NCBI RefSeq assembly: GCF_030296015.1
Contig: NZ_AP027368.1
Span: forward strand, 1,302,001-1,366,000
DNA from: Ferrimonas sp. YFM
GTDB taxonomy: Bacteria > Pseudomonadota > Gammaproteobacteria > Enterobacterales > Shewanellaceae
DNA: 64,000 bases
Direction: 5' to 3'
Positions within the stretch are counted from its first letter, which is position 1. The number at the start of each line of letters is the position of its first letter. Positions 1 to 64,000 of this stretch are shown piece after piece. Below the pieces are notes generated by a model that was not told the DNA's origin, ran no database searches, and saw only the letters and a list, made by a program, of their open reading frames with translations. The translations under genes were made by a program, and so were the position numbers.

Positions 1-1
1 T

Positions 2-898
2 GACCTGCCGCTGAACGTCTCCCGTGAGATTCTGCAGGACAACAAGGTAACCCAGAGCCTGCGCAGCGCCCTGACCAAGCGGGTGCTGACCATGCTGGAG
101 CGTATGGCCTCCAACGATGCCGAGAAGTACCAGAAGTTCTGGGGCGAGTTCGGTAACGTGCTGAAAGAGGGCCCGGCCGAGGACCAGGGCAACAAGGAGA
201 AGATCGCCAAGTTGCTGCGCTTTGCCTCGACTCACAACGACACCAGCGCCGAGACCGTCTCCCTGGAGGAGTACCTGAGCCGCGCCATCGAAGGCCAGGA
301 GAAGGTCTACTACATCGTTGCCGACAGCTACCAGGCGGCCAAGAACAGCCCCCACCTGGAGCTGCTGCGTAAGAAGGGCATCGAAGTGCTGCTGATGTCC
401 GAGCGCATCGATGAGTGGCTGATGAGCCACCTGACCGAGTTTGACGGCAAGCAGTTCGTCTCCGTCACCCAGGGTGACCTGCAGCTGCCTGAGTCCGACG
501 AGGAGAAGGCCGAGGCCGAGAAGCAGGCCCAGGAGCACCAAGCGCTGCTGACCCGTTTCCAGGAGTCTCTGGGTGACAAGGTGAAGGAGGTGAAAGTCTC
601 CCAGCGCCTGACCGATTCCCCCTCCTGCATCGTGACCTCTGATCAGGATATGTCCAGTCAGATGGTGAAGATGATGAAGGCGATGGGCCAGGAGGTACCG
701 GAGGTGAAGCCGGTGTTCGAACTGAACCTGGAGCACCCCCTGGTGGCCAAGCTGGAGCAGGAGCAGGATGAGGAGCGTTTTGGCAAGTGGGCCGAACTGC
801 TGCTGTCCCAGGCGATGCTGGCGGAGCGCGGCAGCCTGGAGGATCCCTCCCAGTTCGTGGCCCAGATGAACAGCCTGTGGCTGGAACTGTCCAAGTAA
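2..898 (+). CDS. htpG: Chaperone protein HtpG (Hsp90), 5'-truncated by the window edge
   Basis: This is the C-terminal half (298 residues visible, frame open from base 2) of the bacterial Hsp90 chaperone HtpG, a cytoplasmic ATP-dependent homodimer that remodels client proteins. The fragment starts [15 protein letters not shown], a strongly conserved middle-domain stretch, and continues through the helical client-binding region to the acidic C-terminal dimerisation domain (around [19 protein letters not shown]). The ATP-binding domain lies outside the window. The frame is intact to a TAA stop. The next gene, cnoX, follows after 47 bases on the same strand, so the two chaperone genes may be co-transcribed. 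Family assignment is secure; full length cannot be judged. Confidence 0.97.
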
Positions 899-945
899 TA
901 CCCTAACCCGGGCCGGAGCCAGCCTCCGGCCCCACAGGACCCTAT

Positions 946-1800
946 ATGCAACAGCAAGCACAGATCCTCGAAGCGAACGCCCAGAACATTCAGCAGTTGG
1001 TGGACCAGTCCATGGACCGCCCTGTGGTGCTGAACTTCTTCTCTGAACAGGCGCCAGAGTGCCAGCCGGTGACCGCCCTGCTGACCCGTCTGGCCACCGA
1101 GCGCGCCGGCCAGTTCATCCTGGCCAACGTCAACTGTGATACTCAGATGGAGCTGGCGGGCTATTTCCGCATTCAGGCGCTGCCCACGGTGCTGGTGCTC
1201 AGCAAGGGCCAGAGCGTCGACGGCTTCGCCGGCCCCCAGCCGGACGCCATGGTGGAGCAGATGCTGGAGAAGCACCTGCCCAAGTTGTGGCAGCTGAAAC
1301 TGGAGCAGGCCAAGGCTCTGGCAGAGCAAAAACTGTGGGATGAGGCTTTGCCTCTGCTGCGCGATGCCCTGGCTCTGGAGGAGAACAGCGAGGTCAAGCT
1401 GGCCCTGGCGGAAGCCTATCTGCAGTTGGGGCGTCCCGGCGAAGCGGAAGTGCTGCTCGAGACCATTCCCATGGCGGATCAGGACAGCCAGTACCGGGTG
1501 CTGATGGCTCAACTGGAGCTGGCTCAGCAGGCGGCGGACACCCCGGAGATCCGGGCATTGCAGTCCAAGCTCGAAGCCAACCCGGATCAGCCAGAGGTGG
1601 TGGTGGAGCTGGCGGTGGCCCTGAATCAGGCGGGCCGTCAGGAGGAGTCTCTGGAGGCGCTGTTTGCCCTGCTCAAGGGCAACATGACCGCCGCCGACGG
1701 CGAAGCCCGGCGAGTTTTCATGGACATAGTCAACGCATTGGGGCAGGGCGACCCTGTGGCCAATCAATACCGCAGAAAATTGTACAGCCTGTTGTATTAG
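946..1800 (+). CDS. cnoX: Thioredoxin-like/TPR co-chaperone CnoX (YbbN)
   Basis: A 284-residue protein with an N-terminal thioredoxin fold (about residues 1-110) and C-terminal TPR-like helices (about 115-284), the architecture of CnoX/YbbN, a cytoplasmic holdase that hands oxidatively damaged proteins to GroEL or DnaK. The usual CxxC active site is replaced by SEQAPEC, keeping only Cys39, and a cis-Pro loop (ALPTVL, Pro80) is present, as expected for members that lack oxidoreductase activity. It lies 47 bases after htpG and is followed by a hairpin. The ATG start fits the family length. Confidence 0.93.
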   Translation: MQQQAQILEANAQNIQQLVDQSMDRPVVLNFFSEQAPECQPVTALLTRLATERAGQFILANVNCDTQMELAGYFRIQALPTVLVLSKGQSVDGFAGPQPDAMVEQMLEKHLPKLWQLKLEQAKALAEQKLWDEALPLLRDALALEENSEVKLALAEAYLQLGRPGEAEVLLETIPMADQDSQYRVLMAQLELAQQAADTPEIRALQSKLEANPDQPEVVVELAVALNQAGRQEESLEALFALLKGNMTAADGEARRVFMDIVNALGQGDPVANQYRRKLYSLLY

Positions 1801-2748
<948 letters not shown>

Positions 2749-2785
2749 GCGCCAAAGACTCAGCGTCAAAATGTGATTCTTTTCG

Positions 2786-2812
2786 AAAAGCCCGCGAACA
2801 GCGGGCTTTTTT
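2786..2812 (+). terminator. Rho-independent terminator after adk
   Basis: A 10-bp stem (AAAAGCCCGC/GCGGGCTTTT) around a GAACA loop, continuing into a run of T, 37 bases after the adk stop. Confidence 0.93.
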
Positions 2813-2858
2813 CGTTGTCTATTCAGGCAATTGTTAAACCAAACTCTGCAGTCTCACG

Positions 2859-2864
2859 TATACT
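2859..2864 (+). promoter_or_regulatory. Possible hemH -10 element
   Basis: TATACT at 2859-2864 lies 33 bases before the hemH start, just after the adk terminator. A TTAAAC 19 bases upstream could act as a poor -35. The position is sensible but the -35 is weak. Confidence 0.35.
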
Positions 2865-2896
2865 GGCGACAGGCCAATTTTGGATAGGTTTCATCG

Positions 2897-3883
2897 ATGG
2901 ACAAGAGCACTACCGGCGTTCTGCTGGTTAACCTGGGGACACCCGAAGCCCCGACTCCCAGCGCGGTTCGCGCCTTCCTCAAGCAGTTTCTCAGCGACCC
3001 CCGAGTGGTGGATCTGCCTCGCTGGCAGTGGTGGCCCATTCTCAACGGTATCGTGCTGACCTTCCGCCCCAAGAAAGTGGCCAAAGCCTATCAGTCCGTG
3101 TGGCAGGAGCAGGGCTCGCCGCTGATGGTGATCTCCCTGGAGCAGCAGAAGGCTCTGGAAGCCAGGCTGGAGCAGGACATGGGCGTTAAGGTGCCGGTGG
3201 CCCTGGGGATGACCTATGGCTCTCCCTCCCTCAGCGATGGTCTGGAGAGCCTCAAGGCTCAAGGGTGTGACAAGGTGGTGGTGCTGCCGCTGTTTCCCCA
3301 GTACTCCTGCTCCACCACAGGCGCGGTGTTCGACGGCCTGGCGGCGGAGTTTGCCAAGATGCGCACCATTCCCCACACCCGCCTGGTGCGCGACTACCAT
3401 GACCATCCGGCCTACATCAGTGCCCTGGCCGGCAGCATTCAGGCTCACTGGAACAAGAAGGGCCGCGGCCAGAAGCTGCTGCTCTCCTTCCACGGCGTGC
3501 CCAAACGCTTCGTCGATGAGGGCGACATCTACCAGAGCCAGTGCCTGCGCACCGCCGAGCTGGTGGCCGAGCGCCTTGGGTTGTCCCCGGGGCAGTGGAT
3601 GGCCTGTTTCCAGAGCCGCTTTGGCAAGGAGGAGTGGCTGACCCCCTACACAGACGAGACCCTGGAAGCCCTGCCCAAGCAGGGGGTGACCGCCATCGAC
3701 ATCATCACCCCGGCCTTCTCCGTCGACTGTCTCGAGACCCTGGAGGAGATCGCCATCGAGGGCAAAGAGGAGTTTATGGAGGCGGGCGGCAAGGCGTATC
3801 AGTTTATCCCCTGTCTCAATGCGGAGCCGGATCACATCCAGATGATGTCTGAGTTGATCCAGGCCGAGATGCAGAGCTGGTAA
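2897..3883 (+). CDS. hemH: Ferrochelatase
   Basis: A 328-residue ferrochelatase, inserting Fe2+ into protoporphyrin IX to make protoheme at the cytoplasmic side of the inner membrane. The N-terminal GVLLVNLGTP signature, the metal-binding His199 in SFHGVPKRF and the second conserved acidic site (Glu280 in DCLETLEE) are all visible. Length is close to the roughly 320 residues usual for proteobacteria. It has no iron-sulfur C-terminal extension. The ATG follows TGGATAGG. The adk-hemH-gsk order matches enterobacterial synteny. Confidence 0.97.
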   Translation: MDKSTTGVLLVNLGTPEAPTPSAVRAFLKQFLSDPRVVDLPRWQWWPILNGIVLTFRPKKVAKAYQSVWQEQGSPLMVISLEQQKALEARLEQDMGVKVPVALGMTYGSPSLSDGLESLKAQGCDKVVVLPLFPQYSCSTTGAVFDGLAAEFAKMRTIPHTRLVRDYHDHPAYISALAGSIQAHWNKKGRGQKLLLSFHGVPKRFVDEGDIYQSQCLRTAELVAERLGLSPGQWMACFQSRFGKEEWLTPYTDETLEALPKQGVTAIDIITPAFSVDCLETLEEIAIEGKEEFMEAGGKAYQFIPCLNAEPDHIQMMSELIQAEMQSW

Positions 3884-3900
3884 TCCCCACCGGCAACTGC

Positions 3901-3906
3901 TAGAAT
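3901..3906 (+). promoter_or_regulatory. Probable gsk promoter, extended -10
   Basis: TGCTAGAAT (TGN extended -10, TAGAAT at 3901-3906) is followed by a GC-rich discriminator (CCCGCGCC). A start near 3913 would give a leader of about 115 bases before the preferred gsk start. No good -35 is seen, which is compatible with an extended -10. Confidence 0.5.
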
Positions 3907-4029
3907 CCCGCGCCAATCCGGGCCCGTAACGGGTCCGGCAGGGTCACCCCGCCAGGGAGCGCAATGACGCAAGGCGGGGTCTACACTAGCAAGGACGTTT
4001 CGCTCCTTTTCTGCCATGGTTACCGCCCA

Positions 4030-5331
4030 ATGAAATTCCCTGGCCAACGCAAGTCAAAGCACTATTTTCCAGTTGATGCCCGTGATCCGCTGACCAATGA
4101 ACTGAATCCGGTCATTCGTCCCAAGAACATCCACATTACCGGCATCGACCAGACCCTGGTGGACATCGAAGCCAAGGTCGACGACGACTTTATCGCCCGC
4201 CACGGACTGCGCAAAGGCAACTCCATGCTGATCGACGACGCCGCCGCTCACGCGCTCTACGAGGAGCTCAAGGGCAAGGCGCTGGTCACCAACGAGTTCG
4301 CCGGTGGCACCATCGGCAATACCCTGCACAACTACTCCACCCTGGCGGATGACCGCTCGGTGCTGTTTGGGGTGATGAGCCGCAATATTCTGATTGGCAG
4401 TTACGCCTACCGCTACCTGAGCGCCACCTCCAGCCGGGTGGACTTGAACCACCTGGAGCCGGTGGACGGCCCCATCGGTCGTTGTTTTACCCTGATCAGC
4501 CAGTGCGGTGAGCGTACCTTCGCCATCTCCAAGGGCGCCATGGATAAGCTGACCCCGGGGTTCATCGATAAGACCCTGGTGCAAAGCGGTGCCGCCCTGG
4601 TGTTGACCGCCTACCTGATGCGTGCCGGCGACGACCCCATTACCGACGCCGCCATGACCGCCATCGCCTACGCCAAAGAGGCGGGCGTGCCTGTGGTGCT
4701 GACTCTGGGTACCCGCTTCCTGATTGAAGAGGATCCTCAGTGGTGGCAGGAGTTCATCAACGACCATGTGGACGTGCTGGCGATGAACGAGGAGGAGGCG
4801 GAAGCCCTGACCGGTAAGCGGGACATCCTGCTGGCCTGTGATCAGACCCTGGAGTGGTGTGATCTGGTGCTGTGCACCGCGGGTCCTGCCGGCCTCTACA
4901 TGGCGGGTTACTCCAGCGACGAGGTGAAGCGCCCCACCAGCCACACCCTGCTGCCGGGCTCCATCCCCGAGTTCAACCAGTACGAGTTCTCCCGCCCCAT
5001 GCGCAAAGAGGACTGTGAGCAGCCGCTGAAGGTGTTCTCCCACATCGCTCCCTTCATGGGTGGCCCGGAGAAGATCCGCAACACCAACGGTGCCGGTGAC
5101 GGCGCCCTGTCTGCCCTGCTGCACGACATGGCGGCCAACTTCTATCACAAGAAGAACCTGCCCACCTCCAGCAAGCATCGTTATGACGGGCTGTGTTACT
5201 CCTCCTTCTCTCAGATCTGCAAGTACGCCAACCGGGTGAGCTACGAGGTGCTGGCTCAGCACTCTCCGCGTCTGTCCCGGGCGCTGCCTGAGCGTGAGGA
5301 CAGCCTGGAAGAGGCCTACTGGGAACGGTAA
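4030..5331 (+). CDS. gsk: Inosine-guanosine kinase
   Basis: A 433-residue PfkB/ribokinase-family kinase matching E. coli Gsk, which phosphorylates guanosine and inosine to GMP and IMP for purine salvage. The N-terminus MKFPGQRKSKHYFPVDARDP is almost the E. coli one, so the ATG at 4030 is preferred over an in-frame ATG at 3964 that would add 22 unrelated residues. The PfkB ATP/catalytic signature NTNGAGDGAL is near the C-terminus. A strong terminator follows. Purine salvage genes (upp neighbourhood, purMN) also occur elsewhere in the window but are not linked to this gene. Confidence 0.96.
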   Translation: MKFPGQRKSKHYFPVDARDPLTNELNPVIRPKNIHITGIDQTLVDIEAKVDDDFIARHGLRKGNSMLIDDAAAHALYEELKGKALVTNEFAGGTIGNTLHNYSTLADDRSVLFGVMSRNILIGSYAYRYLSATSSRVDLNHLEPVDGPIGRCFTLISQCGERTFAISKGAMDKLTPGFIDKTLVQSGAALVLTAYLMRAGDDPITDAAMTAIAYAKEAGVPVVLTLGTRFLIEEDPQWWQEFINDHVDVLAMNEEEAEALTGKRDILLACDQTLEWCDLVLCTAGPAGLYMAGYSSDEVKRPTSHTLLPGSIPEFNQYEFSRPMRKEDCEQPLKVFSHIAPFMGGPEKIRNTNGAGDGALSALLHDMAANFYHKKNLPTSSKHRYDGLCYSSFSQICKYANRVSYEVLAQHSPRLSRALPEREDSLEEAYWER

Positions 5332-5351
5332 GCCGCTGCCTGAGCAAAGAG

Positions 5352-5378
5352 AAACCCGGCCTGTGCCGGGTTTTTTTT
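5352..5378 (+). terminator. Rho-independent terminator after gsk
   Basis: A 9-bp stem (AAACCCGGC/GCCGGGTTT), loop CTGT, followed by a run of eight T, 20 bases after the gsk stop. Confidence 0.95.
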
Positions 5379-5541
5379 ATGGCTGATGCATGGAGCTGAG
5401 AATCTATCTGCCATGGGCTTTTGCTCGGCGTGAGTCAGTAGCTGGGTTTGTGACAGCAATGGTCTTATTTCTGCTACGGGCGTGTCACACAGGGGCACCA
5501 TAATGCCACCGTTTTCGATAATTCTCCTGGACACACCAACC

Positions 5542-5772
5542 ATGAACGGACGGGCTTTTTTCAAGATACTGACCAAGCGCGGCATCCCCTGCAGCGCCCT
5601 GGCACAGAAGACTCAGACCCAGCTGTCACACCTCTATGGACTGAAGCACGCCTCAACGGTGCCCAACCACTACCTGCGGGCGGTGGTGACCCATTATCGG
5701 GACCAGCTCACCATCGATGATCTGGCCTGCCTGTCGCTCTACAGCTCTTCAGAGATCCTCAAGGTTGCCTAA
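5542..5772 (+). CDS. Small hypothetical protein
   Basis: An open frame of 76 residues from the ATG at 5542 (possible upstream starts at 5503 and 5482). The product is basic in its first half (MNGRAFFKILTKRGI) with a C-terminal part rich in Leu and Ser. I recognise no family. In its favour: it has its own stretch of non-coding DNA upstream and a sensible start. Against it: no strong ribosome-binding site, and its last 24 bases overlap the 3' end of the convergent photolyase gene. It may be a lineage-specific gene or a chance frame. Confidence 0.4.
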   Translation: MNGRAFFKILTKRGIPCSALAQKTQTQLSHLYGLKHASTVPNHYLRAVVTHYRDQLTIDDLACLSLYSSSEILKVA

Positions 5773-7293
5773 GTACTGCTCCGCCTGAGCCAGTACCGCT
5801 TCCTGCTGCTGTGGGTCCATGCCGAACCAGTGTCGGTAGATCATTCCCATCCTGGGGTGGTGAGCGAAGCGGTCGCTGTGGCGGTTGATGAAGTGCCAGT
5901 AGAGGCTGTTGTAGGGGCAGGCGTTGTCCCCCACCTTGGCCTTGGGATCGTAGGCACACTGGCGGCAATGGTTGCCCATCTTATTGAGATAGTTGGCACT
6001 GGCGGCGTAGGGCTTGGTGGCCAGCACCCCACCATCGGCGTACTGGCTCATCCCCCGGGTATTGGGCAGTTCCACCCACTGGAAGGCATCGACATAGATC
6101 CCCAGGTACCACCGGTCCACCTCGTCCGGGTCGATGCCCGCCAGCAGGCAGAAGGTGCCGGTGACCATCAGTCGCTGAATGTGGTGGGCATAGCCGTAAT
6201 TCAGTGACTGGCCTATGGCCTGAGACAGGCAGCGCATCCGGGTGTCCCCGTTCCAGAACCAGGCGGGCAGGGAGCGGGTGGCATCCAGGCTATTGAGCCG
6301 TTCATAGTCTGGCATGCGGCTCCAGTAGATCCCCCTGACATACTCGCGCCAGCCGAGGATCTGACGGACGAACCCCTCCACCTGAGCCAGACCGATCTCC
6401 TGTGGGTGGTGCTCATGGGCGGCGATGGCGGCGCGGATCACCTCCATGGGGTGCAGCATCTTGGTGTTGAGGGCAAAGGAGAGCCTGGCGTGATACAGGG
6501 TCCAGGCATGGGGGCCGGTTTCCGTCAGGGCGTCCTGAAACTGCCCGAAGTGGGGCAGCAGGTAGCGGCAGAAATGCTGGAGTTGCTGCAGCGACTGCAG
6601 CCGGGTTACTGGCCAGATCAGCTGCTCAGGGCAGTGTCCCAGGGTGTCGACGCCGTGCCGCTTTAGGCGTGCCAGGGTGGAGTGACAGTCATTGGCAAAC
6701 AGGCAGGGGCTGGGCACCGCCAGGGCTTCCATGTCGCTGATGGGATTGCGGTTGCGGGCGTCAAAGTTCCACTGGCCGCCCTGGGGCTTGTCCCCGTCCA
6801 TCAACAGGCGCTGCTCTCGTCGCATCCGGCGGTAGAAGGTTTCCATCTTCAGCGGGCGATCCGCCGGAAAGTAGTCGGCTATGGCGCTTCTGGGCAGAAG
6901 AAAGTGCTCGCTCTCCACCGATTCCACCTCTATCCCCGGCAGGCGCATCTGGGCCAGTTGCTGCTCCAGGCGAAACTCATCGGGAGTCTGGTACTGCAGC
7001 CTGGAGACCTCATGGAGGGCACAGTGGTGCATCAGTAACTGGGGCAGGGTGTCAAATCTCTGGGTGTCGTCCAGAGTCAGGTGCAGCACCTGATGACCCT
7101 GGGCCTTGAGGTGACGGGCAAAGGCCTCCATGGCCAGGAAGATGGCCGCCACCTTTTGGATGTGATGACGGACGTAGCCGGTTTCCTGTTTCAGCTCCGC
7201 CAGCAGGTAGAGGCAGTTGGGCTCCACCTGCTGGAACCAGGAGTGGTGGGTATTGAGTTGATCCCCGAGGATCAGCCTGAGCGTGGGTGTCAT
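5749..7293 (-). CDS. Iron-sulfur bacterial cryptochrome/(6-4) photolyase (FeS-BCP family)
   Basis: A 514-residue photolyase-related flavoprotein of the FeS-BCP group, whose characterised members repair (6-4) photoproducts using FAD, a lumazine antenna and a 4Fe-4S cluster. The N-terminus TLRLILGDQL is the family hallmark. Four cysteines at 355 (MRCLSQ), 443 and 446 (HCRQC) and 459 (DNACPYN) keep the exact spacing of the cluster ligands in Agrobacterium PhrB (350, 438, 441, 454). The start overlaps the stop of the upstream Cry-DASH gene in an ATGA, so the two are translationally coupled. The repair substrate is inferred from the family. Confidence 0.92.
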   Translation of the reverse strand: MTPTLRLILGDQLNTHHSWFQQVEPNCLYLLAELKQETGYVRHHIQKVAAIFLAMEAFARHLKAQGHQVLHLTLDDTQRFDTLPQLLMHHCALHEVSRLQYQTPDEFRLEQQLAQMRLPGIEVESVESEHFLLPRSAIADYFPADRPLKMETFYRRMRREQRLLMDGDKPQGGQWNFDARNRNPISDMEALAVPSPCLFANDCHSTLARLKRHGVDTLGHCPEQLIWPVTRLQSLQQLQHFCRYLLPHFGQFQDALTETGPHAWTLYHARLSFALNTKMLHPMEVIRAAIAAHEHHPQEIGLAQVEGFVRQILGWREYVRGIYWSRMPDYERLNSLDATRSLPAWFWNGDTRMRCLSQAIGQSLNYGYAHHIQRLMVTGTFCLLAGIDPDEVDRWYLGIYVDAFQWVELPNTRGMSQYADGGVLATKPYAASANYLNKMGNHCRQCAYDPKAKVGDNACPYNSLYWHFINRHSDRFAHHPRMGMIYRHWFGMDPQQQEAVLAQAEQYLGNLEDL

Positions 7294-8582
7294 GGTGTCT
7301 CCTCTGGCCAGTCAACGTGACTCTCCTCCAGCGCCACCTGACAGTCTCCCCGCCATTTGTGGATGTAACGCCCCTGTGGGTCATGCATCTGACTCTGTTT
7401 CTCCAAATTGAAATGGCGTCCTCCCCGGGGATCGGCGCCGACGCCGGCGATGTATTGCCAGTTACCCCAGTTGCTGCCGACGTCGTAATCGATCAGTTGC
7501 TGCTCGAAGTAGGCCGCGCCGCAGCGCCAGTCCAGTTGCAGCTCATTGACCAGGGCGCTGGCCACCAGCTGCCGGCCACGGTTGGAGAGGTAGCCGGTCT
7601 CGTTGAGCTCATGCATGCAGGCATTGACCAGAGGGTAGGGAGTGGTGCCCTGACACCACTGAAGGAATCGGCTGGGGTAGAAGCTGGTGAGTGGCCGCCG
7701 TTCACCGATCCCCTTGAGGCGGAACAGTTTGTGGCCCCATTTCAGGGCGTACCACTGGAAATACTCGCGCCACAGCAGCTCCCGTTTCAGCCACTCGGTG
7801 GAGTCGTTGGCTCCCCAGCTCTGTTCGTAATGGCGCAGGGCCTGCCAGATGCGCCTGGGTGACAGGCAGCCGGCGGCCAGCCAGGGAGACCATTTGGCGG
7901 AGTTCTGCCACCCCTCCAGATCGTTGCGGGTCTCCTTGTAATGCCCCGGGGCCGGCCCATCCAGGTAGTGTGCCAGTTGTCTCTGCCCCTGGGATTCGCC
8001 GCCAATAAAGGGGCGGGCCCTGTGCTCGCGGATGTGGGGCCAGGGGGTGACCTCCGGCGGTGCGTCAGGCAATGCCTGGGGAACAGCAAGGGGGGGCTTC
8101 ACCTCGATGGTGAGCATGGCTCGGCGAAAGATGCTGTAACTGGAGGGCAACTGCTCGATGTCGAAGGGGAGCTGCTCCAGATCAAACAGGGTATGGCCAT
8201 CAAGGTGTTCCAGTTGAAGATTCGGGTGATGGCGGGCCAGCAGTCGGCTCAGTGCCTGTTCGTTGCTGGCCAGGGGGCGCTCTCTCAGCAGGTGCGTGAC
8301 CCTATGGCGCTCTATCAGCCGGGACAGGGCGGGAATCACAGGTTGCCGAATCAGCACCAGTTGTTGCCCCAGTGTCGTCAATGCCCCATGCAGCTCCTGG
8401 CGAGCCTGATGCAGAAAGTGTTGACGTTGACGCCCAATCCTGCTCAGGCCAAAGGGGCCGGGTTGACCCAGAGGGTCTCCCAGGGAGACACACAGCATCT
8501 GACCGCCGAGTTGGGCGGCCCGGGCCAGCAGCGGATTGTCGTCCAGCCTCAGGTTGTGTTCAAACAGCACCAAAATAGTCAT
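7290..8582 (-). CDS. Cryptochrome DASH family photolyase
   Basis: A 430-residue protein of the Cry-DASH branch of the photolyase/cryptochrome superfamily, flavoproteins that repair cyclobutane dimers mainly in single-stranded DNA. It has the N-terminal Rossmann antenna domain (LFEHNLRLDDNPLL), and the C-terminal FAD-binding helical domain with WREYFQWYALKWG, NACMHELNETGYLSNRGRQ, and VGSNWGNWQYIAGVG followed by DPRGGRHFN, diagnostic of Cry-DASH. It is the first gene of a two-gene operon whose second gene is a different type of photolyase. The upstream ribosome-binding site is weak. Confidence 0.93.
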   Translation of the reverse strand: MTILVLFEHNLRLDDNPLLARAAQLGGQMLCVSLGDPLGQPGPFGLSRIGRQRQHFLHQARQELHGALTTLGQQLVLIRQPVIPALSRLIERHRVTHLLRERPLASNEQALSRLLARHHPNLQLEHLDGHTLFDLEQLPFDIEQLPSSYSIFRRAMLTIEVKPPLAVPQALPDAPPEVTPWPHIREHRARPFIGGESQGQRQLAHYLDGPAPGHYKETRNDLEGWQNSAKWSPWLAAGCLSPRRIWQALRHYEQSWGANDSTEWLKRELLWREYFQWYALKWGHKLFRLKGIGERRPLTSFYPSRFLQWCQGTTPYPLVNACMHELNETGYLSNRGRQLVASALVNELQLDWRCGAAYFEQQLIDYDVGSNWGNWQYIAGVGADPRGGRHFNLEKQSQMHDPQGRYIHKWRGDCQVALEESHVDWPEETP

Positions 8583-8649
8583 TTAAGTTTCACTGCTCTC
8601 TTAAATTAAGTTAAATTGCAGTTCTTCTCTATCTGTCTACGGTGACTCC

Positions 8650-9312
8650 ATGAAACGGATCCTTCCTATGCTATTGACCACAATCCTTCTGGGTTGTGCC
8701 GCAACCCCCGAAAATAATGGTCATGCACTGTTCCAGGGGTTCGATGATTTTCGCCCCGGACCGCCAGGTGGCGTCGATCTGGTCTGGGCTGGTAAAGGGA
8801 TCAATTCAAAGGAAACATTCAGAGAAAAGCTGAAAAAATACAACAAGATCAAGCTTGATCAGGTCTGGGTCGTGGTGGATGAAAACTATCCCCTGGATGA
8901 GGAACAAGTGGCCGAATTGACCGAGTATCTGACCCAGTCCCTGCTCAAGGGCCTCGAAGGGCGTTTTACCCAGGTGGAGGAGGCCGATGCCCAGACCCTG
9001 AGGCTGAGTCTGGCCCTGACCAACATTGAGACCCCCAACCCCATACTGGCGGTCACCAGCACCCTGCTGCCTGTGGGCCTGGGGATCTCGACCCTGTCCA
9101 AGGTAGTCACCGGGGAACACACCAATGTGGGCGAGGGCACGGTGGAGTTGCTGGTGCGAGACGGAGCCACCGGAGAGCCCCTGGTGGCGGCCATCGATCG
9201 GCGTCAGGGGGACAAGGATCTGAACAATTTGGTGGACCCCATGGCCGGGATCAAGGGAGCCATCGACTGGTGGATCGAAAGATTGGGCCGAACCTTTCGG
9301 GAAAGTAACTGA
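8650..9312 (+). CDS. DUF3313-like lipoprotein
   Basis: A 220-residue protein with a lipoprotein signal peptide (ILLGC lipobox, Cys16). The body resembles the DUF3313 family of Gram-negative lipoproteins, including a VDENYPLDEEQ stretch followed by a helical segment and a C-terminal WWIERLGRTF. The function of the family is not known to me. A hydrophobic glycine-containing segment in the middle (ILAVTSTLLPVGLG) may be buried. The gene stands alone between the photolyase operon on the other strand and a chemoreceptor gene. Confidence 0.7.
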   Translation: MKRILPMLLTTILLGCAATPENNGHALFQGFDDFRPGPPGGVDLVWAGKGINSKETFREKLKKYNKIKLDQVWVVVDENYPLDEEQVAELTEYLTQSLLKGLEGRFTQVEEADAQTLRLSLALTNIETPNPILAVTSTLLPVGLGISTLSKVVTGEHTNVGEGTVELLVRDGATGEPLVAAIDRRQGDKDLNNLVDPMAGIKGAIDWWIERLGRTFRESN

Positions 9313-9458
9313 AATACAACAAAGAAATTAAATTAGATACAGGTCGGGCTTTTCTTGTAACAGCGACGTTATATACTGGGCGGGTTTAGGGGATCGGTAT
9401 ATGCGCATTTGTGTCTCTTGCTGGTCTGTTTCTTAGTCGAATTCTGAGAGTGGTCGGA

Positions 9459-10838
9459 ATGAAAGAAGTTGCCTTCCGTTGGGTGGATAAATGGCTTATC
9501 CACCTGAACCTGAGAGAGAAATTTTACCTCCTGTTCCTGCTTCCCCTGATTACCCTGTTGTTTGCCGGCTGGGTCCTGACCCACCAATCCAACCAGTCAC
9601 AGAAACTGGATAGCCTGCAACAACAACAACTGGTGTCCAAACTGCTGAATGCGGGCTCCATCCCTGCCGACCAGGCCCGGACTCTGCTGCAACAGAGTGG
9701 TCTGAAGGTCGAGGGGCAGGGCAACAACTACCAGGTGGTGGCCCCGTCCGACTCCGGCTTGCTCAGTCAGGTGGCGGGTTGGCAGTGGACCCTGCTGGGG
9801 GCGCTGTTGCTGCTGAGCCTGATGACCAGCTACTACATCATGACCTTTATTGGCGGCGCCATGTTCAGTACCTATAAGGCGTTGAATAACTTGGCAGACG
9901 GCGATCTGGTTCAGCGTCTTAACTACTTCCCGGTGCGGGATGAGTTCAGCCTGTTGGCGATCACCATAGATAAGGTGACCGAGCGGGAGCAGCAACTGGT
10001 GCTGGAGATGAAGAACGCCGCGTCCCTGTTGACCAGCATCGGCAATGAACTGGCCGCCATGAGTCAGCAGTCCGAGGTATTGGCGGAGGATCAGCAGTCT
10101 CAGATCGATGGTCTGGCCGGTGCCAGCGTCGAGATGGAAGCCTCCATCCGCGAAGTGGCCGCACACTCAGAAGACTCCTCCACCCTGACCCAGGACGCGG
10201 CTCAGGCCTCCAACCAGGGCCAGCAGAAGGTGGACCAGACCCGCGGCGCCATCGCCAGCCTGGCCAGGGAGATTGAACAGGCCCAACGCGCCGTGACCGA
10301 TCTGGATGCCAGCACGGTGGAGATTGGCAAGGTGCTGACCACCATCAACGCCATCAGTGAACAGACTAACTTGTTGGCCCTGAACGCGGCCATCGAGGCC
10401 GCCCGTGCCGGCGAGCAGGGGCGGGGCTTTGCGGTGGTGGCCGATGAGGTGCGTACCCTGGCCAGCAGCACCCAGCAGGCAACCGTGGAAATTCAGGGAA
10501 TGGTGGAAGGGTTGCAGAACCACAGCAAGGGGCTGTTGCAGGTGACCGAGAGCACGGTGAGCAATGCCCACCAGAGCCAGGAACTGATGTCCGCCGTCCA
10601 CGGTGAGATTGAGCAGATCAGCGGTCTGAATGTTACCATCTCCGATCGCAGTGCCGAGATTGCCGCTGCGGCCACTCAGCAGGGCAGCGTGGCCGCAGAG
10701 ATCGCCGCCAGCCTGGAGCGGGTGCGGGCCCAGTCCCATGAAGTGGTGGGGATGATCCGCGACAGTGCCTCCAACGTGGAGCGCATTGCCCAGCAGGCGA
10801 CGGTGATTGAGGGACTGGTGAAAGACCTCAAGGCCTAA
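9459..10838 (+). CDS. Methyl-accepting chemotaxis protein
   Basis: A 459-residue chemoreceptor. It has one N-terminal membrane helix (about 21-40), a small periplasmic sensor region of roughly 75 residues, a second membrane helix (about 108-132), a HAMP domain, and a long cytoplasmic coiled coil with the highly conserved signalling tip ([21 protein letters not shown]). There is no C-terminal NWETF-like CheR/CheB tether. The ATG at 9459 is chosen over an upstream GTG at 9411, because the membrane helix follows at the usual distance and GAGAGTGGTCGG precedes it. The ligand cannot be read from the sequence. A strong terminator follows. Confidence 0.95.
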
Positions 10839-10854
10839 GCCGGTTTTGCTGTCG

Positions 10855-10879
10855 AAAGCCGCCGTCAGGCGGCTTTTTT
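10855..10879 (+). terminator. Rho-independent terminator after the chemoreceptor gene
   Basis: A 9-bp stem (AAAGCCGCC/GGCGGCTTT), loop GTCA, then a T-run. Confidence 0.93.
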
Positions 10880-10947
10880 GCGCCTGGTCCTGGGGTCAAC
10901 ATCTGGTACCATAGGGGTTAATGAACTGAGTTTACAAAGGAAATGTC

Positions 10948-11910
10948 ATGCTATCCCTGCTGATGCTGGCGGCGGCCCCGCAGATGACCGATATGGACGC
11001 CTGTTTATTGAAGGCGGTGAAAGAAGCCGTTGGTGATGTGACCGTTGCCGAGCTTAGGGTGATCTGTGAGGAACAGCTGAATCCAGAGCGTGAGCTTCAT
11101 GACAGTGCCCTGGAGCATCGGATCGCCGAGGAGCGGATCAGCAACGCCTCTGACTTCAGTCTGACCGCCCATAAAAACAACTATGTGCTGCCATTTACCT
11201 TCAACCAGACGCCAAACCAGGCGCCGTTCGACCCGGATGAGTTGCCCCTGCAGCACGCGGAGATGAAGTTCCAGTTCAGCTTCAAGATGCCTCTGACTGT
11301 GCCTCTGCTGGATGACAGTGGCCGGCTGTTTTTCGCCTACACCAATCAGAGTTGGTGGCAGGCGTACAACAGCGATTATTCTGCGCCCTTCAGGGAAACC
11401 AATCATGAACCCGAGCTGTTCTGGGTACAGAGTGTCGACTGGCAGGTGGGCGACTGGCAGGTGCCGTTCTGGGTGCTGGGGATCAACCATCAGTCCAATG
11501 GCCAGAATGGAGACAAGAGCCGCTCCTGGAACCGGATCATCGGCTCCCTGGTGTTTGAGAAGGATGAGTGGACCGTGCTGGCTAGTACCTGGTACCGGCT
11601 GCCCGAGGATGAGAAGGAGTCGCCCGAAGATTCCAAGGGCGATGACAACCCGGACATCCTGGATTATATGGGCTACGGCGAGCTGGGGGTGGTCTACAAG
11701 TACCATGACCACACCTTCAGTGGCCTGTTCCGCAACAACCTGGACTTCGATGAGAACCGCGGTGCGGTGGAGCTGGGCTGGAGTTTCCCCATAGGCAACA
11801 AGGTGCGTGGATACGTGCAGTACTTCTATGGCTATGGGGAGAGCCTCATCGACTACAACGTCCGCACCAACCGCATTGGTGTGGGTTTGGAGATGACCCC
11901 CATTCTCTAG
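10948..11910 (+). CDS. pldA: Outer membrane phospholipase A
   Basis: A 320-residue homologue of OMPLA, the 12-strand outer-membrane beta-barrel that hydrolyses phospholipids misplaced in the outer leaflet, active as a Ca2+-dependent dimer. The catalytic triad is visible as His181, Ser183 (NHQSNGQ) and Asn195 (SRSWNR), with the same spacing as E. coli His142/Ser144/Asn156. Aromatic alternating strands follow to the end. The signal sequence is unusually short (MLSLLMLAAA), but an in-frame stop lies nine codons upstream and AAAGGAAA precedes the ATG, so this start is fixed. Confidence 0.95.
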   Translation: MLSLLMLAAAPQMTDMDACLLKAVKEAVGDVTVAELRVICEEQLNPERELHDSALEHRIAEERISNASDFSLTAHKNNYVLPFTFNQTPNQAPFDPDELPLQHAEMKFQFSFKMPLTVPLLDDSGRLFFAYTNQSWWQAYNSDYSAPFRETNHEPELFWVQSVDWQVGDWQVPFWVLGINHQSNGQNGDKSRSWNRIIGSLVFEKDEWTVLASTWYRLPEDEKESPEDSKGDDNPDILDYMGYGELGVVYKYHDHTFSGLFRNNLDFDENRGAVELGWSFPIGNKVRGYVQYFYGYGESLIDYNVRTNRIGVGLEMTPIL

Positions 11911-11924
11911 CCCACCAGGGCAAG

Positions 11925-11950
11925 CAAAGCCGCCCCAATGGGCGGCTTTG
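11925..11950. terminator. Shared hairpin between convergent pldA and creD
   Basis: An 11-bp perfect stem (CAAAGCCGCCC/GGGCGGCTTTG) with a 4-base loop, between the two convergent stops. The T-tracts are short on both strands, so a bidirectional terminator of moderate strength is likely. Confidence 0.75.
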
Positions 11951-11955
11951 TTGTC

Positions 11956-13275
11956 TCAGTCTCCCTGGTTGGCCGCAGAGGCGGTTTTGCCATACCAGTT
12001 GACGTTGCGGGTCATCATCATCAGCAGGCTCAATACTGCAAAGCAGAGTATGGAGCCCATCAGCAGGGCGTAGCTTTCCGCCTGAAGCAAGCCAAACAGC
12101 AGGGCGTAGAGCAGCACCAGGCAGAATGAGAACAGGCGACCCTGGCGGTTGCCCAGAATGCCGGCCACATAGCTGCCCAGCAGGACGGTCGAGGCCAGAG
12201 AGGCCGCCGCATATGCCAGGTTGAACCCTATGTGCTCGCTCAGGGAGAGCAGCAGCAGATAAAACAGCGCCAGGGCCAGCCCCACGAAGCTGTATTGGAT
12301 GGGGTGGATGGGTCGGGATTGCAGCAGCTCCAGCAGGAAGAAGGTGGCGAACACCAGGGCGATGACCAGCACGGCGTAGTTGATGGCCCGGTGGGATTTC
12401 AGGTAGTGGTCCACAGGATCGATCAGTCTTACCCCCATTTGCCTCCCGTTCAAGCCGCTGCACTGGCCGGTGTTCTCCAGGCAATTCAGCATCAGAGGTT
12501 CGATGTTGGTGGAGAAGTTGTTGGTCTTCCACTGGGCGGTAAAGCCGGTGTCATCGACCGAGGAGGCCACCGGCAGGTAGTCGCCGACGAAGCTTGGGTG
12601 TGGCCAGGGGGAGCTGAGGCTCAGGGAAGAGAGCTCACCCACAGGCGTGACCTTCAGGGATTCCATTCCGCCCAGAGTCAGGTTCAATGAGAAAGGAACC
12701 GGCTGGGTGATGTCCAGCGTGGCCAGAGGCAGTTCGGCCCCTATCCCCTGAGGCCAGGATCTTAGGCCGGTTCCCGGTTTCAGGGCCAGCTCCTGCCCGG
12801 CCAGGTTCAGGGGGCTGAGATCGCCGATGCCGCGGCTGTCGCTGATGGCCATCACCATAGACACGGACTGTATCTCATCATTTGCCAGGGTGTTTAGCCA
12901 GGAGAGATCGAACTGCCCCTGAATCTGGGTCTCGGCCTGATAGAGGCGGGCGGTGTAGATCCCCCGGTATCTTTCATGGGTGAGCATCTGCGCATCCAGC
13001 TGGAAGCGTTTGGGCAGAATCAGTTTCTGTTTGCTTAAGGGGCGGCCGCGAGAGTCCCGCTCCTTGGGGTCCAGGTAACGGATGTGGACCAGGGGCCCCA
13101 TCAATTGCTGTTCCCCGGCGCTGCTGTTGGCGATTTCGTCTCGTACCTGCTGCTGTCGCTGGGCTCGTTCGCTGGAGATGCCACTGATCAGGTTCAGGGG
13201 GATCTGCAGCAGGACAAACAGCAGCACTATGTAGCCAAATTTGGTGCTGATGTCGTTTTTAAAGAGGTGTTTCAT
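11956..13275 (-). CDS. creD: Inner membrane protein CreD
   Basis: A 439-residue CreD homologue: an N-terminal membrane helix (LFKNDISTKFGYIVLLFVLL), a large periplasmic domain with the conserved RGIYTARLYQAE region, and a cluster of about five to six C-terminal membrane helices. CreD is the main output of the CreBC two-component system and is linked to envelope stress and beta-lactam response in other gammaproteobacteria; its molecular role is not settled. The start at 13275 is preferred (AAGGAGAG upstream) over one 117 bases further out. It lies 70 bases downstream of creC on the same strand. Confidence 0.93.
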   Translation of the reverse strand: MKHLFKNDISTKFGYIVLLFVLLQIPLNLISGISSERAQRQQQVRDEIANSSAGEQQLMGPLVHIRYLDPKERDSRGRPLSKQKLILPKRFQLDAQMLTHERYRGIYTARLYQAETQIQGQFDLSWLNTLANDEIQSVSMVMAISDSRGIGDLSPLNLAGQELALKPGTGLRSWPQGIGAELPLATLDITQPVPFSLNLTLGGMESLKVTPVGELSSLSLSSPWPHPSFVGDYLPVASSVDDTGFTAQWKTNNFSTNIEPLMLNCLENTGQCSGLNGRQMGVRLIDPVDHYLKSHRAINYAVLVIALVFATFFLLELLQSRPIHPIQYSFVGLALALFYLLLLSLSEHIGFNLAYAAASLASTVLLGSYVAGILGNRQGRLFSFCLVLLYALLFGLLQAESYALLMGSILCFAVLSLLMMMTRNVNWYGKTASAANQGD

Positions 13276-13345
13276 CTCTGCTCTCCTTGTTTTTTTCCAG
13301 CTTATCGAGGGAAGTTGGAGAGAGAGTGGAGCCAATGTGGAGAGT

Positions 13346-14788
13346 TTATGGAGTTGGCAAATCCAGGCTGACCCGGACGCCCCCCTGCACATTCTCGATG
13401 ATCAAACCGGCGTCATGAAGCTTGGCCACCTGGGCGACAAAGTTCAGCCCCAGGCCGGTGCTCTTCTGCCCATGCTCCCTGGGCAGGGAGTAGAAGCGCT
13501 CAGTCAGCCTGGGCAGGGCATAGTCGGGGATGGCCGGCCCCTGGTTGAACAGCGAGACTCGCCATGAGTGTGGTTGCCGTGTGGCCTGCCACTGCAGCTG
13601 GCCACCCCGGGGAACAAACTCCAGGGCGTTGTCCATCAGATTGAACAGTGCCTGGCGCAGCAGGAAGGGATCGCCTCGCAATCGGGCATCGTCCGGTATA
13701 TCGACGTCGAGGTTCAGCTGCCCCTGCTCGAGTCGAGCCGAGGCGCCCTGAATCACAGGCTCGAGCAGCTCACCGAGCGCCAGAGTCTGGCGCTGGTCCA
13801 GCTGGGGCATGGCTTCGAGCTTAGCCAGTTCCAGCAGCCTCTCCACCAGTTGCTGCATCCGGGTGCTTTCCCGCTCGATGTTGCCGGCAAACTTCAGCCG
13901 TTTCGCTTCCGGCAGGGGGGACTGCAGAATCTCTCCGGCACCGCGGATGGCGGACAGTGGGCTTTTGAGCTCATGGGTCAGGGTCTGAACATACTCCTCC
14001 ACATACTGCTTACCATCGAGCTGGTTGCGCAGGGTCTCCAGGGCATTGCTCAGGGCTGCGAACTCGAAGAACATCCGAAAGCTGGGCTTGGTGGCTTTTT
14101 CTCCGCGGCCCATCTGCTGGGCGTACTGCTCCAGCCGGCTCAGGGCGGTGTTGATGCGCCAGGAGACCAGAGCCCCGGCCAGCAGCACCAGTGTGGTCAT
14201 CAGCACCAGCCAGATCAGCACCTTGCGCTTGGACAGGTCGATGAAGGGCTGAACCGACCGGTTGGCCTTGGCCACGGTAACGCTGCCGATGATCTCCTTG
14301 CCCTGGTAGATGGGGGCGGCCACATGCATCACGGTGGACAGGGGATCGTCCGGATCCAGGGCGGTGCTGCGGGCGCCATATTGCCCCCGCAACGTCAGAT
14401 AGACGTCATTCCACCGGGAGAAGTCGGCACCGATGTCCTGTTGCCAGGAGTCGGCGATCACCTGACCCGTGCCATCGGTGACATAGATGCGGTGGCTGAT
14501 GGACTTCTTGCCAAACTCCCAGATTCGGGCCTTGGGCTGGCGCAGGCCGTAAGCGGCGATCAGCTCGGCAAAGCGGCTCTGGCTCAGCTCGCCTTTGCTC
14601 ATCTCCTCCGCCGCCAGCACCGCCAGCAGGTTGGCCACGTCCACCAGGGTCTCTTCGGTGACCTGGCGCACCGTGGGTTTGAGCTCCTGGATCACCGACT
14701 TGGTGACCAGGTAGCCGGTAAGGGCCACCGGCAACAGAAACAGCAGAAACAGGCGCAGGCCCAGGGGAATCTTTGGCCAGCGTCTCAT
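13346..14788 (-). CDS. creC: Sensor histidine kinase CreC
   Basis: A 480-residue membrane histidine kinase: a first membrane helix (LRLFLLFLLPVALTGYLV), a periplasmic sensor domain with PAS/Cache-like features (YVTDGTGQVIADS), a second membrane helix (VLIWLVLMTTLVLLAGALVS), a HAMP-like linker, the H-box LTHELKSPLSAIRG and an ATPase domain with N (DNALEF) and G (GLGLNFV) boxes. It pairs with CreB encoded 22 bases upstream and creD downstream, forming creB-creC-creD. No creA homologue is present here. Confidence 0.95.
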   Translation of the reverse strand: MRRWPKIPLGLRLFLLFLLPVALTGYLVTKSVIQELKPTVRQVTEETLVDVANLLAVLAAEEMSKGELSQSRFAELIAAYGLRQPKARIWEFGKKSISHRIYVTDGTGQVIADSWQQDIGADFSRWNDVYLTLRGQYGARSTALDPDDPLSTVMHVAAPIYQGKEIIGSVTVAKANRSVQPFIDLSKRKVLIWLVLMTTLVLLAGALVSWRINTALSRLEQYAQQMGRGEKATKPSFRMFFEFAALSNALETLRNQLDGKQYVEEYVQTLTHELKSPLSAIRGAGEILQSPLPEAKRLKFAGNIERESTRMQQLVERLLELAKLEAMPQLDQRQTLALGELLEPVIQGASARLEQGQLNLDVDIPDDARLRGDPFLLRQALFNLMDNALEFVPRGGQLQWQATRQPHSWRVSLFNQGPAIPDYALPRLTERFYSLPREHGQKSTGLGLNFVAQVAKLHDAGLIIENVQGGVRVSLDLPTP

Positions 14789-14810
14789 CGGTTTGCCTTA
14801 CAGGGGGTCA

Positions 14811-15479
14811 TCATTGTTCATTCCGGATGCTGTAGAGGTAGCCAAAGCCCCGCTTGGTGCGAACTCGCCCCTGCAGGCCAAAGGGTTTGAGCTTGGCACG
14901 AATCGCCTTGATGTGGGAGTCGATGTTGCGCTCGTAGGCCGCCTCCGCGGGCATCTGCGCCGCGTCCATCAACTGCTCACGACTCAGCACCCGCTCGACC
15001 GACTCAACCAGCTTGTGGAGGATGCGATACTCCACCGTGGTCAGGCCAAGCGGCTGCTGCCGCACCCAGTAGTCGTAGTTCTCCGGGCGCAGGTCAGTGG
15101 GTACTTCAGCCTGGTCCGGCTGGGGCCTGGCCCGTAACCTGAGTTTGACCCTGGCCAGCACTTCTCTGGGGCTGAAGGGTTTGGTGACGTAATCGTCGGC
15201 ACCGATCTCCAGGCCCACCACCCTGTCTATCTCATCGCCGCGTGCGGTGAGGAAGATAATGGGCAGGGAGGAAAAGGAGCGGATCTGTTTGCACAGCTCA
15301 AAACCACTCATGTCCGGCAGCCCGACGTCCAGAACCACCAGATCTGCGGCGCCCTGCTCTATGACGGCCAGCCCCTGTCGGGCAGTGGTGTGCCACAGGG
15401 TGTCAAACCCCTCCATCTCCAGCACATGAACCAGGGTGTCGGCGATGGCGGGCTCATCTTCGATAATCAGGATTTTCAA
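14811..15479 (-). CDS. creB: Response regulator CreB
   Basis: A 222-residue OmpR/PhoB-type regulator. The receiver domain (about 1-120) carries the acidic pocket (EDEP), the phospho-acceptor Asp in VVLDVGLPD and the conserved Lys in YVTKPFSPRE. The C-terminal winged helix contains the LTTVEYRILHKLVE and RNIDSHIKAIRAKL segments. It is the first gene of creBCD. The direct-repeat cre tag known from E. coli (TTCAC-N6-TTCAC) was searched for by eye upstream and not found. The DUF3943 gene is divergent, about 180 bases away. Confidence 0.95.
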   Translation of the reverse strand: MKILIIEDEPAIADTLVHVLEMEGFDTLWHTTARQGLAVIEQGAADLVVLDVGLPDMSGFELCKQIRSFSSLPIIFLTARGDEIDRVVGLEIGADDYVTKPFSPREVLARVKLRLRARPQPDQAEVPTDLRPENYDYWVRQQPLGLTTVEYRILHKLVESVERVLSREQLMDAAQMPAEAAYERNIDSHIKAIRAKLKPFGLQGRVRTKRGFGYLYSIRNEQ

Positions 15480-15661
15480 GGTGTTACTCTTTATTCGAAC
15501 TGTTCAGGGATTATACTCATTAATTGGGGCAATACGGCAACCGGATAGGGTTGACCTGGATGCCTCGAAGAGCGTTGTGGGAATAAACCTTGGTTCGTTC
15601 AGCTAAGGTACTGATAAAGAACCTACAATCAGCTTCATTTTGGCCAGGGAGAGGATGAGAG

Positions 15662-16972
15662 ATGAGACTTTGTACAGTGGCGCTGGCGTTGATGCTGGCG
15701 GGGGGCGCCTGGGCCGGTGAGGAGGTGGAGCGCAGCCCCATCACCAACAGCCGCTGGGAGGAACTATCCCTGACGCCCGATGTGTATGACAATCCCTATG
15801 CCGTCTCCCTGTTCAGTGCCCCCAATGGAGAGGACAAGGCGCGTCTCTGGTCTCAGACCAAATCGGTGGCCGCTTACGGCGTGGGGGTGGCCGGCTTTAT
15901 CGCCCTGCTGCCGGAGGACATCTCCAACTGGGAGCGGGACGACATCGGCCTGTTCGACAAGTGGTGGGACAACGTCTCCGACGGCCCGGTCTGGGATCGG
16001 GATGTCTGGTACATCAACTACATAGGCCACCCCTATTTTGGCGGGGTCTACTATCAGGTGGCCCGCAAATCCGGCTACCGCCAGTGGGACGCCTTCGTCT
16101 ACTCCTTCCTGATGTCCACCTTTTACTGGGAGTATGGCCTGGAGGCCTTTGCCGAGATCCCGGCGATTCAGGATCTGGTGGTCACCCCGGTACTGGGCTG
16201 GGTCTACGGTGAGTGGGCTTTCAACAAGGAGCAGGAGATCTGGGCCAACGGCGGTAAGGTGTGGGGGTCCGAGGGCTGGGGCAGCACCGCGCTGTTTTTC
16301 CTGGATCCGGTGGACAGCATCGGCCGGGGCATCAATAACCTGGTGGGACGCCAGCTGATCAAGGCGGGTACAGGTTATGTGACCCTCAATGAGCTCACCA
16401 TGGCCGATGGCGGCACCGACACCCAGGTGCAGTTGCAGCTCAGGTACCGTTTCGGCGGCGGCGACGAGGGGATGAGGCCCCCGAAAACCGGCTATATGCC
16501 CAGCGACGATCCGGTGGACACCGGCATCGTCGGCCTGACTCTGGGGACCACCTGGGTGGAGCCGGACAGCAAGTGGGGCGTCAAGGCCGGCCCGGCGGCG
16601 GTGATGACCCTGGGGCTCTATTTTACCCCGAGCTTCTCCACCCGGCTGAGCTACGCCCGAGGGGACCTGGATGAGAAGGGCAGTGGCAAGCAGCTGACCT
16701 ACGAGAACTACAGCCTGGATGCCCAGTACTACTTTATGGCGGAACAGGCGCTGCGCCCCTACCTCATTGGTGGGGTGGGCGAGACCATGTGGGAGCAGGA
16801 CAGGGACAGGAAAACCTTCCAGGTGAACGGCGGGGCCGGACTGCACTGGCGCTGGCATCGCAACTGGGCACTGCAGGGACAGTGGCGTGCCTTCCACAGC
16901 ACCAGTGCCTCCACCACGGATTCCATGGCCGAGGTGCAGCTGGTGTACCGCTTTGGCGGCGGCGAGCGATAA
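15662..16972 (+). CDS. DUF3943-domain outer membrane protein
   Basis: A 436-residue exported protein (signal peptide ending AGGAWAGEE). The N-terminal half carries the DUF3943 features, including YINYIGHPYFGGVYYQVAR and the FVYSFLMSTFYWEYGLEAFAE helices. The C-terminal 170 residues look like an outer-membrane beta-barrel (alternating pattern, LQLRYRFGGG, ending in VQLVYRFGGG). The function of the family is unknown to me. It is preceded by AGGGAGAGG, is divergent from creB and ends before a strong bidirectional terminator. Confidence 0.85.
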   Translation: MRLCTVALALMLAGGAWAGEEVERSPITNSRWEELSLTPDVYDNPYAVSLFSAPNGEDKARLWSQTKSVAAYGVGVAGFIALLPEDISNWERDDIGLFDKWWDNVSDGPVWDRDVWYINYIGHPYFGGVYYQVARKSGYRQWDAFVYSFLMSTFYWEYGLEAFAEIPAIQDLVVTPVLGWVYGEWAFNKEQEIWANGGKVWGSEGWGSTALFFLDPVDSIGRGINNLVGRQLIKAGTGYVTLNELTMADGGTDTQVQLQLRYRFGGGDEGMRPPKTGYMPSDDPVDTGIVGLTLGTTWVEPDSKWGVKAGPAAVMTLGLYFTPSFSTRLSYARGDLDEKGSGKQLTYENYSLDAQYYFMAEQALRPYLIGGVGETMWEQDRDRKTFQVNGGAGLHWRWHRNWALQGQWRAFHSTSASTTDSMAEVQLVYRFGGGER

Positions 16973-16990
16973 CGGCTTGGACTCAGGATC

Positions 16991-17018
16991 AAAAAGCCCG
17001 GCATCTGCCGGGCTTTTT
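16991..17018. terminator. Bidirectional terminator
   Basis: A 12-bp perfect stem (AAAAAGCCCGGC/GCCGGGCTTTTT) with loop ATCT, between the convergent DUF3943 and DUF3010 genes. A-tract and T-tract on both sides let it work in both directions. Confidence 0.95.
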
Positions 17019-17020
17019 GA

Positions 17021-17446
17021 TTATTTGGCGTTGAGGAAGGCGAAGCCTGTGGTGAAGGCCGCTTCCTGGAACTGCTTGAGTCCCACATCCTTGGTGGTGA
17101 CCTCCAGGGGCGTGCGCTTCAGGCTCTCCTTGATGGCGGTGTTGGTCACCACCTGGGCATCCAGGCCCTCAATCAGCTGAATCGCCGCTTCCATCTTGAA
17201 GCCCGCCGCACTGCCGGCAAACTTGCCCTTGGTGGGGCGTTCGCGAATCACCACCTTATCCACCTGGTAGTCGCTCAACAGTTTGGCAAACTCGCTCTGG
17301 AAGGCGTGCAGCGCCTTGGTGCCCTGGGTGTCGGTCAGGGTCAGTTTGCGGGCCCGGCAATCGGGTACGTTAAACAGTCCCTTCTCCAGTGCCAGGATGC
17401 AGATAATGGCTTCGTTGCTCTTCAGTTCTACGGCGCAGATTCTCAT
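17021..17446 (-). CDS. DUF3010 family protein
   Basis: A 141-residue soluble protein matching the DUF3010 family of gammaproteobacteria, of unknown function. The N-terminus MRICAVELKSNEAIICIL and the VVIRERPTKGKFAGSAAGFK segment recall RuvC/RNase H-like folds, but I cannot identify a full catalytic set. It follows the EAL gene on the same strand by 7 bases, so the two are probably co-transcribed. Confidence 0.85.
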   Translation of the reverse strand: MRICAVELKSNEAIICILALEKGLFNVPDCRARKLTLTDTQGTKALHAFQSEFAKLLSDYQVDKVVIRERPTKGKFAGSAAGFKMEAAIQLIEGLDAQVVTNTAIKESLKRTPLEVTTKDVGLKQFQEAAFTTGFAFLNAK

Positions 17447-17453
17447 CGGTTCC

Positions 17454-19040
17454 TCAGGTGTCCCCAGTGATGGCTAGATCGGCGGCCAGTATAGTGGATC
17501 CCGCGGCGCTGCGGGAGGGGGATTCTTGTCCGTCCTCCCTCTTTGGGGAAGAAATGGTCAGGGGGCCGGGACGGGCAAACAGGAATCCCTGCATTCGGGT
17601 GATGCCGCGATCCAGCAGGTAGAGGCGCTGCTCCTCGGTTTCCACCCCTTCGGCGATCACCTCGATCTCCAGCCGGTTGGCCAGTTGCAGGATGGAGTCC
17701 AGCACCGGCTGGGGGTCGCGGCGGTGCTTGATCGCCTGAATAAAGCTGCGGTCCACCTTCAGATAGTCAGGCTGGAACACCTTGAGGCTGGCCAGGCCGT
17801 TGTGGCCGGTGCCGAAGTCGTCGATGGCCACCTTAAAACCGCGCTGGCGGATGTTGTACAGGGTGCGCTGAAAGGGGCGGGAGTGGAAATCCAGCACCTC
17901 GCGTTCGGTGATCTCCACCACCATCTGCCAGGGCTCGATGCCAATCTGCCGGCTCAGGTGCTCGAGGAAATCCCCCAGGCTGCGCTTCTCCGACAGCAGC
18001 TGCTGACCCGCCAGGTTGATGCTCAGGTAGCCATGTTGAGAGGGTTGGTACTGGCACTGGGGCGCCAGCTCATACAGCAGCCGGTCCAGTTGCTGGTGGT
18101 ACTCCAGCATGGGAATGAACTCGTCCGGCGGGACATTTCCCAGTTGTGGGTGACTCCAGCGTGCCAGCATCTCGTGGCCCAGCACCCTCTTGTCGCGGCC
18201 ATCCACTATGGGCTGGAACACCGGGAAGATCTCCCGGTTGCTGAAGGTGTCCAGCAGATCTTCCGGATGCAGCCCCTGATAGCTGCGCCAATAGAGCAGC
18301 AACATGGTCACCAGGGTGGAGAAGATCAGCGTCAGCGGCAGCCCCAGAGACAGATCCCGCTTCAGGGACAGTGTCAGGTGTTGCGGGGCCAGGGACAGGC
18401 TGATGGAGAGGGGGCCGCGTTGTTCCTTGTAGTGCTGAGACAGCCAGTCCTGTTTCGCCTCTCCCAGGGAGACGATGGTCTGTTCCTTGAACTTGAGGGT
18501 AATTTTAGCGTTGCTGAGCAACTCCGGCTCGGGAAACAGCAGCTCCATCATGCGCCGGCTCTTGGTGATGCCAAACAGGTAGCGGCTGTCACCCAGGTGC
18601 AGTGCCATCATCTGATAGGACTGCAGGTGATGGCTGACGTTCTTCATCCAGGTGGGGCCTTGCCCTTCGAGCAACATGTTGAAGGCGGTGGAGGGGGCGA
18701 TGATCAGATCTTCGTCGCGACAGAACCCCTCTTCGTCGCTCATGGTGGCCAGGTAGTCAAAGAAGTGGGACAGCTCCGCCTGGCGCTTCAGCTCCAGCTC
18801 AGAGGAGGCGTCGCACATCCCCCAGGGAATGCGTCCGGCCAGTTGTTTGAGCTCCTGCTCACTCTGGTTGTAGTAGGCGTCGAACAGGGACAGGCCGAGA
18901 TCCAGCCTGGAGTTGATGTTGTTGGTGTGGGTCATCAGGCTGAGGGAGAGGCTGAACAGCACGCCCACGAGCAGACAGAGGGAGAAGTATCGCCACCCCA
19001 GTCGGATAAAGCGTCCAAGCTGCCACCTGAATTTGCTCAT
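17454..19040 (-). CDS. CSS-motif EAL-domain cyclic-di-GMP phosphodiesterase (first paralogue)
   Basis: A 528-residue membrane protein like E. coli PdeC-type enzymes: membrane helix (about 17-36), periplasmic CSS-type sensor with two cysteines (Cys76 in MCDASS and Cys107 in FCRDE), second membrane helix (about 230-250), then a cytoplasmic EAL domain. Catalytic motifs appear intact: GHEMLARW (EML in place of EAL, metal-binding Glu kept), NLAGQQL, VEITERE, IDDFGTGHNG, AEGVETEEQ. In the CSS family the Cys pair is a redox or disulfide sensor controlling c-di-GMP hydrolysis. The literal CSS triplet is degenerate here (CRD). A close paralogue lies at 25841-27361. Confidence 0.93.
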   Translation of the reverse strand: MSKFRWQLGRFIRLGWRYFSLCLLVGVLFSLSLSLMTHTNNINSRLDLGLSLFDAYYNQSEQELKQLAGRIPWGMCDASSELELKRQAELSHFFDYLATMSDEEGFCRDEDLIIAPSTAFNMLLEGQGPTWMKNVSHHLQSYQMMALHLGDSRYLFGITKSRRMMELLFPEPELLSNAKITLKFKEQTIVSLGEAKQDWLSQHYKEQRGPLSISLSLAPQHLTLSLKRDLSLGLPLTLIFSTLVTMLLLYWRSYQGLHPEDLLDTFSNREIFPVFQPIVDGRDKRVLGHEMLARWSHPQLGNVPPDEFIPMLEYHQQLDRLLYELAPQCQYQPSQHGYLSINLAGQQLLSEKRSLGDFLEHLSRQIGIEPWQMVVEITEREVLDFHSRPFQRTLYNIRQRGFKVAIDDFGTGHNGLASLKVFQPDYLKVDRSFIQAIKHRRDPQPVLDSILQLANRLEIEVIAEGVETEEQRLYLLDRGITRMQGFLFARPGPLTISSPKREDGQESPSRSAAGSTILAADLAITGDT

Positions 19041-19500
19041 AAACAGGCTGTGGTCCCTGATTGACCCCCAAAGATGTAGCTCAACTTATCACACTTTGAC
19101 TTTAAAAAAACTGAACGGATACAGACATGTGAGCAAGATGTGAACGGTTTTGACTTAAATTTACTGAGGCTAAAATCCCGGCCTCGGCCCTCCTTATACC
19201 CGGCAACCGCCGCCACCTTGCCCGGGATCACAGCTTCGGTCAGTACGCAAAGCCCGTCACACCGGGAGTGAGCGTCATTCAGTGGCGTGAATCACCTTTC
19301 CAAATGACATCCATTCTTATTGCTATAGTTGGTGGACCAAGTTCACGAATGCGGTTCATGGTTAAGATCGCATTTTAACGGCTCGTTAAATAAATAACCT
19401 TTCCCTTTGTGTTGGAAATTTGGACCTTCGCCCTATCTCAAAAGGAATACCACCTAAGGGGTATGGCTAGCCTGAGGCCAAAAAAACAACATTTAAATCA
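19041..19500. promoter_or_regulatory. Regulatory region between the EAL gene and napD
   Basis: A 460-base divergent intergenic region with no credible gene. It must hold promoters for both directions. The one element I can point to is a 7-2-7 inverted heptamer pair at 19448-19463. The middle (19180-19270) has several short GC-rich inverted segments (CCCGG/CCGGG) without a recognisable RNA motif. Confidence 0.55.
19448..19463. promoter_or_regulatory. Candidate NarP/NarL 7-2-7 binding site upstream of nap
   Basis: TACCACC-TA-AGGGGTA. The right arm read on the minus strand is TACCCCT, a perfect fit to the NarL/NarP heptamer TACYYMT; the left arm fits 5 of 7. The head-to-head 7-2-7 layout is what NarP recognises at nap promoters in enteric bacteria. 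Its centre lies about 45 bases before the napD ATG. If the AT-rich ATTTAAAT just before the gene is the -10, the site would be near -45 and the transcript nearly leaderless. No regulator gene is present in this window. Confidence 0.45.
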
Positions 19501-19776
19501 ATGAAACGCAAAACGACACAGGTGAAGACCTTGAGTGAGACGGTGCATATAAGTGGTTTGGTGGTGAGCTGCACGGCGGAGCTGGAGGGGGCGGTGATTC
19601 CGGCCCTGACTGAGATCCCCGGTTGTGAGCTGCACACCAAGACAGACGACGGCAAGTTGGTGGTGACCCTGGAGCGAGACAGCCAGGCCAGCACCAGCGA
19701 AGCCATTGAAGCGATATCGGCCATCGAAGGGGTGATGAACACCGCTTTGGCCTATCACAGGGTAGAACAACTCTAA
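19501..19776 (+). CDS. napD: NapD chaperone for periplasmic nitrate reductase
   Basis: A 91-residue NapD, the cytoplasmic ferredoxin-fold protein that binds the Tat signal peptide of NapA and holds it until the cofactor is inserted. The family core [10 protein letters not shown] and the [17 protein letters not shown] strand are clear. The N-terminus is about ten residues longer than usual and no Shine-Dalgarno is seen before ATG 19501 (AAACAACATTTAAATCA). An internal GTG at 19522 would give a more typical length. The gene precedes napA by 17 bases in a napDAB-porin array. Confidence 0.92.
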
Positions 19777-19793
19777 TATATCAAGAGGATGAT

Positions 19794-22277
19794 ATGAGCT
19801 TGAACAGACGCGAGTTTATCAAAGCCAATGCCGCAGTGGCCGCCGCCACCGCCGCGGGTGCCATCTTGCCTGTGTCCACCGTCAATGCGGCACAGGGCAA
19901 GGACGATCTGGAGTGGGGCAAAGCGCCTTGCCGTTTCTGTGGTGTGGGTTGTTCCATCATGGTGGGCACCAAGGACAACCAGGTGATCGCCACCCGCGGT
20001 AACCCAGACTCCCCTGTGAACAAAGGCATGGCCTGTGCCAAGGGCTACTACCTGTCCAAGATCATGTATGGCAAGGATCGCCTGACCACGCCTCTGCTGC
20101 GTATGAAGGGTGGCCAGTACGCCAAAGACGGTGAGCTGACTCCGGTATCCTGGGATCGCGCCTATGAGATCATGGCCGAGAAGTGGAAAGCCTCTCTGAA
20201 GAAGAAAGGCCCAAGCTCTGTGGGTATGTTCGGTTCCGGTCAATGGACCGTCTGGGAAGGCTACGCGGCCGTTAAGATGATGAAGGCGGGATTCCGTTCC
20301 AACAACATCGACCCTAACGCCCGTCACTGTATGGCCTCTGCCGTAGTGGGCTTCCTGCGCGCCTTCGGCATCGATGAGCCCATGGGCTGTTACGATGACA
20401 TCGAGCACGCCGATGACTTCGTCATGTGGGGCTCCAACGCCGCCGAAGCACACCCCATCCTGTGGAACCGCGTCACCGATCGTCGTCTGGGCCACCCAGG
20501 TGCCAAGATCCACGCCATCTCCACCTACCGTAACCGCTGCTTCGACATCGCGGACAACGGCCTGATCTTCAAGCCTCAAACCGACCTGATCCTGCTGAAC
20601 TACATCGCCAATTACATCATTGAGAATGGCGCGGTAAACAAGGACTTCGTCAACAAGCACACCAAGTTCGCCATGGCCACCACCGACATCGGTTACGGCC
20701 TGCGTCCTGATCACCCACGTGAGAAGGAAGCCAAGAACCAGAAGTCCGCGAAGAAGATGACCCCCATCAGCTTCGACGAGTACGCCAAGTTCCTGAGCAC
20801 CTACACCCTGGAGTACACCGTTGAGCAGACCGGCGTCGACGCCGACGCTCTGGTGGCCATCGCCAAGGCCTACGCCGATCCCAAGCGTAAGGTGATGAGC
20901 ATGTGGTGCATGGGTGCCAACCAGCACGTTCGTGGTGTGTGGGTGAACAACTCCATCTACAACATCCACCTGCTGACCGGCAAGATCTCCGAGCCCGGCA
21001 ACAGCCCGTTCTCCCTGACCGGTCAGCCTTCCGCCTGTGGTACTGCCCGTGAAGTGGGTACCTTCGCCCACCGTCTGCCAGCAGACATGGTGGTGATGAA
21101 GAAGCCTCACCGCGACATCACCGAGAAGCGCTGGGCCGTGCCAGAGGGCACCATCCCTGCCAAGCCTGGCTACCACGCCGTGTTGCAGAGCCGCATGCTG
21201 AAAGACGGCAAGCTCAACTGCTACTGGACTCAGGTGACCAACAACCTGCAGGCCGGCCCCAACATCAACGAAGAGACTCTGCCTGGTTTCCTCAACCCAG
21301 AGAACTTCATCGTGGTGTCCGACGCCTATATGACCGTGACTGCCTCCATGGCTGACCTGGTTCTGCCGACCGCCATGTGGGTAGAGAAAGAGGGTGCCTA
21401 CGGTAACGCCGAACGTCGTGGCCAGTACTGGCACCAGCTGGTTAAGCCGGTTCCCGGCGCACGCTCCGACGTGCTGCAGGTGGTTGAGTTCTCCAAGTAC
21501 TTCAAGATGGAAGAGGTATGGCCTGAAGAGCTGCTGGCTCAGAAGCCTGAGTACCGCGGCAAGACCATGTTCGATGTGCTGTTTGGTAACGGCGTGGTGG
21601 ACAAGTTCCCCGTATCCGACTGCAAAGGCAAGCACAACGACGAGTCCGAGGCTCTGGGCTTCTACCTGCAGAAGGGTCTGTTCGAAGAGTACGCCGCCTT
21701 TACCCGTGGCCACAAGCACGACCTGGGTGAGTTCGACGAGTACTTCGGCGAAGGCATGCGCTGGCCTGTGATTGACGGCAAAGAGACCCTGTGGCGCTTC
21801 AAAGAGGGTCTGGATCCTCTGGTTAAGCCTGGCACCGGTTTCGAGTTCTACGGCAAGCCTGACGGTAAGGCGATGATCATCGCCAACCCCTACGAGGGCC
21901 CGGCCGAGGAGCTGACCGAGCAGTACGACATGTGGCTGTGTACCGGCCGTGTACTGGAGCACTGGCACACCGGCACCATGACCGGCCGCGTCGACGAACT
22001 GAACAAGGCCTACCCTAACGCCAAGATCTACATGAGCGACAAGGACGCAGCCAAGCGCGGCCTCAAGCGTGGCGATGAGGTGATGGTCAGCAGCCCACGT
22101 GGCGCTGTTCGCACCCGCATCGAGACCAAGGGTCGTTACGAGATGCCAGAAGGCGTGGTGTTTATGCCCTTCTGTGACGCTCGTCAGCTGGTGAATAAGC
22201 TGCTGCTGGATGCCACTGACCCCATGTCCAAAGAGACCGACTTCAAGAAGTGTCCGGTTCAGGTAGTCAAGGCTTAA
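19794..22277 (+). CDS. napA: Periplasmic nitrate reductase catalytic subunit
   Basis: An 827-residue NapA, the molybdopterin (bis-MGD) subunit that reduces nitrate to nitrite in the periplasm. A Tat signal ([10 protein letters not shown]) is followed by the 4Fe-4S ligands Cys46, Cys49, Cys53 (CRFCGVGC) and Cys81, and the Mo ligand Cys179 in NARHCMASA. The C-terminal molybdopterin-binding domain includes [13 protein letters not shown]. Length equals the E. coli enzyme within one residue. A good ribosome-binding site (AAGAGGA) precedes the ATG. Third-position codon use is strongly biased, suggesting high expression. Confidence 0.98.
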
Positions 22278-22321
22278 TCGATTAGGGAAGGGGCCGCCAG
22301 GCGGCCCCTATGGAGAGACCA

Positions 22322-22705
22322 ATGAAAGCAAAAATTCTTATGGTAGCAGCGGCCCTGATCGTGGCCGGATGTCAAATGAATGCCACCGAACAGGCTCAGA
22401 ACACCGCTGAGTCCCGTCGCGGAGAGGCTGCGGTAAACACCCAGGTGCCCGCCGCCCCCATCGCCAACTATCCCAAGAAGCAGGTTGTGGATGAGGTGTT
22501 TGCCGGCCAGCCGCCGCTGATCCCTCACAAGGCGACTTACCCAATCACCCTGAAGCGCAATGGCTGCATGAGCTGCCACAAGCCCAAGAAGCAAACCCTG
22601 CCTGTCAGCCACACCGACAACGGCAAGCTCAAGGGCCAGCTGTATCAGTGTAAAGCGTGTCACGTGCCTCAGGCCGATAACGTTGGCGCCCTCGCCAACA
22701 AGTAA
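22322..22705 (+). CDS. napB: NapB-type dihaem cytochrome c, lipoprotein form
   Basis: A 127-residue small subunit of the nitrate reductase that passes electrons to NapA through two c-type haems: CMSCH and CKACH motifs are both present, with upstream His residues (for example PHKATYP and SHTDNG) as probable axial ligands. Unlike the soluble E. coli protein, the N-terminus ends in a perfect lipobox (LIVAGC, Cys17, Gln at +2), so it should be lipid-anchored. The ATG at 22322 is preferred (GGAGAGACC upstream). No napC, napG or napH follows, so electrons presumably come from a separate quinol dehydrogenase such as CymA. Confidence 0.93.
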   Translation: MKAKILMVAAALIVAGCQMNATEQAQNTAESRRGEAAVNTQVPAAPIANYPKKQVVDEVFAGQPPLIPHKATYPITLKRNGCMSCHKPKKQTLPVSHTDNGKLKGQLYQCKACHVPQADNVGALANK

Positions 22706-22724
22706 CACCAAAAAATAATAAAGA

Positions 22725-22744
22725 CGGGGCGGCCCACCGCCCCG
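22725..22744 (+). terminator. Intercistronic hairpin between napB and the porin gene
   Basis: An 8-bp GC stem (CGGGGCGG/CCGCCCCG) with a 4-base loop, 20 bases after the napB stop. It is followed by CACTTTGTC, not a T-run, so it is more likely a partial terminator or mRNA processing and stability element than a full stop. Confidence 0.5.
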
Positions 22745-22769
22745 CACTTTGTCAAAACAGGAGACGACA

Positions 22770-23954
22770 ATGAAACTACGCTACCTGGCCACCGTAACTG
22801 CCCTGGCCCTTTCCTCTGCCGCTGTGGCTGCCGAGCCCGCGTCCATCGCCGATGCTGTTGCTGAAGGCTCCGTGAAGCTGGATGCCCGTCTGCGTTACGA
22901 AAACGTCAGCCAGGACAACGCTCTGAAAGACGCCGATGCCCTGACTCTGCGTACTCGCCTGACTCTGGAGACCGCTGCTTACCAGGGGCTGTCTGCCCTG
23001 GTTGAGTTTGAAGACTCCCGCGATGCCTTCGGCATCAACGATTACAACGACGCTCTGGGCAGCAAGCCAGAGTACTCTGTGATTGCCGATCCCAACACCA
23101 CCGAGCTGGATCAGGCCTTCCTGCGCTATCAGCGCGGCATGTTCAAGGGCACCCTGGGTCGCCAGGTTGTGACCATGGACAACCACCGTTTCGTTGGCCA
23201 CGTTGGCTGGCGTCAGGACCGTCAGACCTTCGACGCGGTCAACCTGATGCTGACCCCTGCCAAGGACCTGTCCCTGAACTACGTCTACATCAACCAGCGT
23301 AACCGCATCTTCGCCGAAGAGAAGGACGTGGATTCCAAGGACCACCTGATCAACGTTGGCTACAAGACTGGCTTCGGTAAGCTGACCGCCTACGCCTACC
23401 TGCTGGAAATGGACAACGACACCACCAACGGCATCGACACCTATGGTGTTCGTTTCGCCGGTGGCGCCAAGCTGGCCAACACCCCGGTTAAGTACCAGCT
23501 GGAGTACGCCACTCAGGAAAACAAGGCCAACGACTTCGAGGCCGACTACTACCTGATCGAGGGTGCCGCCACCTTCGGCGTTGTGACCGCCAAGCTGGGT
23601 TACGAAGTTCTGGGTTCCGACAGCGGCCAGTACGGCTTCTCCACTCCTCTGGCGACCCTGCACAAGTTCAACGGTTGGGCTGACCAGTTCCTGGGTACCC
23701 CAGATGCCGGTCTGGTTGACCTGTACGCCGGTGTATCCGGTAAGGCTCTGGGTGGCAAGTTCGCTGCCATTTACCACGACTTCAGTGCCGACGAGAGCGT
23801 TGCCGCCGATGATTTCGGTAGCGAAATCGACCTGAGCTACACCACCAAGGTAGCCAAGAACTACACCCTGGGTGTGAAGTACGCCATGTACGACGCCGGT
23901 GACATCAAGGTAGATACCGACAAGCTGTGGGTATGGGCCAGCGCCAGCTTCTAA
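22770..23954 (+). CDS. Alginate-export-type outer membrane porin
   Basis: A 394-residue outer-membrane beta-barrel with a cleaved signal peptide (ALALSSAAVAAEP). The barrel pattern of alternating aromatic strands runs throughout (DARLRYENVS, LTLRTRLTLET, VEFEDSRDAFG, LGRQVVTMDNHRFVGHVGWRQDRQTFD) and ends in WVWASASF with terminal Phe. The layout fits the alginate-export (AlgE-like) porin superfamily; the substrate is unknown. It lies 64 bases after napB and shares its strongly biased codon use, so co-expression with nitrate reductase is plausible and a role in nitrate or nitrite passage is a guess. The ATG is preceded by CAGGAGACG. Confidence 0.85.
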   Translation: MKLRYLATVTALALSSAAVAAEPASIADAVAEGSVKLDARLRYENVSQDNALKDADALTLRTRLTLETAAYQGLSALVEFEDSRDAFGINDYNDALGSKPEYSVIADPNTTELDQAFLRYQRGMFKGTLGRQVVTMDNHRFVGHVGWRQDRQTFDAVNLMLTPAKDLSLNYVYINQRNRIFAEEKDVDSKDHLINVGYKTGFGKLTAYAYLLEMDNDTTNGIDTYGVRFAGGAKLANTPVKYQLEYATQENKANDFEADYYLIEGAATFGVVTAKLGYEVLGSDSGQYGFSTPLATLHKFNGWADQFLGTPDAGLVDLYAGVSGKALGGKFAAIYHDFSADESVAADDFGSEIDLSYTTKVAKNYTLGVKYAMYDAGDIKVDTDKLWVWASASF

Positions 23955-24042
23955 ACATCCTGCCCCTGTAATGGAGCATGAGGGCGTGTAGAACCGGAAG
24001 GTTCAGCGCGTCCTGGGTCACCTGGGCGGGTGGCCACGACCT

Positions 24043-24074
24043 AAGGAGGACTCTTTTGAGTCCTCCTTTTTTTT
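24043..24074 (+). terminator. Rho-independent terminator of the nap/porin operon
   Basis: An 11-bp stem (AAGGAGGACTC/GAGTCCTCCTT), loop TTTT, then eight T. It lies about 90 bases after the porin stop. Confidence 0.95.
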
Positions 24075-24104
24075 GCTGTTTGTCCGGCCGGGACATTGCC
24101 GTCC

Positions 24105-24698
24105 TTACCCTTGCTTGGAGAGCACCTCCTCAAACAGGACCTGCATTAGTTTGCTGCCGTTTGGTGAGCTCCAGTCCTGAGCGAGTTCCGCGATGAGCTG
24201 GTTGGTGGTGGTCAGGGTCACGCCGTGAGCCTCCATTCGCCTCAGGGCAGTCTCGTCTGCCAAGGTGCTGGGAGAGCCGGATCCGTCCACCACGACCTGA
24301 ACGTTATACCCCTGTTGGATGGCGGTGATGGCCGGATAGACCACGCAGACATCCGTGGTGATGCCGGCGATGATCAGGTTCCTGCGGCCGGCGGCGGCCA
24401 CCGCCATGGCAAACTGGGGATCTTTCATGGCATCGACCACCCCCTGCCGCTGAATGCGGTTGGCGAAGGCCTCTGGTACCGCGGCGGCCAGTTCGTCAAA
24501 CAACGGTCCCTGCACCTGATCCTCCTGACTGGAGGTGAGGATGAGCGGCATCCCGGTCTCCTTGGCCGAGCGGGCCAGGGCCAGGGTATGGCGCTTGATC
24601 TCCTCGAGGGTGTTGGACTTGACCCAGTTGAGGGTACCGACCTGGTGGTCGATGAGCAGCATGGCGGCATTGTCCGGGGAAAAAAGATTGGATTTCAT
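24105..24698 (-). CDS. Isochorismatase-family hydrolase (YcaC-like)
   Basis: A 197-residue cysteine hydrolase of the isochorismatase/nicotinamidase superfamily. The nucleophile Cys is in GITTDVCVVYPA, the catalytic Asp in MLLIDHQVG, and the conserved basic position falls in the FANRIQRQGVVDA region. The closest pattern is YcaC, an octameric enzyme of unsettled substrate. It is transcribed divergently from a LysR regulator with a dyad in the shared promoter, a common arrangement for a regulator and its target. AAGGAGGTTTAC precedes the ATG. Confidence 0.88.
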   Translation of the reverse strand: MKSNLFSPDNAAMLLIDHQVGTLNWVKSNTLEEIKRHTLALARSAKETGMPLILTSSQEDQVQGPLFDELAAAVPEAFANRIQRQGVVDAMKDPQFAMAVAAAGRRNLIIAGITTDVCVVYPAITAIQQGYNVQVVVDGSGSPSTLADETALRRMEAHGVTLTTTNQLIAELAQDWSSPNGSKLMQVLFEEVLSKQG

Positions 24699-24868
24699 TG
24701 TAAACCTCCTTGGGTGGATGTCAGGGTTGATTCTAGGCCTGATGAAGAGTTTGAACCTCTGGTCCGCCTTAGCCTGCCTCGGGGTATCCGGTACATCATT
24801 CGTCTTATCGGGGGCTTCGGTTGCCTGAGTGTGGACTTAGTGTAGTGAACCCTGTGTCCCTTTATTAG

Positions 24869-24896
24869 ATGGTATAGTTGAAGTTAACTATCCCAT
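24869..24896. promoter_or_regulatory. Candidate LysR operator
   Basis: An imperfect dyad: ATGGTATAGTT at 24869-24879 and AACTATCCCAT at 24886-24896, centred 32 bases before the LysR start. It contains the T-N11-A pattern used by LysR-type regulators and lies in the divergent region with the isochorismatase gene. Confidence 0.45.
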
Positions 24897-24914
24897 TTTT
24901 GTTGGTAATCTCGG

Positions 24915-25820
24915 ATGGATCTGAATCAGGTCAGAGTTTTTGTTCGGGTGGTTGAAGCCGGAAGCTTTGTGGGGGCGGCTCGGTCTCTGGGGATGCCGTC
25001 GACGTCGGTCAGTCGCAAAGTTCAGCAGTTGGAGGCAGATCTGGGAGTGAGGCTGCTCAACCGTAGCACCCGCAAGTTGTCCCTCACCGATGTGGGTCAG
25101 CGTTATTTTTTGAACTGTCAGCATAACCTTACTGGCTTGGAGCAAGCCGGCCAGCTCGTTCATCAGTCTCAAACGAAACCCACAGGAACCATGCGCATCA
25201 CTGCGCCTCTGGATTTTGCTCTGATGTTTGTTCAACCCTGGGTCAGTGCCTTTCTTGTCCGCCACCCGCAAGTGAATGTGGAACTTGAGATCAGTGACCA
25301 CCAGGTCGATCTCATCGAAGAGAGGATCGATATTGCCTTCCGCTCTGGAATCCTCAAGGATTCCAGCTTGGTGGCACGTCGCCTGTTGACGAAATCCTTG
25401 GTTTGCTGTGCCAGCCCCGAGTATCTGGCACAGCACTCGGAACCCCGTCATCCGAACGATCTTACCCAGCATCAGTGCATACTCTGGGGAAGGTCGCTGC
25501 AAGGGCACTCCTGGCAGTTTTTGGATCAGGGTAGGGCGGTCGGGGTGCCCGTAACGGGGCGGTACTCGGCAGACACCCAACACCTGTTGATTGAGGCTGT
25601 GCTCGCCGGGCTCGGGGTTGCCAAGTTACCTTTTCTGCTGATTAAGCCTTATCTGGAACAGGGTCAGCTTCGGCCCCTGCTTCAGGAGTACCAAGCACCG
25701 GCAGGCAACATGTACCTTATCCATCAGTCACATCGCCATGTGAGCCAGGCGGTTCGGTTATTTGTGGATTATGTGGTCGAGCAGATGCACAAGCCTGAAC
25801 CCGACTCACCGGCGGGATGA
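24915..25820 (+). CDS. LysR-type transcriptional regulator
   Basis: A 301-residue LysR-family regulator. The N-terminal winged helix-turn-helix (about 1-60) reads MDLNQVRVFVRVVEAGSFVG followed by SVSRKVQQLEADLGVRLLNRSTRKLSLTD, and the C-terminal periplasmic-binding-like effector domain follows (about 90-295). It resembles the DNA-binding-rich subgroup that regulates adjacent divergent enzymes. The likely target is the isochorismatase-like gene; the effector is unknown. The start is set by the normal LysR N-terminus. Confidence 0.94.
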   Translation: MDLNQVRVFVRVVEAGSFVGAARSLGMPSTSVSRKVQQLEADLGVRLLNRSTRKLSLTDVGQRYFLNCQHNLTGLEQAGQLVHQSQTKPTGTMRITAPLDFALMFVQPWVSAFLVRHPQVNVELEISDHQVDLIEERIDIAFRSGILKDSSLVARRLLTKSLVCCASPEYLAQHSEPRHPNDLTQHQCILWGRSLQGHSWQFLDQGRAVGVPVTGRYSADTQHLLIEAVLAGLGVAKLPFLLIKPYLEQGQLRPLLQEYQAPAGNMYLIHQSHRHVSQAVRLFVDYVVEQMHKPEPDSPAG

Positions 25821-25840
25821 CCGGCTAGCGTTTTTCGCCC

Positions 25841-27361
25841 TCAGGCGGTGGCCGGTTGGGGCAGGGGGCAGCTGTCATGCCAGTGGGCCGGCCTGCCAAA
25901 CAGGTAACCCTGCATGCTGGTGACCCCGCGCTCGAGCAGGAAGCGGCGCTGGGCATCGGTCTCTACCCCTTCGGCGATCACCTCCACCTCCATCTTGCGG
26001 GCCAGTTGAATGATGGCGTCCAGCACCGGTTTCTGAATGGCATCGCCGCTGACGGTGTGCACATAGCTCTTGTCTATCTTGATCACATCCGGGGAGAAGG
26101 TGCGCAGACAGGCGATGCCGTTGTGGCCGGTGCCGAAGTCATCGAAGGCCAGTTTGAAGCCGGCGTGACGCAGCAGGGCCAAAGTCTCCTGCAACTGCGG
26201 GCAGTCGTAGTCCAGGGCATGACGCTCGGTGATCTCCACCATCAGCCGATTGGCGGGGATCTCCAGTTTGTGGCAGAGCTCCAGCAGGAAGCTCAGAGGG
26301 TCCCTCAGCCCCTGGGTGAGCTGCTCGCCGGAGAGGTTGATGCTCAGGTAGGTGGTGCTGGGCAGCTTACCTCGGGCCTGGTCCGCCAGTGAGGTGAGCA
26401 GGTTATCCAGCAGTCCATGACGCTCCATCATGGGGATGAAGGTGTCCGGGGTAATCTTGCCCAGAGTCGGGTGGGTCCAGCGGGCCATCATCTCGAACCC
26501 TTTGACCCGGCCATTGCCGCCATGGACTATGGGCTGGAACACCGGGGCAATCTCCCCCCGGCGCAAGGCGGTGGTCAGGTCATCCAGCAGTACCCCCTGA
26601 TGGCTGCGGCGTCGAATCATCAGCACCGGCAGGATCAGCCCCAGAGTCAGGGAGAGGGGCAGGCTGTAGGTCAGCCAGCGGCGCCAGTGATCACCACTTA
26701 ACAGCAGGGCCATCATCTGTGCGTTGACCTTGCCTTGGCTCAGGTTGGTTTGCAGGCTGAGCCAGGGCACCTGGGTGAGGCTGTCTCTGGCATAGAACAG
26801 CCGCTGATCCACCTGGATCTGGATCTGCCGGATAAACTCCCTGTCCCTGGGGCTGATCAGTCGCTCCAGCAGGTGCGCCGATTTGGCCATGCCAATGAGG
26901 TAGTGCCCCGGGGTCTGCTCGAGAACAAACAGCTGATAGGGGGTCAGGGTGCTGTCATCGAATGAGAGCCACAGCGGTCCCGGATGGGTCGAGATCAGCT
27001 GTCCCACCTGAACCGGGTAGAGGGGATTGGTGGCACTGCGGCAGTAGCCACCCCGGTCGCTGAGATAGGCGAAGTGGTCGAACACATCGGAGTGAATGGC
27101 CGCTTCGGTGAGACGAAACTCGGTGGTGGCGTCACAGACCCCGGGTGTAAGCTCCTGGCCCAGAGTGGTCAGAGAATCGATGCCCCGATTCAGGTAGTTG
27201 TCGGTGGCGGCCACCACCTCTTCCACCCTGTCATCCAGCCGTTCGCTTAGGGCCAGGCTGCCCGCGAAGAGCACGCTCAGCAGGCAGATCAACTGAATCA
27301 GAATAAACCATCGCCATCCATGACGAATGTAGCGTCCGAGCTGCCATCTTATTTGAATCAT
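25841..27361 (-). CDS. CSS-motif EAL-domain cyclic-di-GMP phosphodiesterase (second paralogue)
   Basis: A 506-residue paralogue of the protein at 17454-19040, with the same start (WQLGR-YIRHGWRW against WQLGR-FIRLGWRY), which fixes the ATG at 27361. Membrane helices flank a periplasmic sensor whose two cysteines (Cys76 in VCDATT, Cys107 in YCRSA) fall at identical residue numbers in both paralogues. The EAL domain keeps GFEMMARW, NLSGEQL, VEITERH, FDDFGTGHNG and AEGVETDAQ, so c-di-GMP hydrolysis is expected. It is convergent with the LysR gene (20 bases apart). No GGDEF domain is present. Confidence 0.93.
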   Translation of the reverse strand: MIQIRWQLGRYIRHGWRWFILIQLICLLSVLFAGSLALSERLDDRVEEVVAATDNYLNRGIDSLTTLGQELTPGVCDATTEFRLTEAAIHSDVFDHFAYLSDRGGYCRSATNPLYPVQVGQLISTHPGPLWLSFDDSTLTPYQLFVLEQTPGHYLIGMAKSAHLLERLISPRDREFIRQIQIQVDQRLFYARDSLTQVPWLSLQTNLSQGKVNAQMMALLLSGDHWRRWLTYSLPLSLTLGLILPVLMIRRRSHQGVLLDDLTTALRRGEIAPVFQPIVHGGNGRVKGFEMMARWTHPTLGKITPDTFIPMMERHGLLDNLLTSLADQARGKLPSTTYLSINLSGEQLTQGLRDPLSFLLELCHKLEIPANRLMVEITERHALDYDCPQLQETLALLRHAGFKLAFDDFGTGHNGIACLRTFSPDVIKIDKSYVHTVSGDAIQKPVLDAIIQLARKMEVEVIAEGVETDAQRRFLLERGVTSMQGYLFGRPAHWHDSCPLPQPATA

Positions 27362-27572
27362 TATGGTCCTGGCACAGGAAGAAGCTGATGCGATCCCCAA
27401 AAAAGTGACAAAAATGTAGCAAAATCCCGACGCCCTTTAAACCGAGACCGGCGTAGTTTCCGGGCGTTTCTGCCCACTTTCGAGGCAAAGTATTGAAATG
27501 CTGGTTATTAAAAATTTTGCTCAGATTGGCGGAGTGAAGAAGTTTTCTCTGGGGGAGGGCGGGTTAAAAAAA

Positions 27573-27595
27573 GGTTCTTCGCACATTAGCGGGAA
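27573..27595 (+). repeat. Left terminal inverted repeat of the ISL3 element
   Basis: Begins GGTTCTTCGCACATTA. It differs from the reverse complement of the right end at three of 23 positions. Confidence 0.9.
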
Positions 27596-27602
27596 CTAGA
27601 TA

Positions 27603-27668
27603 CGAAAACGGCTGGAAAGGTTATTGTTTAGTCGCCAAACACAAACAATCACCACCAGCCGTTCTCGA
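27603..27668. repeat. Nested palindrome between the IS left end and the transposase start
   Basis: Outer arms AACGGCTGG and CCAGCCGTT, inner arms GGTTATTGTTT and AAACAATCACC (one mismatch and a shift), around an AT-rich centre. As RNA it would fold into a long hairpin ending at the transposase start codon, which could limit translation from read-through transcripts; as DNA it could be a transposase or host-factor site. Confidence 0.6.
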
Positions 27669-28861
27669 TGCAAAAGCTTACCTTGCCTATCTCACCGTGG
27701 GAAGGGTTTTCCCCCACTCATACTGAGCTCCACCACGATACTCTTACCATCCATTTAACCCCCTCGGGCCCCGGTCAATGTCGCTGTGGCCAAGCTGTCA
27801 GTCGGGTTCACGATGTCACTATCCGCACTGTTCAGGAGCGTGATGTTTTTGGCTACCAGACTTTGCTGTCTGTACCACTGCGCCGACTACGCTGCCCTGA
27901 CTGTGGTGTGGTCACTGAGTGCCTTTCCTGGCTGGAGCCCCATGCTCGCCAGACCAACCGACTTATCCTGTACGTCGAGCAACTGCTTAAGCGGATGCCC
28001 ATTAAGCACGTTAATGAGATGACCGGTTTGCACTGGCACACCCTCAAGCGGCTGGACATACAGCGTCTGACTCGGGAGGTCACCGAGCCGGACTGGAGCA
28101 AGGTACGACGTCTGGTCATGGACGAGTTTGCCCTGTTCAAGGGCCACCGCTACGCCACTGTCATCGCCGATGCCGACACTCACCAGGTGCTGTGGGTTGG
28201 CGAGGGCCGTAGTCGAGAGGCGATACGACCGTTCTTCCTGACGTTGGGAGAGCACTGCCAGCATATCGAAGCGGTAGCCATGGACATGAATACCGCCTTC
28301 GACCTAGAAGTGGCGATGCATTGCCCCAATGCCGCAGTGGTCTACGACCTTTTCCATGTGGTGGCCAAATATGGCCGGGAAGTGGTGGATCGGGTGCGAG
28401 TGGACCGAGCCAACGAGCTGAGGCAGGACAAACCGGCCAGAAGAAGAGTAAAGCGAGGTCGGTGGGTGCTGCTGAAGAACCGGAAGAACATGACCGACAA
28501 GCAGCACGCCTACTTGGAGGAACTGCTGGCTGAGAACCGGTCGCTGATGGTGGTGTACCTGATGCGGGAACAACTGAAGGAGCTGTGGTATGCCGACAGT
28601 CCCGATGCTGCTCTGAGCCAGTGGCGTTTATGGTGGCAACAGGTCACCGAGAGCGGCATCGAGCCGCTGATTCGCTTCGCAAAGAAGCTCAAACCCTACC
28701 TCAAAGGCATCATCGCCTCGGCTACCTTCCGGCTGCACACCTGCAAGCTTGAGGGAATGAACAACAAGATAAAGGTTATCAAGCGCATGGCCTACGGATA
28801 CCGGGACAGCGACAACTTCTTCCTGAAGATACGAGCCGCTTTTCCCGGTAATGCGCGATGA
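27668..28861 (+). CDS. tnpA: ISL3-family transposase
   Basis: A 397-residue DDE transposase of the ISL3 family. It has an N-terminal zinc-ribbon-like segment (CRCG and CPDCG), a helix-turn-helix region (MPIKHVNEMTGLHWHTLKRLD), and the catalytic core with Asp in VMDEFALFKGHRY, Asp in VAMDMNTAFD and the late acidic region HTCKLEGMNNKIKVIKR. The frame is uninterrupted and its stop lies inside the right inverted repeat, typical for compact IS elements. Only one copy occurs in this window. Confidence 0.95.
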   Translation: MQKLTLPISPWEGFSPTHTELHHDTLTIHLTPSGPGQCRCGQAVSRVHDVTIRTVQERDVFGYQTLLSVPLRRLRCPDCGVVTECLSWLEPHARQTNRLILYVEQLLKRMPIKHVNEMTGLHWHTLKRLDIQRLTREVTEPDWSKVRRLVMDEFALFKGHRYATVIADADTHQVLWVGEGRSREAIRPFFLTLGEHCQHIEAVAMDMNTAFDLEVAMHCPNAAVVYDLFHVVAKYGREVVDRVRVDRANELRQDKPARRRVKRGRWVLLKNRKNMTDKQHAYLEELLAENRSLMVVYLMREQLKELWYADSPDAALSQWRLWWQQVTESGIEPLIRFAKKLKPYLKGIIASATFRLHTCKLEGMNNKIKVIKRMAYGYRDSDNFFLKIRAAFPGNAR

Positions 28862-28864
28862 ACC
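28842..28864 (-). repeat. Right terminal inverted repeat of the ISL3 element
   Basis: Ends GCGATGAACC. It overlaps the last codons and stop of the transposase gene. Confidence 0.9.
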
Positions 28865-28889
28865 AAAAAAAAAGGGGGCCGAAGCCCCC
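28865..28889 (-). terminator. asnB terminator, with the IS inserted at the end of its T-tract
   Basis: On the minus strand, GGGGGC-TTCG-GCCCCC (a stable UUCG tetraloop stem) followed by nine T. It lies 7 bases after the asnB stop. The IS right end begins exactly after the last T, so the terminator itself is intact. Confidence 0.95.
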
Positions 28890-28895
28890 AAGTGA

Positions 28896-30560
28896 CTAGT
28901 AAGCGTCTTTATGTACATTGGCAACGGCGCGACCCGAAGGGTCGGCCATGGCGGAGAAGCTCTTGTCCCAGGCCAGGGCCTCGGGGGTAGAGCAGGCGAC
29001 GGACTTGCCGCCGGGTACACAGCGGGCACAGGCCTCGCCGGGGAAATGCTGCTCGAACAGGGTGCGGTAGAAGTAACCCTCTTTGGTGTCCGGGGTGTTG
29101 ACCGGGAAGCGGAAGTGGGCGTTGGCCAGCTCCTGATCGCTCACCTGGGCCTCGGCGTGCTCCTTGAGGGTGTCGATCCAGGAGTAGCCAACCCCGTCAC
29201 TGAACTGCTCTTTCTGGCGCCAGGCGACGGACTCCGGCAGGTAATGGGCAAAGGCTTCCCGCAGAATCTGCTTCTCGATGCGACCCTCGGTGATGGTCTT
29301 GGCTGCGGGGTTCTGGCGCATCGCCACATCCACGAACTCCTTGTCCAGGAAGGGCACCCGGGCTTCGATGCCCCAGGCGGCCATCGCCTTGTTGGCCCTC
29401 AGGCAGTCGAATTGGTGCAGCTTGTGGATCTTACGCACCAGCTCTTCGTGGAAGGCCTGGGCACTGGGTGCCTTATGGAAATAGAGGTAGCCGCCAAACA
29501 ACTCGTCGGCGCCTTCGCCGGAGAGCACCATTTTAATCCCCATGGCTTTGATCTTCCTCGCCATCAGGTACATGGGGGTGGAGGCGCGGATGGTGGTGAC
29601 GTCATAGGTTTCCAGGTGGTAGATGACGTCGGTCAGGGCGTCGATCCCCTCCTGAATGGTGAAGGTGACCTGGTGGTGGACGGTGCCGATGTGGGCGGCC
29701 ACTTCGGCGGCGGCGGCCAGATCCGGCGATCCCTCCAGGCCGACGGCGAAGGAGTGCAGCTGTGGCCACCAGGCGGGGCTGGCTTCATCCTCTTCGATGC
29801 GGCGGGCGGCGTACTTCTTGGCCAGGGCCGAGGTGATGGAGGAATCCAGGCCGCCGGAGAGCAGCACGCCGTAGGGCACGTCCGACATCAGCTGGCGTTT
29901 CACCGCTTCTTCCAGGGCCTGGCGCAGGGTGGCGCTGTCTGCCGGGTTGTCGGCCACAGCGCTGTGCTGCTGCCAGTCGCGCCGGTAGTAGGTGACCGGT
30001 TCGTCCAGCCAGCTTGCCTGATAGCGCCCGGGCAGGAACTCCTCTATCTGGCGGCACTGGGGCACCAGGGCTTTCATCTCCGAGGCGACGTAGAAGTTGC
30101 CTGAGGCGTCGTAGCCGGTGTAGAGGGGGATGATGCCGATGTGGTCCCGGCCAATAAGATAACGCTGTTTGGCCTTGTCCCACAGCACGAAGGCGAAGAT
30201 GCCATTGAGACGATCGAGAAACTGCTCGCCGTATTTGCGGTAGAGGGCGAGGATCACTTCACAGTCGGAACCGGTCAGAAATTCATACTCCGCTTCCAGC
30301 TCCTGGCGCAATTCTCTGTGGTTGTAGATCTCGCCGTTAACGGCCAGCACCAGATCGCCCTCTTTGCTGTAGAGGGGCTGGGCTCCGTTATCGATATCGA
30401 CAATCGCCAGTCGCTCGTGAACCAGGATGGCGTTGTCGTCGCAATAGATTCCGGACCAGTCCGGGCCCCGGTGGCGCATCTTTTTTGACTGGCTCAAGGC
30501 CAGAGATCGCAGTTCGGAGGCTGGAGTCTTCAGATCCAGAATACCAAAAATACTGCACAT
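28896..30560 (-). CDS. asnB: Asparagine synthetase B, glutamine-hydrolysing
   Basis: A 554-residue AsnB making asparagine from aspartate, glutamine and ATP. The N-terminal glutaminase domain starts with the catalytic Cys2 (MCSIFGI) and has RHRGPD and NGEIYNH; the C-terminal synthetase domain carries the pyrophosphate loop LSGGLDSSI and SGEGADELFGGY. Length equals the E. coli enzyme. A strong terminator follows. The upstream Spo0M-like gene is on the same strand 136 bases away, with room for a separate promoter. Confidence 0.98.
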   Translation of the reverse strand: MCSIFGILDLKTPASELRSLALSQSKKMRHRGPDWSGIYCDDNAILVHERLAIVDIDNGAQPLYSKEGDLVLAVNGEIYNHRELRQELEAEYEFLTGSDCEVILALYRKYGEQFLDRLNGIFAFVLWDKAKQRYLIGRDHIGIIPLYTGYDASGNFYVASEMKALVPQCRQIEEFLPGRYQASWLDEPVTYYRRDWQQHSAVADNPADSATLRQALEEAVKRQLMSDVPYGVLLSGGLDSSITSALAKKYAARRIEEDEASPAWWPQLHSFAVGLEGSPDLAAAAEVAAHIGTVHHQVTFTIQEGIDALTDVIYHLETYDVTTIRASTPMYLMARKIKAMGIKMVLSGEGADELFGGYLYFHKAPSAQAFHEELVRKIHKLHQFDCLRANKAMAAWGIEARVPFLDKEFVDVAMRQNPAAKTITEGRIEKQILREAFAHYLPESVAWRQKEQFSDGVGYSWIDTLKEHAEAQVSDQELANAHFRFPVNTPDTKEGYFYRTLFEQHFPGEACARCVPGGKSVACSTPEALAWDKSFSAMADPSGRAVANVHKDAY

Positions 30561-30696
30561 GGTAGTGGTTCTCCGTTGTCGTCTAAGGGGCAGGTTGCTG
30601 TCACATTGCCACTCTTTGGTTCATTTGCCAACTGCATGTATAGTCAGTGTAAATGAATTGATAATCGGTCGCGCCCATGGGCACGACCACAAAAGC

Positions 30697-31437
30697 TCAG
30701 CCGATGGTGCGCTTGAGCTGTTCCAGTAAGGTGGGCAGGGAGGTGTCATCGTCCCAGCTCAGGCTTTTGTAGCTGTCACCGCGGAAGGCGCGATCGACTT
30801 CTATCAGGGCATTCATGCGACCGCCCTGAGGCACGAAGGAGACCTCCACTTCCCGCACCCCGAACAGGCTCATGCCGCCGGGGACAAACTCCAGCTCCTG
30901 ATAGGCACCGCTTTGGGAACTGAAGCCTGCACCATTGAGGTGCCCTTTTTCCACATCGGCTTTGTGCAGTTGATAACCCGCTTGCTCCATGGCGGCCAGC
31001 AGGGTGTCCATCGCCGGGGTGGGGGCGACGGCCAGGATGTCACGGTCGGAAGGATCGATGGCCAGGTCCACCTCAAGACCGGTTTGCAGCCACACCTTGC
31101 TCTGGTTGCGGCGACCGCCCACTGTGGTGATGGGGGTTTCCGGGTGGAGCACGCCCTCGAAAGGCAGCTCATAGGTTTGGCCCGCTTCAATGGTCATTTT
31201 TTCACTCAGGCGCCAGCTCTCCAGGGCCACGTGCTGATAGACGGTGGAGTCGTCCACCTCCGCCTTGGCTTCGGTCACCAGAGTCAGAGACAGCCCTGAG
31301 ATCTCCTGGTCCACGTCGCCCCCTTTTATCACTATAGTGGCGGAGAAGGGGTGGCCGGGCATCATCACATCCTGATGCAGCTGGGTGTCCACCTTGGCGG
31401 CGCCGATTCCTACAGACGCCAGTAGTTTCTTAAGCAT
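30697..31437 (-). CDS. Spo0M-like arrestin-fold protein
   Basis: A 246-residue cytoplasmic protein of the Spo0M family (MLKKLLASVGIGAAKVDTQL, then a beta-rich arrestin-like body with ALHPETPI-type strands around LPFEGVLHPETPI). In Bacillus the name comes from a sporulation phenotype; in non-sporulating gammaproteobacteria the role is unknown. It has no membrane segments or catalytic motif that I can see. It lies 47 bases downstream of the M28 peptidase gene, with a hairpin lacking a T-run between them, so an operon is possible. Confidence 0.88.
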   Translation of the reverse strand: MLKKLLASVGIGAAKVDTQLHQDVMMPGHPFSATIVIKGGDVDQEISGLSLTLVTEAKAEVDDSTVYQHVALESWRLSEKMTIEAGQTYELPFEGVLHPETPITTVGGRRNQSKVWLQTGLEVDLAIDPSDRDILAVAPTPAMDTLLAAMEQAGYQLHKADVEKGHLNGAGFSSQSGAYQELEFVPGGMSLFGVREVEVSFVPQGGRMNALIEVDRAFRGDSYKSLSWDDDTSLPTLLEQLKRTIG

Positions 31438-31460
31438 GATTCTTCCTCAAATCTTCTGTT

Positions 31461-31480
31461 GGCCGCCGTCATTGGCGGCC
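31461..31480 (-). terminator. Intercistronic hairpin between the M28 peptidase and Spo0M-like genes
   Basis: A 7-bp GC stem (GGCCGCC/GGCGGCC) around 6 bases, without a T-tract on either strand. It is probably an mRNA stabiliser or weak attenuator. Confidence 0.4.
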
Positions 31481-31484
31481 CTGA

Positions 31485-33074
31485 TTAACTTGCCGGGCGC
31501 AGAGCGTGGAATTCGCTGCCCTGATTGAATCCGGGCCACTGTTCGCTGTTGGCCAGTGCGCTGCCTGCCCGGTAGAACACCTCAATGTCCTCCAGGGCCC
31601 CGGAGAGGTTCCAGTGTTCCCGGTAGATGTCACAGGTGTTGTGGTAGCACCCCTTCATCTCCTCTCGCATCTTGTTCCGATACTCGGCCAGAGCGTCGCT
31701 CTTGGGGGTGGAGCCGCCTCCGGCAAACACTGCCGGAACGCCCTGTTTCACGAAGGAGAAATGGTCGGAGCGGAAGAAGCCGCCGGCTTCAGGGTAACGC
31801 TCCGGCGCCAGCACACGCTGTTGACCCGCTGCCGCCTCGGCGAGATAGTCGTCCAACTGGGACTGTCCCAGGCCGACCACGGTGAACTCCTTCACTGCGC
31901 CATAGACGTTGGTGGAGTCCAGGTTGAACACCCCGGCGGTTTTCTTCAGAGATTCGGTGGGGTTGGCCACGTAGTAACGAGAGCCCAGCAGGCCCTGCTC
32001 CTCGCCGGTGACGGCGATAAACTGGACGGAACGCTCCGGTGGCTTGGGGGCCTCGGCGAACTGGCGGGCGATCTCCAGGATGCCGGCCACGCCGGTGGCG
32101 TTGTCCAGGGCGCCGTTATAGATGGTGTCTCCATCGCTGCCGAGGTGGTCCCAGTGGGCGGTGTAGCTCACTACCTCATCGGGGCGCTCACTGCCGGTGA
32201 GCTTGGCCACCACGTTGTGGCTGGTGGCGTATTCCACCTTCTGGCTCAGCCTGGCGTCAGCGCGGGCGTTCAGTGACAGGTTAATGGGCGACTGGGCCGC
32301 CTGGGCCATCAATGCTTCCAGACTCTTGCCTTCTTCTGCCAGCAGCTTCTGGGCCACCTCTTTCTGAATCCAGCCCTCGATCATGGGATGGGGCTCGCTG
32401 CTGCCGGCCAGGTCCAGTTGCGGGCCGGTCCAGCTGTTGGCAACCACGGACCAGGGGTAGGAGGCCGGCTCGGTGTCGTGAATGATCAGGGCCGCGGCGG
32501 CGCCCTTGCGGCCCGCTTCGGCAAACTTGTAATCCCATCGGCCATAGTAGGTCATGGTGTTGCCCTTGAAGTGCTCGGGCTCCCCGGTGGCAAAGCCTGG
32601 GTCGTTCACCAGAATCAGCACCGTCTTGCCGGTAACGTCCAGCCCCTGGTAGTCGTTCCAACCATACTCGGGGGCATCGATGCCGTAGCCAACGAAGACG
32701 ATGTCACTGCCGGATAGGACCTGGGAGGGGCGGTCGTGAAAGCTGTTGATGACCGCCTGTTCCGGCAGGGAGAGAGACTCGCCGCCCAGGCTCAGCTGGG
32801 TGCCGGGCTGTGTGGTGTAGGTGACCATGGGGACAGGCTGGAGGTAGGAGTCGCCGTTGCCGGGCTCCAGGCCCATGGCACGAAACTGCTTCTCCAGATA
32901 GGCCAGGGTCAGGGCTTCCCCTTGAGTGGTGGGCTGGCGGCCCTGATAACGGTCGGAGGCCAGCTCCTTGATGTCGGTACGGAACCTGGATTCATCGATA
33001 CCTGACTGCTGGGCCGGAATCTGGCTGCAAGCACCAAGCAGCATCAATGCCGGTGCCAATAGGGTGAGTCTCAT
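31485..33074 (-). CDS. M28-family zinc aminopeptidase lipoprotein
   Basis: A 529-residue exported peptidase. A lipobox (MLLGAC, Cys16) predicts lipid anchoring. A PA-type insert (about 130-260, with VGYGIDAPEYGWNDY) precedes or interrupts the M28 fold. The di-zinc ligands are visible in order: His in TAHWDHLG, Asp in GALDNATG, Glu-Glu in TGEEQGLLGS, Asp in NLDSTNVYG, and His in FRSDHFSF. Family members are periplasmic aminopeptidases that trim peptides. It is the first gene of a possible two-gene unit with the Spo0M-like gene. Confidence 0.93.
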   Translation of the reverse strand: MRLTLLAPALMLLGACSQIPAQQSGIDESRFRTDIKELASDRYQGRQPTTQGEALTLAYLEKQFRAMGLEPGNGDSYLQPVPMVTYTTQPGTQLSLGGESLSLPEQAVINSFHDRPSQVLSGSDIVFVGYGIDAPEYGWNDYQGLDVTGKTVLILVNDPGFATGEPEHFKGNTMTYYGRWDYKFAEAGRKGAAAALIIHDTEPASYPWSVVANSWTGPQLDLAGSSEPHPMIEGWIQKEVAQKLLAEEGKSLEALMAQAAQSPINLSLNARADARLSQKVEYATSHNVVAKLTGSERPDEVVSYTAHWDHLGSDGDTIYNGALDNATGVAGILEIARQFAEAPKPPERSVQFIAVTGEEQGLLGSRYYVANPTESLKKTAGVFNLDSTNVYGAVKEFTVVGLGQSQLDDYLAEAAAGQQRVLAPERYPEAGGFFRSDHFSFVKQGVPAVFAGGGSTPKSDALAEYRNKMREEMKGCYHNTCDIYREHWNLSGALEDIEVFYRAGSALANSEQWPGFNQGSEFHALRPAS

Positions 33075-33537
33075 GCTAAATCCTTCTTTAATGTGTTGGC
33101 TGAATCTGCCGTTCAGCTGATGTGCAAGACCCTATCATCCTTTGGCGACAGCCACTCGACAAGATTGACTTGTAAGGAATTCTTTTTGTCCTATGTGGCC
33201 TATGCTCCAAGGTGCCCTATTGTTGCCATCCGGCTTCGGGTATCGGAAGGCCAGGTTAGCCGCTCACCTCGCTGCCCGGGGTTGGCCCCAGGCGACGTGC
33301 CCCCGTAACGCTCATGCTGGAAGCTGATGGGGATTTTTCATCATTCCCATGCTGAAAATCAACATGTCTTAAAAATAAACCTTCAAGGCTTTTTATTTCT
33401 CAACTGATGCCGCTTTTTATTGGTGATTTATTATTTGATAGGCAAAAAAGTGTTCGATCACTGACGAATCGGCAATCAACACATTCGTTGTGTGTTGTCG
33501 AGAAGGGGCAGGTGCGGTCAGGTGGCAGGAGAAGGGC
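33075..33537. other. Long intergenic region between the M28 peptidase and nagD genes
   Basis: About 460 bases without a gene I can support. It is AT-rich at 33330-33480 but contains a GC-rich block at about 33205-33320 with a strong hairpin (CCCGGGG/CCCCAGG around 33277-33294). It should contain the promoter of the M28 gene. I see no tRNA or known riboswitch. Confidence 0.45.
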
Positions 33538-33566
33538 AAAAAAAGGTGGCACTGAGGCCACCTTTT
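33538..33566 (-). terminator. Terminator of the purM-purN-nagD operon
   Basis: A 10-bp stem (AAAAGGTGGC/GCCACCTTTT) with a 6-base loop. Read on the minus strand it is followed by a run of T and lies just past the nagD stop. Confidence 0.93.
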
Positions 33567-33584
33567 CGAAGCTTGCTCTGTCGG

Positions 33585-34343
33585 TCAGACCACATCAATC
33601 TCCGCCACACAGGGGAAGATGTGGGTGGGCCTGAAGGGGTGGGTGTCCAGCTCCTCGATGCCGGTGACACCGGAGAGCACCAGGATACTCTCCAGCCCTG
33701 CCTGAACACCTGCCTTGATGTCGGTGTTCATGTTGTCACCCACAATCACCGTATCACCGGAGTGGCTGCCCAGGTGATCCAGGGCGCTGCGGACGATCCA
33801 GGAGGAGGGCTTGCCCACATAGAAGGGGGTTTTGCCGGTGATTCTCTCGATGGGGGCACACAGGGCCGAACAGGCCGGGCTGTAGGAGGGGCCGTGGGTG
33901 TCCGGATTGGTGGCAATAAAGCGGGCACCGTTGGCCACAAAGTTGGCAGCACGGTGGATCATGTCCCAGTTGAAGGAGCGGGTCTCGCCCACCACCACAA
34001 AATCGGGGTCGATGTCGGTGATGGTAAAGCCCGCCTGATACAGCTCGTGGGTCAGGGCACCCTCGCCGATGACATAGGCTTTATTGCCGCTCTGGTGCCT
34101 GAGGAAGTGGGCGGTGGCCATGGCGGAGGTATAGAACGCTGAATCCGGCAGGTGGATGCCTGAGTTTGCCAGGCGGTTGGCCAGATCCTTGGCGGTCTGG
34201 GCCGGATTGTTGGTGAGTAGCACCAGCGGATTTCCCTGCTCCTGCAGCCGCTTGATAAAGCGGTCGGCGCCGGGGATCAGCTGGTTGTCGTGCATCAGCA
34301 CGCCGTCGATGTCACAGATAACGCTCTTTAACTCAGTCGCCAT
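33585..34343 (-). CDS. nagD: HAD-IIA phosphatase, NagD-like
   Basis: A 252-residue HAD-superfamily phosphatase of subclass IIA (NagD/PGP type), which dephosphorylates nucleoside monophosphates and other small phosphates. The Asp-nucleophile motif CDIDGVLMH, the LLTNNP motif, the lysine/cap region and the TVIVGDNMNTDI motif are present. The start at 34343 gives the normal family length; a longer frame adds 21 unrelated residues. It is the last gene of a purM-purN-nagD array, 7 bases after purN, and shares its terminator. Confidence 0.92.
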   Translation of the reverse strand: MATELKSVICDIDGVLMHDNQLIPGADRFIKRLQEQGNPLVLLTNNPAQTAKDLANRLANSGIHLPDSAFYTSAMATAHFLRHQSGNKAYVIGEGALTHELYQAGFTITDIDPDFVVVGETRSFNWDMIHRAANFVANGARFIATNPDTHGPSYSPACSALCAPIERITGKTPFYVGKPSSWIVRSALDHLGSHSGDTVIVGDNMNTDIKAGVQAGLESILVLSGVTGIEELDTHPFRPTHIFPCVAEIDVV

Positions 34344-34350
34344 GTATGGC

Positions 34351-35001
34351 TCACTCCTCGCTGGCGTACCCCTGTTCGGGCAACAGTTGACCATCCAGAA
34401 GGGCACCCTGGTCGTTCATGGCCAGGCGTCCCTCACAAAACCATTTGACCACCAAAGGATAGATGCGGTGCTCCTGGGTATGCACCCGTTGAGTCAGCGC
34501 CTCTATGGTGTCCTCTTCAAACACCGGCACCTTGGCCTGGAGGATCACCGGTCCTCCGTCGAGCTCCTCGGTCACAAAGTGGACCGAGCAGCCGTGCTCG
34601 GCATCGCCGGCGTCCAGGGCTCGCTGGTGGGTGTTGAGACCTGTGTACTTGGGCAGCAGGGAGGGGTGGATGTTAAGCATCTTCCCTGCAAACTTCTGCA
34701 CCAGCCCAGGGCTCAGAATTCTCATAAAGCCAGCCAGGACCACCAGGTCTGCATTCAGTGCATCCAGTTGGGCGGCCAGGCGGGCGTCGTAGGACTCCCG
34801 GCTTTCTCCCTTCTCGGCGAGCAGGGTGATCCCTTCGATGCCGGCGTTGGCTGCGCGGGTGAGGCCATAGGCCTCGCCCTTATTGCTGATGACGCCGACG
34901 ATCTGGCCGGGAACCAGACCTTCGGCGCAGGCATCGATGATCGCCTGGAGGTTGCTGCCGCTGCCGGAGATGACAACGGCGATTCGGGTCTGCTGTGCCA
35001 T
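34351..35001 (-). CDS. purN: Phosphoribosylglycinamide formyltransferase
   Basis: A 216-residue PurN (GART) that transfers a formyl group from 10-formyl-THF to glycinamide ribonucleotide, the third step of purine synthesis. The phosphate-binding VVISGSGSNLQAIID, the catalytic Asn/His/Asp set (MLNIHPSLLPKY and the later Asp in ELDGGPVI) are clear. It starts one base after the purM stop, so it is translationally coupled. Confidence 0.97.
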   Translation of the reverse strand: MAQQTRIAVVISGSGSNLQAIIDACAEGLVPGQIVGVISNKGEAYGLTRAANAGIEGITLLAEKGESRESYDARLAAQLDALNADLVVLAGFMRILSPGLVQKFAGKMLNIHPSLLPKYTGLNTHQRALDAGDAEHGCSVHFVTEELDGGPVILQAKVPVFEEDTIEALTQRVHTQEHRIYPLVVKWFCEGRLAMNDQGALLDGQLLPEQGYASEE

Positions 35002-35002
35002 C

Positions 35003-36040
35003 TTAAGCGATCACCACCTGGGGTTGGTCATCGCCGCGGGCATCGATGTTGCCCAGCAGCCAGGCGTTTTCCCCTTCCGCTTTCAGCAGGGCCACGGCGG
35101 CCTCTGCCTCGGATTGAGGCAGGGCGATCACCAGGCCGACGCCACAGTTGAAGGTACGGTACATCTCGTGCTGGTCGATGTTGCCCACCTGCTGCAGCCA
35201 GTTGAACACTTCTGGCCACTGCCAGGAGTTGCCGTCGATCACCGCCTGGGCATTGTCAGGCAGGACTCGGGGAATGTTCTCCCAGAAGCCGCCACCGGTG
35301 ATGTGGGAGATGGCGTGCACCTTGTGCTGCTCCAGCAGTTTCAGCACGGGCTTGACGTAGATGCGGGTCGGGGCCAGCAGGGTCTGGATCAGAGGTTGAC
35401 CACCGATGGTCTGCTCCTGTGGGTTGTCCACCCGCTCCAGTACCTTGCGGATCAGAGAGTAGCCGTTGGAGTGCGGGCCGCTGGAGCCCAGGGCGATAAG
35501 GGCGTCACCTGGGGCCACCAGGCTGCCGTCGATGACGTCGGCCTCTTCAACCACGCCGACACAGAAGCCGGCCAGGTCGTAGTCTTCCCCTTCGTACATG
35601 CCGGGCATCTCGGCGGTCTCACCACCGATGAGGGCACAGCCTGCCTGTTCACAACCATCGGCGATGCCGGAAACCACCTGGGTGGCGGTGTCCACGGAGA
35701 GTTTGCCTGTGGCGTAGTAATCCAGGAAGAACAGGGGCTCGGCACCCTGCACAATCAGGTCGTTGACGCACATGGCCACCAGGTCCACGCCGACGGTGCC
35801 ATGACCGTTGTAGTCCATGGCCAGGCGCAGCTTGGTGCCTACGCCATCGGTGCCGGAGACCAGAAGGGGCTTGTTATATTTCTCGGGCAGAGCGCACAGG
35901 GCGCCAAAGCCGCCCAGGCCGCCGCGCACTTCCGGGCGATGGGTACGCTTTACCGCAGACTTAATGTTGTCTACCAGGGCGTTACCGGCATCGATGTCGA
36001 CACCGGCGTCTTTGTAGCTGAGGGAATCGGCTTTGTTCAC
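35003..36040 (-). CDS. purM: Phosphoribosylformylglycinamidine cyclo-ligase
   Basis: A 345-residue AIR synthetase, same length as the E. coli enzyme, closing the imidazole ring in purine synthesis. The start is a GTG at 36040 (product begins [20 protein letters not shown]), preceded by ACGAGG; the longer open frame upstream runs through the promoter region. The ATP-binding features [11 protein letters not shown] and [11 protein letters not shown] and the [10 protein letters not shown] motif are intact. It is the first gene of purM-purN-nagD and divergent from upp, as in E. coli. Confidence 0.97.
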
Positions 36041-36256
36041 AGAGGCCTCGTTGTTTTTGTAGGGATTTTTATAGTGTTGATGTTCTGGCGCGCATTTTAC
36101 CAGTTGCACACTGTGTGCCCAAGTTTTTCTCTGTGATGGCGGTTCACCAAACGTAAACCGGTTGAAAACTCTTCGTTTATGGTGTTTTAGTGTGATCGGC
36201 CTCCCGTCGTGGGCTGGCTGGCAGCACACTCTCTTCCCAAGGGTGGGGATTCACGC

Positions 36257-36262
36257 TATGAT
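36257..36262 (+). promoter_or_regulatory. Possible upp -10 element
   Basis: TATGAT at 36257-36262, 39 bases before the upp ATG, with a weak -35-like TTCCCA 17 bases upstream. GGAGAATAAG provides the ribosome-binding site. Confidence 0.35.
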
Positions 36263-36300
36263 TCCGCTGTTTACCTGTAGCCTACCATTCGGAGAATAAG

Positions 36301-36927
36301 ATGAAAGTCACTGAGGTCAAGCACCCGCTGATTCAACATAAACTGGGCTTGATGCGTGAAGCTGATGTCAGCACTAAGCGCTTCCGTGAGCTGGCAAAAG
36401 AGGTTGCCGCTCTGCTGACCTACGAAGCGACCTCCGATTTTGAGACCGAGTCCGTGGAGATCGACGGCTGGAACGGCCCCATCACCGTTAACCAGATTAA
36501 GGGTAAGAAAGTGACCGTGGTGCCCATCCTGCGTGCAGGCCTGGGCATGATGGATGGCGTTCTGGAGCACATCCCTGCCGCCAAGGTGTCCGTTGTGGGC
36601 ATCTACCGTGATGAAGAGACCCTGGAGCCTGTGCCTTACTTCGAGAAGCTGGTCTCCAACATCGATGAGCGTATCGCTCTGGTTGTGGATCCCATGCTGG
36701 CCACCGGCGGTTCCATGATCTCCACTCTGGATCTGCTGAAGAAGCGCGGTTGTACCAGCATCAAGGTTCTGGTTCTGGTTGCGGCTCCCGAGGGCCTGAA
36801 GGCTCTGGAGGAGGCTCACCCGGATATCGAACTGTTCACCGCTTCCGTGGATGAGTGCCTCAACGAGAAGGGCTACATTCTCCCGGGACTGGGTGACGCC
36901 GGGGACAAGATCTTCGGAACCAAGTGA
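36301..36927 (+). CDS. upp: Uracil phosphoribosyltransferase
   Basis: A 208-residue UPRTase converting uracil and PRPP to UMP. The N-terminus [19 protein letters not shown] is nearly that of E. coli. The PRPP loop ([11 protein letters not shown]) and the uracil-binding C-terminus ([12 protein letters not shown]) are intact. It is followed by a terminator and then uraA, the uracil permease, matching the conserved upp-uraA salvage pair. Strong codon bias suggests good expression. Confidence 0.98.
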
Positions 36928-36935
36928 TTTCAGAG

Positions 36936-36960
36936 ACGGCGCCATCGGCGCCGTTTTTTT
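36936..36960 (+). terminator. Terminator between upp and uraA
   Basis: An 8-bp stem (ACGGCGCC/GGCGCCGT) with a 3-base loop, followed by seven T. Some read-through into uraA is likely since no strong promoter is evident after it. Confidence 0.85.
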
Positions 36961-37062
36961 GAATCCCGTGAAAGCCGGGTGGGGCTGTGCCCCAGCTTTC
37001 GACCCTACATTGGTCCACTAGAGACCAATCACATAATTACGATAAATAACAACGAGGTTAAC

Positions 37063-38325
37063 ATGCAGCAGCAAGCTGTTACGGCCGGGGCTGCGCCTGT
37101 CCCGGCAACCTGGCGACAGGTGGTCGCCGGTACCCAGATGCTTTTCGTGGCCTTTGGTGCCCTGGTTCTGGTTCCCCTCCTTACCGGTCTGAATGTCAAC
37201 GTTGCCCTGTTCACCGCCGGTGTGGGCACCCTGTTGTTCCAACTGGTGACCAAGCGTTCGGTTCCCGTATTCCTGGCTTCCTCCTTTGCCTTCATTGCCC
37301 CCATCTCCTATGGCGTGGCCCAGTGGGGCGTCTCGGCCACCATGGGTGGCCTGATGGCGGCCGGCCTGGTGTATGTGGTGCTGTCTCAGGTGGCCCGTGC
37401 CGGTGGCATGGAAGCGATCAACAAGTTGCTGCCTCCGGTGGTCGTGGGTCCGGTGATCATGGTGATTGGTCTGACTCTGGCCCCTGTGGCGGTGAACATG
37501 GCTCTGGGGATGCAAGGGGACAATCAGGCCTATGAGACTGGCTTGGCGCTGTCTATTGCCCTGCCTACCCTGATTACTGCCCTTGTGGTGGCGGTGATGG
37601 GCAAGGGGATGCTGCGTCTGCTGCCGATTCTGTCTGCGGTGGTGGTGGGGTACAGCCTCTCCTGGTTTGCCGGCATCATCGACTTCAGCGGCGTGGCCGC
37701 TGCGCCCTGGTTTGCCATGCCTGACTTCACCACGCCGAGCTTCCACTGGGAAGCGATTCTGTTCCTGATCCCGGTGGCCATTGCCCCGGCGGTGGAGCAC
37801 ATCGGTGACATGCTGGCCATCAGCAATGTGACCGGCAAAAACTACGTGAAGAAGCCGGGCCTGCACCGTACCCTGCTGGGCGATGGTGTGGCCACCATGG
37901 CCGCCGCCAGCCTGGGCGGACCACCAAACACCACCTACTCTGAGGTGACCGGTGCGGTGATGCTGACCCGCAACTACGACCCCAAGGTGATGACCTGGGC
38001 GGCGGTGAGCGCCATCCTGCTGGCCATGGTGGGTAAGTTCGGTGCCATCCTGGCCACGGTGCCCACCGTGGTGATGGGCGGCATCATGATCCTGCTGTTC
38101 GGCTCCATTGCAGCAGTGGGCATGAGCTCGATGATCAACAACAAGGTGGACGTGTCCGAGCCCCGTAACCTGGTGATTGTGGCGGTGACCCTGGTGTTCG
38201 GCATTGGCGGCATGACCATTAAGATGGGTGAGTTCACCCTGCAGGGTATCGCCCTGTGCGCCGTGGTGGCCATCCTGCTGAACCTGGTATTGCCAAAGAA
38301 CTTCGGTCACGAAGACGAGGCCTGA
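37063..38325 (+). CDS. uraA: Uracil permease
   Basis: A 420-residue nucleobase-cation symporter (NCS2/UraA) in the inner membrane, importing uracil with protons. It is hydrophobic throughout with about 14 membrane segments. The conserved AVEHIGDMLAISNVTGK stretch carries the substrate-binding Glu, and GGPPNTTYSEVTGAV marks the second half of the binding site. The start at 37063 (AACGAGG upstream) fits the family. It is part of the conserved purMN-upp-uraA-hda neighbourhood. Confidence 0.96.
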   Translation: MQQQAVTAGAAPVPATWRQVVAGTQMLFVAFGALVLVPLLTGLNVNVALFTAGVGTLLFQLVTKRSVPVFLASSFAFIAPISYGVAQWGVSATMGGLMAAGLVYVVLSQVARAGGMEAINKLLPPVVVGPVIMVIGLTLAPVAVNMALGMQGDNQAYETGLALSIALPTLITALVVAVMGKGMLRLLPILSAVVVGYSLSWFAGIIDFSGVAAAPWFAMPDFTTPSFHWEAILFLIPVAIAPAVEHIGDMLAISNVTGKNYVKKPGLHRTLLGDGVATMAAASLGGPPNTTYSEVTGAVMLTRNYDPKVMTWAAVSAILLAMVGKFGAILATVPTVVMGGIMILLFGSIAAVGMSSMINNKVDVSEPRNLVIVAVTLVFGIGGMTIKMGEFTLQGIALCAVVAILLNLVLPKNFGHEDEA

Positions 38326-38346
38326 TAGCCGGCTCATCTAACGAAC

Positions 38347-38374
38347 AAGAGGACTCATTGAGTCCTCTTTTTTT
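38347..38374 (+). terminator. Terminator after uraA
   Basis: A 10-bp stem (AAGAGGACTC/GAGTCCTCTT) with loop ATT and a T-run. Confidence 0.93.
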
Positions 38375-38375
38375 A

Positions 38376-38822
38376 TCAGGCTTTGCCTTCGGCCTCTTTC
38401 TTCCTGGCTTCAGCCAGCTTGGTGTTGGCCTGACTGAGCTCGGCGGTGATGCTCATGATCTCACTGCGTTTGGCATCCAGCAGTTTCTGTTTGGCTTCCG
38501 GGTCCATCTCTTTGCTTTTGAGCTCTTCCAGTTGCTCCTTGGCCTTCTCCAGCCTCTCCTTGATCAGCTTGATCGACTGTTTGATTCGCTCGATAGCAGG
38601 AGATTCCTTCTTCTCAGACTTCTTGCTCTCTCCAGTGGTGGCCTGCTCGCCGGCCAGTTTCTGTCTGGCTTCCTGGGAGATGCTGACGGTGATGCGGTTC
38701 TCCTTTGGCGTGGACACATTGCCTTTGGGGGCGGTGGTGCCGGCGTCGGTGGCGGGCACGGCTTCCCGGCCCTGGGAGGTGGCCAGGGTGATGTTGCTGC
38801 CCTGATGTTGAGAGATCTGCAT
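38376..38822 (-). CDS. Coiled-coil hypothetical protein
   Basis: A 148-residue protein of unknown function. The first 75 residues are low in hydrophobics and rich in Ser/Thr/Gln (MQISQHQGSNITLATSQ) with an ISQEARQKLAGEQ segment. The second half is a highly charged heptad-like coiled coil (IKLIKERLEKAKEQLEELKSK). It has no signal peptide or membrane segment. The start at 38822 follows CAGGAGCTCTCC. It is the first gene of the accessory segment that separates uraA from the DUF2066-hda genes. Candidate roles such as a flagellum-associated or structural protein are speculation. Confidence 0.75.
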   Translation of the reverse strand: MQISQHQGSNITLATSQGREAVPATDAGTTAPKGNVSTPKENRITVSISQEARQKLAGEQATTGESKKSEKKESPAIERIKQSIKLIKERLEKAKEQLEELKSKEMDPEAKQKLLDAKRSEIMSITAELSQANTKLAEARKKEAEGKA

Positions 38823-39009
38823 GGAGAGCTCCTGTTGACGGTCTGATGGTGAGTGTATCGGCAGCATATAGAATCACTTGAGAGTGATTACGGGAGATAA
38901 CTCAAATAAATCAGTAAGTAAAAGTAAGCGTTGGTTTGAACAAGGGAATAAGAAGGGACAGAGCCTTGTCCGTCACCTTCATTACTTTCTGTTGGCGGAG
39001 AGTATTGGT

Positions 39010-39747
39010 TTAGTTGGGTAATTTAAGATACTGAATGTAGTAATTCAGATGCTGGATATCCACCAGAGAGACCAGAGCATCCAGATCTTCTACGGCCAAA
39101 GTGCCATATTTTTTCCGAATCATCTCCTGGCCAATCAACTCTTTAATTACTGAGATGCAATATTGTTTGGTCACCCCGGAGAAGCTGGCGATATCTTCAT
39201 ATTTCAGTGGCGCATCTCGAAACTCGATCTCATGCCCATAGAGAAAGATGATCACCAGGCACATGATGATGTGTTGTTTCTTATCCAACAGGCTGCTCAT
39301 CACCGACCAGTCACGGGTGGCGGCATTGCTGATTTCATAACGTCGCAGGCAGAACTCAAAAAGGGCTTCTGATCTGCCGGCCAGGCGGTGCAGACAGTGA
39401 CCAGGAATGGCCCGAAGTACTGTGTTGTCCAGTGCCACATAGCTTTTGTTCAGCCAGGGGTTGATGCCATTGGGGGCATGGCTGGTGAGCAGGGTCTTGG
39501 GTAGCCAAATGCCGGTGACTTTACTGAGCTCAGCCGGATAGTCCACCACCTCCTTGAGTACACCACTCTCGACGAAGTTCAGGGCGGCTTCCTGAAAGCT
39601 GGGCAGGAAGCACTCACCTTTTTTGAGTTTTATCAGGAAGCTCTGATCCAATATCTCGGCGGTGAGAGGTTCATCTATGCCGTTTCGGAGCAAAAGATCA
39701 GTCAGGGTGTCCGGAGGAGGGGACCAAGAAAAGCTGGGGTTCTTCAT
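39010..39747 (-). CDS. Crp/Fnr-type transcriptional regulator-like protein
   Basis: A 245-residue protein with the two-domain layout of the Crp/Fnr family: an N-terminal beta-rich cyclic-nucleotide-binding-like domain (about 30-130, LIKLKKGECFLP) and a C-terminal winged helix (LKYEDIASFSGVTKQYCISVIKELIGQEMIRKKYGTL split at about 190-235). The cNMP-binding Arg/Glu signature is not conserved and there is no N-terminal Cys cluster, so it is neither a typical CRP nor a typical FNR. It is divergent from the flagellin-protease gene and could control it. The start choice is uncertain; one 63 bases upstream is possible. Confidence 0.75.
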   Translation of the reverse strand: MKNPSFSWSPPPDTLTDLLLRNGIDEPLTAEILDQSFLIKLKKGECFLPSFQEAALNFVESGVLKEVVDYPAELSKVTGIWLPKTLLTSHAPNGINPWLNKSYVALDNTVLRAIPGHCLHRLAGRSEALFEFCLRRYEISNAATRDWSVMSSLLDKKQHIIMCLVIIFLYGHEIEFRDAPLKYEDIASFSGVTKQYCISVIKELIGQEMIRKKYGTLAVEDLDALVSLVDIQHLNYYIQYLKLPN

Positions 39748-40109
39748 CAATTTCGTCTGTTCAACCTTGATTGTTTGCTGCAGCCACCACTTGTTACAAC
39801 CGGGCCACAATGTCAGTTATTGTCGTCAAAGTCTTCACGTGTTTTGAGGGGAGAGCCGGTTGGATTCCGCCGAAGCCATTCTTTTGAGGCTTTTTTTTAA
39901 AGATTGGAACGTTAAAAGAAAAAGAGTAAAAAAAATGTGAATGACCACTTTACAGGGTTTTTGACTGAGAAATGGGTTCTATCACCGTCCGGAGCGGAGT
40001 CTATCACATCCATTAGTGTTTGAATGGTCAACGGGTTTACCATTTGCGGTCTGTTCTGCGAATTTATTTTATCTTTGTTACATTCGGCTCAAAAACGTCA
40101 GTTTGTGTA
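39748..40109. other. AT-rich divergent region upstream of the flagellin gene
   Basis: About 360 bases, clearly richer in A/T than the flanks (A-tract at 39902-39937 region). It contains a short hairpin with a T-run at 39873-39898 (5-bp stem). No gene is supported. The promoter of the Crp-like gene must lie here; the flagellin promoter is annotated separately. Confidence 0.5.
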
Positions 40110-40136
40110 TAAAGTCGCTATTGAGTTCGCCGATAT
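40110..40136 (+). promoter_or_regulatory. Sigma-28 (FliA) promoter of the flagellin gene
   Basis: TAAA at 40110-40113, a 15-base spacer and GCCGATAT at 40129-40136. This matches the FliA consensus TAAA-N15-GCCGATAA at all but one position. Transcription should begin near 40144, about 32 bases before the GTG start. Confidence 0.85.
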
Positions 40137-40175
40137 CCAAGACAAGTTCGATTACAAACTTGGTAAGGGGGTGTC

Positions 40176-41972
40176 GTGCGAATTGCCACAAATACGACAT
40201 CGATGTTCACCAACCAGTTGCTGCAACGCAGCAGCAGTGGTGTTGCGTCGTCGATGGAGAGGATGTCGTCTGGGCTAAGAATCAACTCGGCAAAGGACGA
40301 TGCGGCCGGGTTGCAGATTACCAATAGGCTAACCTCGCAAATTAATGGGCTTAATGTCGCGATTAAGAATGCATCTGATGCCATCTCGATGGCGCAAACT
40401 GCAGAGGGCGCCGTTCAGGAGGTGACCGAGTCCCTGTTTCGTATCCGTGACCTTAGCTTGCAAGCGGCGAACGGCTCGAACAGTGATGAGGACAGGAAAG
40501 CGCTTCAGAAAGAGGCGGCCGCTCTGTTGGAGGAGATTGACCGAACCAACACCACCACCTCGTTTGGTGGCAAAAGGTTGTTCAAGGAAACCGATGCTTC
40601 CCGGGTGGATCCTGTGGAGAGGGAGATCGTCAGTAAGCTTGCCAACAGCTGGCTGAAAGAGTCTGAGGACTTGATTAAGGATAAGCTGGGTATTGATGGC
40701 AAGAACACCACGCTGAAGATCGACCTTGAGCATATGGATGGGCCTGGTGGAACGGCGGCCAGTGTTTCCTCCCTGGTTGCGGGCAGTACCGCCTATAACC
40801 AGGTGATGACCATTGATCTTGACGATTTTGGCGCCGGTGCCGGTGGAGGCAGTCTCGAGTTGGATGAAACCATCCTTCACGAGATGGTGCACGCTATTCA
40901 AGGGGCGAACTTCGATAAATGGGGAAGCACTGCGACCTGGTTTAAAGAGGGCAGCGCCGAGGTGATGCGTGGGGCCGACGACAGGTTGAGTGCGGATATC
41001 GCCAATAATGGTGGCGGTGCCACAGGCATTGGCGCCATCTGGACTCAGCTCAAAGCGGATGTGGCCAGTACAGCCAACCCGGGCACGGCCATTGAAACGG
41101 CAGCCGCCTATTCCGGCGGTTATGTGGTCAACCGCTACATTGACCATGAGCTGGGTGGTGGTGGACTGAAGGCGGTCAACACGGCCATGGCTGGCGGTGC
41201 CACCCTGGACGCGGCCCTTAACACCGCTTCCGGAGGCCGATGGACCGACGTCAATGCTCTGTTCGCTGAGCTCGATGGCGCAGGTGGCGGTGGTGCGGCG
41301 ACCAAGTTTGAGGAGTTCATCAATACCCAGATGAATCTCTCCAATGCCGACAATGGCTCATTGGCCGGTTTCGATGTGACTGGCAGTGGCCCAGAGCTGG
41401 ACAATGTGATGCAGGGTGTCACCGGAGATGGCAGCGGTGCGGCCTCCTTCGATGAGTACTTTGTGTCCGGTGACGATGACAACGACGACAGCGACTTTGC
41501 CCCGGGCAGTTATGACCCGACGGGTATCGGCGCGACGGAAGTTGCTCTGGCTGACTATGCTCCGGAGATCGGTGAGGGAGAGGGTGGGTATCAGATTGCT
41601 GCCCAGGTTGGCGCCAATGCCCATGAGGAGATTACCTTCAACCTCGGCAGCTTTGGCACCAAGTATCTGGGATTGGACAGAGTCGATCTGACCAAGGACC
41701 CTCAATCGGCCATCGAAGCGGTGGATGATGCGCTCAAGATTGTTGATTCGTCACGGGCCTCATTGGGGGCAACGGTGAACCGCCTGGAGCACACCATCTC
41801 CAACTTGACCAATATCACCGAGAACACCTCGGCCAGTCGTTCCCGAATTCGGGATACGGACATGGCAAAAGAGTCCTCGAAACTGGCCAAGCAACAGGTG
41901 CTGCAACAGTCCGCCTCGGCGATGTTGGCTCAGGCCAATCAGCTGCCGTCTGCGGCATTGTCTCTGCTGTAA
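40176..41972 (+). CDS. Flagellin with embedded zinc metalloprotease domain (flagellinolysin type)
   Basis: A 598-residue flagellin whose hypervariable region is replaced by a protease. Residues 1-140 are the flagellin N-terminal D0/D1 helices ([33 protein letters not shown]) and about 505-598 the C-terminal ones ([20 protein letters not shown]). Between them, [10 protein letters not shown] gives a HExxH zinc site (His235, Glu236, His239) and [12 protein letters not shown] the probable third ligand Glu258, a gluzincin layout. An Asp-rich stretch (GDDDNDDSD, 432-440) may bind calcium. This matches flagellinolysins, which polymerise into filaments and digest proteins outside the cell. The start is a GTG at 40176 after TAAGGGG. 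No other flagellar gene is nearby. Confidence 0.93.
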
Positions 41973-41981
41973 CAAGCCCAC

Positions 41982-42013
41982 AAAAAAAGCCCCGTCGCAG
42001 TTGCGGCGGGGCT
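41982..42013 (-). terminator. Hairpin after the flagellin gene, terminator in minus orientation
   Basis: An 11-bp stem (one G-T pair) at 41988-41998/42003-42013, loop of 4. The seven-A run precedes it, so the T-tract is on the minus strand. On the plus strand the stem has no T-run after it and may act only as a weak stop. Confidence 0.7.
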
Positions 42014-42258
42014 GACAGTAATGATGATTGTGGTGCAGCAGGCTCGTTGATATGGGTCGAGATTAACCAATGAGCAGGGAGAACCTTGCTGACCGACGCC
42101 AATTCTATCCTTCTGGGTTTTCCCGCTTTGTCATCCAGTGTTCATTTACCCCGTACCGGGTTCACACTTTTGTCTTCCGGCGGAGAAATCAGGCAGTCAT
42201 TCAACTTCCCTGCCTCTGTGATACACTCTGGCCATTGATGTTGACCCCGGGAATCTTC

Positions 42259-43329
42259 GTGAAACGACTCGCTTTTTTACTGCCTCTGCTGTTCTGCTCA
42301 TCCGCCCTAGCGGTGGAGGTGGCCAACCTCTATCAGGCCCAGGTTCAGGTGGAAGGACGTGAGCGTGCCGAGCGCCAGCAGAAGATTCCCGATGCCCTGA
42401 TGCAGACTCTGGTGCGACTGACCGGAGATGACGCCGTAGCCGAGGACCCCCGCATGAAGGGGATGCTGGGCAACCCCACCCGCTTTGTCTCCAGCTTTGG
42501 CTATGGCGGCGATCCCCTGACCCTGACCATCCAGTTCGATGGCTCGCTGCTGGTGAAAGAGATGCAGCAGCGACAACTGCCGGTGTGGGGCAAGCAGCGG
42601 CCCCTGACCCTGGGGTGGGTTGCCCTGGAGGATGAGCAGGGGGAGCGTCAGCTGATGTCAGAACAGCTGGACGCCCAGATGCTGGAGGCCTGGCGCGAGC
42701 AGTCCGAGTTGCGTGGCCTGCCCCTGTCCCTGCCGTTGATGGATCTTGAGGATGCCATCCGGGTGGGCCTCAATGACGTCTGGGGCTTTTTTGTGGACCC
42801 TGTGGCCGAGGCCAGTGAGCGATACCAGGCGGATTTCTTTATGCTGGCCAGGGTCTGGCCCGGTACCGAAGGCTGGTATTACGCCCTGGCCCTCTACCCC
42901 TATCAGCAGGGAGACCAGGCCGACCGCTATGGTTTTGGCAGCGTCCGCCGCAGTGTGATGCAGAAAAGCGGACAGGCCGAAGGGCTGGAGCAGGGGCTGA
43001 TGGCCCTGCAACGGGAACTGGCCGGCTACTACGCCCGTCGTTACGCCACCGTGGCCAGCGAAGAGGAAGCCCAGAAACAGCTGGTGTTCGAGATTCAGGG
43101 CAGCATGTCCGAGCTGGTTGCCGTCGAGCGTTATCTGCGTGGCCTGAGTGCCATCGCCAGCCTGCAGGTGACCGCTTTGCAGGACCGTCAGGTGAGCTTT
43201 GCCGTTGAACTGGTGGGCTCCGCCGATGCCCTGGCGCAGATTCTCGAGCTGGAGCCTCGGGTGGAAACCCTGGTGTCTGACGATGAAATGGTCACTCAGA
43301 CCCGATATCGCTGGATCGGCGATCAGTGA
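42259..43329 (+). CDS. DUF2066-domain exported protein
   Basis: A 356-residue protein with a signal peptide (KRLAFLLPLLFCSSALA) and the DUF2066 layout: a first domain after VEVANLYQAQVQV, then a long soluble body. The function is unknown. In Shewanella-type genomes this gene sits directly before hda, as here. Two starts are possible, GTG at 42259 (CGGGAA upstream) and ATG at 42238; a -10-like GATACACT near 42221 favours a transcript starting around 42230. It ends 66 bases before hda, with no terminator between. Confidence 0.85.
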   Translation: MKRLAFLLPLLFCSSALAVEVANLYQAQVQVEGRERAERQQKIPDALMQTLVRLTGDDAVAEDPRMKGMLGNPTRFVSSFGYGGDPLTLTIQFDGSLLVKEMQQRQLPVWGKQRPLTLGWVALEDEQGERQLMSEQLDAQMLEAWREQSELRGLPLSLPLMDLEDAIRVGLNDVWGFFVDPVAEASERYQADFFMLARVWPGTEGWYYALALYPYQQGDQADRYGFGSVRRSVMQKSGQAEGLEQGLMALQRELAGYYARRYATVASEEEAQKQLVFEIQGSMSELVAVERYLRGLSAIASLQVTALQDRQVSFAVELVGSADALAQILELEPRVETLVSDDEMVTQTRYRWIGDQ

Positions 43330-43395
43330 AATTGGGACGGGCGGGAGCCCGTGCTACAATGACGCCATCTTGCGGACTGGAGCTGTAAATCCCTA

Positions 43396-44103
43396 GTGCA
43401 ATCGAATTCACCCATTCAGCTCTCCCTGCCTGTACATCTGCCGGACGATGAGACCTTCGGCAGTTACTACCCGGCGGCCAACCAGCAGTTACTGGAGGCG
43501 ATTCGTCAGGTGGCCGAGGGCAAAGGGGAGACCGTCACCTACCTGTGGGGGCAGGCCAAGTCCGGCCGTACCCATCTGCTGCATGCCGCCTGCGCCCACG
43601 CCCGGGAGCTGGAACGGCAGGCGTTCTACCTCCCCCTGGGAATCCACGCCAGCATGTCGCCTGCGGTGCTCGATGGGCTGGAGGAGATCTCGCTGGTCTG
43701 TCTGGATGACATCGATCAGCTGGCCCGAAATCCCTTCTGGGAGGAGGCGGTGTTTGATCTGTACAACAGGATCAAGGAGCGCGGTGACTGCAAGCTGATT
43801 GTGTCCGCCAGTTGTCCCGCCGGCCAGGCCGGGTTCCTGCTGCCGGATCTGGTGTCCAGGTTGAACTGGGGGGTGCATTACCAGGTGCAGTCCCTGACCG
43901 ACGAGGAGAAGCTGACGGCACTGCAGCGCCGGGCCAAGGCACGGGGACTGGAGTTGCCCGAAGATGTGGGCCGCTTTATGCTCACCAGACTGGCACGGGA
44001 CCTGCGCACCCTGTTTGATGTGCTGGACAGGCTGGACAAAGCCTCCATGCAGGCTCAGCGTCGACTGACCATCCCCTTCGTCAAGGAGACCCTGCACCTC
44101 TAG
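43396..44103 (+). CDS. hda: DnaA regulatory inactivator Hda
   Basis: A 235-residue AAA+ protein homologous to DnaA domain III. With the beta clamp it promotes ATP hydrolysis by DnaA after initiation (RIDA). The clamp-binding motif QLSLPV lies at residues 8-13, the Walker A-like GQAKSGRTH at about 52-60, Walker B as LVCLDDID, and the arginine-finger region near RLARDLRTLFDVLD. The start is a GTG. It is followed by a terminator and lies in the conserved uraA-hda-arsC-bepA neighbourhood. Confidence 0.96.
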   Translation: MQSNSPIQLSLPVHLPDDETFGSYYPAANQQLLEAIRQVAEGKGETVTYLWGQAKSGRTHLLHAACAHARELERQAFYLPLGIHASMSPAVLDGLEEISLVCLDDIDQLARNPFWEEAVFDLYNRIKERGDCKLIVSASCPAGQAGFLLPDLVSRLNWGVHYQVQSLTDEEKLTALQRRAKARGLELPEDVGRFMLTRLARDLRTLFDVLDRLDKASMQAQRRLTIPFVKETLHL

Positions 44104-44126
44104 CGGGTCGACTCAACGAGCATAAG

Positions 44127-44149
44127 AAAGGCCGCGTCTGCGGCCTTTT
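44127..44149. terminator. Terminator after hda
   Basis: A 9-bp stem (AAAGGCCGC/GCGGCCTTT), loop GTCT, with TTTTC after it. It lies between convergent genes and may serve both. Confidence 0.88.
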
Positions 44150-44154
44150 CTGTT

Positions 44155-46050
44155 TTAGTGGTTTTCCAGCTTCCAGTCCGGAGCCCTGCCCAGGTGGCGG
44201 TGCTGTCCCTCCTTGGGGGAGAGCAGGGGTGGCATGGCCTGGACCCGCGGGGCCGAGGTGGCCTCTTCCAGGGTCAGATTCTGGGCCCAGCTTTCGCCGC
44301 TGCGCATCTGGTTGGGGCTGGGGAGCCCTGAGATCACCTGGTCGGCGTTCAAGGAGGGCATCAGCTCGGTGAGCACCAGGTCCAGCCTGGGCAGTATCGC
44401 CGTTTCGCCGATGCGGCCCCGCTGGCCCCAGTCCACGGTGATGCTGGAGGCGGAGACCTGCTCAGGCAGGTCGGTGACCGCCACATCCCGGCGAATCTCA
44501 TACCTGTGCATCATCATCGCCTCTTCAAACAGCATCGCCAGATCCTCTCTGGAGGTGGAGTAGCTGTAGTCGTCGTTGGCACGGTCGCCGGAGAAGAAGG
44601 CGGTGATGTCATCGGGCTGGTAGCTCTTCTGCAGGGTGGTGGCCTTGGTGCCTCTGAACTGCACGTCAGCCAGCGCCTTCATCTCGCTGCTTTGCAGCGG
44701 CAGGTCCCGGGTCAGGTGATCGGAGATCAGGGCATTCTGTTCGCTGCGCTGATAGAAGGCCTCAAGCAGGGTGGCACTGTTGATGCTGTCCCAGGTGCTG
44801 CTGGGGAAGAAGTCATTGGCATGGGCCAACTCGTGGTAGAGCAGGCTGGCCAGGTCGGGCTCCAGGGCGCCCAGGCTGCGGCTCGCTTCTAGGTGGGGCG
44901 GGTAGTAGACGCTGGCGTAGCTGTTGCCCTTTACATAGCGCCAGGGAAGCAGGAAGTTCAGTTCGCTGCCGAAGCCGCTGCGAAAATCCGGATCTTCATT
45001 GATGGTGGCCATCTGCCAGGGAGCCTGCCACAGATCCGACGGGTCAAGATAGATGGCGCCGGTGGCGACCCAGTAGAAGGAGGGGCGAACATCGGAACTG
45101 ATCACCACAGCGGTAACCGCACCCAGCAGGCGGCGGAAGTCGCCATGGGTGTCGCGCTGTTCCAGGAAGCGCTTAAAGGCGTCCCCCATCCAGGGGTGGG
45201 AGACCACCACCCGCTCCATCACCTGGTCCACCGTGGGGTTCGGGTGGCTCTGCCCCAGCAGCGGCAGGGTCTCTATGCGGCAGGGGGAGGAGGAGGTCAA
45301 CTGAGTGGAGTAGACGCAGCGCCCCAGGGCATCGGCCCAGGGGGAGTCTGAATCCCAGGCGACCACTCGGGCCAGGGGGGAATCAAACAGGGCGCCGGAG
45401 ACCGGCGAAGGTTCGGCGGTGACCAGCAGGTAGGCGTTGTCAGCGACATTCTGGCCATTGTCACTGGCGCTGGCGCTGATGCGAATCAGGGTGTCCTGGG
45501 TCACTGCGGGGGCGGTAAAGGTCAGCAGTTCAGGGTCACTGTTGTCCATGTTGCTGATGTCAGGACCGGAGCGCTGCTGCCAGCTGATGTTCTGCAGGGG
45601 CTGGCTGCGATCGCCGCTGCGACCCAGGCGCATGGAGACCCGTCCGCCGGAGGGCACCACCTGATCCCCTCGGATCCGGGTTGCCGACACCGGCTCCGTG
45701 GTGCTGATGTCCACAGGCGCTTGGATGACGTTGCCCTGGGTGTCGGTTATGGTTAGCTGAAACTCGTAGAGGGTTGCCTGGGGCGCCTCGAACGCCGCCA
45801 TGGGCGATCTGGGGTTGGTGATGTTGACCGCCGGCCCTGAGACTTGAGACCACTGGAAGCTGAGATCCCGGCTGGGGACACCATCGACGGTGGCCACCAG
45901 GGCCACACTGCCGTCGGCCGCCGGGCTCAGGTTCAGCCTCAGCTGTGACGAGGGAGGAAGCGGCGTGGGATCAGGGGAGGAACCTCCGCCTCCTCCGCCA
46001 CAGGCGGCGAGCAGAGTTAAGGCGGTCAGTGCAATCCAGTGCTTCTTCAT
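44155..46050 (-). CDS. Large lipoprotein with Ig/PKD-like repeats and a HExxH putative metallopeptidase domain
   Basis: A 631-residue lipoprotein (LTLLAAC, Cys17, then a glycine/serine linker). Two beta-rich Ig/PKD-like modules follow (about 36-118 with FQWSQVSGPAVNITNP, and 125-212 with ISWQQRSGPDISN). The C-terminal half holds SLLYHELAHANDFF, a zinc-type HExxH (His406, Glu407, His410); a downstream helix with REDLAMLFEEAMM could supply the third ligand. This suggests a surface or periplasmic metallopeptidase, but I recognise no named family. The start at 46050 is set by the lipobox. It is the last gene on its strand after bepA-arsC-DUF2069. Confidence 0.8.
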   Translation of the reverse strand: MKKHWIALTALTLLAACGGGGGGSSPDPTPLPPSSQLRLNLSPAADGSVALVATVDGVPSRDLSFQWSQVSGPAVNITNPRSPMAAFEAPQATLYEFQLTITDTQGNVIQAPVDISTTEPVSATRIRGDQVVPSGGRVSMRLGRSGDRSQPLQNISWQQRSGPDISNMDNSDPELLTFTAPAVTQDTLIRISASASDNGQNVADNAYLLVTAEPSPVSGALFDSPLARVVAWDSDSPWADALGRCVYSTQLTSSSPCRIETLPLLGQSHPNPTVDQVMERVVVSHPWMGDAFKRFLEQRDTHGDFRRLLGAVTAVVISSDVRPSFYWVATGAIYLDPSDLWQAPWQMATINEDPDFRSGFGSELNFLLPWRYVKGNSYASVYYPPHLEASRSLGALEPDLASLLYHELAHANDFFPSSTWDSINSATLLEAFYQRSEQNALISDHLTRDLPLQSSEMKALADVQFRGTKATTLQKSYQPDDITAFFSGDRANDDYSYSTSREDLAMLFEEAMMMHRYEIRRDVAVTDLPEQVSASSITVDWGQRGRIGETAILPRLDLVLTELMPSLNADQVISGLPSPNQMRSGESWAQNLTLEEATSAPRVQAMPPLLSPKEGQHRHLGRAPDWKLENH

Positions 46051-46114
46051 AGGCTCTCTCCCATAGGGGGTTAACATGGGTGCAGCTGGCCTCCCTGGCC
46101 TGCCCGTACCCTTT

Positions 46115-46492
46115 CTATTGCTTCTTTTTCTTCAGCCCCAGGCCCAGTTCTCTGCCGCGGCTGCGGGCGTAAAAGCTGCTGGCCAGCAGCCAGCTCAGGA
46201 GCATTACTGTGGCCAGGGCTGGCCACCAGAATGCCTCTCTGGCCACCCAGAGTTGGGTCAGGCTGGCCACCAGATAGAGGCAGGCGATGAAGCCGGACCA
46301 GGCATGGGTGTAGGGTTTCCCCTTGAGCATGCCGGGAAGGGGCAGGAACAGGGGCACCAGCATCATCAGGCTGAACCCCAGGGAGTATCCACTTCCTGGC
46401 GCCAGCCACAGTTGCCAGAGGGGAATGTACAGCAGACAGCTGAGGTAGCTGCCCAGGGCGATGCGGCCCAGGCTTTCGCTGTTGCTCACCAT
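46115..46492 (-). CDS. DUF2069 inner membrane protein
   Basis: A 125-residue membrane protein with four hydrophobic segments and a basic C-terminus ending in KKKKQ. It matches the DUF2069 family, found beside arsC/yfgD in related genomes. The function is unknown. The ATG at 46492 is one base from the arsC stop, so it is translationally coupled to arsC. Confidence 0.85.
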   Translation of the reverse strand: MVSNSESLGRIALGSYLSCLLYIPLWQLWLAPGSGYSLGFSLMMLVPLFLPLPGMLKGKPYTHAWSGFIACLYLVASLTQLWVAREAFWWPALATVMLLSWLLASSFYARSRGRELGLGLKKKKQ

Positions 46493-46493
46493 C

Positions 46494-46844
46494 TTATTTG
46501 AGGATCTCCAGCACCTGCTCAGGGGGACGGCCGATGGCGGCTCGGTTGCCATGGACCACGATGGGGCGCTCAATCAGTTTGGGGGTGCTGAGCATGGCGG
46601 CGATCAGGGCGTCATCTCCGGCATCGGCCAGGTTCTGCTCCTTGTATTCCGCTTCCTTGGTGCGCATCAGCTGGCGGGGAGTCAGCCCTAGCATCTCCAG
46701 AATCTGACGCAGTTCCGTTTCCGAGGGGGCCTGTTTCAGGTACTCATACACTTGAGGGGTGACCCCCTGCTCCTCCAACAGGGCCAGCGTTTGACGGCTC
46801 TTGGAGCAGCGGGGGTTGTGCCAGATGCGGGTCGTTTGGGTCAT
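46494..46844 (-). CDS. arsC: ArsC-family glutaredoxin-like reductase (YfgD type)
   Basis: A 116-residue thioredoxin-fold protein of the arsenate reductase (glutaredoxin-type) family. The catalytic Cys is in HNPRCSKSR, and the conserved arginine region reads LIERPIVVHGNRAAIGRPPE. It corresponds to E. coli YfgD, which sits between hda and bepA there too. True arsenate reduction is not shown for this branch, and no ars operon partners are nearby. It lies 64 bases after bepA and directly before the DUF2069 gene. Confidence 0.93.
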   Translation of the reverse strand: MTQTTRIWHNPRCSKSRQTLALLEEQGVTPQVYEYLKQAPSETELRQILEMLGLTPRQLMRTKEAEYKEQNLADAGDDALIAAMLSTPKLIERPIVVHGNRAAIGRPPEQVLEILK

Positions 46845-46908
46845 GGTTATGAACTTCCTGTGATCATGATCTCATTATGGGGCCATTCTACGTTGGCCCG
46901 CCATCAGA

Positions 46909-48357
46909 TCAAAGGGATTTCATCTCCTGTTCCGACTTGCGCAGTTCCTTGATTCTGGCATCGATGCGTGCCTTCTGCAGCGGATTGTCCCGGGTCTGGC
47001 GGTAGGCGTACTGAAGCTGTTCAATCGCCTGGCCGTAACCGGCCGACAGGGCCAGCAGCTCCGCCTGGACCATATGGCGCTCGGCGGTCAGGCCCATCTT
47101 GCGGTAGACCTGGGAGAGCAGATCGTAGGCCACCACGCTGTCCTTATTGAGCAGAATCTGGTGCTCAAGCAGGGCGCGGGCCTCTTTGAGCTGACCCGTC
47201 TGCAGCAGCACGTTGGCTAGGTTGATCTCGATGACGCTGTTGTCGGGCCTGAGCTTCTGTGCCTGGCGCAGCAGGGAGATTGCTTCCTTTGGGCGCTTCT
47301 GCATCAGCAGGATGTCGGCGGCGGTGTCCAGGTAGAACAGGTTTTGCGGATCTTTGGTCAGCAGGGCCTTGAGCTCCTTCTCCGCCTCATCGAAGCGCTC
47401 CATGTCCAGCAGGGTCAGGGCCTTGCCGTAATGGGCGGCGTCGATGACCACAGGGTCGCCCATCTTGGCCTGCTTATCGAACAGGAACAGGGCGTGGTCT
47501 CTGTCTAGCTTGGAGTAGCGCACCTGCACCCTGGCCTTGGCCAGATGGAACAGCAGATTCTCCGGTACCGGACGATAGGGGTAGAGGGCAGCCCGGGCGC
47601 GGGCGTCGGCCACCCGGCTTTCCGGCAGGGGGTGGGTCAGCAGCATCTGCGGGGGCTTGCTGGCAAAGCGGTATTTGGCCGCCATCTTGCCGAAGAAACT
47701 GGGCACGGCGTTGGGATCGAAACCGGCGGCCGCCAGGGTCTTGATGCCGATGCGGTCCGCCTCTTTTTCGTTGCTTCGGGTGTAGTTGATCTGCGCCTGC
47801 TGGCTGATGGCCAGGGTCGACTGCAGGGCGGCTATGCCCGCTTCCGGGGAGGCCATGGCCAGGATGATGGAACCAATCACCCCGGCCACCGTGGCGGGGG
47901 CGGTCTTCTTCTGGGCTTCAATGGCCCGGGCCAGGTGGCGCTGGGTCACGTGGGCAATTTCGTGCCCCAGTACCGACGCCAGCTCACTCTCGTTGTCCGC
48001 CTCCTTGATGATGGCGGTGTGAACCCCCACATGGCCGCCGAAGAAGGCGAAAGCGTTGATTTCGTTGTTGTTGATCAGAAAGAAGGTAAAAGGGGTTTTG
48101 ACGTTGTCTGCCCTGGCCACCAGCCGGTTGCCCAGGTCATTAAGGTACTCGTTCATCACAGGATCGTGGATGATGGGAAGCTGACCACGCAGCATCCGCA
48201 TATAGAAGTCCCCAATCTGACTCTCCTTGTCGATGGAGAGTGTGCTGGAGGCCACGGTGCCAAGCTCTGGCAGCTCCGGTTGAGCCTGGGCTGCGGTGAG
48301 CCCCAGGGTCGCGCTCAGCAGCGCGGCTCCCAGAGTAAGTGAAAAACGTCTGATCAC
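46909..48357 (-). CDS. bepA: Beta-barrel assembly-enhancing protease BepA (M48)
   Basis: A 482-residue periplasmic zinc metalloprotease and chaperone that helps LptD maturation and degrades stalled barrels. It has a signal peptide (ending LTAAQA), the zinc motif VLGHEIAHVTQRH (His132, Glu133, His136), the third-ligand motif NEKEADRIG, and a C-terminal TPR superhelix (about 265-480). The GTG start at 48357 (AAGGAC upstream) gives a standard signal peptide; longer frames would bury it. It heads the bepA-arsC-DUF2069 array. Confidence 0.95.
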   Translation of the reverse strand: MIRRFSLTLGAALLSATLGLTAAQAQPELPELGTVASSTLSIDKESQIGDFYMRMLRGQLPIIHDPVMNEYLNDLGNRLVARADNVKTPFTFFLINNNEINAFAFFGGHVGVHTAIIKEADNESELASVLGHEIAHVTQRHLARAIEAQKKTAPATVAGVIGSIILAMASPEAGIAALQSTLAISQQAQINYTRSNEKEADRIGIKTLAAAGFDPNAVPSFFGKMAAKYRFASKPPQMLLTHPLPESRVADARARAALYPYRPVPENLLFHLAKARVQVRYSKLDRDHALFLFDKQAKMGDPVVIDAAHYGKALTLLDMERFDEAEKELKALLTKDPQNLFYLDTAADILLMQKRPKEAISLLRQAQKLRPDNSVIEINLANVLLQTGQLKEARALLEHQILLNKDSVVAYDLLSQVYRKMGLTAERHMVQAELLALSAGYGQAIEQLQYAYRQTRDNPLQKARIDARIKELRKSEQEMKSL

Positions 48358-48783
48358 GTGTGTCCTTGATGTCCGTTTCTGATGATGTTCCGGCCAGTGT
48401 ACCTGCATCCGCCTGTGAATGACCACAGTGTTGCGCAGGCATTTACCCGAAGTTAAGGGAGTAATGCTATGTTTTAGCTTAGGTTATTCCGGTCTTTGGT
48501 TGTCGTTTCGCTCCGGGGTGGCCTGGATTGTTATCGGGGTGCGTTGGCCTTTGCCGTTCTGGGAGCGACTTGGCATCCATGGGGAAACGACAATCGGCAG
48601 AGCGCAGCCTGCCTTAGTTAGTCTGCGCAGAGGCCCTTTGGGTTCCAGCGACTTTACATAATCTTGCATCCCAGGTTTGTGGTTTGCCTGAGCTAGGGGG
48701 ATAATGGCGCCCGATTCGTGGCGGTTTTCTTGCGGGGATGAGTTTCCCTGATGAGGGCCCATTTAGTCGGCAGGGAAGTCAGG
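48358..48783. promoter_or_regulatory. Divergent region between bepA and the TusA-like gene
   Basis: About 425 bases with no supported gene. It contains a 10-bp inverted repeat with arms at 48500-48509 and 48584-48593 enclosing a GC-rich segment that can itself pair (GCTCC/GGAGC). A possible promoter toward the TusA-like gene lies at 48677-48705 (TTGTGG, 17 bases, GATAAT). A stable RNA cannot be excluded. Confidence 0.45.
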
Positions 48784-49002
48784 ATGCAATTTGTTGATCT
48801 TTCATCTTATCGTTGTCCAATGGCCTTCGTTCAGGCCAAGCTGGCGATGAAGGATCTACGTGGGGACGGGGCGCTGGAACTGCTTATCGGCGACCCGGCA
48901 ACCTTGCGGGATCTGATCCCCTATGCTCGGCGCTGCGGCTTTTCGGTGGAATCCGAGACCCGGCCACAGGGGACGGCAGTCTATCTGCGCCCGCAACATT
49001 AA
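48784..49002 (+). CDS. TusA/SirA-like small protein
   Basis: A 72-residue protein with the TusA fold pattern (MQFVDLSSYRCPMAFVQAKLAM, then LELLIGDPATLRDLIPYARRCGFSVESE). The catalytic Cys is kept (Cys11), but the CPxP signature is CPMA, so classical sulfur-transfer activity is uncertain. It is 25 bases upstream of perM on the same strand, an arrangement seen in related genomes. GGGAAGTCAGG precedes the ATG. Confidence 0.85.
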   Translation: MQFVDLSSYRCPMAFVQAKLAMKDLRGDGALELLIGDPATLRDLIPYARRCGFSVESETRPQGTAVYLRPQH

Positions 49003-49027
49003 AAGACAGAAAAGGTTTTAGAAAAGT

Positions 49028-50098
49028 ATGTGGAATCTACTCCGCAACTGGTACCAGGAGAAGTTCTCCGACCCTCAGGCGGTCACCCTGGCGCTGATCC
49101 TGATGGTGGGCTTTGCCATCATCTACTTCTACGGCAAGCTGATTACTCCGCTGCTGGTGGCCGTGGTGCTGGCCTACATGCTGGAATGGCCGGTGGCGCA
49201 AATGGCCAACCGGGGCCTGCCACGCTCTTTGGCGGTGTCGCTGGTGCTGCTGGTGTTTGTCGGGGTGATGATGATGTTCTGTCTCATCGCCCTGCCTCAG
49301 ATCTGGAATCAGGGGATCAGCCTGGCTCGTGAACTGCCCGACATGATTGGTCAGGCTCAGGGGATGGTGCTGACCCTGCCCCAACAGTATCCCGAGGTGA
49401 TCAGCGAGCAGCAGGTCCATGAATTGATGCAGAACCTCAACAACCAGATTCTGGCCTGGGGGCAGCAGGTACTGCAGATCTCTCTGGGTTCCCTGGTGGA
49501 CCTGGTGGCCCTGGCGGTCTACGCCATTCTGGTGCCGCTGCTGGTGTTCTTTTTCCTCAAGGATAAGCGTCAGCTGCTGCGCAGCCTCAGCCGCTTTGTG
49601 CCCAGCAATCGTGAACTGGCCAAGCAGGTGTGGGCCGAGATGAACGGCCAGATCGTCAACTACATTCGCGGCAAGGCCATTGAGATCTTGATCATCGGCG
49701 TGGCCAGCTACCTCACCTTCCTGTTTATGGACCTGCGCTACGCCGCCCTGCTGGGGCTGGCCGTGGGCCTGTCGGTGCTGATCCCCTACATCGGCGCTAC
49801 CGTGGTGACCATTCCCGTGGCCCTGGTGGGCCTGTTCCAGTGGGGGGTGACCCCACAGTTCGGCTATCTGATGCTGGCCTACGGCATCATCCAGATGCTG
49901 GATGGCAACGTGCTGGTGCCGATTCTGTTCTCCGAAGCGGTGAACCTGCATCCGGTGGCGATCATCATCGCCGTGCTGATCTTCGGCGGCCTGTGGGGCT
50001 TCTGGGGGGTGTTCTTTGCCATCCCCCTGGCGACCCTGGTCAAGGCGGTGATCAACGCCTGGCCCAGCACTGAGATGGTGCAGGAGGCGGGTCAGTGA
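49028..50098 (+). CDS. perM: AI-2E/PerM-family permease
   Basis: A 356-residue inner-membrane protein of the AI-2E transporter superfamily, PerM branch, with about seven to eight membrane segments split by a soluble region (about 95-150). The conserved PLLVFFFLKDKRQLLR and GLSVLIPYIGATVVTIPVA stretches are present. The transported substrate is unknown. The stop overlaps the queE GTG start (GTGA), so queE is translationally coupled to it. Confidence 0.92.
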   Translation: MWNLLRNWYQEKFSDPQAVTLALILMVGFAIIYFYGKLITPLLVAVVLAYMLEWPVAQMANRGLPRSLAVSLVLLVFVGVMMMFCLIALPQIWNQGISLARELPDMIGQAQGMVLTLPQQYPEVISEQQVHELMQNLNNQILAWGQQVLQISLGSLVDLVALAVYAILVPLLVFFFLKDKRQLLRSLSRFVPSNRELAKQVWAEMNGQIVNYIRGKAIEILIIGVASYLTFLFMDLRYAALLGLAVGLSVLIPYIGATVVTIPVALVGLFQWGVTPQFGYLMLAYGIIQMLDGNVLVPILFSEAVNLHPVAIIIAVLIFGGLWGFWGVFFAIPLATLVKAVINAWPSTEMVQEAGQ

Positions 50099-50769
50099 GT
50101 CAGCTTCCCGTCAACGAGATCTTCGAAACCATCCAGGGCGAAGGGCAGTTTACCGGCATGCCGGCGGTGTTCCTGCGTCTTCAGGGCTGCCCGGTGGGGT
50201 GCCCCTGGTGCGACACCCGCCATACCTGGGAGGTGGAACCTGAGCATCAGGTGGACCCTGAACAGATCATCGGGGTCAGTGGCGACAAGCCAATCTGGGC
50301 CCAGTATGACGAAGCCCAGCTGGTGGCCCTGCTCACCGACGGCCGCTACAGCGCCCGTCACCTGGTGATCACCGGTGGCGAGCCCTGTCTCTATGATCTG
50401 ACCGAACTGACCGAACGGATGCACGCCGCCGGCTGGCGCTGTCAGATTGAGACCTCCGGCTGTGCCGAGGTGCGCTGTGACGAGCAGACCTGGGTGACGG
50501 TATCGCCCAAGGTGGGGATGAAGGGCGGTCTGCCTGTGCTGGCGCAGGCGCTGGCGCGGGCCGATGAGATCAAGCACCCCATCGCCACAGAGCGTCACAT
50601 TGAGGAGCTGGATCAGCTTCTGGAAGGCCAGGCCCTGCCGAGAAACCCACAGATCTGCCTGCAGCCCATCTCCACCAAGAAGCGGGCGACCGAGTTGGCC
50701 ATCGACACCTGCATCAAGCGTAACTGGCGACTGTCGGTTCAGACCCACAAGTATCTGGATATCGATTAA
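50095..50769 (+). CDS. queE: 7-carboxy-7-deazaguanine synthase
   Basis: A 224-residue radical SAM enzyme that contracts carboxy-tetrahydropterin to 7-carboxy-7-deazaguanine in the queuosine pathway. The cluster motif CPVGCPWC places the ligands at Cys32, Cys36 and Cys39, and ITGGEPCLYD binds SAM. The N-terminus (NEIFETIQGEGQFTGMPAVF) is typical. The GTG start overlaps the perM stop. No queC or queD is adjacent. A strong terminator follows. Confidence 0.96.
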   Translation: MSQLPVNEIFETIQGEGQFTGMPAVFLRLQGCPVGCPWCDTRHTWEVEPEHQVDPEQIIGVSGDKPIWAQYDEAQLVALLTDGRYSARHLVITGGEPCLYDLTELTERMHAAGWRCQIETSGCAEVRCDEQTWVTVSPKVGMKGGLPVLAQALARADEIKHPIATERHIEELDQLLEGQALPRNPQICLQPISTKKRATELAIDTCIKRNWRLSVQTHKYLDID

Positions 50770-50791
50770 GCGGCTCGACAGCCCCGATAAA

Positions 50792-50817
50792 AAAAGACCG
50801 CCATCTGGCGGTCTTTT
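50792..50817. terminator. Bidirectional terminator after queE
   Basis: An 11-bp stem (AAAAGACCGCC/GGCGGTCTTTT), loop ATCT, between the convergent queE and lipoprotein genes. Confidence 0.93.
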
Positions 50818-50832
50818 CTGTTTCTGGGCAGG

Positions 50833-51825
50833 TTATCTGGGCTGATCGGCCAGCAGGTACTTGTCTATCTCCGCCCTGGTCATCTTGTGGATGCCGCTGG
50901 CCGGAGCCGCCTGGATGGTGAAGAAGTAAAAATCCGGGCCCAGGGTGTCACCCAGCATCTCTCTGGAGAAGGTGAGGTAGGGCGCATGTTGGGCGTCGTC
51001 TTTGCTCAGCTTACCGGCATCCTGGCCCTTGTCGGTGCAGCACCAGGAGTGAACCCCCAGAGTGGCGCCATCCTGATAGACTCTGTGGTAGCCGGCGGAG
51101 AAGAGATCCACGCCGCCGGAGTGGGCCTCGCCCCCTTTACGAATCTCTGTGGTCAGCTGGGCATTGCGCACCAGGCGGCTGGTGTGCAGGTTGATGGCAT
51201 CGTTCACCGAGCCCTCCACATTCTCCAGGACCAGGGTCTTCAGGCCAGGGTTGTTCTCCAGCAGAGCCTTGAGCTTGATGTAGCTGGAGGTGCCCAGGGC
51301 GCCGTTGACGAAGGCGGTGGTCTTGGCCTCATCCAGGCGGAAGCTGGCGTTGCCTGCGCTCAGCAGGGCTTCATTGAAGACAAATTCAACGTTGTACAGC
51401 CCCTGGGTGACGGGCTCCTCGACGCTGCCCTCCATCTTGAAGTTGTCGCCCTCAGAGGTGACGGTGATCGCCTTGTGGCTCAGCTCGTCTCCCACCCGGT
51501 CAATTTTAAAGCTGGTGGCGATGGGCGTTTCCTTGTCGAAGTCGAAGCCAAAGGTCAGGACGCCCTCGGCGAACTTGACCACAATGAGCTTCTCCTTCTG
51601 GGACATGTCATAGAACTCCACCGGGTACTCTTTTCCGTCCAGGGTAAGTTTGATCTGGTCGTACTGGCTCTGGAAATTCGCCACATAGGCGGCCACCTTG
51701 TCGGGCTGAATGAAGTGAGCCTCTTTGGTGCTGGCCTTGTCATTGTCGCTGTTGCCGCTGCTGCCTCCACCACAGGCTTGCAGTGCCAGGGTCAGGAGGA
51801 GTACCGAGAAAACTCTTAACGTCAT
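50833..51825 (-). CDS. Lipoprotein with a ClpP-like domain
   Basis: A 330-residue lipoprotein (LTLALQAC, Cys18, Gly/Ser linker). The first part (about 30-170) is a beta-rich domain of unknown type. The C-terminal part resembles ClpP/crotonase-fold periplasmic proteins (COG3904-like): a VEGSVNDAINL helix start, then GGEAHSGGVDLFSAGYHRVY and GATLGVHSW align with the GAVCASAC...LGVHQF pattern of that group. By this alignment Ser236 is the nucleophile and His259 the base. Protease activity is an inference. The start at 51825 is set by the lipobox. It shares its strand with the serine dehydratase gene, separated by a terminator. Confidence 0.75.
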   Translation of the reverse strand: MTLRVFSVLLLTLALQACGGGSSGNSDNDKASTKEAHFIQPDKVAAYVANFQSQYDQIKLTLDGKEYPVEFYDMSQKEKLIVVKFAEGVLTFGFDFDKETPIATSFKIDRVGDELSHKAITVTSEGDNFKMEGSVEEPVTQGLYNVEFVFNEALLSAGNASFRLDEAKTTAFVNGALGTSSYIKLKALLENNPGLKTLVLENVEGSVNDAINLHTSRLVRNAQLTTEIRKGGEAHSGGVDLFSAGYHRVYQDGATLGVHSWCCTDKGQDAGKLSKDDAQHAPYLTFSREMLGDTLGPDFYFFTIQAAPASGIHKMTRAEIDKYLLADQPR

Positions 51826-51918
51826 GGTTGTCTCTCTGTCTGTGTTTTGTTGCAGAGATTTAACCAAATAACCGGCCTGCGCTTTGTAACCCTTTGTATC
51901 CTTGCGCTGACTCAGGAC

Positions 51919-51945
51919 CAAAAAAATCCCCGCCGGGGCGGGGAT
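51919..51945 (-). terminator. Terminator of the L-serine ammonia-lyase gene
   Basis: On the minus strand an 8-bp stem (ATCCCCGC/GCGGGGAT), 4-base loop, then a T-run, about 20 bases past the stop. It separates the lyase from the lipoprotein gene downstream, whose start lies about 95 bases further on. Confidence 0.92.
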
Positions 51946-51966
51946 CTTCAACTCGTTACAAAACCG

Positions 51967-53337
<1,371 letters not shown>

Positions 53338-53692
53338 AAACGGTATCCCTGTTGTGTCGTTGCCCGCAGGCGGATGGCTGATGGTAACCCAGGCGGAGGG
53401 AAAGCAAAATCCGACCTGACTCAATTAGCATAATATCTCGTGGCTGTGCTGTCCTGCCGATGTCTGTGCCGAAGCGGGTGTAACCTCAGGGGAAGTGCTC
53501 TGGAGAAAAACTGTTCGGGAATGGGATTCACACTGGATTGGGCCCATACTGGTTAGAGACACACTTCTGGGGTGGGGTTGAATTGGGCTCACCTGGCAAA
53601 ATTCGACCAACCGTGATCCAGATCAGGGTTTGCCCTTTGAATGGTCCAGCCCTGTGGCTATAGTGGTCCCAAGCTAATGGAATGGTTTCGCT
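53338..53692. promoter_or_regulatory. Divergent region between sdaA and the ycfP-like gene
   Basis: About 355 bases without a gene. It holds a near-perfect palindrome at 53609-53630 and a -10-like TATAGT at 53659-53664 ahead of the ycfP-like gene. Nothing else is recognisable. Confidence 0.5.
53609..53630. promoter_or_regulatory. 22-bp palindromic operator candidate, FNR-like core
   Basis: AACCGTGATC/CAGATCAGGGTT pairs at 9 of 11 positions about its centre. The core GTGAT-CCAG-ATCAG matches the FNR consensus TTGAT-N4-ATCAA at 8 of 10 positions. Its centre is about 51 bases before the start predicted from TATAGT, not a canonical FNR spacing. Confidence 0.4.
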
Positions 53693-54247
53693 ATGATTAT
53701 CTACCTGCACGGCTTTGATGCCACCAGTCCCGGAAATCACGAGAAGGTGCTTCAGCTGCAGTTTGCGGATGAAGATGTACGTTTTATCAATTACTCCACC
53801 CTGCATCCCCGTCATGACATGCAGCATCTGCTGAAAGAGGTGGAGAAGCATAAGAAGTTCAGCGACGATGCCAATCCGCTGATCGTCGGTGTTGGCCTGG
53901 GCGGCTTCTGGGCCGAACGGGTGGGCTTCCTCTGTGGCATGCGTTCCGTGGTGTTCAACCCCAATCTCTGGCCGGAAGAGAATATGGTGGGGCTGATTGA
54001 CCGACCTGAGGAGTATCGGGACATCAAGGAGAAGTGCGTCAAGGCGTTCCGCGAGCGAAATCGCGGCCACTGCCTGTGCGTCCTGGCCCGCAATGACGAG
54101 GTGCTGGACACCAAGCGCATCGAGTCGGAGCTGGGGGCCTACTACCCGGTGATCTGGGATGAGACCCAGACTCACAAGTTCAAAGATATCTCCAAACAAC
54201 TCAGGGCCCTGTCCCAATTTAAAACAGAGGAGCGCGACTGCGCCTGA
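53693..54247 (+). CDS. YcfP-like alpha/beta-hydrolase-fold protein (UPF0227)
   Basis: A 184-residue cytoplasmic protein of the YcfP/UPF0227 esterase-like family. The N-terminus [19 protein letters not shown] is the family hallmark. The nucleophile elbow reads GVGLGGFWA, with Leu in place of Ser, so esterase activity by a Ser triad is doubtful. The C-terminus [10 protein letters not shown] includes the expected His. It stands alone and is followed by a hairpin. Confidence 0.88.
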
Positions 54248-54264
54248 AGTTTTAGCCAATCTTG

Positions 54265-54297
54265 GGGCGGTGTTCACAAAATCACCGCCCTCTCTTT
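54265..54297 (+). terminator. Terminator after the ycfP-like gene
   Basis: An 8-bp stem (GGGCGGTG/CACCGCCC) with a 10-base loop and a TCTCTTT tail. Confidence 0.75.
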
Positions 54298-54375
54298 ACG
54301 CTTGTTATTGATACTGTTAGTTTTTATTCACTTTAAGGAAATGCTAATGTACTGATCGCTGTTAAGGAAGACAGT

Positions 54376-55803
54376 TTGTTCAACCGATTCAAAGTCAAAG
54401 CCGTTCTTATGGCGCTGCTCATGGCAGCGATCTTCACTTCCGACCCCTTTGGCCTTCAGAGTGCTTCAGAAAGCCACAACGAAACACTGGTCAATCGCTA
54501 TCTCTCCCCTTTTGTTCCGGACACCTTCGCAGATCAGATAACGGTTGTTCTCATTGATGAGCGATTTGTCGCCAATACCCAGGATATCTACCCTGTTCCC
54601 TATTCGGATCTGGCAAGGGTTCTTAAGAACCTCAACGCTCTTAAGTCTGGTCCCATCTTTTTTGACATTCTTCAGCACTATGAGCATTCACCTGGATTGA
54701 ATCGGTGGCTCAATCGGTTACGCAGAAGTGATGCGCCGGTGGTCATGGCCAGTTCCCCCAAGTTTGATACTGATGCCCGGCTTAGTGACCCGAATAGCCT
54801 GCGTCATGCGATTGCCGGTGTTTCCACTCTTGGAGCCGTGTCTTGGGATGGAGTTGGTTACCACTACCCTCTGGTGTGGGAGGAGGGAGGTCTGGTCCGA
54901 ACCAGTGCTGCGCTGCGCCTGTACCGGATTTGGTGTCAGGACAATGGCCGTGAGTGCGAAGGAGATGCTCGGTTTCAAGAACCTATGACGGTGCGTTGGA
55001 GTAACCGTCATGCACCGGATCAGGAGAGGATTCTCAATCTCAGCAGTCAATGTCAGCAGTCGAAGGGAGCCGCTTACCGGCAATCGCTGTCTGCCATTTT
55101 CGGGGACCTGGCCCAAGGTTTACTCTCCGATGACGATACTGAGCTCAGTGGGCGCTACCCCTGTCCGCAGATCCTTACCATCAGTGCCTGGGAGTTGATG
55201 GAGCCCGGTGCACTCAAGGATCCTGAGCTACGCAATGTGATTGAGAACCGGGTGGTGATGGTTGGTTACGATCTGGAAGGGCTGGCGGACCGAGTGTTGT
55301 CGCCGGTTAACGGAAACCTTCCGGGAGTGTTCCAGCATGCTGTGGCCCTCGAGAATCTGATGCTGTTTGGTGACCAGTACTGGCATAAGCCTTCGGAGTT
55401 TGATGGATGGGGTTTTGGCTTTTTCGACGTGGTCAGTTGGTTTATTGAGTTTCTTGTGCTGTGTTGGGTGTTTGATTACCGGATGCGATACATCGAAGTT
55501 CAAACCGAGCTGTGTCATGAAGAGCGGCTCTCTGCGGCTCTGTCAGGGTTAAAACAGGCGCTGCTGTTTGCGTTACTCACATTTGGAACTGCGATGCTGC
55601 TGAGCTCCCAAATGGGGATTGGCATCGTTAACCTGCATATTCTGGTGCTGATAGTTCTGTTGGCCCTGCCTACCTGGTGTTTCTATTTGGTGTCTGCTCT
55701 GAGGTGGACACTGCTTCCCGATTTTTCTGGCGGTACCTGCCCCGATTCCACAGAGATGGGCGGTGCCTTAACGACTTCGCGTCAAGGAAGTGATGATGAT
55801 TAA
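54376..55803 (+). CDS. Stand-alone CHASE2-domain membrane protein
   Basis: A 475-residue membrane protein. One N-terminal helix (about 8-21) leads to a periplasmic CHASE2 domain (about 35-335) with typical blocks: ITVVLIDER, YSDLARVLKNL, GPIFFDIL, RVVMVGYDLEG and PGVFQHAVALENLM. Three C-terminal membrane segments follow (about 348-368, 394-411, 416-445), ending in a 30-residue polar tail. No kinase, cyclase or GGDEF output domain is present, so it is a sensor without its usual effector. The start is a TTG at 54376 after AAGGAAG. It heads a three-gene operon overlapping the next gene by 8 bases. Codon use is less biased than in neighbours. Confidence 0.85.
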   Translation: MFNRFKVKAVLMALLMAAIFTSDPFGLQSASESHNETLVNRYLSPFVPDTFADQITVVLIDERFVANTQDIYPVPYSDLARVLKNLNALKSGPIFFDILQHYEHSPGLNRWLNRLRRSDAPVVMASSPKFDTDARLSDPNSLRHAIAGVSTLGAVSWDGVGYHYPLVWEEGGLVRTSAALRLYRIWCQDNGRECEGDARFQEPMTVRWSNRHAPDQERILNLSSQCQQSKGAAYRQSLSAIFGDLAQGLLSDDDTELSGRYPCPQILTISAWELMEPGALKDPELRNVIENRVVMVGYDLEGLADRVLSPVNGNLPGVFQHAVALENLMLFGDQYWHKPSEFDGWGFGFFDVVSWFIEFLVLCWVFDYRMRYIEVQTELCHEERLSAALSGLKQALLFALLTFGTAMLLSSQMGIGIVNLHILVLIVLLALPTWCFYLVSALRWTLLPDFSGGTCPDSTEMGGALTTSRQGSDDD

Positions 55804-56179
55804 ACCGTATATATCCGCCATTCTGGCTCTGGGTGTGCTGGCTCCTTCAGCACAATTGGTTGCCGCAGAGAAGGTGCTGATCTTGGATTTCACCATGGAC
55901 ACTGTGGAGATCTGCGACAGGCAGGAGAACTGCAAGGATGTGCCCAGGGCCGAGCTTCCGAAAGACACCGGCTTGCCCCTGGAGGTGAAGAGTTACGACA
56001 AGCCGACCGGAATGTTGATGTACAAGCTGGAGGAGGTTGAGTACTGGGTCCATCAGTCAGAAGTCAGCCTCAATCAGAAGGCCAGTGCCAGCTACATCTG
56101 CACTTCGCACACGATAGCCCGCAAGAGCGATGAGGAGACTTTTGGCTCATTGGGGCTGGGTGAGGGGTGTGACCAATGA
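55796..56179 (+). CDS. Small secreted cysteine-containing protein of the CHASE2-M48 operon
   Basis: A 127-residue exported protein: signal peptide ending SAQLVAAEK, then about 100 residues with four cysteines (EICDRQENC, SYICTS, EGCDQ) that could form two disulfides. A YWVHQSEVSL segment recalls SH3-like folds, but I do not recognise a family. The ATG at 55796 gives good spacing from AAGGAAG, which lies inside the CHASE2 gene; ATG 55793 is also possible. Its stop overlaps the M48 gene start in an ATGA. The tight overlaps suggest it works with both neighbours. Confidence 0.8.
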   Translation: MIKPYISAILALGVLAPSAQLVAAEKVLILDFTMDTVEICDRQENCKDVPRAELPKDTGLPLEVKSYDKPTGMLMYKLEEVEYWVHQSEVSLNQKASASYICTSHTIARKSDEETFGSLGLGEGCDQ

Positions 56180-57768
56180 AGAAACTGTTTGTTCTGGTGG
56201 CCGGACTGGCTCTGGTGGGTTGCAAGACCACCTTGCCTCTTGTGGGAAGTAGCACTTATGAGACGGTTAACGGTACTTTTCTTAACTCCACCGCCCTGGC
56301 CGATGCCAAGGCGAAATCTGTGAAGGAGAAGGCCCCCGAGGAGATGATGGTGGCCTACCGTCCTGGCGCCGATCGTCACCTGATTGAGAGTCGCAAGATG
56401 GATGAGTACCTGCAAGGGGTACTTGGCAAGGTCCTGGCTCAGTGGCCTCATCCATTGGAGCGGCCTATTAAGGTGAAGGTCACCGCTAACCGTGCCTTTA
56501 CCGCACGGGCTGAAACCGACACCATTATTCTCTCCATGGGGCTGATTGCAGACATCGAAACCGAGGATGAGCTGGCCTTTGTCCTTGCCCACGAAGCGTC
56601 TCATATCCTGTTGGGACATCAGGATACCAACGATTATTTCCTGGCGCAGAAGGTGGTGGTGGAAAAGGCAGCAAATGTGGCGATCAACGCAGCGTTTCTT
56701 GCTGACCTGGAACACACTAAAACCGAAAAGGGATTCAGGATCTCCACCAAGAACAGTGAAAAGTCTCAGCAGCAGATGGTGGATGCATATAAGACCGGCC
56801 TAACCATCAACCGTCTGAGCCGGGATGTCATCAGTTCGGCGGTGTCGCGTGGGCAGGAGGATGAGGCGGACCTGCTTGGGTTGGACCTGATGGTTCTGGC
56901 GGGATACAGCCCTGCCTCTTACCAGTCAGTTCTGGAACGCATGGGCAGCAGTCAGACCTTTTCTGAAGAGCAACTTCAGGAGAAGAAACAGGATTTTCAG
57001 CAATTCGTTACCCTAGCCACCAGTGGAGAGATCCCTGAGGGAGGAAGTACCTGGGAAACCATCGGTTATATGGCGGCCAATGAAGGGACAACTCGGCTAC
57101 TTCAGTGGTTTTCTGATCGGCATAACAAACCGGAAGCGCGTATCTCCGACCTGGCACACTATGTGAAACGGGAGTATCGAAAAGAGCGTCGTCGTCGTCA
57201 AAGCAGTGACGCCCTGCAGGCACTTAAGAGTGACAATGAGCTGAACCGTTACTGGTTCGCATCGGAAGCGTTCAGAGCCTTGGATAAGGGGTTTGTTGAC
57301 AAGGCTGAGGCGCTCGCTCGCAAGTCCTTGACCGGCAGTACTTCGCGTCACGCTTATCCGCGATTTGCCATGTACAGTGTGCGCATGGCCCAGGGTAATA
57401 AAACTAAGGCGGCACAGAACCTGGACTTGATTGAGAACTGGGAAGATGCCTCCATTCAGACCTTTATCTTGGCCTCTCAGGCGTACCGCGATCTGGACCA
57501 GTTGGACAAGGCTGATTCTATTCTTACGAGGGGGGAGCAGGTGGTTGGCAGTCGCACTCCTTTCCATGTGGATCACATCGCTCTTTATCGGAAGCTTGAA
57601 GATCAGGACAAGGTCGCGGCTGAACTGGAGGGGTGCAAGGGCGTAGGTACTGAAGAGATTGTTGTTCAATGTCATCAGGCAGCAGGTATAGCTTATGCCG
57701 ATGAGAAAAAGGATGACAGTACCTTGGGAAGCTTGGCGGATTCGGTTACCAGCCTGATTAAGCTATAG
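56176..57768 (+). CDS. M48-family metalloprotease lipoprotein
   Basis: A 530-residue lipoprotein (LALVGC, Cys16) with an M48 peptidase domain: VLAHEASHILLGH gives the zinc site (His139, Glu140, His143) and RGQEDEADLLGLDLMVLAGYSP the third ligand (Glu228). The remainder is helical and TPR-like (about 330-500, for example WFASEAFRALDKGFVDKAEALARKSL). The layout resembles BepA/LoiP-type envelope proteases, but the sequence differs from the BepA at 46909-48357. It is the last gene of the CHASE2 operon, coupled by ATGA to the small secreted protein, and probably acts on envelope proteins. Confidence 0.88.
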   Translation: MKKLFVLVAGLALVGCKTTLPLVGSSTYETVNGTFLNSTALADAKAKSVKEKAPEEMMVAYRPGADRHLIESRKMDEYLQGVLGKVLAQWPHPLERPIKVKVTANRAFTARAETDTIILSMGLIADIETEDELAFVLAHEASHILLGHQDTNDYFLAQKVVVEKAANVAINAAFLADLEHTKTEKGFRISTKNSEKSQQQMVDAYKTGLTINRLSRDVISSAVSRGQEDEADLLGLDLMVLAGYSPASYQSVLERMGSSQTFSEEQLQEKKQDFQQFVTLATSGEIPEGGSTWETIGYMAANEGTTRLLQWFSDRHNKPEARISDLAHYVKREYRKERRRRQSSDALQALKSDNELNRYWFASEAFRALDKGFVDKAEALARKSLTGSTSRHAYPRFAMYSVRMAQGNKTKAAQNLDLIENWEDASIQTFILASQAYRDLDQLDKADSILTRGEQVVGSRTPFHVDHIALYRKLEDQDKVAAELEGCKGVGTEEIVVQCHQAAGIAYADEKKDDSTLGSLADSVTSLIKL

Positions 57769-57859
57769 AGATATCAATGGAAGCCGGCTTTTTTTGCGGA
57801 AGCCGGCAGTTCCGATGAAGCTGCTATATTGAAACTAACTGTTGACGGTAGGTGCTTCG

Positions 57860-58132
57860 ATGAAACGGCTGTTGGTGAGGGTGACAGGCAAGGTCCAGGG
57901 AGTGTGGTTCCGGGCCTCAGCTCAGGAGACGGCACTCCGGCTTGGGGTGACCGGTTATGTACGCAATCTGGATGACGGCAGCGTAGAGATGCTGGCCCAG
58001 GGGGCAGACAGGGCGGTGGATGCCATGCTGGATTGGGCCCATCAGGGCCCGCCCAGTGCCCAGGTATCCGATGTGCTGGTGTCCGATTACGACGGCAGCG
58101 ATCTCTACCTGGACTTCGAAGTTACTGAGTAA
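57860..58132 (+). CDS. acyP: Acylphosphatase
   Basis: A 90-residue acylphosphatase hydrolysing carboxyl-phosphate bonds. The catalytic Arg is in GKVQGVWFRAS and the Asn in YVRNLDDGSVE. The ATG at 57860 is preferred to one 18 bases upstream because GGTAGG precedes it and the family starts close to MKRLLVRVTGKVQGV. Its 3' end overlaps the convergent csiV gene by 11 bases. Confidence 0.93.
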   Translation: MKRLLVRVTGKVQGVWFRASAQETALRLGVTGYVRNLDDGSVEMLAQGADRAVDAMLDWAHQGPPSAQVSDVLVSDYDGSDLYLDFEVTE

Positions 58133-59168
58133 GCTCGGTACTCTGTGCGCTTGCCGGCGTCGCAGTCGCCGGCTCAATCTCAGGTAAAGCCTCTACGGGC
58201 GCCTCTTCCAGCGGTGGCATCTTGCTGGGCTGGGTCATTCTGCGGATCTGCACCACCATCCCCAGTCTGGGGTGATCGAAATAGTGAATCTCCCGGCTGC
58301 GCACCCGGCGGCTCTGTTCCAGCCTGATCCGGTTCAGGAAGGGTTCGGTCTCCACTTCGGCTTCAACGGCTTCCTCCTGCTGCAGTGCAGAGACCATGGG
58401 CGCCGCATCTGCCACTGGATTAACCTCTTCGCTTTCCAAGGCGGTCACCGGCCGTTCCCCCTCTTCACGCAGCTGCAGCTGGGTATCGATGTGGAGGAAC
58501 TGGTTGAGATAGATGCGAATCCAGCCATCGAGCTGCCACATGGGTTCGCTCTGTTCCACCTGGGGCATCAGCCAGGAGAGATCGAAGGTGCCGCTGTCGG
58601 CGGGGCCTTCCTCCGGGATCAGCCGGCCATCGGCCTGATAGCGGTCGGCGAAGTTATGGCCGCTGTAGAGGCGGTAGGCCTGGCTGTTGCCGCGGCTGTA
58701 GACCGGCTGTTGCCAGCCGGTGTGCAGCAGCAGCTTGACGCCGCCGCGCTTCAGTTTGGCCAGTGCCTCATCGAACTCAATCTCGCTCTCCGGCAGCAGG
58801 TAGGGCTCGCCCAGGCGGGGATCGCCCATGTTCATGGCGGTGACCCGAACCGGCAGGTCACTGGGCTGCTGTGGCTCATCGGTCTGAGGTTGGCACTCGG
58901 GCTGATCCGGCTGCCAGCCAAAGCTCTGACAGTCGCTCAGCGCCAGCTCCAGAGAGCTGGTGTCCGGCATCACCGCCGGGCCGAGCAGATCCCGCTGGGC
59001 GGCGATCTTCATCGGCGTCAGCTCTTCCGGGAAACGCTCGCTGGTAACCTGGGGACGTTCAAACACCACCAGCTCCACCTCAAACCAGGTGGCCTCTTCG
59101 GCGGCGGTCATTCCGCTGCCCAGCAGGGCGGTGAGCCCAAACAGGGCGTGGTACAGTGGTTTGCTCAT
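58122..59168 (-). CDS. csiV: CsiV-family periplasmic protein
   Basis: A 348-residue exported protein (signal peptide ending GSGMTAAEE). The conserved features are WFEVELVVFERP at the N-terminus, KLLLHTGWQQPV in the middle and REIHYFDHPRLGMVVQI near the end, as in CsiV, a peptidoglycan-binding protein that in Vibrio cholerae acts with LpoA and PBP1A in cell-wall synthesis. A Pro/Glu/Ala-rich tail follows. The ATG overlaps the mfd stop (ATGA), giving an mfd-csiV operon. Confidence 0.88.
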   Translation of the reverse strand: MSKPLYHALFGLTALLGSGMTAAEEATWFEVELVVFERPQVTSERFPEELTPMKIAAQRDLLGPAVMPDTSSLELALSDCQSFGWQPDQPECQPQTDEPQQPSDLPVRVTAMNMGDPRLGEPYLLPESEIEFDEALAKLKRGGVKLLLHTGWQQPVYSRGNSQAYRLYSGHNFADRYQADGRLIPEEGPADSGTFDLSWLMPQVEQSEPMWQLDGWIRIYLNQFLHIDTQLQLREEGERPVTALESEEVNPVADAAPMVSALQQEEAVEAEVETEPFLNRIRLEQSRRVRSREIHYFDHPRLGMVVQIRRMTQPSKMPPLEEAPVEALPEIEPATATPASAQSTELTQ

Positions 59169-62100
59169 CAGATCCCCAGTTGGCTTAACAGCTGCTCCAC
59201 CGCCTCCAGACGGGCAGGGGTTTCCTGCAACTCGCCCTGAAAGCGCAATTTATTGGGGCCATCCATCCGCAGGAGGCCAGGTTGGGATTGTAACAGACCT
59301 ATGAGGATTTCCGGAGTCACACTGGTGTCCGGGCCAAACTCGATGCTGCCACCCTTGGCGTGACCGTCGATGCGACGGATGCCGGCGGCCATGGCCCTAA
59401 GCTTCAGTCGGGTCAGGGTCAGCAGATTCTCGGTGGCATCCGGCAGTTTGCCGAAGCGGTCCACCAGCTCCACCCTGGCTTCGGTGAGCTCGTCCACGCT
59501 GTTGCAGGAGGCGATGCGCTTGTAGATGGCCAGCCTGGTGTTGACGTGGGGGATGTACTCCTCCGGCAGCAGGGCCGGCACCTTCAGCTCCAGCTCGGTC
59601 TGCTCTGCCAGGATCTGGTCCAGGCTGGGCTCCTTGCCCGCCTTGAGGGCCGCCACTGTCTGCTCCAGCATGTCCATGTACAGACTGAAGCCCACCTTGG
59701 CGATGTGGCCGCTCTGTTCATCCCCCAGCAGTTCGCCGGCACCGCGGATCTCCAGATCCTGGGTGGCCAGCATAAAGCCTGCCCCCAGATCTTCCAGCTG
59801 TTCGATGGCCTCCAGGCGCTTCTTGGCGTCCTTGGTCAGGCGCTTGCCCTGGGTCAGCAGGTAGGCGTAGGCCTGGTGGTGGGAGCGGCCCACCCGCCCC
59901 CGCAGCTGATGCAGCTGGGCCAGGCCGAAGCGGTCGGCCCGCTCGATGATGATGGTGTTGGCGCTGGGGATGTCGATGCCGGTTTCGATGATGGTGGTGC
60001 ACACCAATACGTTGAAACGCTGATGGTGGAAGTCGCTCATCACCCGCTCCAGCTCCCGTTCGCGCATCTGGCCGTGGGCGATGGCGAAGCGGGCTTCGGG
60101 CACCAGTTCCGCCAGATCCTTGGCGCACTGCTCTATGGTTTCCACGCTGTTGTGCAGGAAGTAGACCTGGCCACCACGGAGGATCTCCCGCATCAGCGCT
60201 TCGCGGATCAGGTTGCCCTCCTTGGGGCGGACGAAGGTTTTCACCGACAGTCGCCGCGCCGGTGGGGTGGCGATGATGGAGAGATCCCGCATGCCGGACA
60301 TGGCCATGTTCAGGGTCCGGGGGATGGGGGTGGCGGTCAGGGTAAGGATGTCCACCTCGGCTCGCAGCGCCTTGATCTGCTCCTTCTGGCGGACACCGAA
60401 CCTGTGTTCCTCATCGACGATGAGCAGCCCCAGATCGGTGAACTTGATGTCCGATTGCAGCAGCTTGTGAGTGCCGATGACGATGTCCACCTTGCCTTCG
60501 GCCAGTTGGCTGAGCACCTGTTTCTGCTCACCGGCGGTCTTGAAGCGGGACATCACCTCGATGCGCACCGGCCAGTCGGCGAAGCGGTCGCGGAAGTTCT
60601 CATAGTGCTGCTGGGCCAGCAGGGTGGTGGGCACCAGTACCGCCACCTGCTTGCCTCCGGCCACCGCCACGAAGGCGGCGCGCATGGCCACTTCGGTCTT
60701 GCCGAAGCCCACGTCGCCGCACACCAGGCGGTCCATGGCGTTGCTGGTGCGCATGTCCCGCACCACTGCGTCGATGGCGTTGTGCTGGTCGACGGTCTCC
60801 TCGAAGGGGAAGCCGGCGGAGAAGCGCAGATACTCGGGCTCATCCAGTTCAAAGGCGAAGCCCGGCTTGCTCTCTCGCCGGGCGTAGATGTCCAGCAGTT
60901 CGGCGGCCACGTCCCGCACTTTCTCGGCGGCTTTGCGTCTGGCTTTGTCCCAGGCTTCGCTGCCCAGGCGGTTGAGCTGAACCTCCGAGTCCTCACCGGC
61001 GCTGTAGCGGCTGATGAGGTGCAGGGCGTTCACCGGCACGTAGAGTTTGGCCTGGTCTTTGTATTCCAGGACCAGGAACTCGGTGCTCATGCCGCCGGCG
61101 TCCAGGGTCTGCAGCCCCTGATAGCTGCCGACGCCGTGCTTCAGGTGCACCACGGGCTGGCCCACTTTGAGCTCGGCCAGGTTGCGGATCAGGGTGTCGG
61201 AGCTGACGGTCTTGCGCTGACGGCGGCGCTGACGCACCCGGCCCCCAAGCAGCTCCTCTTCGCAGATGAGGGCCAGTCCCTCCTGCTCCAGCATGACGCT
61301 CTGCTCCAGAGGGCTGACGATGATGCCCATGGTGGCGTCATCCTCAAGGAACTGGTCCAGATGGTTGAACTGGGTCAGGGAGAGCTGCATGGGGCGCAGC
61401 AGTTCCAGCAAGGCCTCCCGGCGACCCTCGGACTCGACGCTGAACAGGGTGCGCTTCACCCCATCCAGTCTTTCGGCCAGGGCCTGGGTCGGCACCTTGA
61501 GCTGATGGTTCACCGCCACGTCGCCGATGGCGGCGACTTTGGCCTTGGGCTCTTTGGCGATCTCGCTGACGTCACGGGAGAGCTGGATGCGACCATGGGG
61601 TTTGATGCGGGAGAACAGCTCTTCGGTGTTGAGGAACAGGGTGGTGGGCGGCAGCAGTGGCCGCAGCGGATCCACACCATAGTTGTCGTAGCGCTGGGTG
61701 GCATCGGAGAGGAACTTGTCACAGGCCCCCTGAATGTCCCCGGCGGTCATCAGCTGCACCTGCTCCGGCAGGTAGTCGAACAGGGTGGCGGTGGACTCGA
61801 AGAACAGCGGCAGGTAGTTCTCTACCCCGGCGGGCATCAGGCCGCGGCTGATCTGTTGATAGACAGACTCGGCTTCGTTGCTGATGCGGCTGAAATGCTG
61901 GCCCCAGCGACTGCGGAACCCTTCGATCGCCTTGTTGTTGGTGGGAAACTCCCGGGCCGGCAGCAGGCGGACCCTCTCCAGGCTGCCCTGGGTGCGCTGG
62001 CTGTCTACGTCGAAGGTGCGGATGGACTCCAGCTCGTCGTCGAACAGATCCAGGCGCAGCGGCTGTTCGCTGCCCATGGGGAACAGATCGATGATGGAGC

Positions 62101-62602
62101 CGCGTACCGCAAACTCACCATGTTCATACACCTGCTCCACATGGTGGTAGCCCGCCTGGGTCAGGTTATGGCGCAGGGCCTCGATGTCGATCTGCTGGCC
62201 GGGCTCCAGCAGCAGCACGCTGCTGCCCACATAGTCCACCGGCGGAAGCCTGACCAGGGCGGTGTTGACCGGCACGATCACCAGGCCACTTTGAGTCTGG
62301 GGCAGTCGATAGAGGGCTTCCAGGCGCTGGGAAACAATATCCTGATGGGGAGAGAAGCTGTCGTAGGGCAGGACCTCCCGGTCCGGGAACAGGGTGACCG
62401 TCATCTCTGGGCAGAGGTAGGAGAGCTCCTGCTCCAGGTGCATGGCGGACGGGGTGTCCTGGGTGATCAGTAAGCTGACCCCCTGATGCTGTCGGGCCAG
62501 GCGGCTGATGGTCAGGCTGAGGGCACTGCCGGTAAGGCCGGTAAGACGGCGCTTGCATCCGGCGCCGGCGGGGGCCGGAGCCAGGGGGGAAAAACTACTC
62601 AT
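59168..62602 (-). CDS. mfd: Transcription-repair coupling factor
   Basis: An 1144-residue Mfd, which removes RNA polymerase stalled at DNA lesions and recruits UvrA. It has the UvrB-like N-terminal domains (LITQDTPSAMHLEQELSYL), the RNA polymerase-interacting CarD-like domain (VVHLKHGVGSYQGL), the helicase motor with GDVGFGKTEVAM (about 628) and IVDEEHRFGV (about 728), and a C-terminal domain (LAIYKRIASCNS). Length equals the E. coli enzyme within a few residues. csiV follows in translational overlap. Confidence 0.98.
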   Translation of the reverse strand: MSSFSPLAPAPAGAGCKRRLTGLTGSALSLTISRLARQHQGVSLLITQDTPSAMHLEQELSYLCPEMTVTLFPDREVLPYDSFSPHQDIVSQRLEALYRLPQTQSGLVIVPVNTALVRLPPVDYVGSSVLLLEPGQQIDIEALRHNLTQAGYHHVEQVYEHGEFAVRGSIIDLFPMGSEQPLRLDLFDDELESIRTFDVDSQRTQGSLERVRLLPAREFPTNNKAIEGFRSRWGQHFSRISNEAESVYQQISRGLMPAGVENYLPLFFESTATLFDYLPEQVQLMTAGDIQGACDKFLSDATQRYDNYGVDPLRPLLPPTTLFLNTEELFSRIKPHGRIQLSRDVSEIAKEPKAKVAAIGDVAVNHQLKVPTQALAERLDGVKRTLFSVESEGRREALLELLRPMQLSLTQFNHLDQFLEDDATMGIIVSPLEQSVMLEQEGLALICEEELLGGRVRQRRRQRKTVSSDTLIRNLAELKVGQPVVHLKHGVGSYQGLQTLDAGGMSTEFLVLEYKDQAKLYVPVNALHLISRYSAGEDSEVQLNRLGSEAWDKARRKAAEKVRDVAAELLDIYARRESKPGFAFELDEPEYLRFSAGFPFEETVDQHNAIDAVVRDMRTSNAMDRLVCGDVGFGKTEVAMRAAFVAVAGGKQVAVLVPTTLLAQQHYENFRDRFADWPVRIEVMSRFKTAGEQKQVLSQLAEGKVDIVIGTHKLLQSDIKFTDLGLLIVDEEHRFGVRQKEQIKALRAEVDILTLTATPIPRTLNMAMSGMRDLSIIATPPARRLSVKTFVRPKEGNLIREALMREILRGGQVYFLHNSVETIEQCAKDLAELVPEARFAIAHGQMRERELERVMSDFHHQRFNVLVCTTIIETGIDIPSANTIIIERADRFGLAQLHQLRGRVGRSHHQAYAYLLTQGKRLTKDAKKRLEAIEQLEDLGAGFMLATQDLEIRGAGELLGDEQSGHIAKVGFSLYMDMLEQTVAALKAGKEPSLDQILAEQTELELKVPALLPEEYIPHVNTRLAIYKRIASCNSVDELTEARVELVDRFGKLPDATENLLTLTRLKLRAMAAGIRRIDGHAKGGSIEFGPDTSVTPEILIGLLQSQPGLLRMDGPNKLRFQGELQETPARLEAVEQLLSQLGI

Positions 62603-62671
62603 GATTCGGGCTTACTGAAGTTAGGTGCGGCTATTGTAGGCAAGGGGGGCGGGCGCTTCCACCCCGCCTTG

Positions 62672-63253
62672 TCAGGGAGTGTGTTGTTCGCGTCGGGCCT
62701 GGGCCCGGGCACGCAGCAGTCTCTGCTCCACCTGCAGGCTGGCATGAACCAGACGCTCCTGGTCCGCCTCGATGATGCTGGTGAAGTCCAGGTCCCACAG
62801 GTAGCCGTCCTCCTGGGGTAGACACTGGGTCAGTTCGGCAACGGCGAATACGGCGACGTTCTCTTCGGGCACCAGCAGCTTGATCTCGAGGATGGTGCCG
62901 GGCTCCAGGGCCTCATCACTGTGGACCTGGGCACCACTGCCGCCAAAACGAACCCCCTGGCAGCGGTACTGGGCCTCGGTGCTCTTTTCCAGCTGAAGCT
63001 GCAATACCATATCCAGCTTGAGGTTTTGCAGGCTCAGGTACTCCGCCAGCTCGGCGGCGTGCTGGGCCAGGCTGGCCATCAGGGGCTGACAGCGCTGCTC
63101 CACTTCGTTGACCTGGGCCATCAGTTTGAAGGCCCGTGGCATCATGGCCAGCAGGGTATCGCCATCCACCAGGCGCTTGTCTGCGGGCAGGGGGTCGGCA
63201 AACAGGGTGAACTCGCAGCTGACGCTGAAAAAGCTTTGTTGCGTTTCGGACAT
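62672..63253 (-). CDS. PilZ-like domain protein
   Basis: A 193-residue soluble protein with an N-terminal helical part and a C-terminal beta-barrel (about 95-170) that looks like a PilZ c-di-GMP-binding domain. The RxxxR and D/NxSxxG motifs are degenerate (RCQGVRFGGSGAQV), so ligand binding is uncertain. Similar genes sit divergent from lolC in related genomes, as here. It is separated from mfd by about 70 bases on the same strand. Confidence 0.75.
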   Translation of the reverse strand: MSETQQSFFSVSCEFTLFADPLPADKRLVDGDTLLAMMPRAFKLMAQVNEVEQRCQPLMASLAQHAAELAEYLSLQNLKLDMVLQLQLEKSTEAQYRCQGVRFGGSGAQVHSDEALEPGTILEIKLLVPEENVAVFAVAELTQCLPQEDGYLWDLDFTSIIEADQERLVHASLQVEQRLLRARAQARREQHTP

Positions 63254-63323
63254 GGCCTGAACTTGTCTATTGGGGGCGAATAACTTTATTATCCGATAAC
63301 TTATCTATTTGGCAAATGGTTAG

Positions 63324-64000
63324 ATGTCGCCCTCTGTCTCCCTGCTTATCGGGTTGCGTTACTGGCGTGCCCGTAAGGACACCCAGTTCGTCTCCTTTAT
63401 TACCTTCTTCTCCGTGGCCGGTATCGCCCTGGGAGTGGCCGCGCTGATCGTGGTCAGCTCGGTGATGAACGGCCTGGAGGGGCGGCTGAAGACCCGCCTG
63501 CTCGGCGCCGTGCCCCAGGTGCTGGTGTCCGAGTCCCGTTATCTTGAAAGCCCCGCCGAGTTGCAACAGACTCTGGCCGCTCAGCCCGGGGTGGTGGGCG
63601 TGACCCCGCTGGTGAGTACCGAAGCGATGCTTCAGGGAGAGGGGGCCCTCAGTGGTGCCCAGATTCTCGGAGTGGATCCCGACCAGGAAGCCGGCTTCTC
63701 GACGGTTTCCGATCATCTGCTCAGCGGTCGCTGGCAGGATCTCGAGGCGGGGCAGTACCAGATTCTGATGGGCGCCCGCCTGGCCAGTCGCCTCAACCTG
63801 ATGCCCGGCGACAAGGTGCGGGTGATCTCCGCCACCGGCGCCGTCTACGGTCCCATGGGGCGCCTGCCCAGCCAGCGGGTGTTTACCCTGGCCGGGGTGT
63901 TTGAGCTTGGCGCCGAAGTGGATGGCAACCTGGCCTATGTGCACATCAACGACGCTGCCCGCCTCACCCGACTGGGCAAGGGAAAGGTGGCGTCCATGCG
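63324..64000 (+). CDS. lolC: Lipoprotein-releasing ABC transporter permease LolC/LolE, truncated by the window edge
   Basis: The first 225 residues of a LolC/E-type permease, which extracts lipoproteins from the inner membrane for transfer to LolA. The N-terminus (SLLIGLRYWRARKDTQFVSF) is followed by the first membrane helix (FFSVAGIALGVAALIVVSSVMNG split around 25-48) and the start of the periplasmic MacB-like domain (QILGVDPDQEAG; ILMGARLASRLNLMPGD). The frame is open to the end of the window. The ribosome-binding site before ATG 63324 is weak. LolC or LolE cannot be decided from this part. Confidence 0.95.
   Translation, partial: MSPSVSLLIGLRYWRARKDTQFVSFITFFSVAGIALGVAALIVVSSVMNGLEGRLKTRLLGAVPQVLVSESRYLESPAELQQTLAAQPGVVGVTPLVSTEAMLQGEGALSGAQILGVDPDQEAGFSTVSDHLLSGRWQDLEAGQYQILMGARLASRLNLMPGDKVRVISATGAVYGPMGRLPSQRVFTLAGVFELGAEVDGNLAYVHINDAARLTRLGKGKVASM

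Follow-up and report, generated by a model that had tools for sequence, protein, structure and literature searches.

Introduction

Flagellinolysins, which are classified as MEROPS family M101 (PMC7643111), turn the flagellar filament into an array of proteases. For the flagellinolysin of Clostridium haemolyticum, both localisation to the filament and activity have been demonstrated (PMC5595980), whilst that of Hylemonella gracilis displays calcium-dependent activity and cuts the flagellin of another species as well (PMC7643111). Proteolysis by these relatives has been shown to depend on zinc and calcium (PMC5595980, PMC7643111). A proteolytic flagellin is also mentioned in biofilm proteomics of P. 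tunicata, where two flagellins are enriched in the biofilm (PMC12153261). Neither of the two papers on flagellinolysins (PMC5595980 and PMC7643111) mentions the name Ferrimonas in its main text, supplementary tables aside, and NCBI already names flagellinolysins from this genus.

Herein we describe a flagellinolysin gene of the marine bacterium Ferrimonas sp. YFM, located in a window of 64,000 nt (positions 1,302,001 to 1,366,000 of contig NZ_AP027368.1), this being the whole stretch of DNA that was analysed and to which the coordinates below refer. As the family was known before, the gene adds a member to it, and not another kind.

Domain architecture and family membership

The gene (40176..41972, + strand) is an open reading frame that begins with GTG and encodes a protein of 598 aa. 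The flagellin D0/D1 termini assigned to this protein in a preliminary description are borne out by Pfam, with an N-terminal region (residues 3–139, 40182..40592) that matches Flagellin_N at 129.8 bits (cut-off 26.6) and a C-terminal region (D1/D0, residues 513–598, 41712..41969) that matches Flagellin_C at 89.2 bits (cut-off 23). As is characteristic of the family, these two flagellin domains, both over cut-off, enclose a peptidase, here a predicted gluzincin metallopeptidase domain that was modelled alone as residues 140–480 (40593..41615). Within it lies HEMVH, the predicted zinc-binding and catalytic motif (residues 235–239, 40878..40892), followed by EGSAE (residues 258–262, 40947..40961), which contributes the predicted third zinc ligand, E258, together with the ‘basement’ residue A261 and a further glutamate, E262. 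There are 18 residues between H239 and E258, and both motifs are located exactly where they had been placed. The Asp-rich stretch that had been noted is likewise real (DDDNDDSD, residues 433–440, 41472..41495), and a Ca2+ or loop role is possible for it.

With regard to family membership, the protein matches the curated NCBIfam equivalog model for flagellinolysin, NF033876, at 289.7 bits against a cut-off of 205, the match extending over residues 110–530. A homologue search of 5.8 billion proteins using residues 140–500, with scoring confined to the 7,991 candidates that had the most words in common with the query, returned 81 proteins at E ≤ 0.001. Amongst the matches that carry a source name are flagellinolysins from Ferrimonas futtsuensis, Ferrimonas sp. 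SCSIO 43195 and F. aestuarii, as well as from Pseudoalteromonas denitrificans, Thalassotalea and Peribacillus glennii. Seventy-eight of the matches were aligned with the query to give 79 rows, three short proteins (361–437 aa) being omitted, two of which contain HEMVH and one of which, P0040, is without a HExxH. Every one of the 79 rows matches NF033876 at E ≤ 0.001, and all carry H235, E236, H239, W255, F256, E258, G259 and E262, along with D214 and D268; A261 is kept in 78. Conservation of the Asp-rich stretch is partial, with D433, D435 and D440 being found in 68, 64 and 68 of the 79 rows, respectively. The protein therefore displays the HExxH, distal Glu ligand and ‘basement’ Ala that characterise flagellinolysins, although the correspondence with FliA(H) of C. 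haemolyticum is by motif order alone. Amongst Pfam families, Peptidase_MA_2 is below threshold on the protease domain (20.1 vs 32.4) and Peptidase_M9 gives no match to the protein at E ≤ 0.001. For some homologues (e.g. P0008, P0009, P0011 and P0040), a match to PF01752, which we take to be the collagenase/M9 accession, is precomputed.

Directly 3′ of the stop codon is a strong 11-bp hairpin (41988..42013, + strand; fold −24.1 kcal/mol, z −4.69), possibly a terminator or the end of the mRNA. It is not among the terminators listed by the terminator scan, and no T run follows it on the + strand. A run of A precedes this very stable hairpin, which could for this reason end transcripts of the opposite strand.

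Predicted structure of the protease domain

Fold searches with the whole protein gave only flagellins among the matches listed, and the protease domain was therefore modelled alone. HEMVH falls in a predicted helix spanning residues 229–245 and E258 in the predicted helix that follows (residues 254–265), in keeping, at the level of helix placement, with the earlier expectation of a HExxH helix beside Glu258. For the AlphaFold model of residues 140–480 (pLDDT 87.8, pTM 0.88), the best VIA-align matches were the peptidase domains of the clostridial collagenases G and T, their lead over M1 peptidases being less than 1 Z unit. In a Foldseek search with the domain, nothing reached E ≤ 0.001; the top entry, at 0.016, was an M1 peptidase. 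As modelled, the fold is clearly gluzincin-like and resembles that of the clostridial collagenases, with kinship to M9 in particular being suggested by published work and the small VIA-align margin. Taken together, the curated family model, the invariant motif residues and the domain model, with its collagenase-like best structural matches, confirm that 40176..41972 encodes a flagellinolysin, i.e. a flagellin with a zinc metalloprotease domain, as first proposed.

Sigma-28 promoter of the flagellinolysin gene

The gene had been suggested to possess its own sigma-28 promoter, and an exact match to the pattern TAAA-N15-GCCGATA, TAAAGTCGCTATTGAGTTCGCCGATA, is indeed present at 40110..40135 (+ strand). 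This is the sole exact match in the window, where 0.02 would be expected, and one of nine in the whole genome (4.66 Mb). For five of the other eight sites, the nearest downstream genes are flagellar according to Pfam (FlgO, FlgM, polar flagellin, FlaG and MotY), with the remaining three preceding families that have no flagellar name (DUF5610, VC2046 and DUF480). Exact sites are likewise found upstream of the flagellinolysin genes of five further genomes (G012, G025, G300, G347 and G329), and sites with one mismatch upstream of those of G007 and, with a 16-base spacer, G031. From the 8 loci examined, an orphan position with a late-flagellar promoter of its own looks to be usual for flagellinolysin genes.

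Flagellar systems of the genome

The genome (4,662,746 bases, single contig) harbours five places that match Flagellin_N: the flagellinolysin, a 490-aa polar flagellin, a second flagellin (283 aa) and two others that, from their sequence and place, are read as FlgL proteins. A Flagellin_C search confirmed the three flagellins. Two FlhA genes are present and, therefore, two export systems. The flagellinolysin is 60.1 % (N end, residues 1–138) and 66.3 % (C end) identical to the polar flagellin, vs 46.4 % (N end) and 44.7 % (C end) for the second flagellin. This similarity of sequence favours the polar filament as the site of the flagellinolysin, but does not prove co-assembly, because the ends are equally like those of another flagellinolysin (66.3 % for the C end). 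With 152.8 kb separating it from the end of the gene for the polar flagellin, the flagellinolysin gene is orphaned from other flagellar genes, as had been stated, with the exception of a possible sigma-28-dependent neighbour at 38376..38822.

Distribution and genomic context

Matches to NF033876 above cut-off are found in 5 of the 146 genomes of the family, all of them in Ferrimonas (5 of 14 genus members), and when 394 genomes from the order were searched at the protein level, 6 matches from three genera were obtained at E ≤ 1 × 10−30. Within Ferrimonas, the open frame is kept in all five genomes, with the domain differing by up to 42 %; the counterpart in F. futtsuensis (G012), the nearest relative with a name, is 96 % identical to the gene described here. 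In the genome under study (G000), as well as in G012, G025 and G031, the gene is flanked by uraA and a DUF2066 gene, which are only ~130–220 bp apart in six genomes (G029, G027, G018, G021, G015 and G035); in G033 and G002 other DNA occupies this place. The gene of F. aestuarii (G007) sits elsewhere, directly after a tandem tRNA-Glu/tRNA-Ala array of 5 tRNA genes (L132, G007:C11, 15–624). Judged by the DUF2066 protein, G023 is closer to G000 than are G025 and G031 (82 % vs 69 % identity), yet no flagellinolysin is found in it. The simplest reading is that the gene was gained in the ancestor of six genomes (the five carriers and G023) and lost in G023. As it is missing from 9 of the 14 Ferrimonas genomes, it is dispensable.

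Between the flagellinolysin gene and the possible sigma-28-dependent neighbour lies a Crp/FNR-like regulator (39010..39810, − strand), with an HTH_Crp_2 score of 24.9 bits that is just under the cut-off of 27; it occurs at this place in G000 and G012 only. On the other side of the flagellinolysin gene, 44155..46077 (− strand) encodes a secreted, lipoprotein-like protein of 640 aa with a PKD domain and a zincin-like motif, LYHELAHA; a search of solved structures gave nothing related to it at E ≤ 0.01. The gene adjoins Hda in G000, G012, G023, G025, G031 and G007, and was not seen in the sequence examined at the corresponding stretches of the remaining eight Ferrimonas genomes. As an obligate partner of the flagellinolysin this protein was rejected, since it is present in G023 without one.

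In another genus, the flagellinolysin gene of G300 (L163, G300:C125) is located among three peptidase genes (one M1 and two S9), which echoes the peptidase neighbours reported earlier (PMC5595980). In both G347 and G329 (L164 and L165), a NUDIX gene adjoins the flagellinolysin gene; the occurrence of one near the H. gracilis gene as well (PMC7643111) may be coincidence.

A divergent orphan neighbour

The possible sigma-28-dependent neighbour (38376..38822, − strand) reads away from the flagellinolysin gene and encodes a 148-aa orphan protein that is probably a coiled coil. The likely start is ATG at 38822; a further in-frame ATG exists at 38867, but lies inside the promoter match. The protein has no Pfam match above cut-off, and FlxA-like (PF14282) was rejected as an assignment, with one of four relatives reaching E 0.28 and none exceeding the cut-off. 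A protein search returned three matches, namely the protein itself, a 95 % relative and a protein of F. futtsuensis, none of them outside Ferrimonas-like sequences. Relatives occur in 6 of the 14 Ferrimonas genomes: the five flagellinolysin carriers, with the gene being intact in four and broken in G031, where the flagellinolysin gene is intact, and G023, which retains a broken piece.

Upstream of the orphan gene is a sigma-28-like site, TCAAGTGATTCTATATGCTGCCGATA (38856..38881, − strand), identified by pattern match with one mismatch (TCAA for TAAA) and present in both G000 and G012. The orphan gene of G025 has an exact site and is oriented away from the flagellinolysin gene, no other gene lying between the two, whilst that of G007 has a one-mismatch site and is on a different contig from the flagellinolysin gene. 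Such one-mismatch sites are little above genome background (57 genome-wide vs 42 for a reversed control pattern) and the site is consequently weak on its own, with its place and the exact site in G025 adding weight. In three flagellinolysin loci from other genera (~8.5–9 kb each), none of the divergent neighbours was preceded by a sigma-28 site when up to one mismatch was allowed. The orphan is thus a candidate for a late-flagellar gene that accompanies the flagellinolysin gene, although the shared ancestry of the six related genomes could produce the same pattern of co-occurrence, and its decay in G031 alongside an intact flagellinolysin gene argues against an essential partner role.

Discussion

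It is probable that this flagellinolysin is expressed under sigma-28 control, exported and co-polymerised as a minor subunit of the polar filament, with an active protease domain. Sigma-28 (FliA) would turn on the gene late in flagellar assembly, alongside flgM, flaG and the polar flagellin, and the polar flagellar apparatus would export its product. The latter would then be built into the filament as a minor component alongside the polar flagellin, a co-assembly that is proposed because its ends are closer to this flagellin than to the second. In such a filament, the protease domain would protrude from the surface and bind zinc via H235, H239 and the third ligand E258, with E236 residing in the HExxH, and, by analogy to the relatives from C. 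haemolyticum and H. gracilis, may cut peptides as well as proteins that are unfolded or exposed in the vicinity of the cell. As put forward in the preliminary description, thousands of protease sites may be displayed on the flagella, and the protein may be a minor or conditional flagellin. Candidate purposes for the proteolysis include peptide feeding, the biofilm matrix and the cutting of other bacteria's flagella.

The orphan position of the gene and its possession of a sigma-28 promoter would also suit a protease that is freed through the flagellar export channel, the flagellin ends serving mainly as an export signal and not to form a filament subunit, and Campylobacter FlaC provides an analogy for secretion in place of embedding (PMC7643111). 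However, both D0/D1 halves are present in full, with good conservation right up to the final residue, which would be superfluous for export alone, and in C. haemolyticum only one protein of the filament is more abundant than the family member (PMC5595980), making release of this kind distinctly unlikely. A still more doubtful alternative is that the protein is inactive or serves a purely structural purpose, its metalloprotease-like domain having lost its function. The frequent absence of the gene from related genomes would accord with this, but the motif residues are invariant over the 79 rows, down to 34–38 % identity, and the reading frame has stayed open in the five Ferrimonas genomes despite the divergence of the domain, such that inactivity is very improbable. 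As to whether the HExxH might have arisen by chance in the hypervariable region of an ordinary flagellin, the motif alone arises in 0.34 % of 200,000 shuffles of residues 139–512, HExxH-x17-22-E in 0.11 % and HExxH-x18-E-x3-E in 0.001 %. The first of these figures leaves some room for chance, but the match to NF033876, the invariant residues and the modelled gluzincin fold refute it, and its probability is negligible.

For flagellinolysins, Ferrimonas provides a clean and genetically simple setting, with a single polar structural flagellin and a perfect sigma-28 promoter that is common to known flagellar genes. It also offers orthologs in five genomes and a close relative, G023, from which the gene has probably been lost, with the six genomes that have the flanking genes side by side completing the comparison set. 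The locus would matter more if the sigma-28-linked orphan were a dedicated, lineage-specific partner of the flagellinolysin, forming with it a divergent sigma-28 module and either chaperoning its export or restraining the protease so that flagellin is not cut inside the cell. This we regard as unlikely; its importance would lie in the fact that the taming of a flagellin-cutting protease prior to export is not explained in the flagellinolysin descriptions consulted (PMC5595980, PMC7643111). A divergent two-gene sigma-28 module is likewise not a feature of these descriptions.

Comparison with known systems

FliA(H) of C. haemolyticum (Eckhard et al. 2017, PMC5595980) similarly possesses flagellin ends, a HExxH and a collagenase-like gluzincin domain within the hypervariable region. 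In both proteins the third-ligand Glu is followed three residues on by Ala (Glu262/Ala265 in FliA(H); E258/A261 here), although in FliA(H), with its HExxH at residues 233–237, Glu262 lies 24 residues past the second His, as opposed to 18 in Ferrimonas (PMC5595980). Furthermore, FliA(H) is encoded in a flagellar gene cluster (PMC7643111), unlike the orphan gene of Ferrimonas. In this respect the latter is akin to HgrFlaMP of H. gracilis, also from a Gram-negative organism and found at an orphan locus with non-flagellar neighbours that include a transcriptional regulator (PMC7643111). The neighbours themselves differ, comprising a NUDIX hydrolase and a MarR-type regulator in H. gracilis (PMC7643111), and a uracil permease, the Crp-like regulator and the 148-aa orphan in Ferrimonas. 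Whilst the activity of HgrFlaMP has been shown (PMC7643111), that of the Ferrimonas protease is predicted. The clostridial collagenases ColG, ColT and ColH (MEROPS M9) differ in being secreted enzymes and not flagellins, and display 15–18 % identity over the aligned residues. Closest of all is the F. futtsuensis flagellinolysin (P0001), an ortholog that is 95 % identical over residues 140–500 and whose gene is likewise flanked by uraA and the DUF2066 gene at this locus, with the same promoter and no notable difference.
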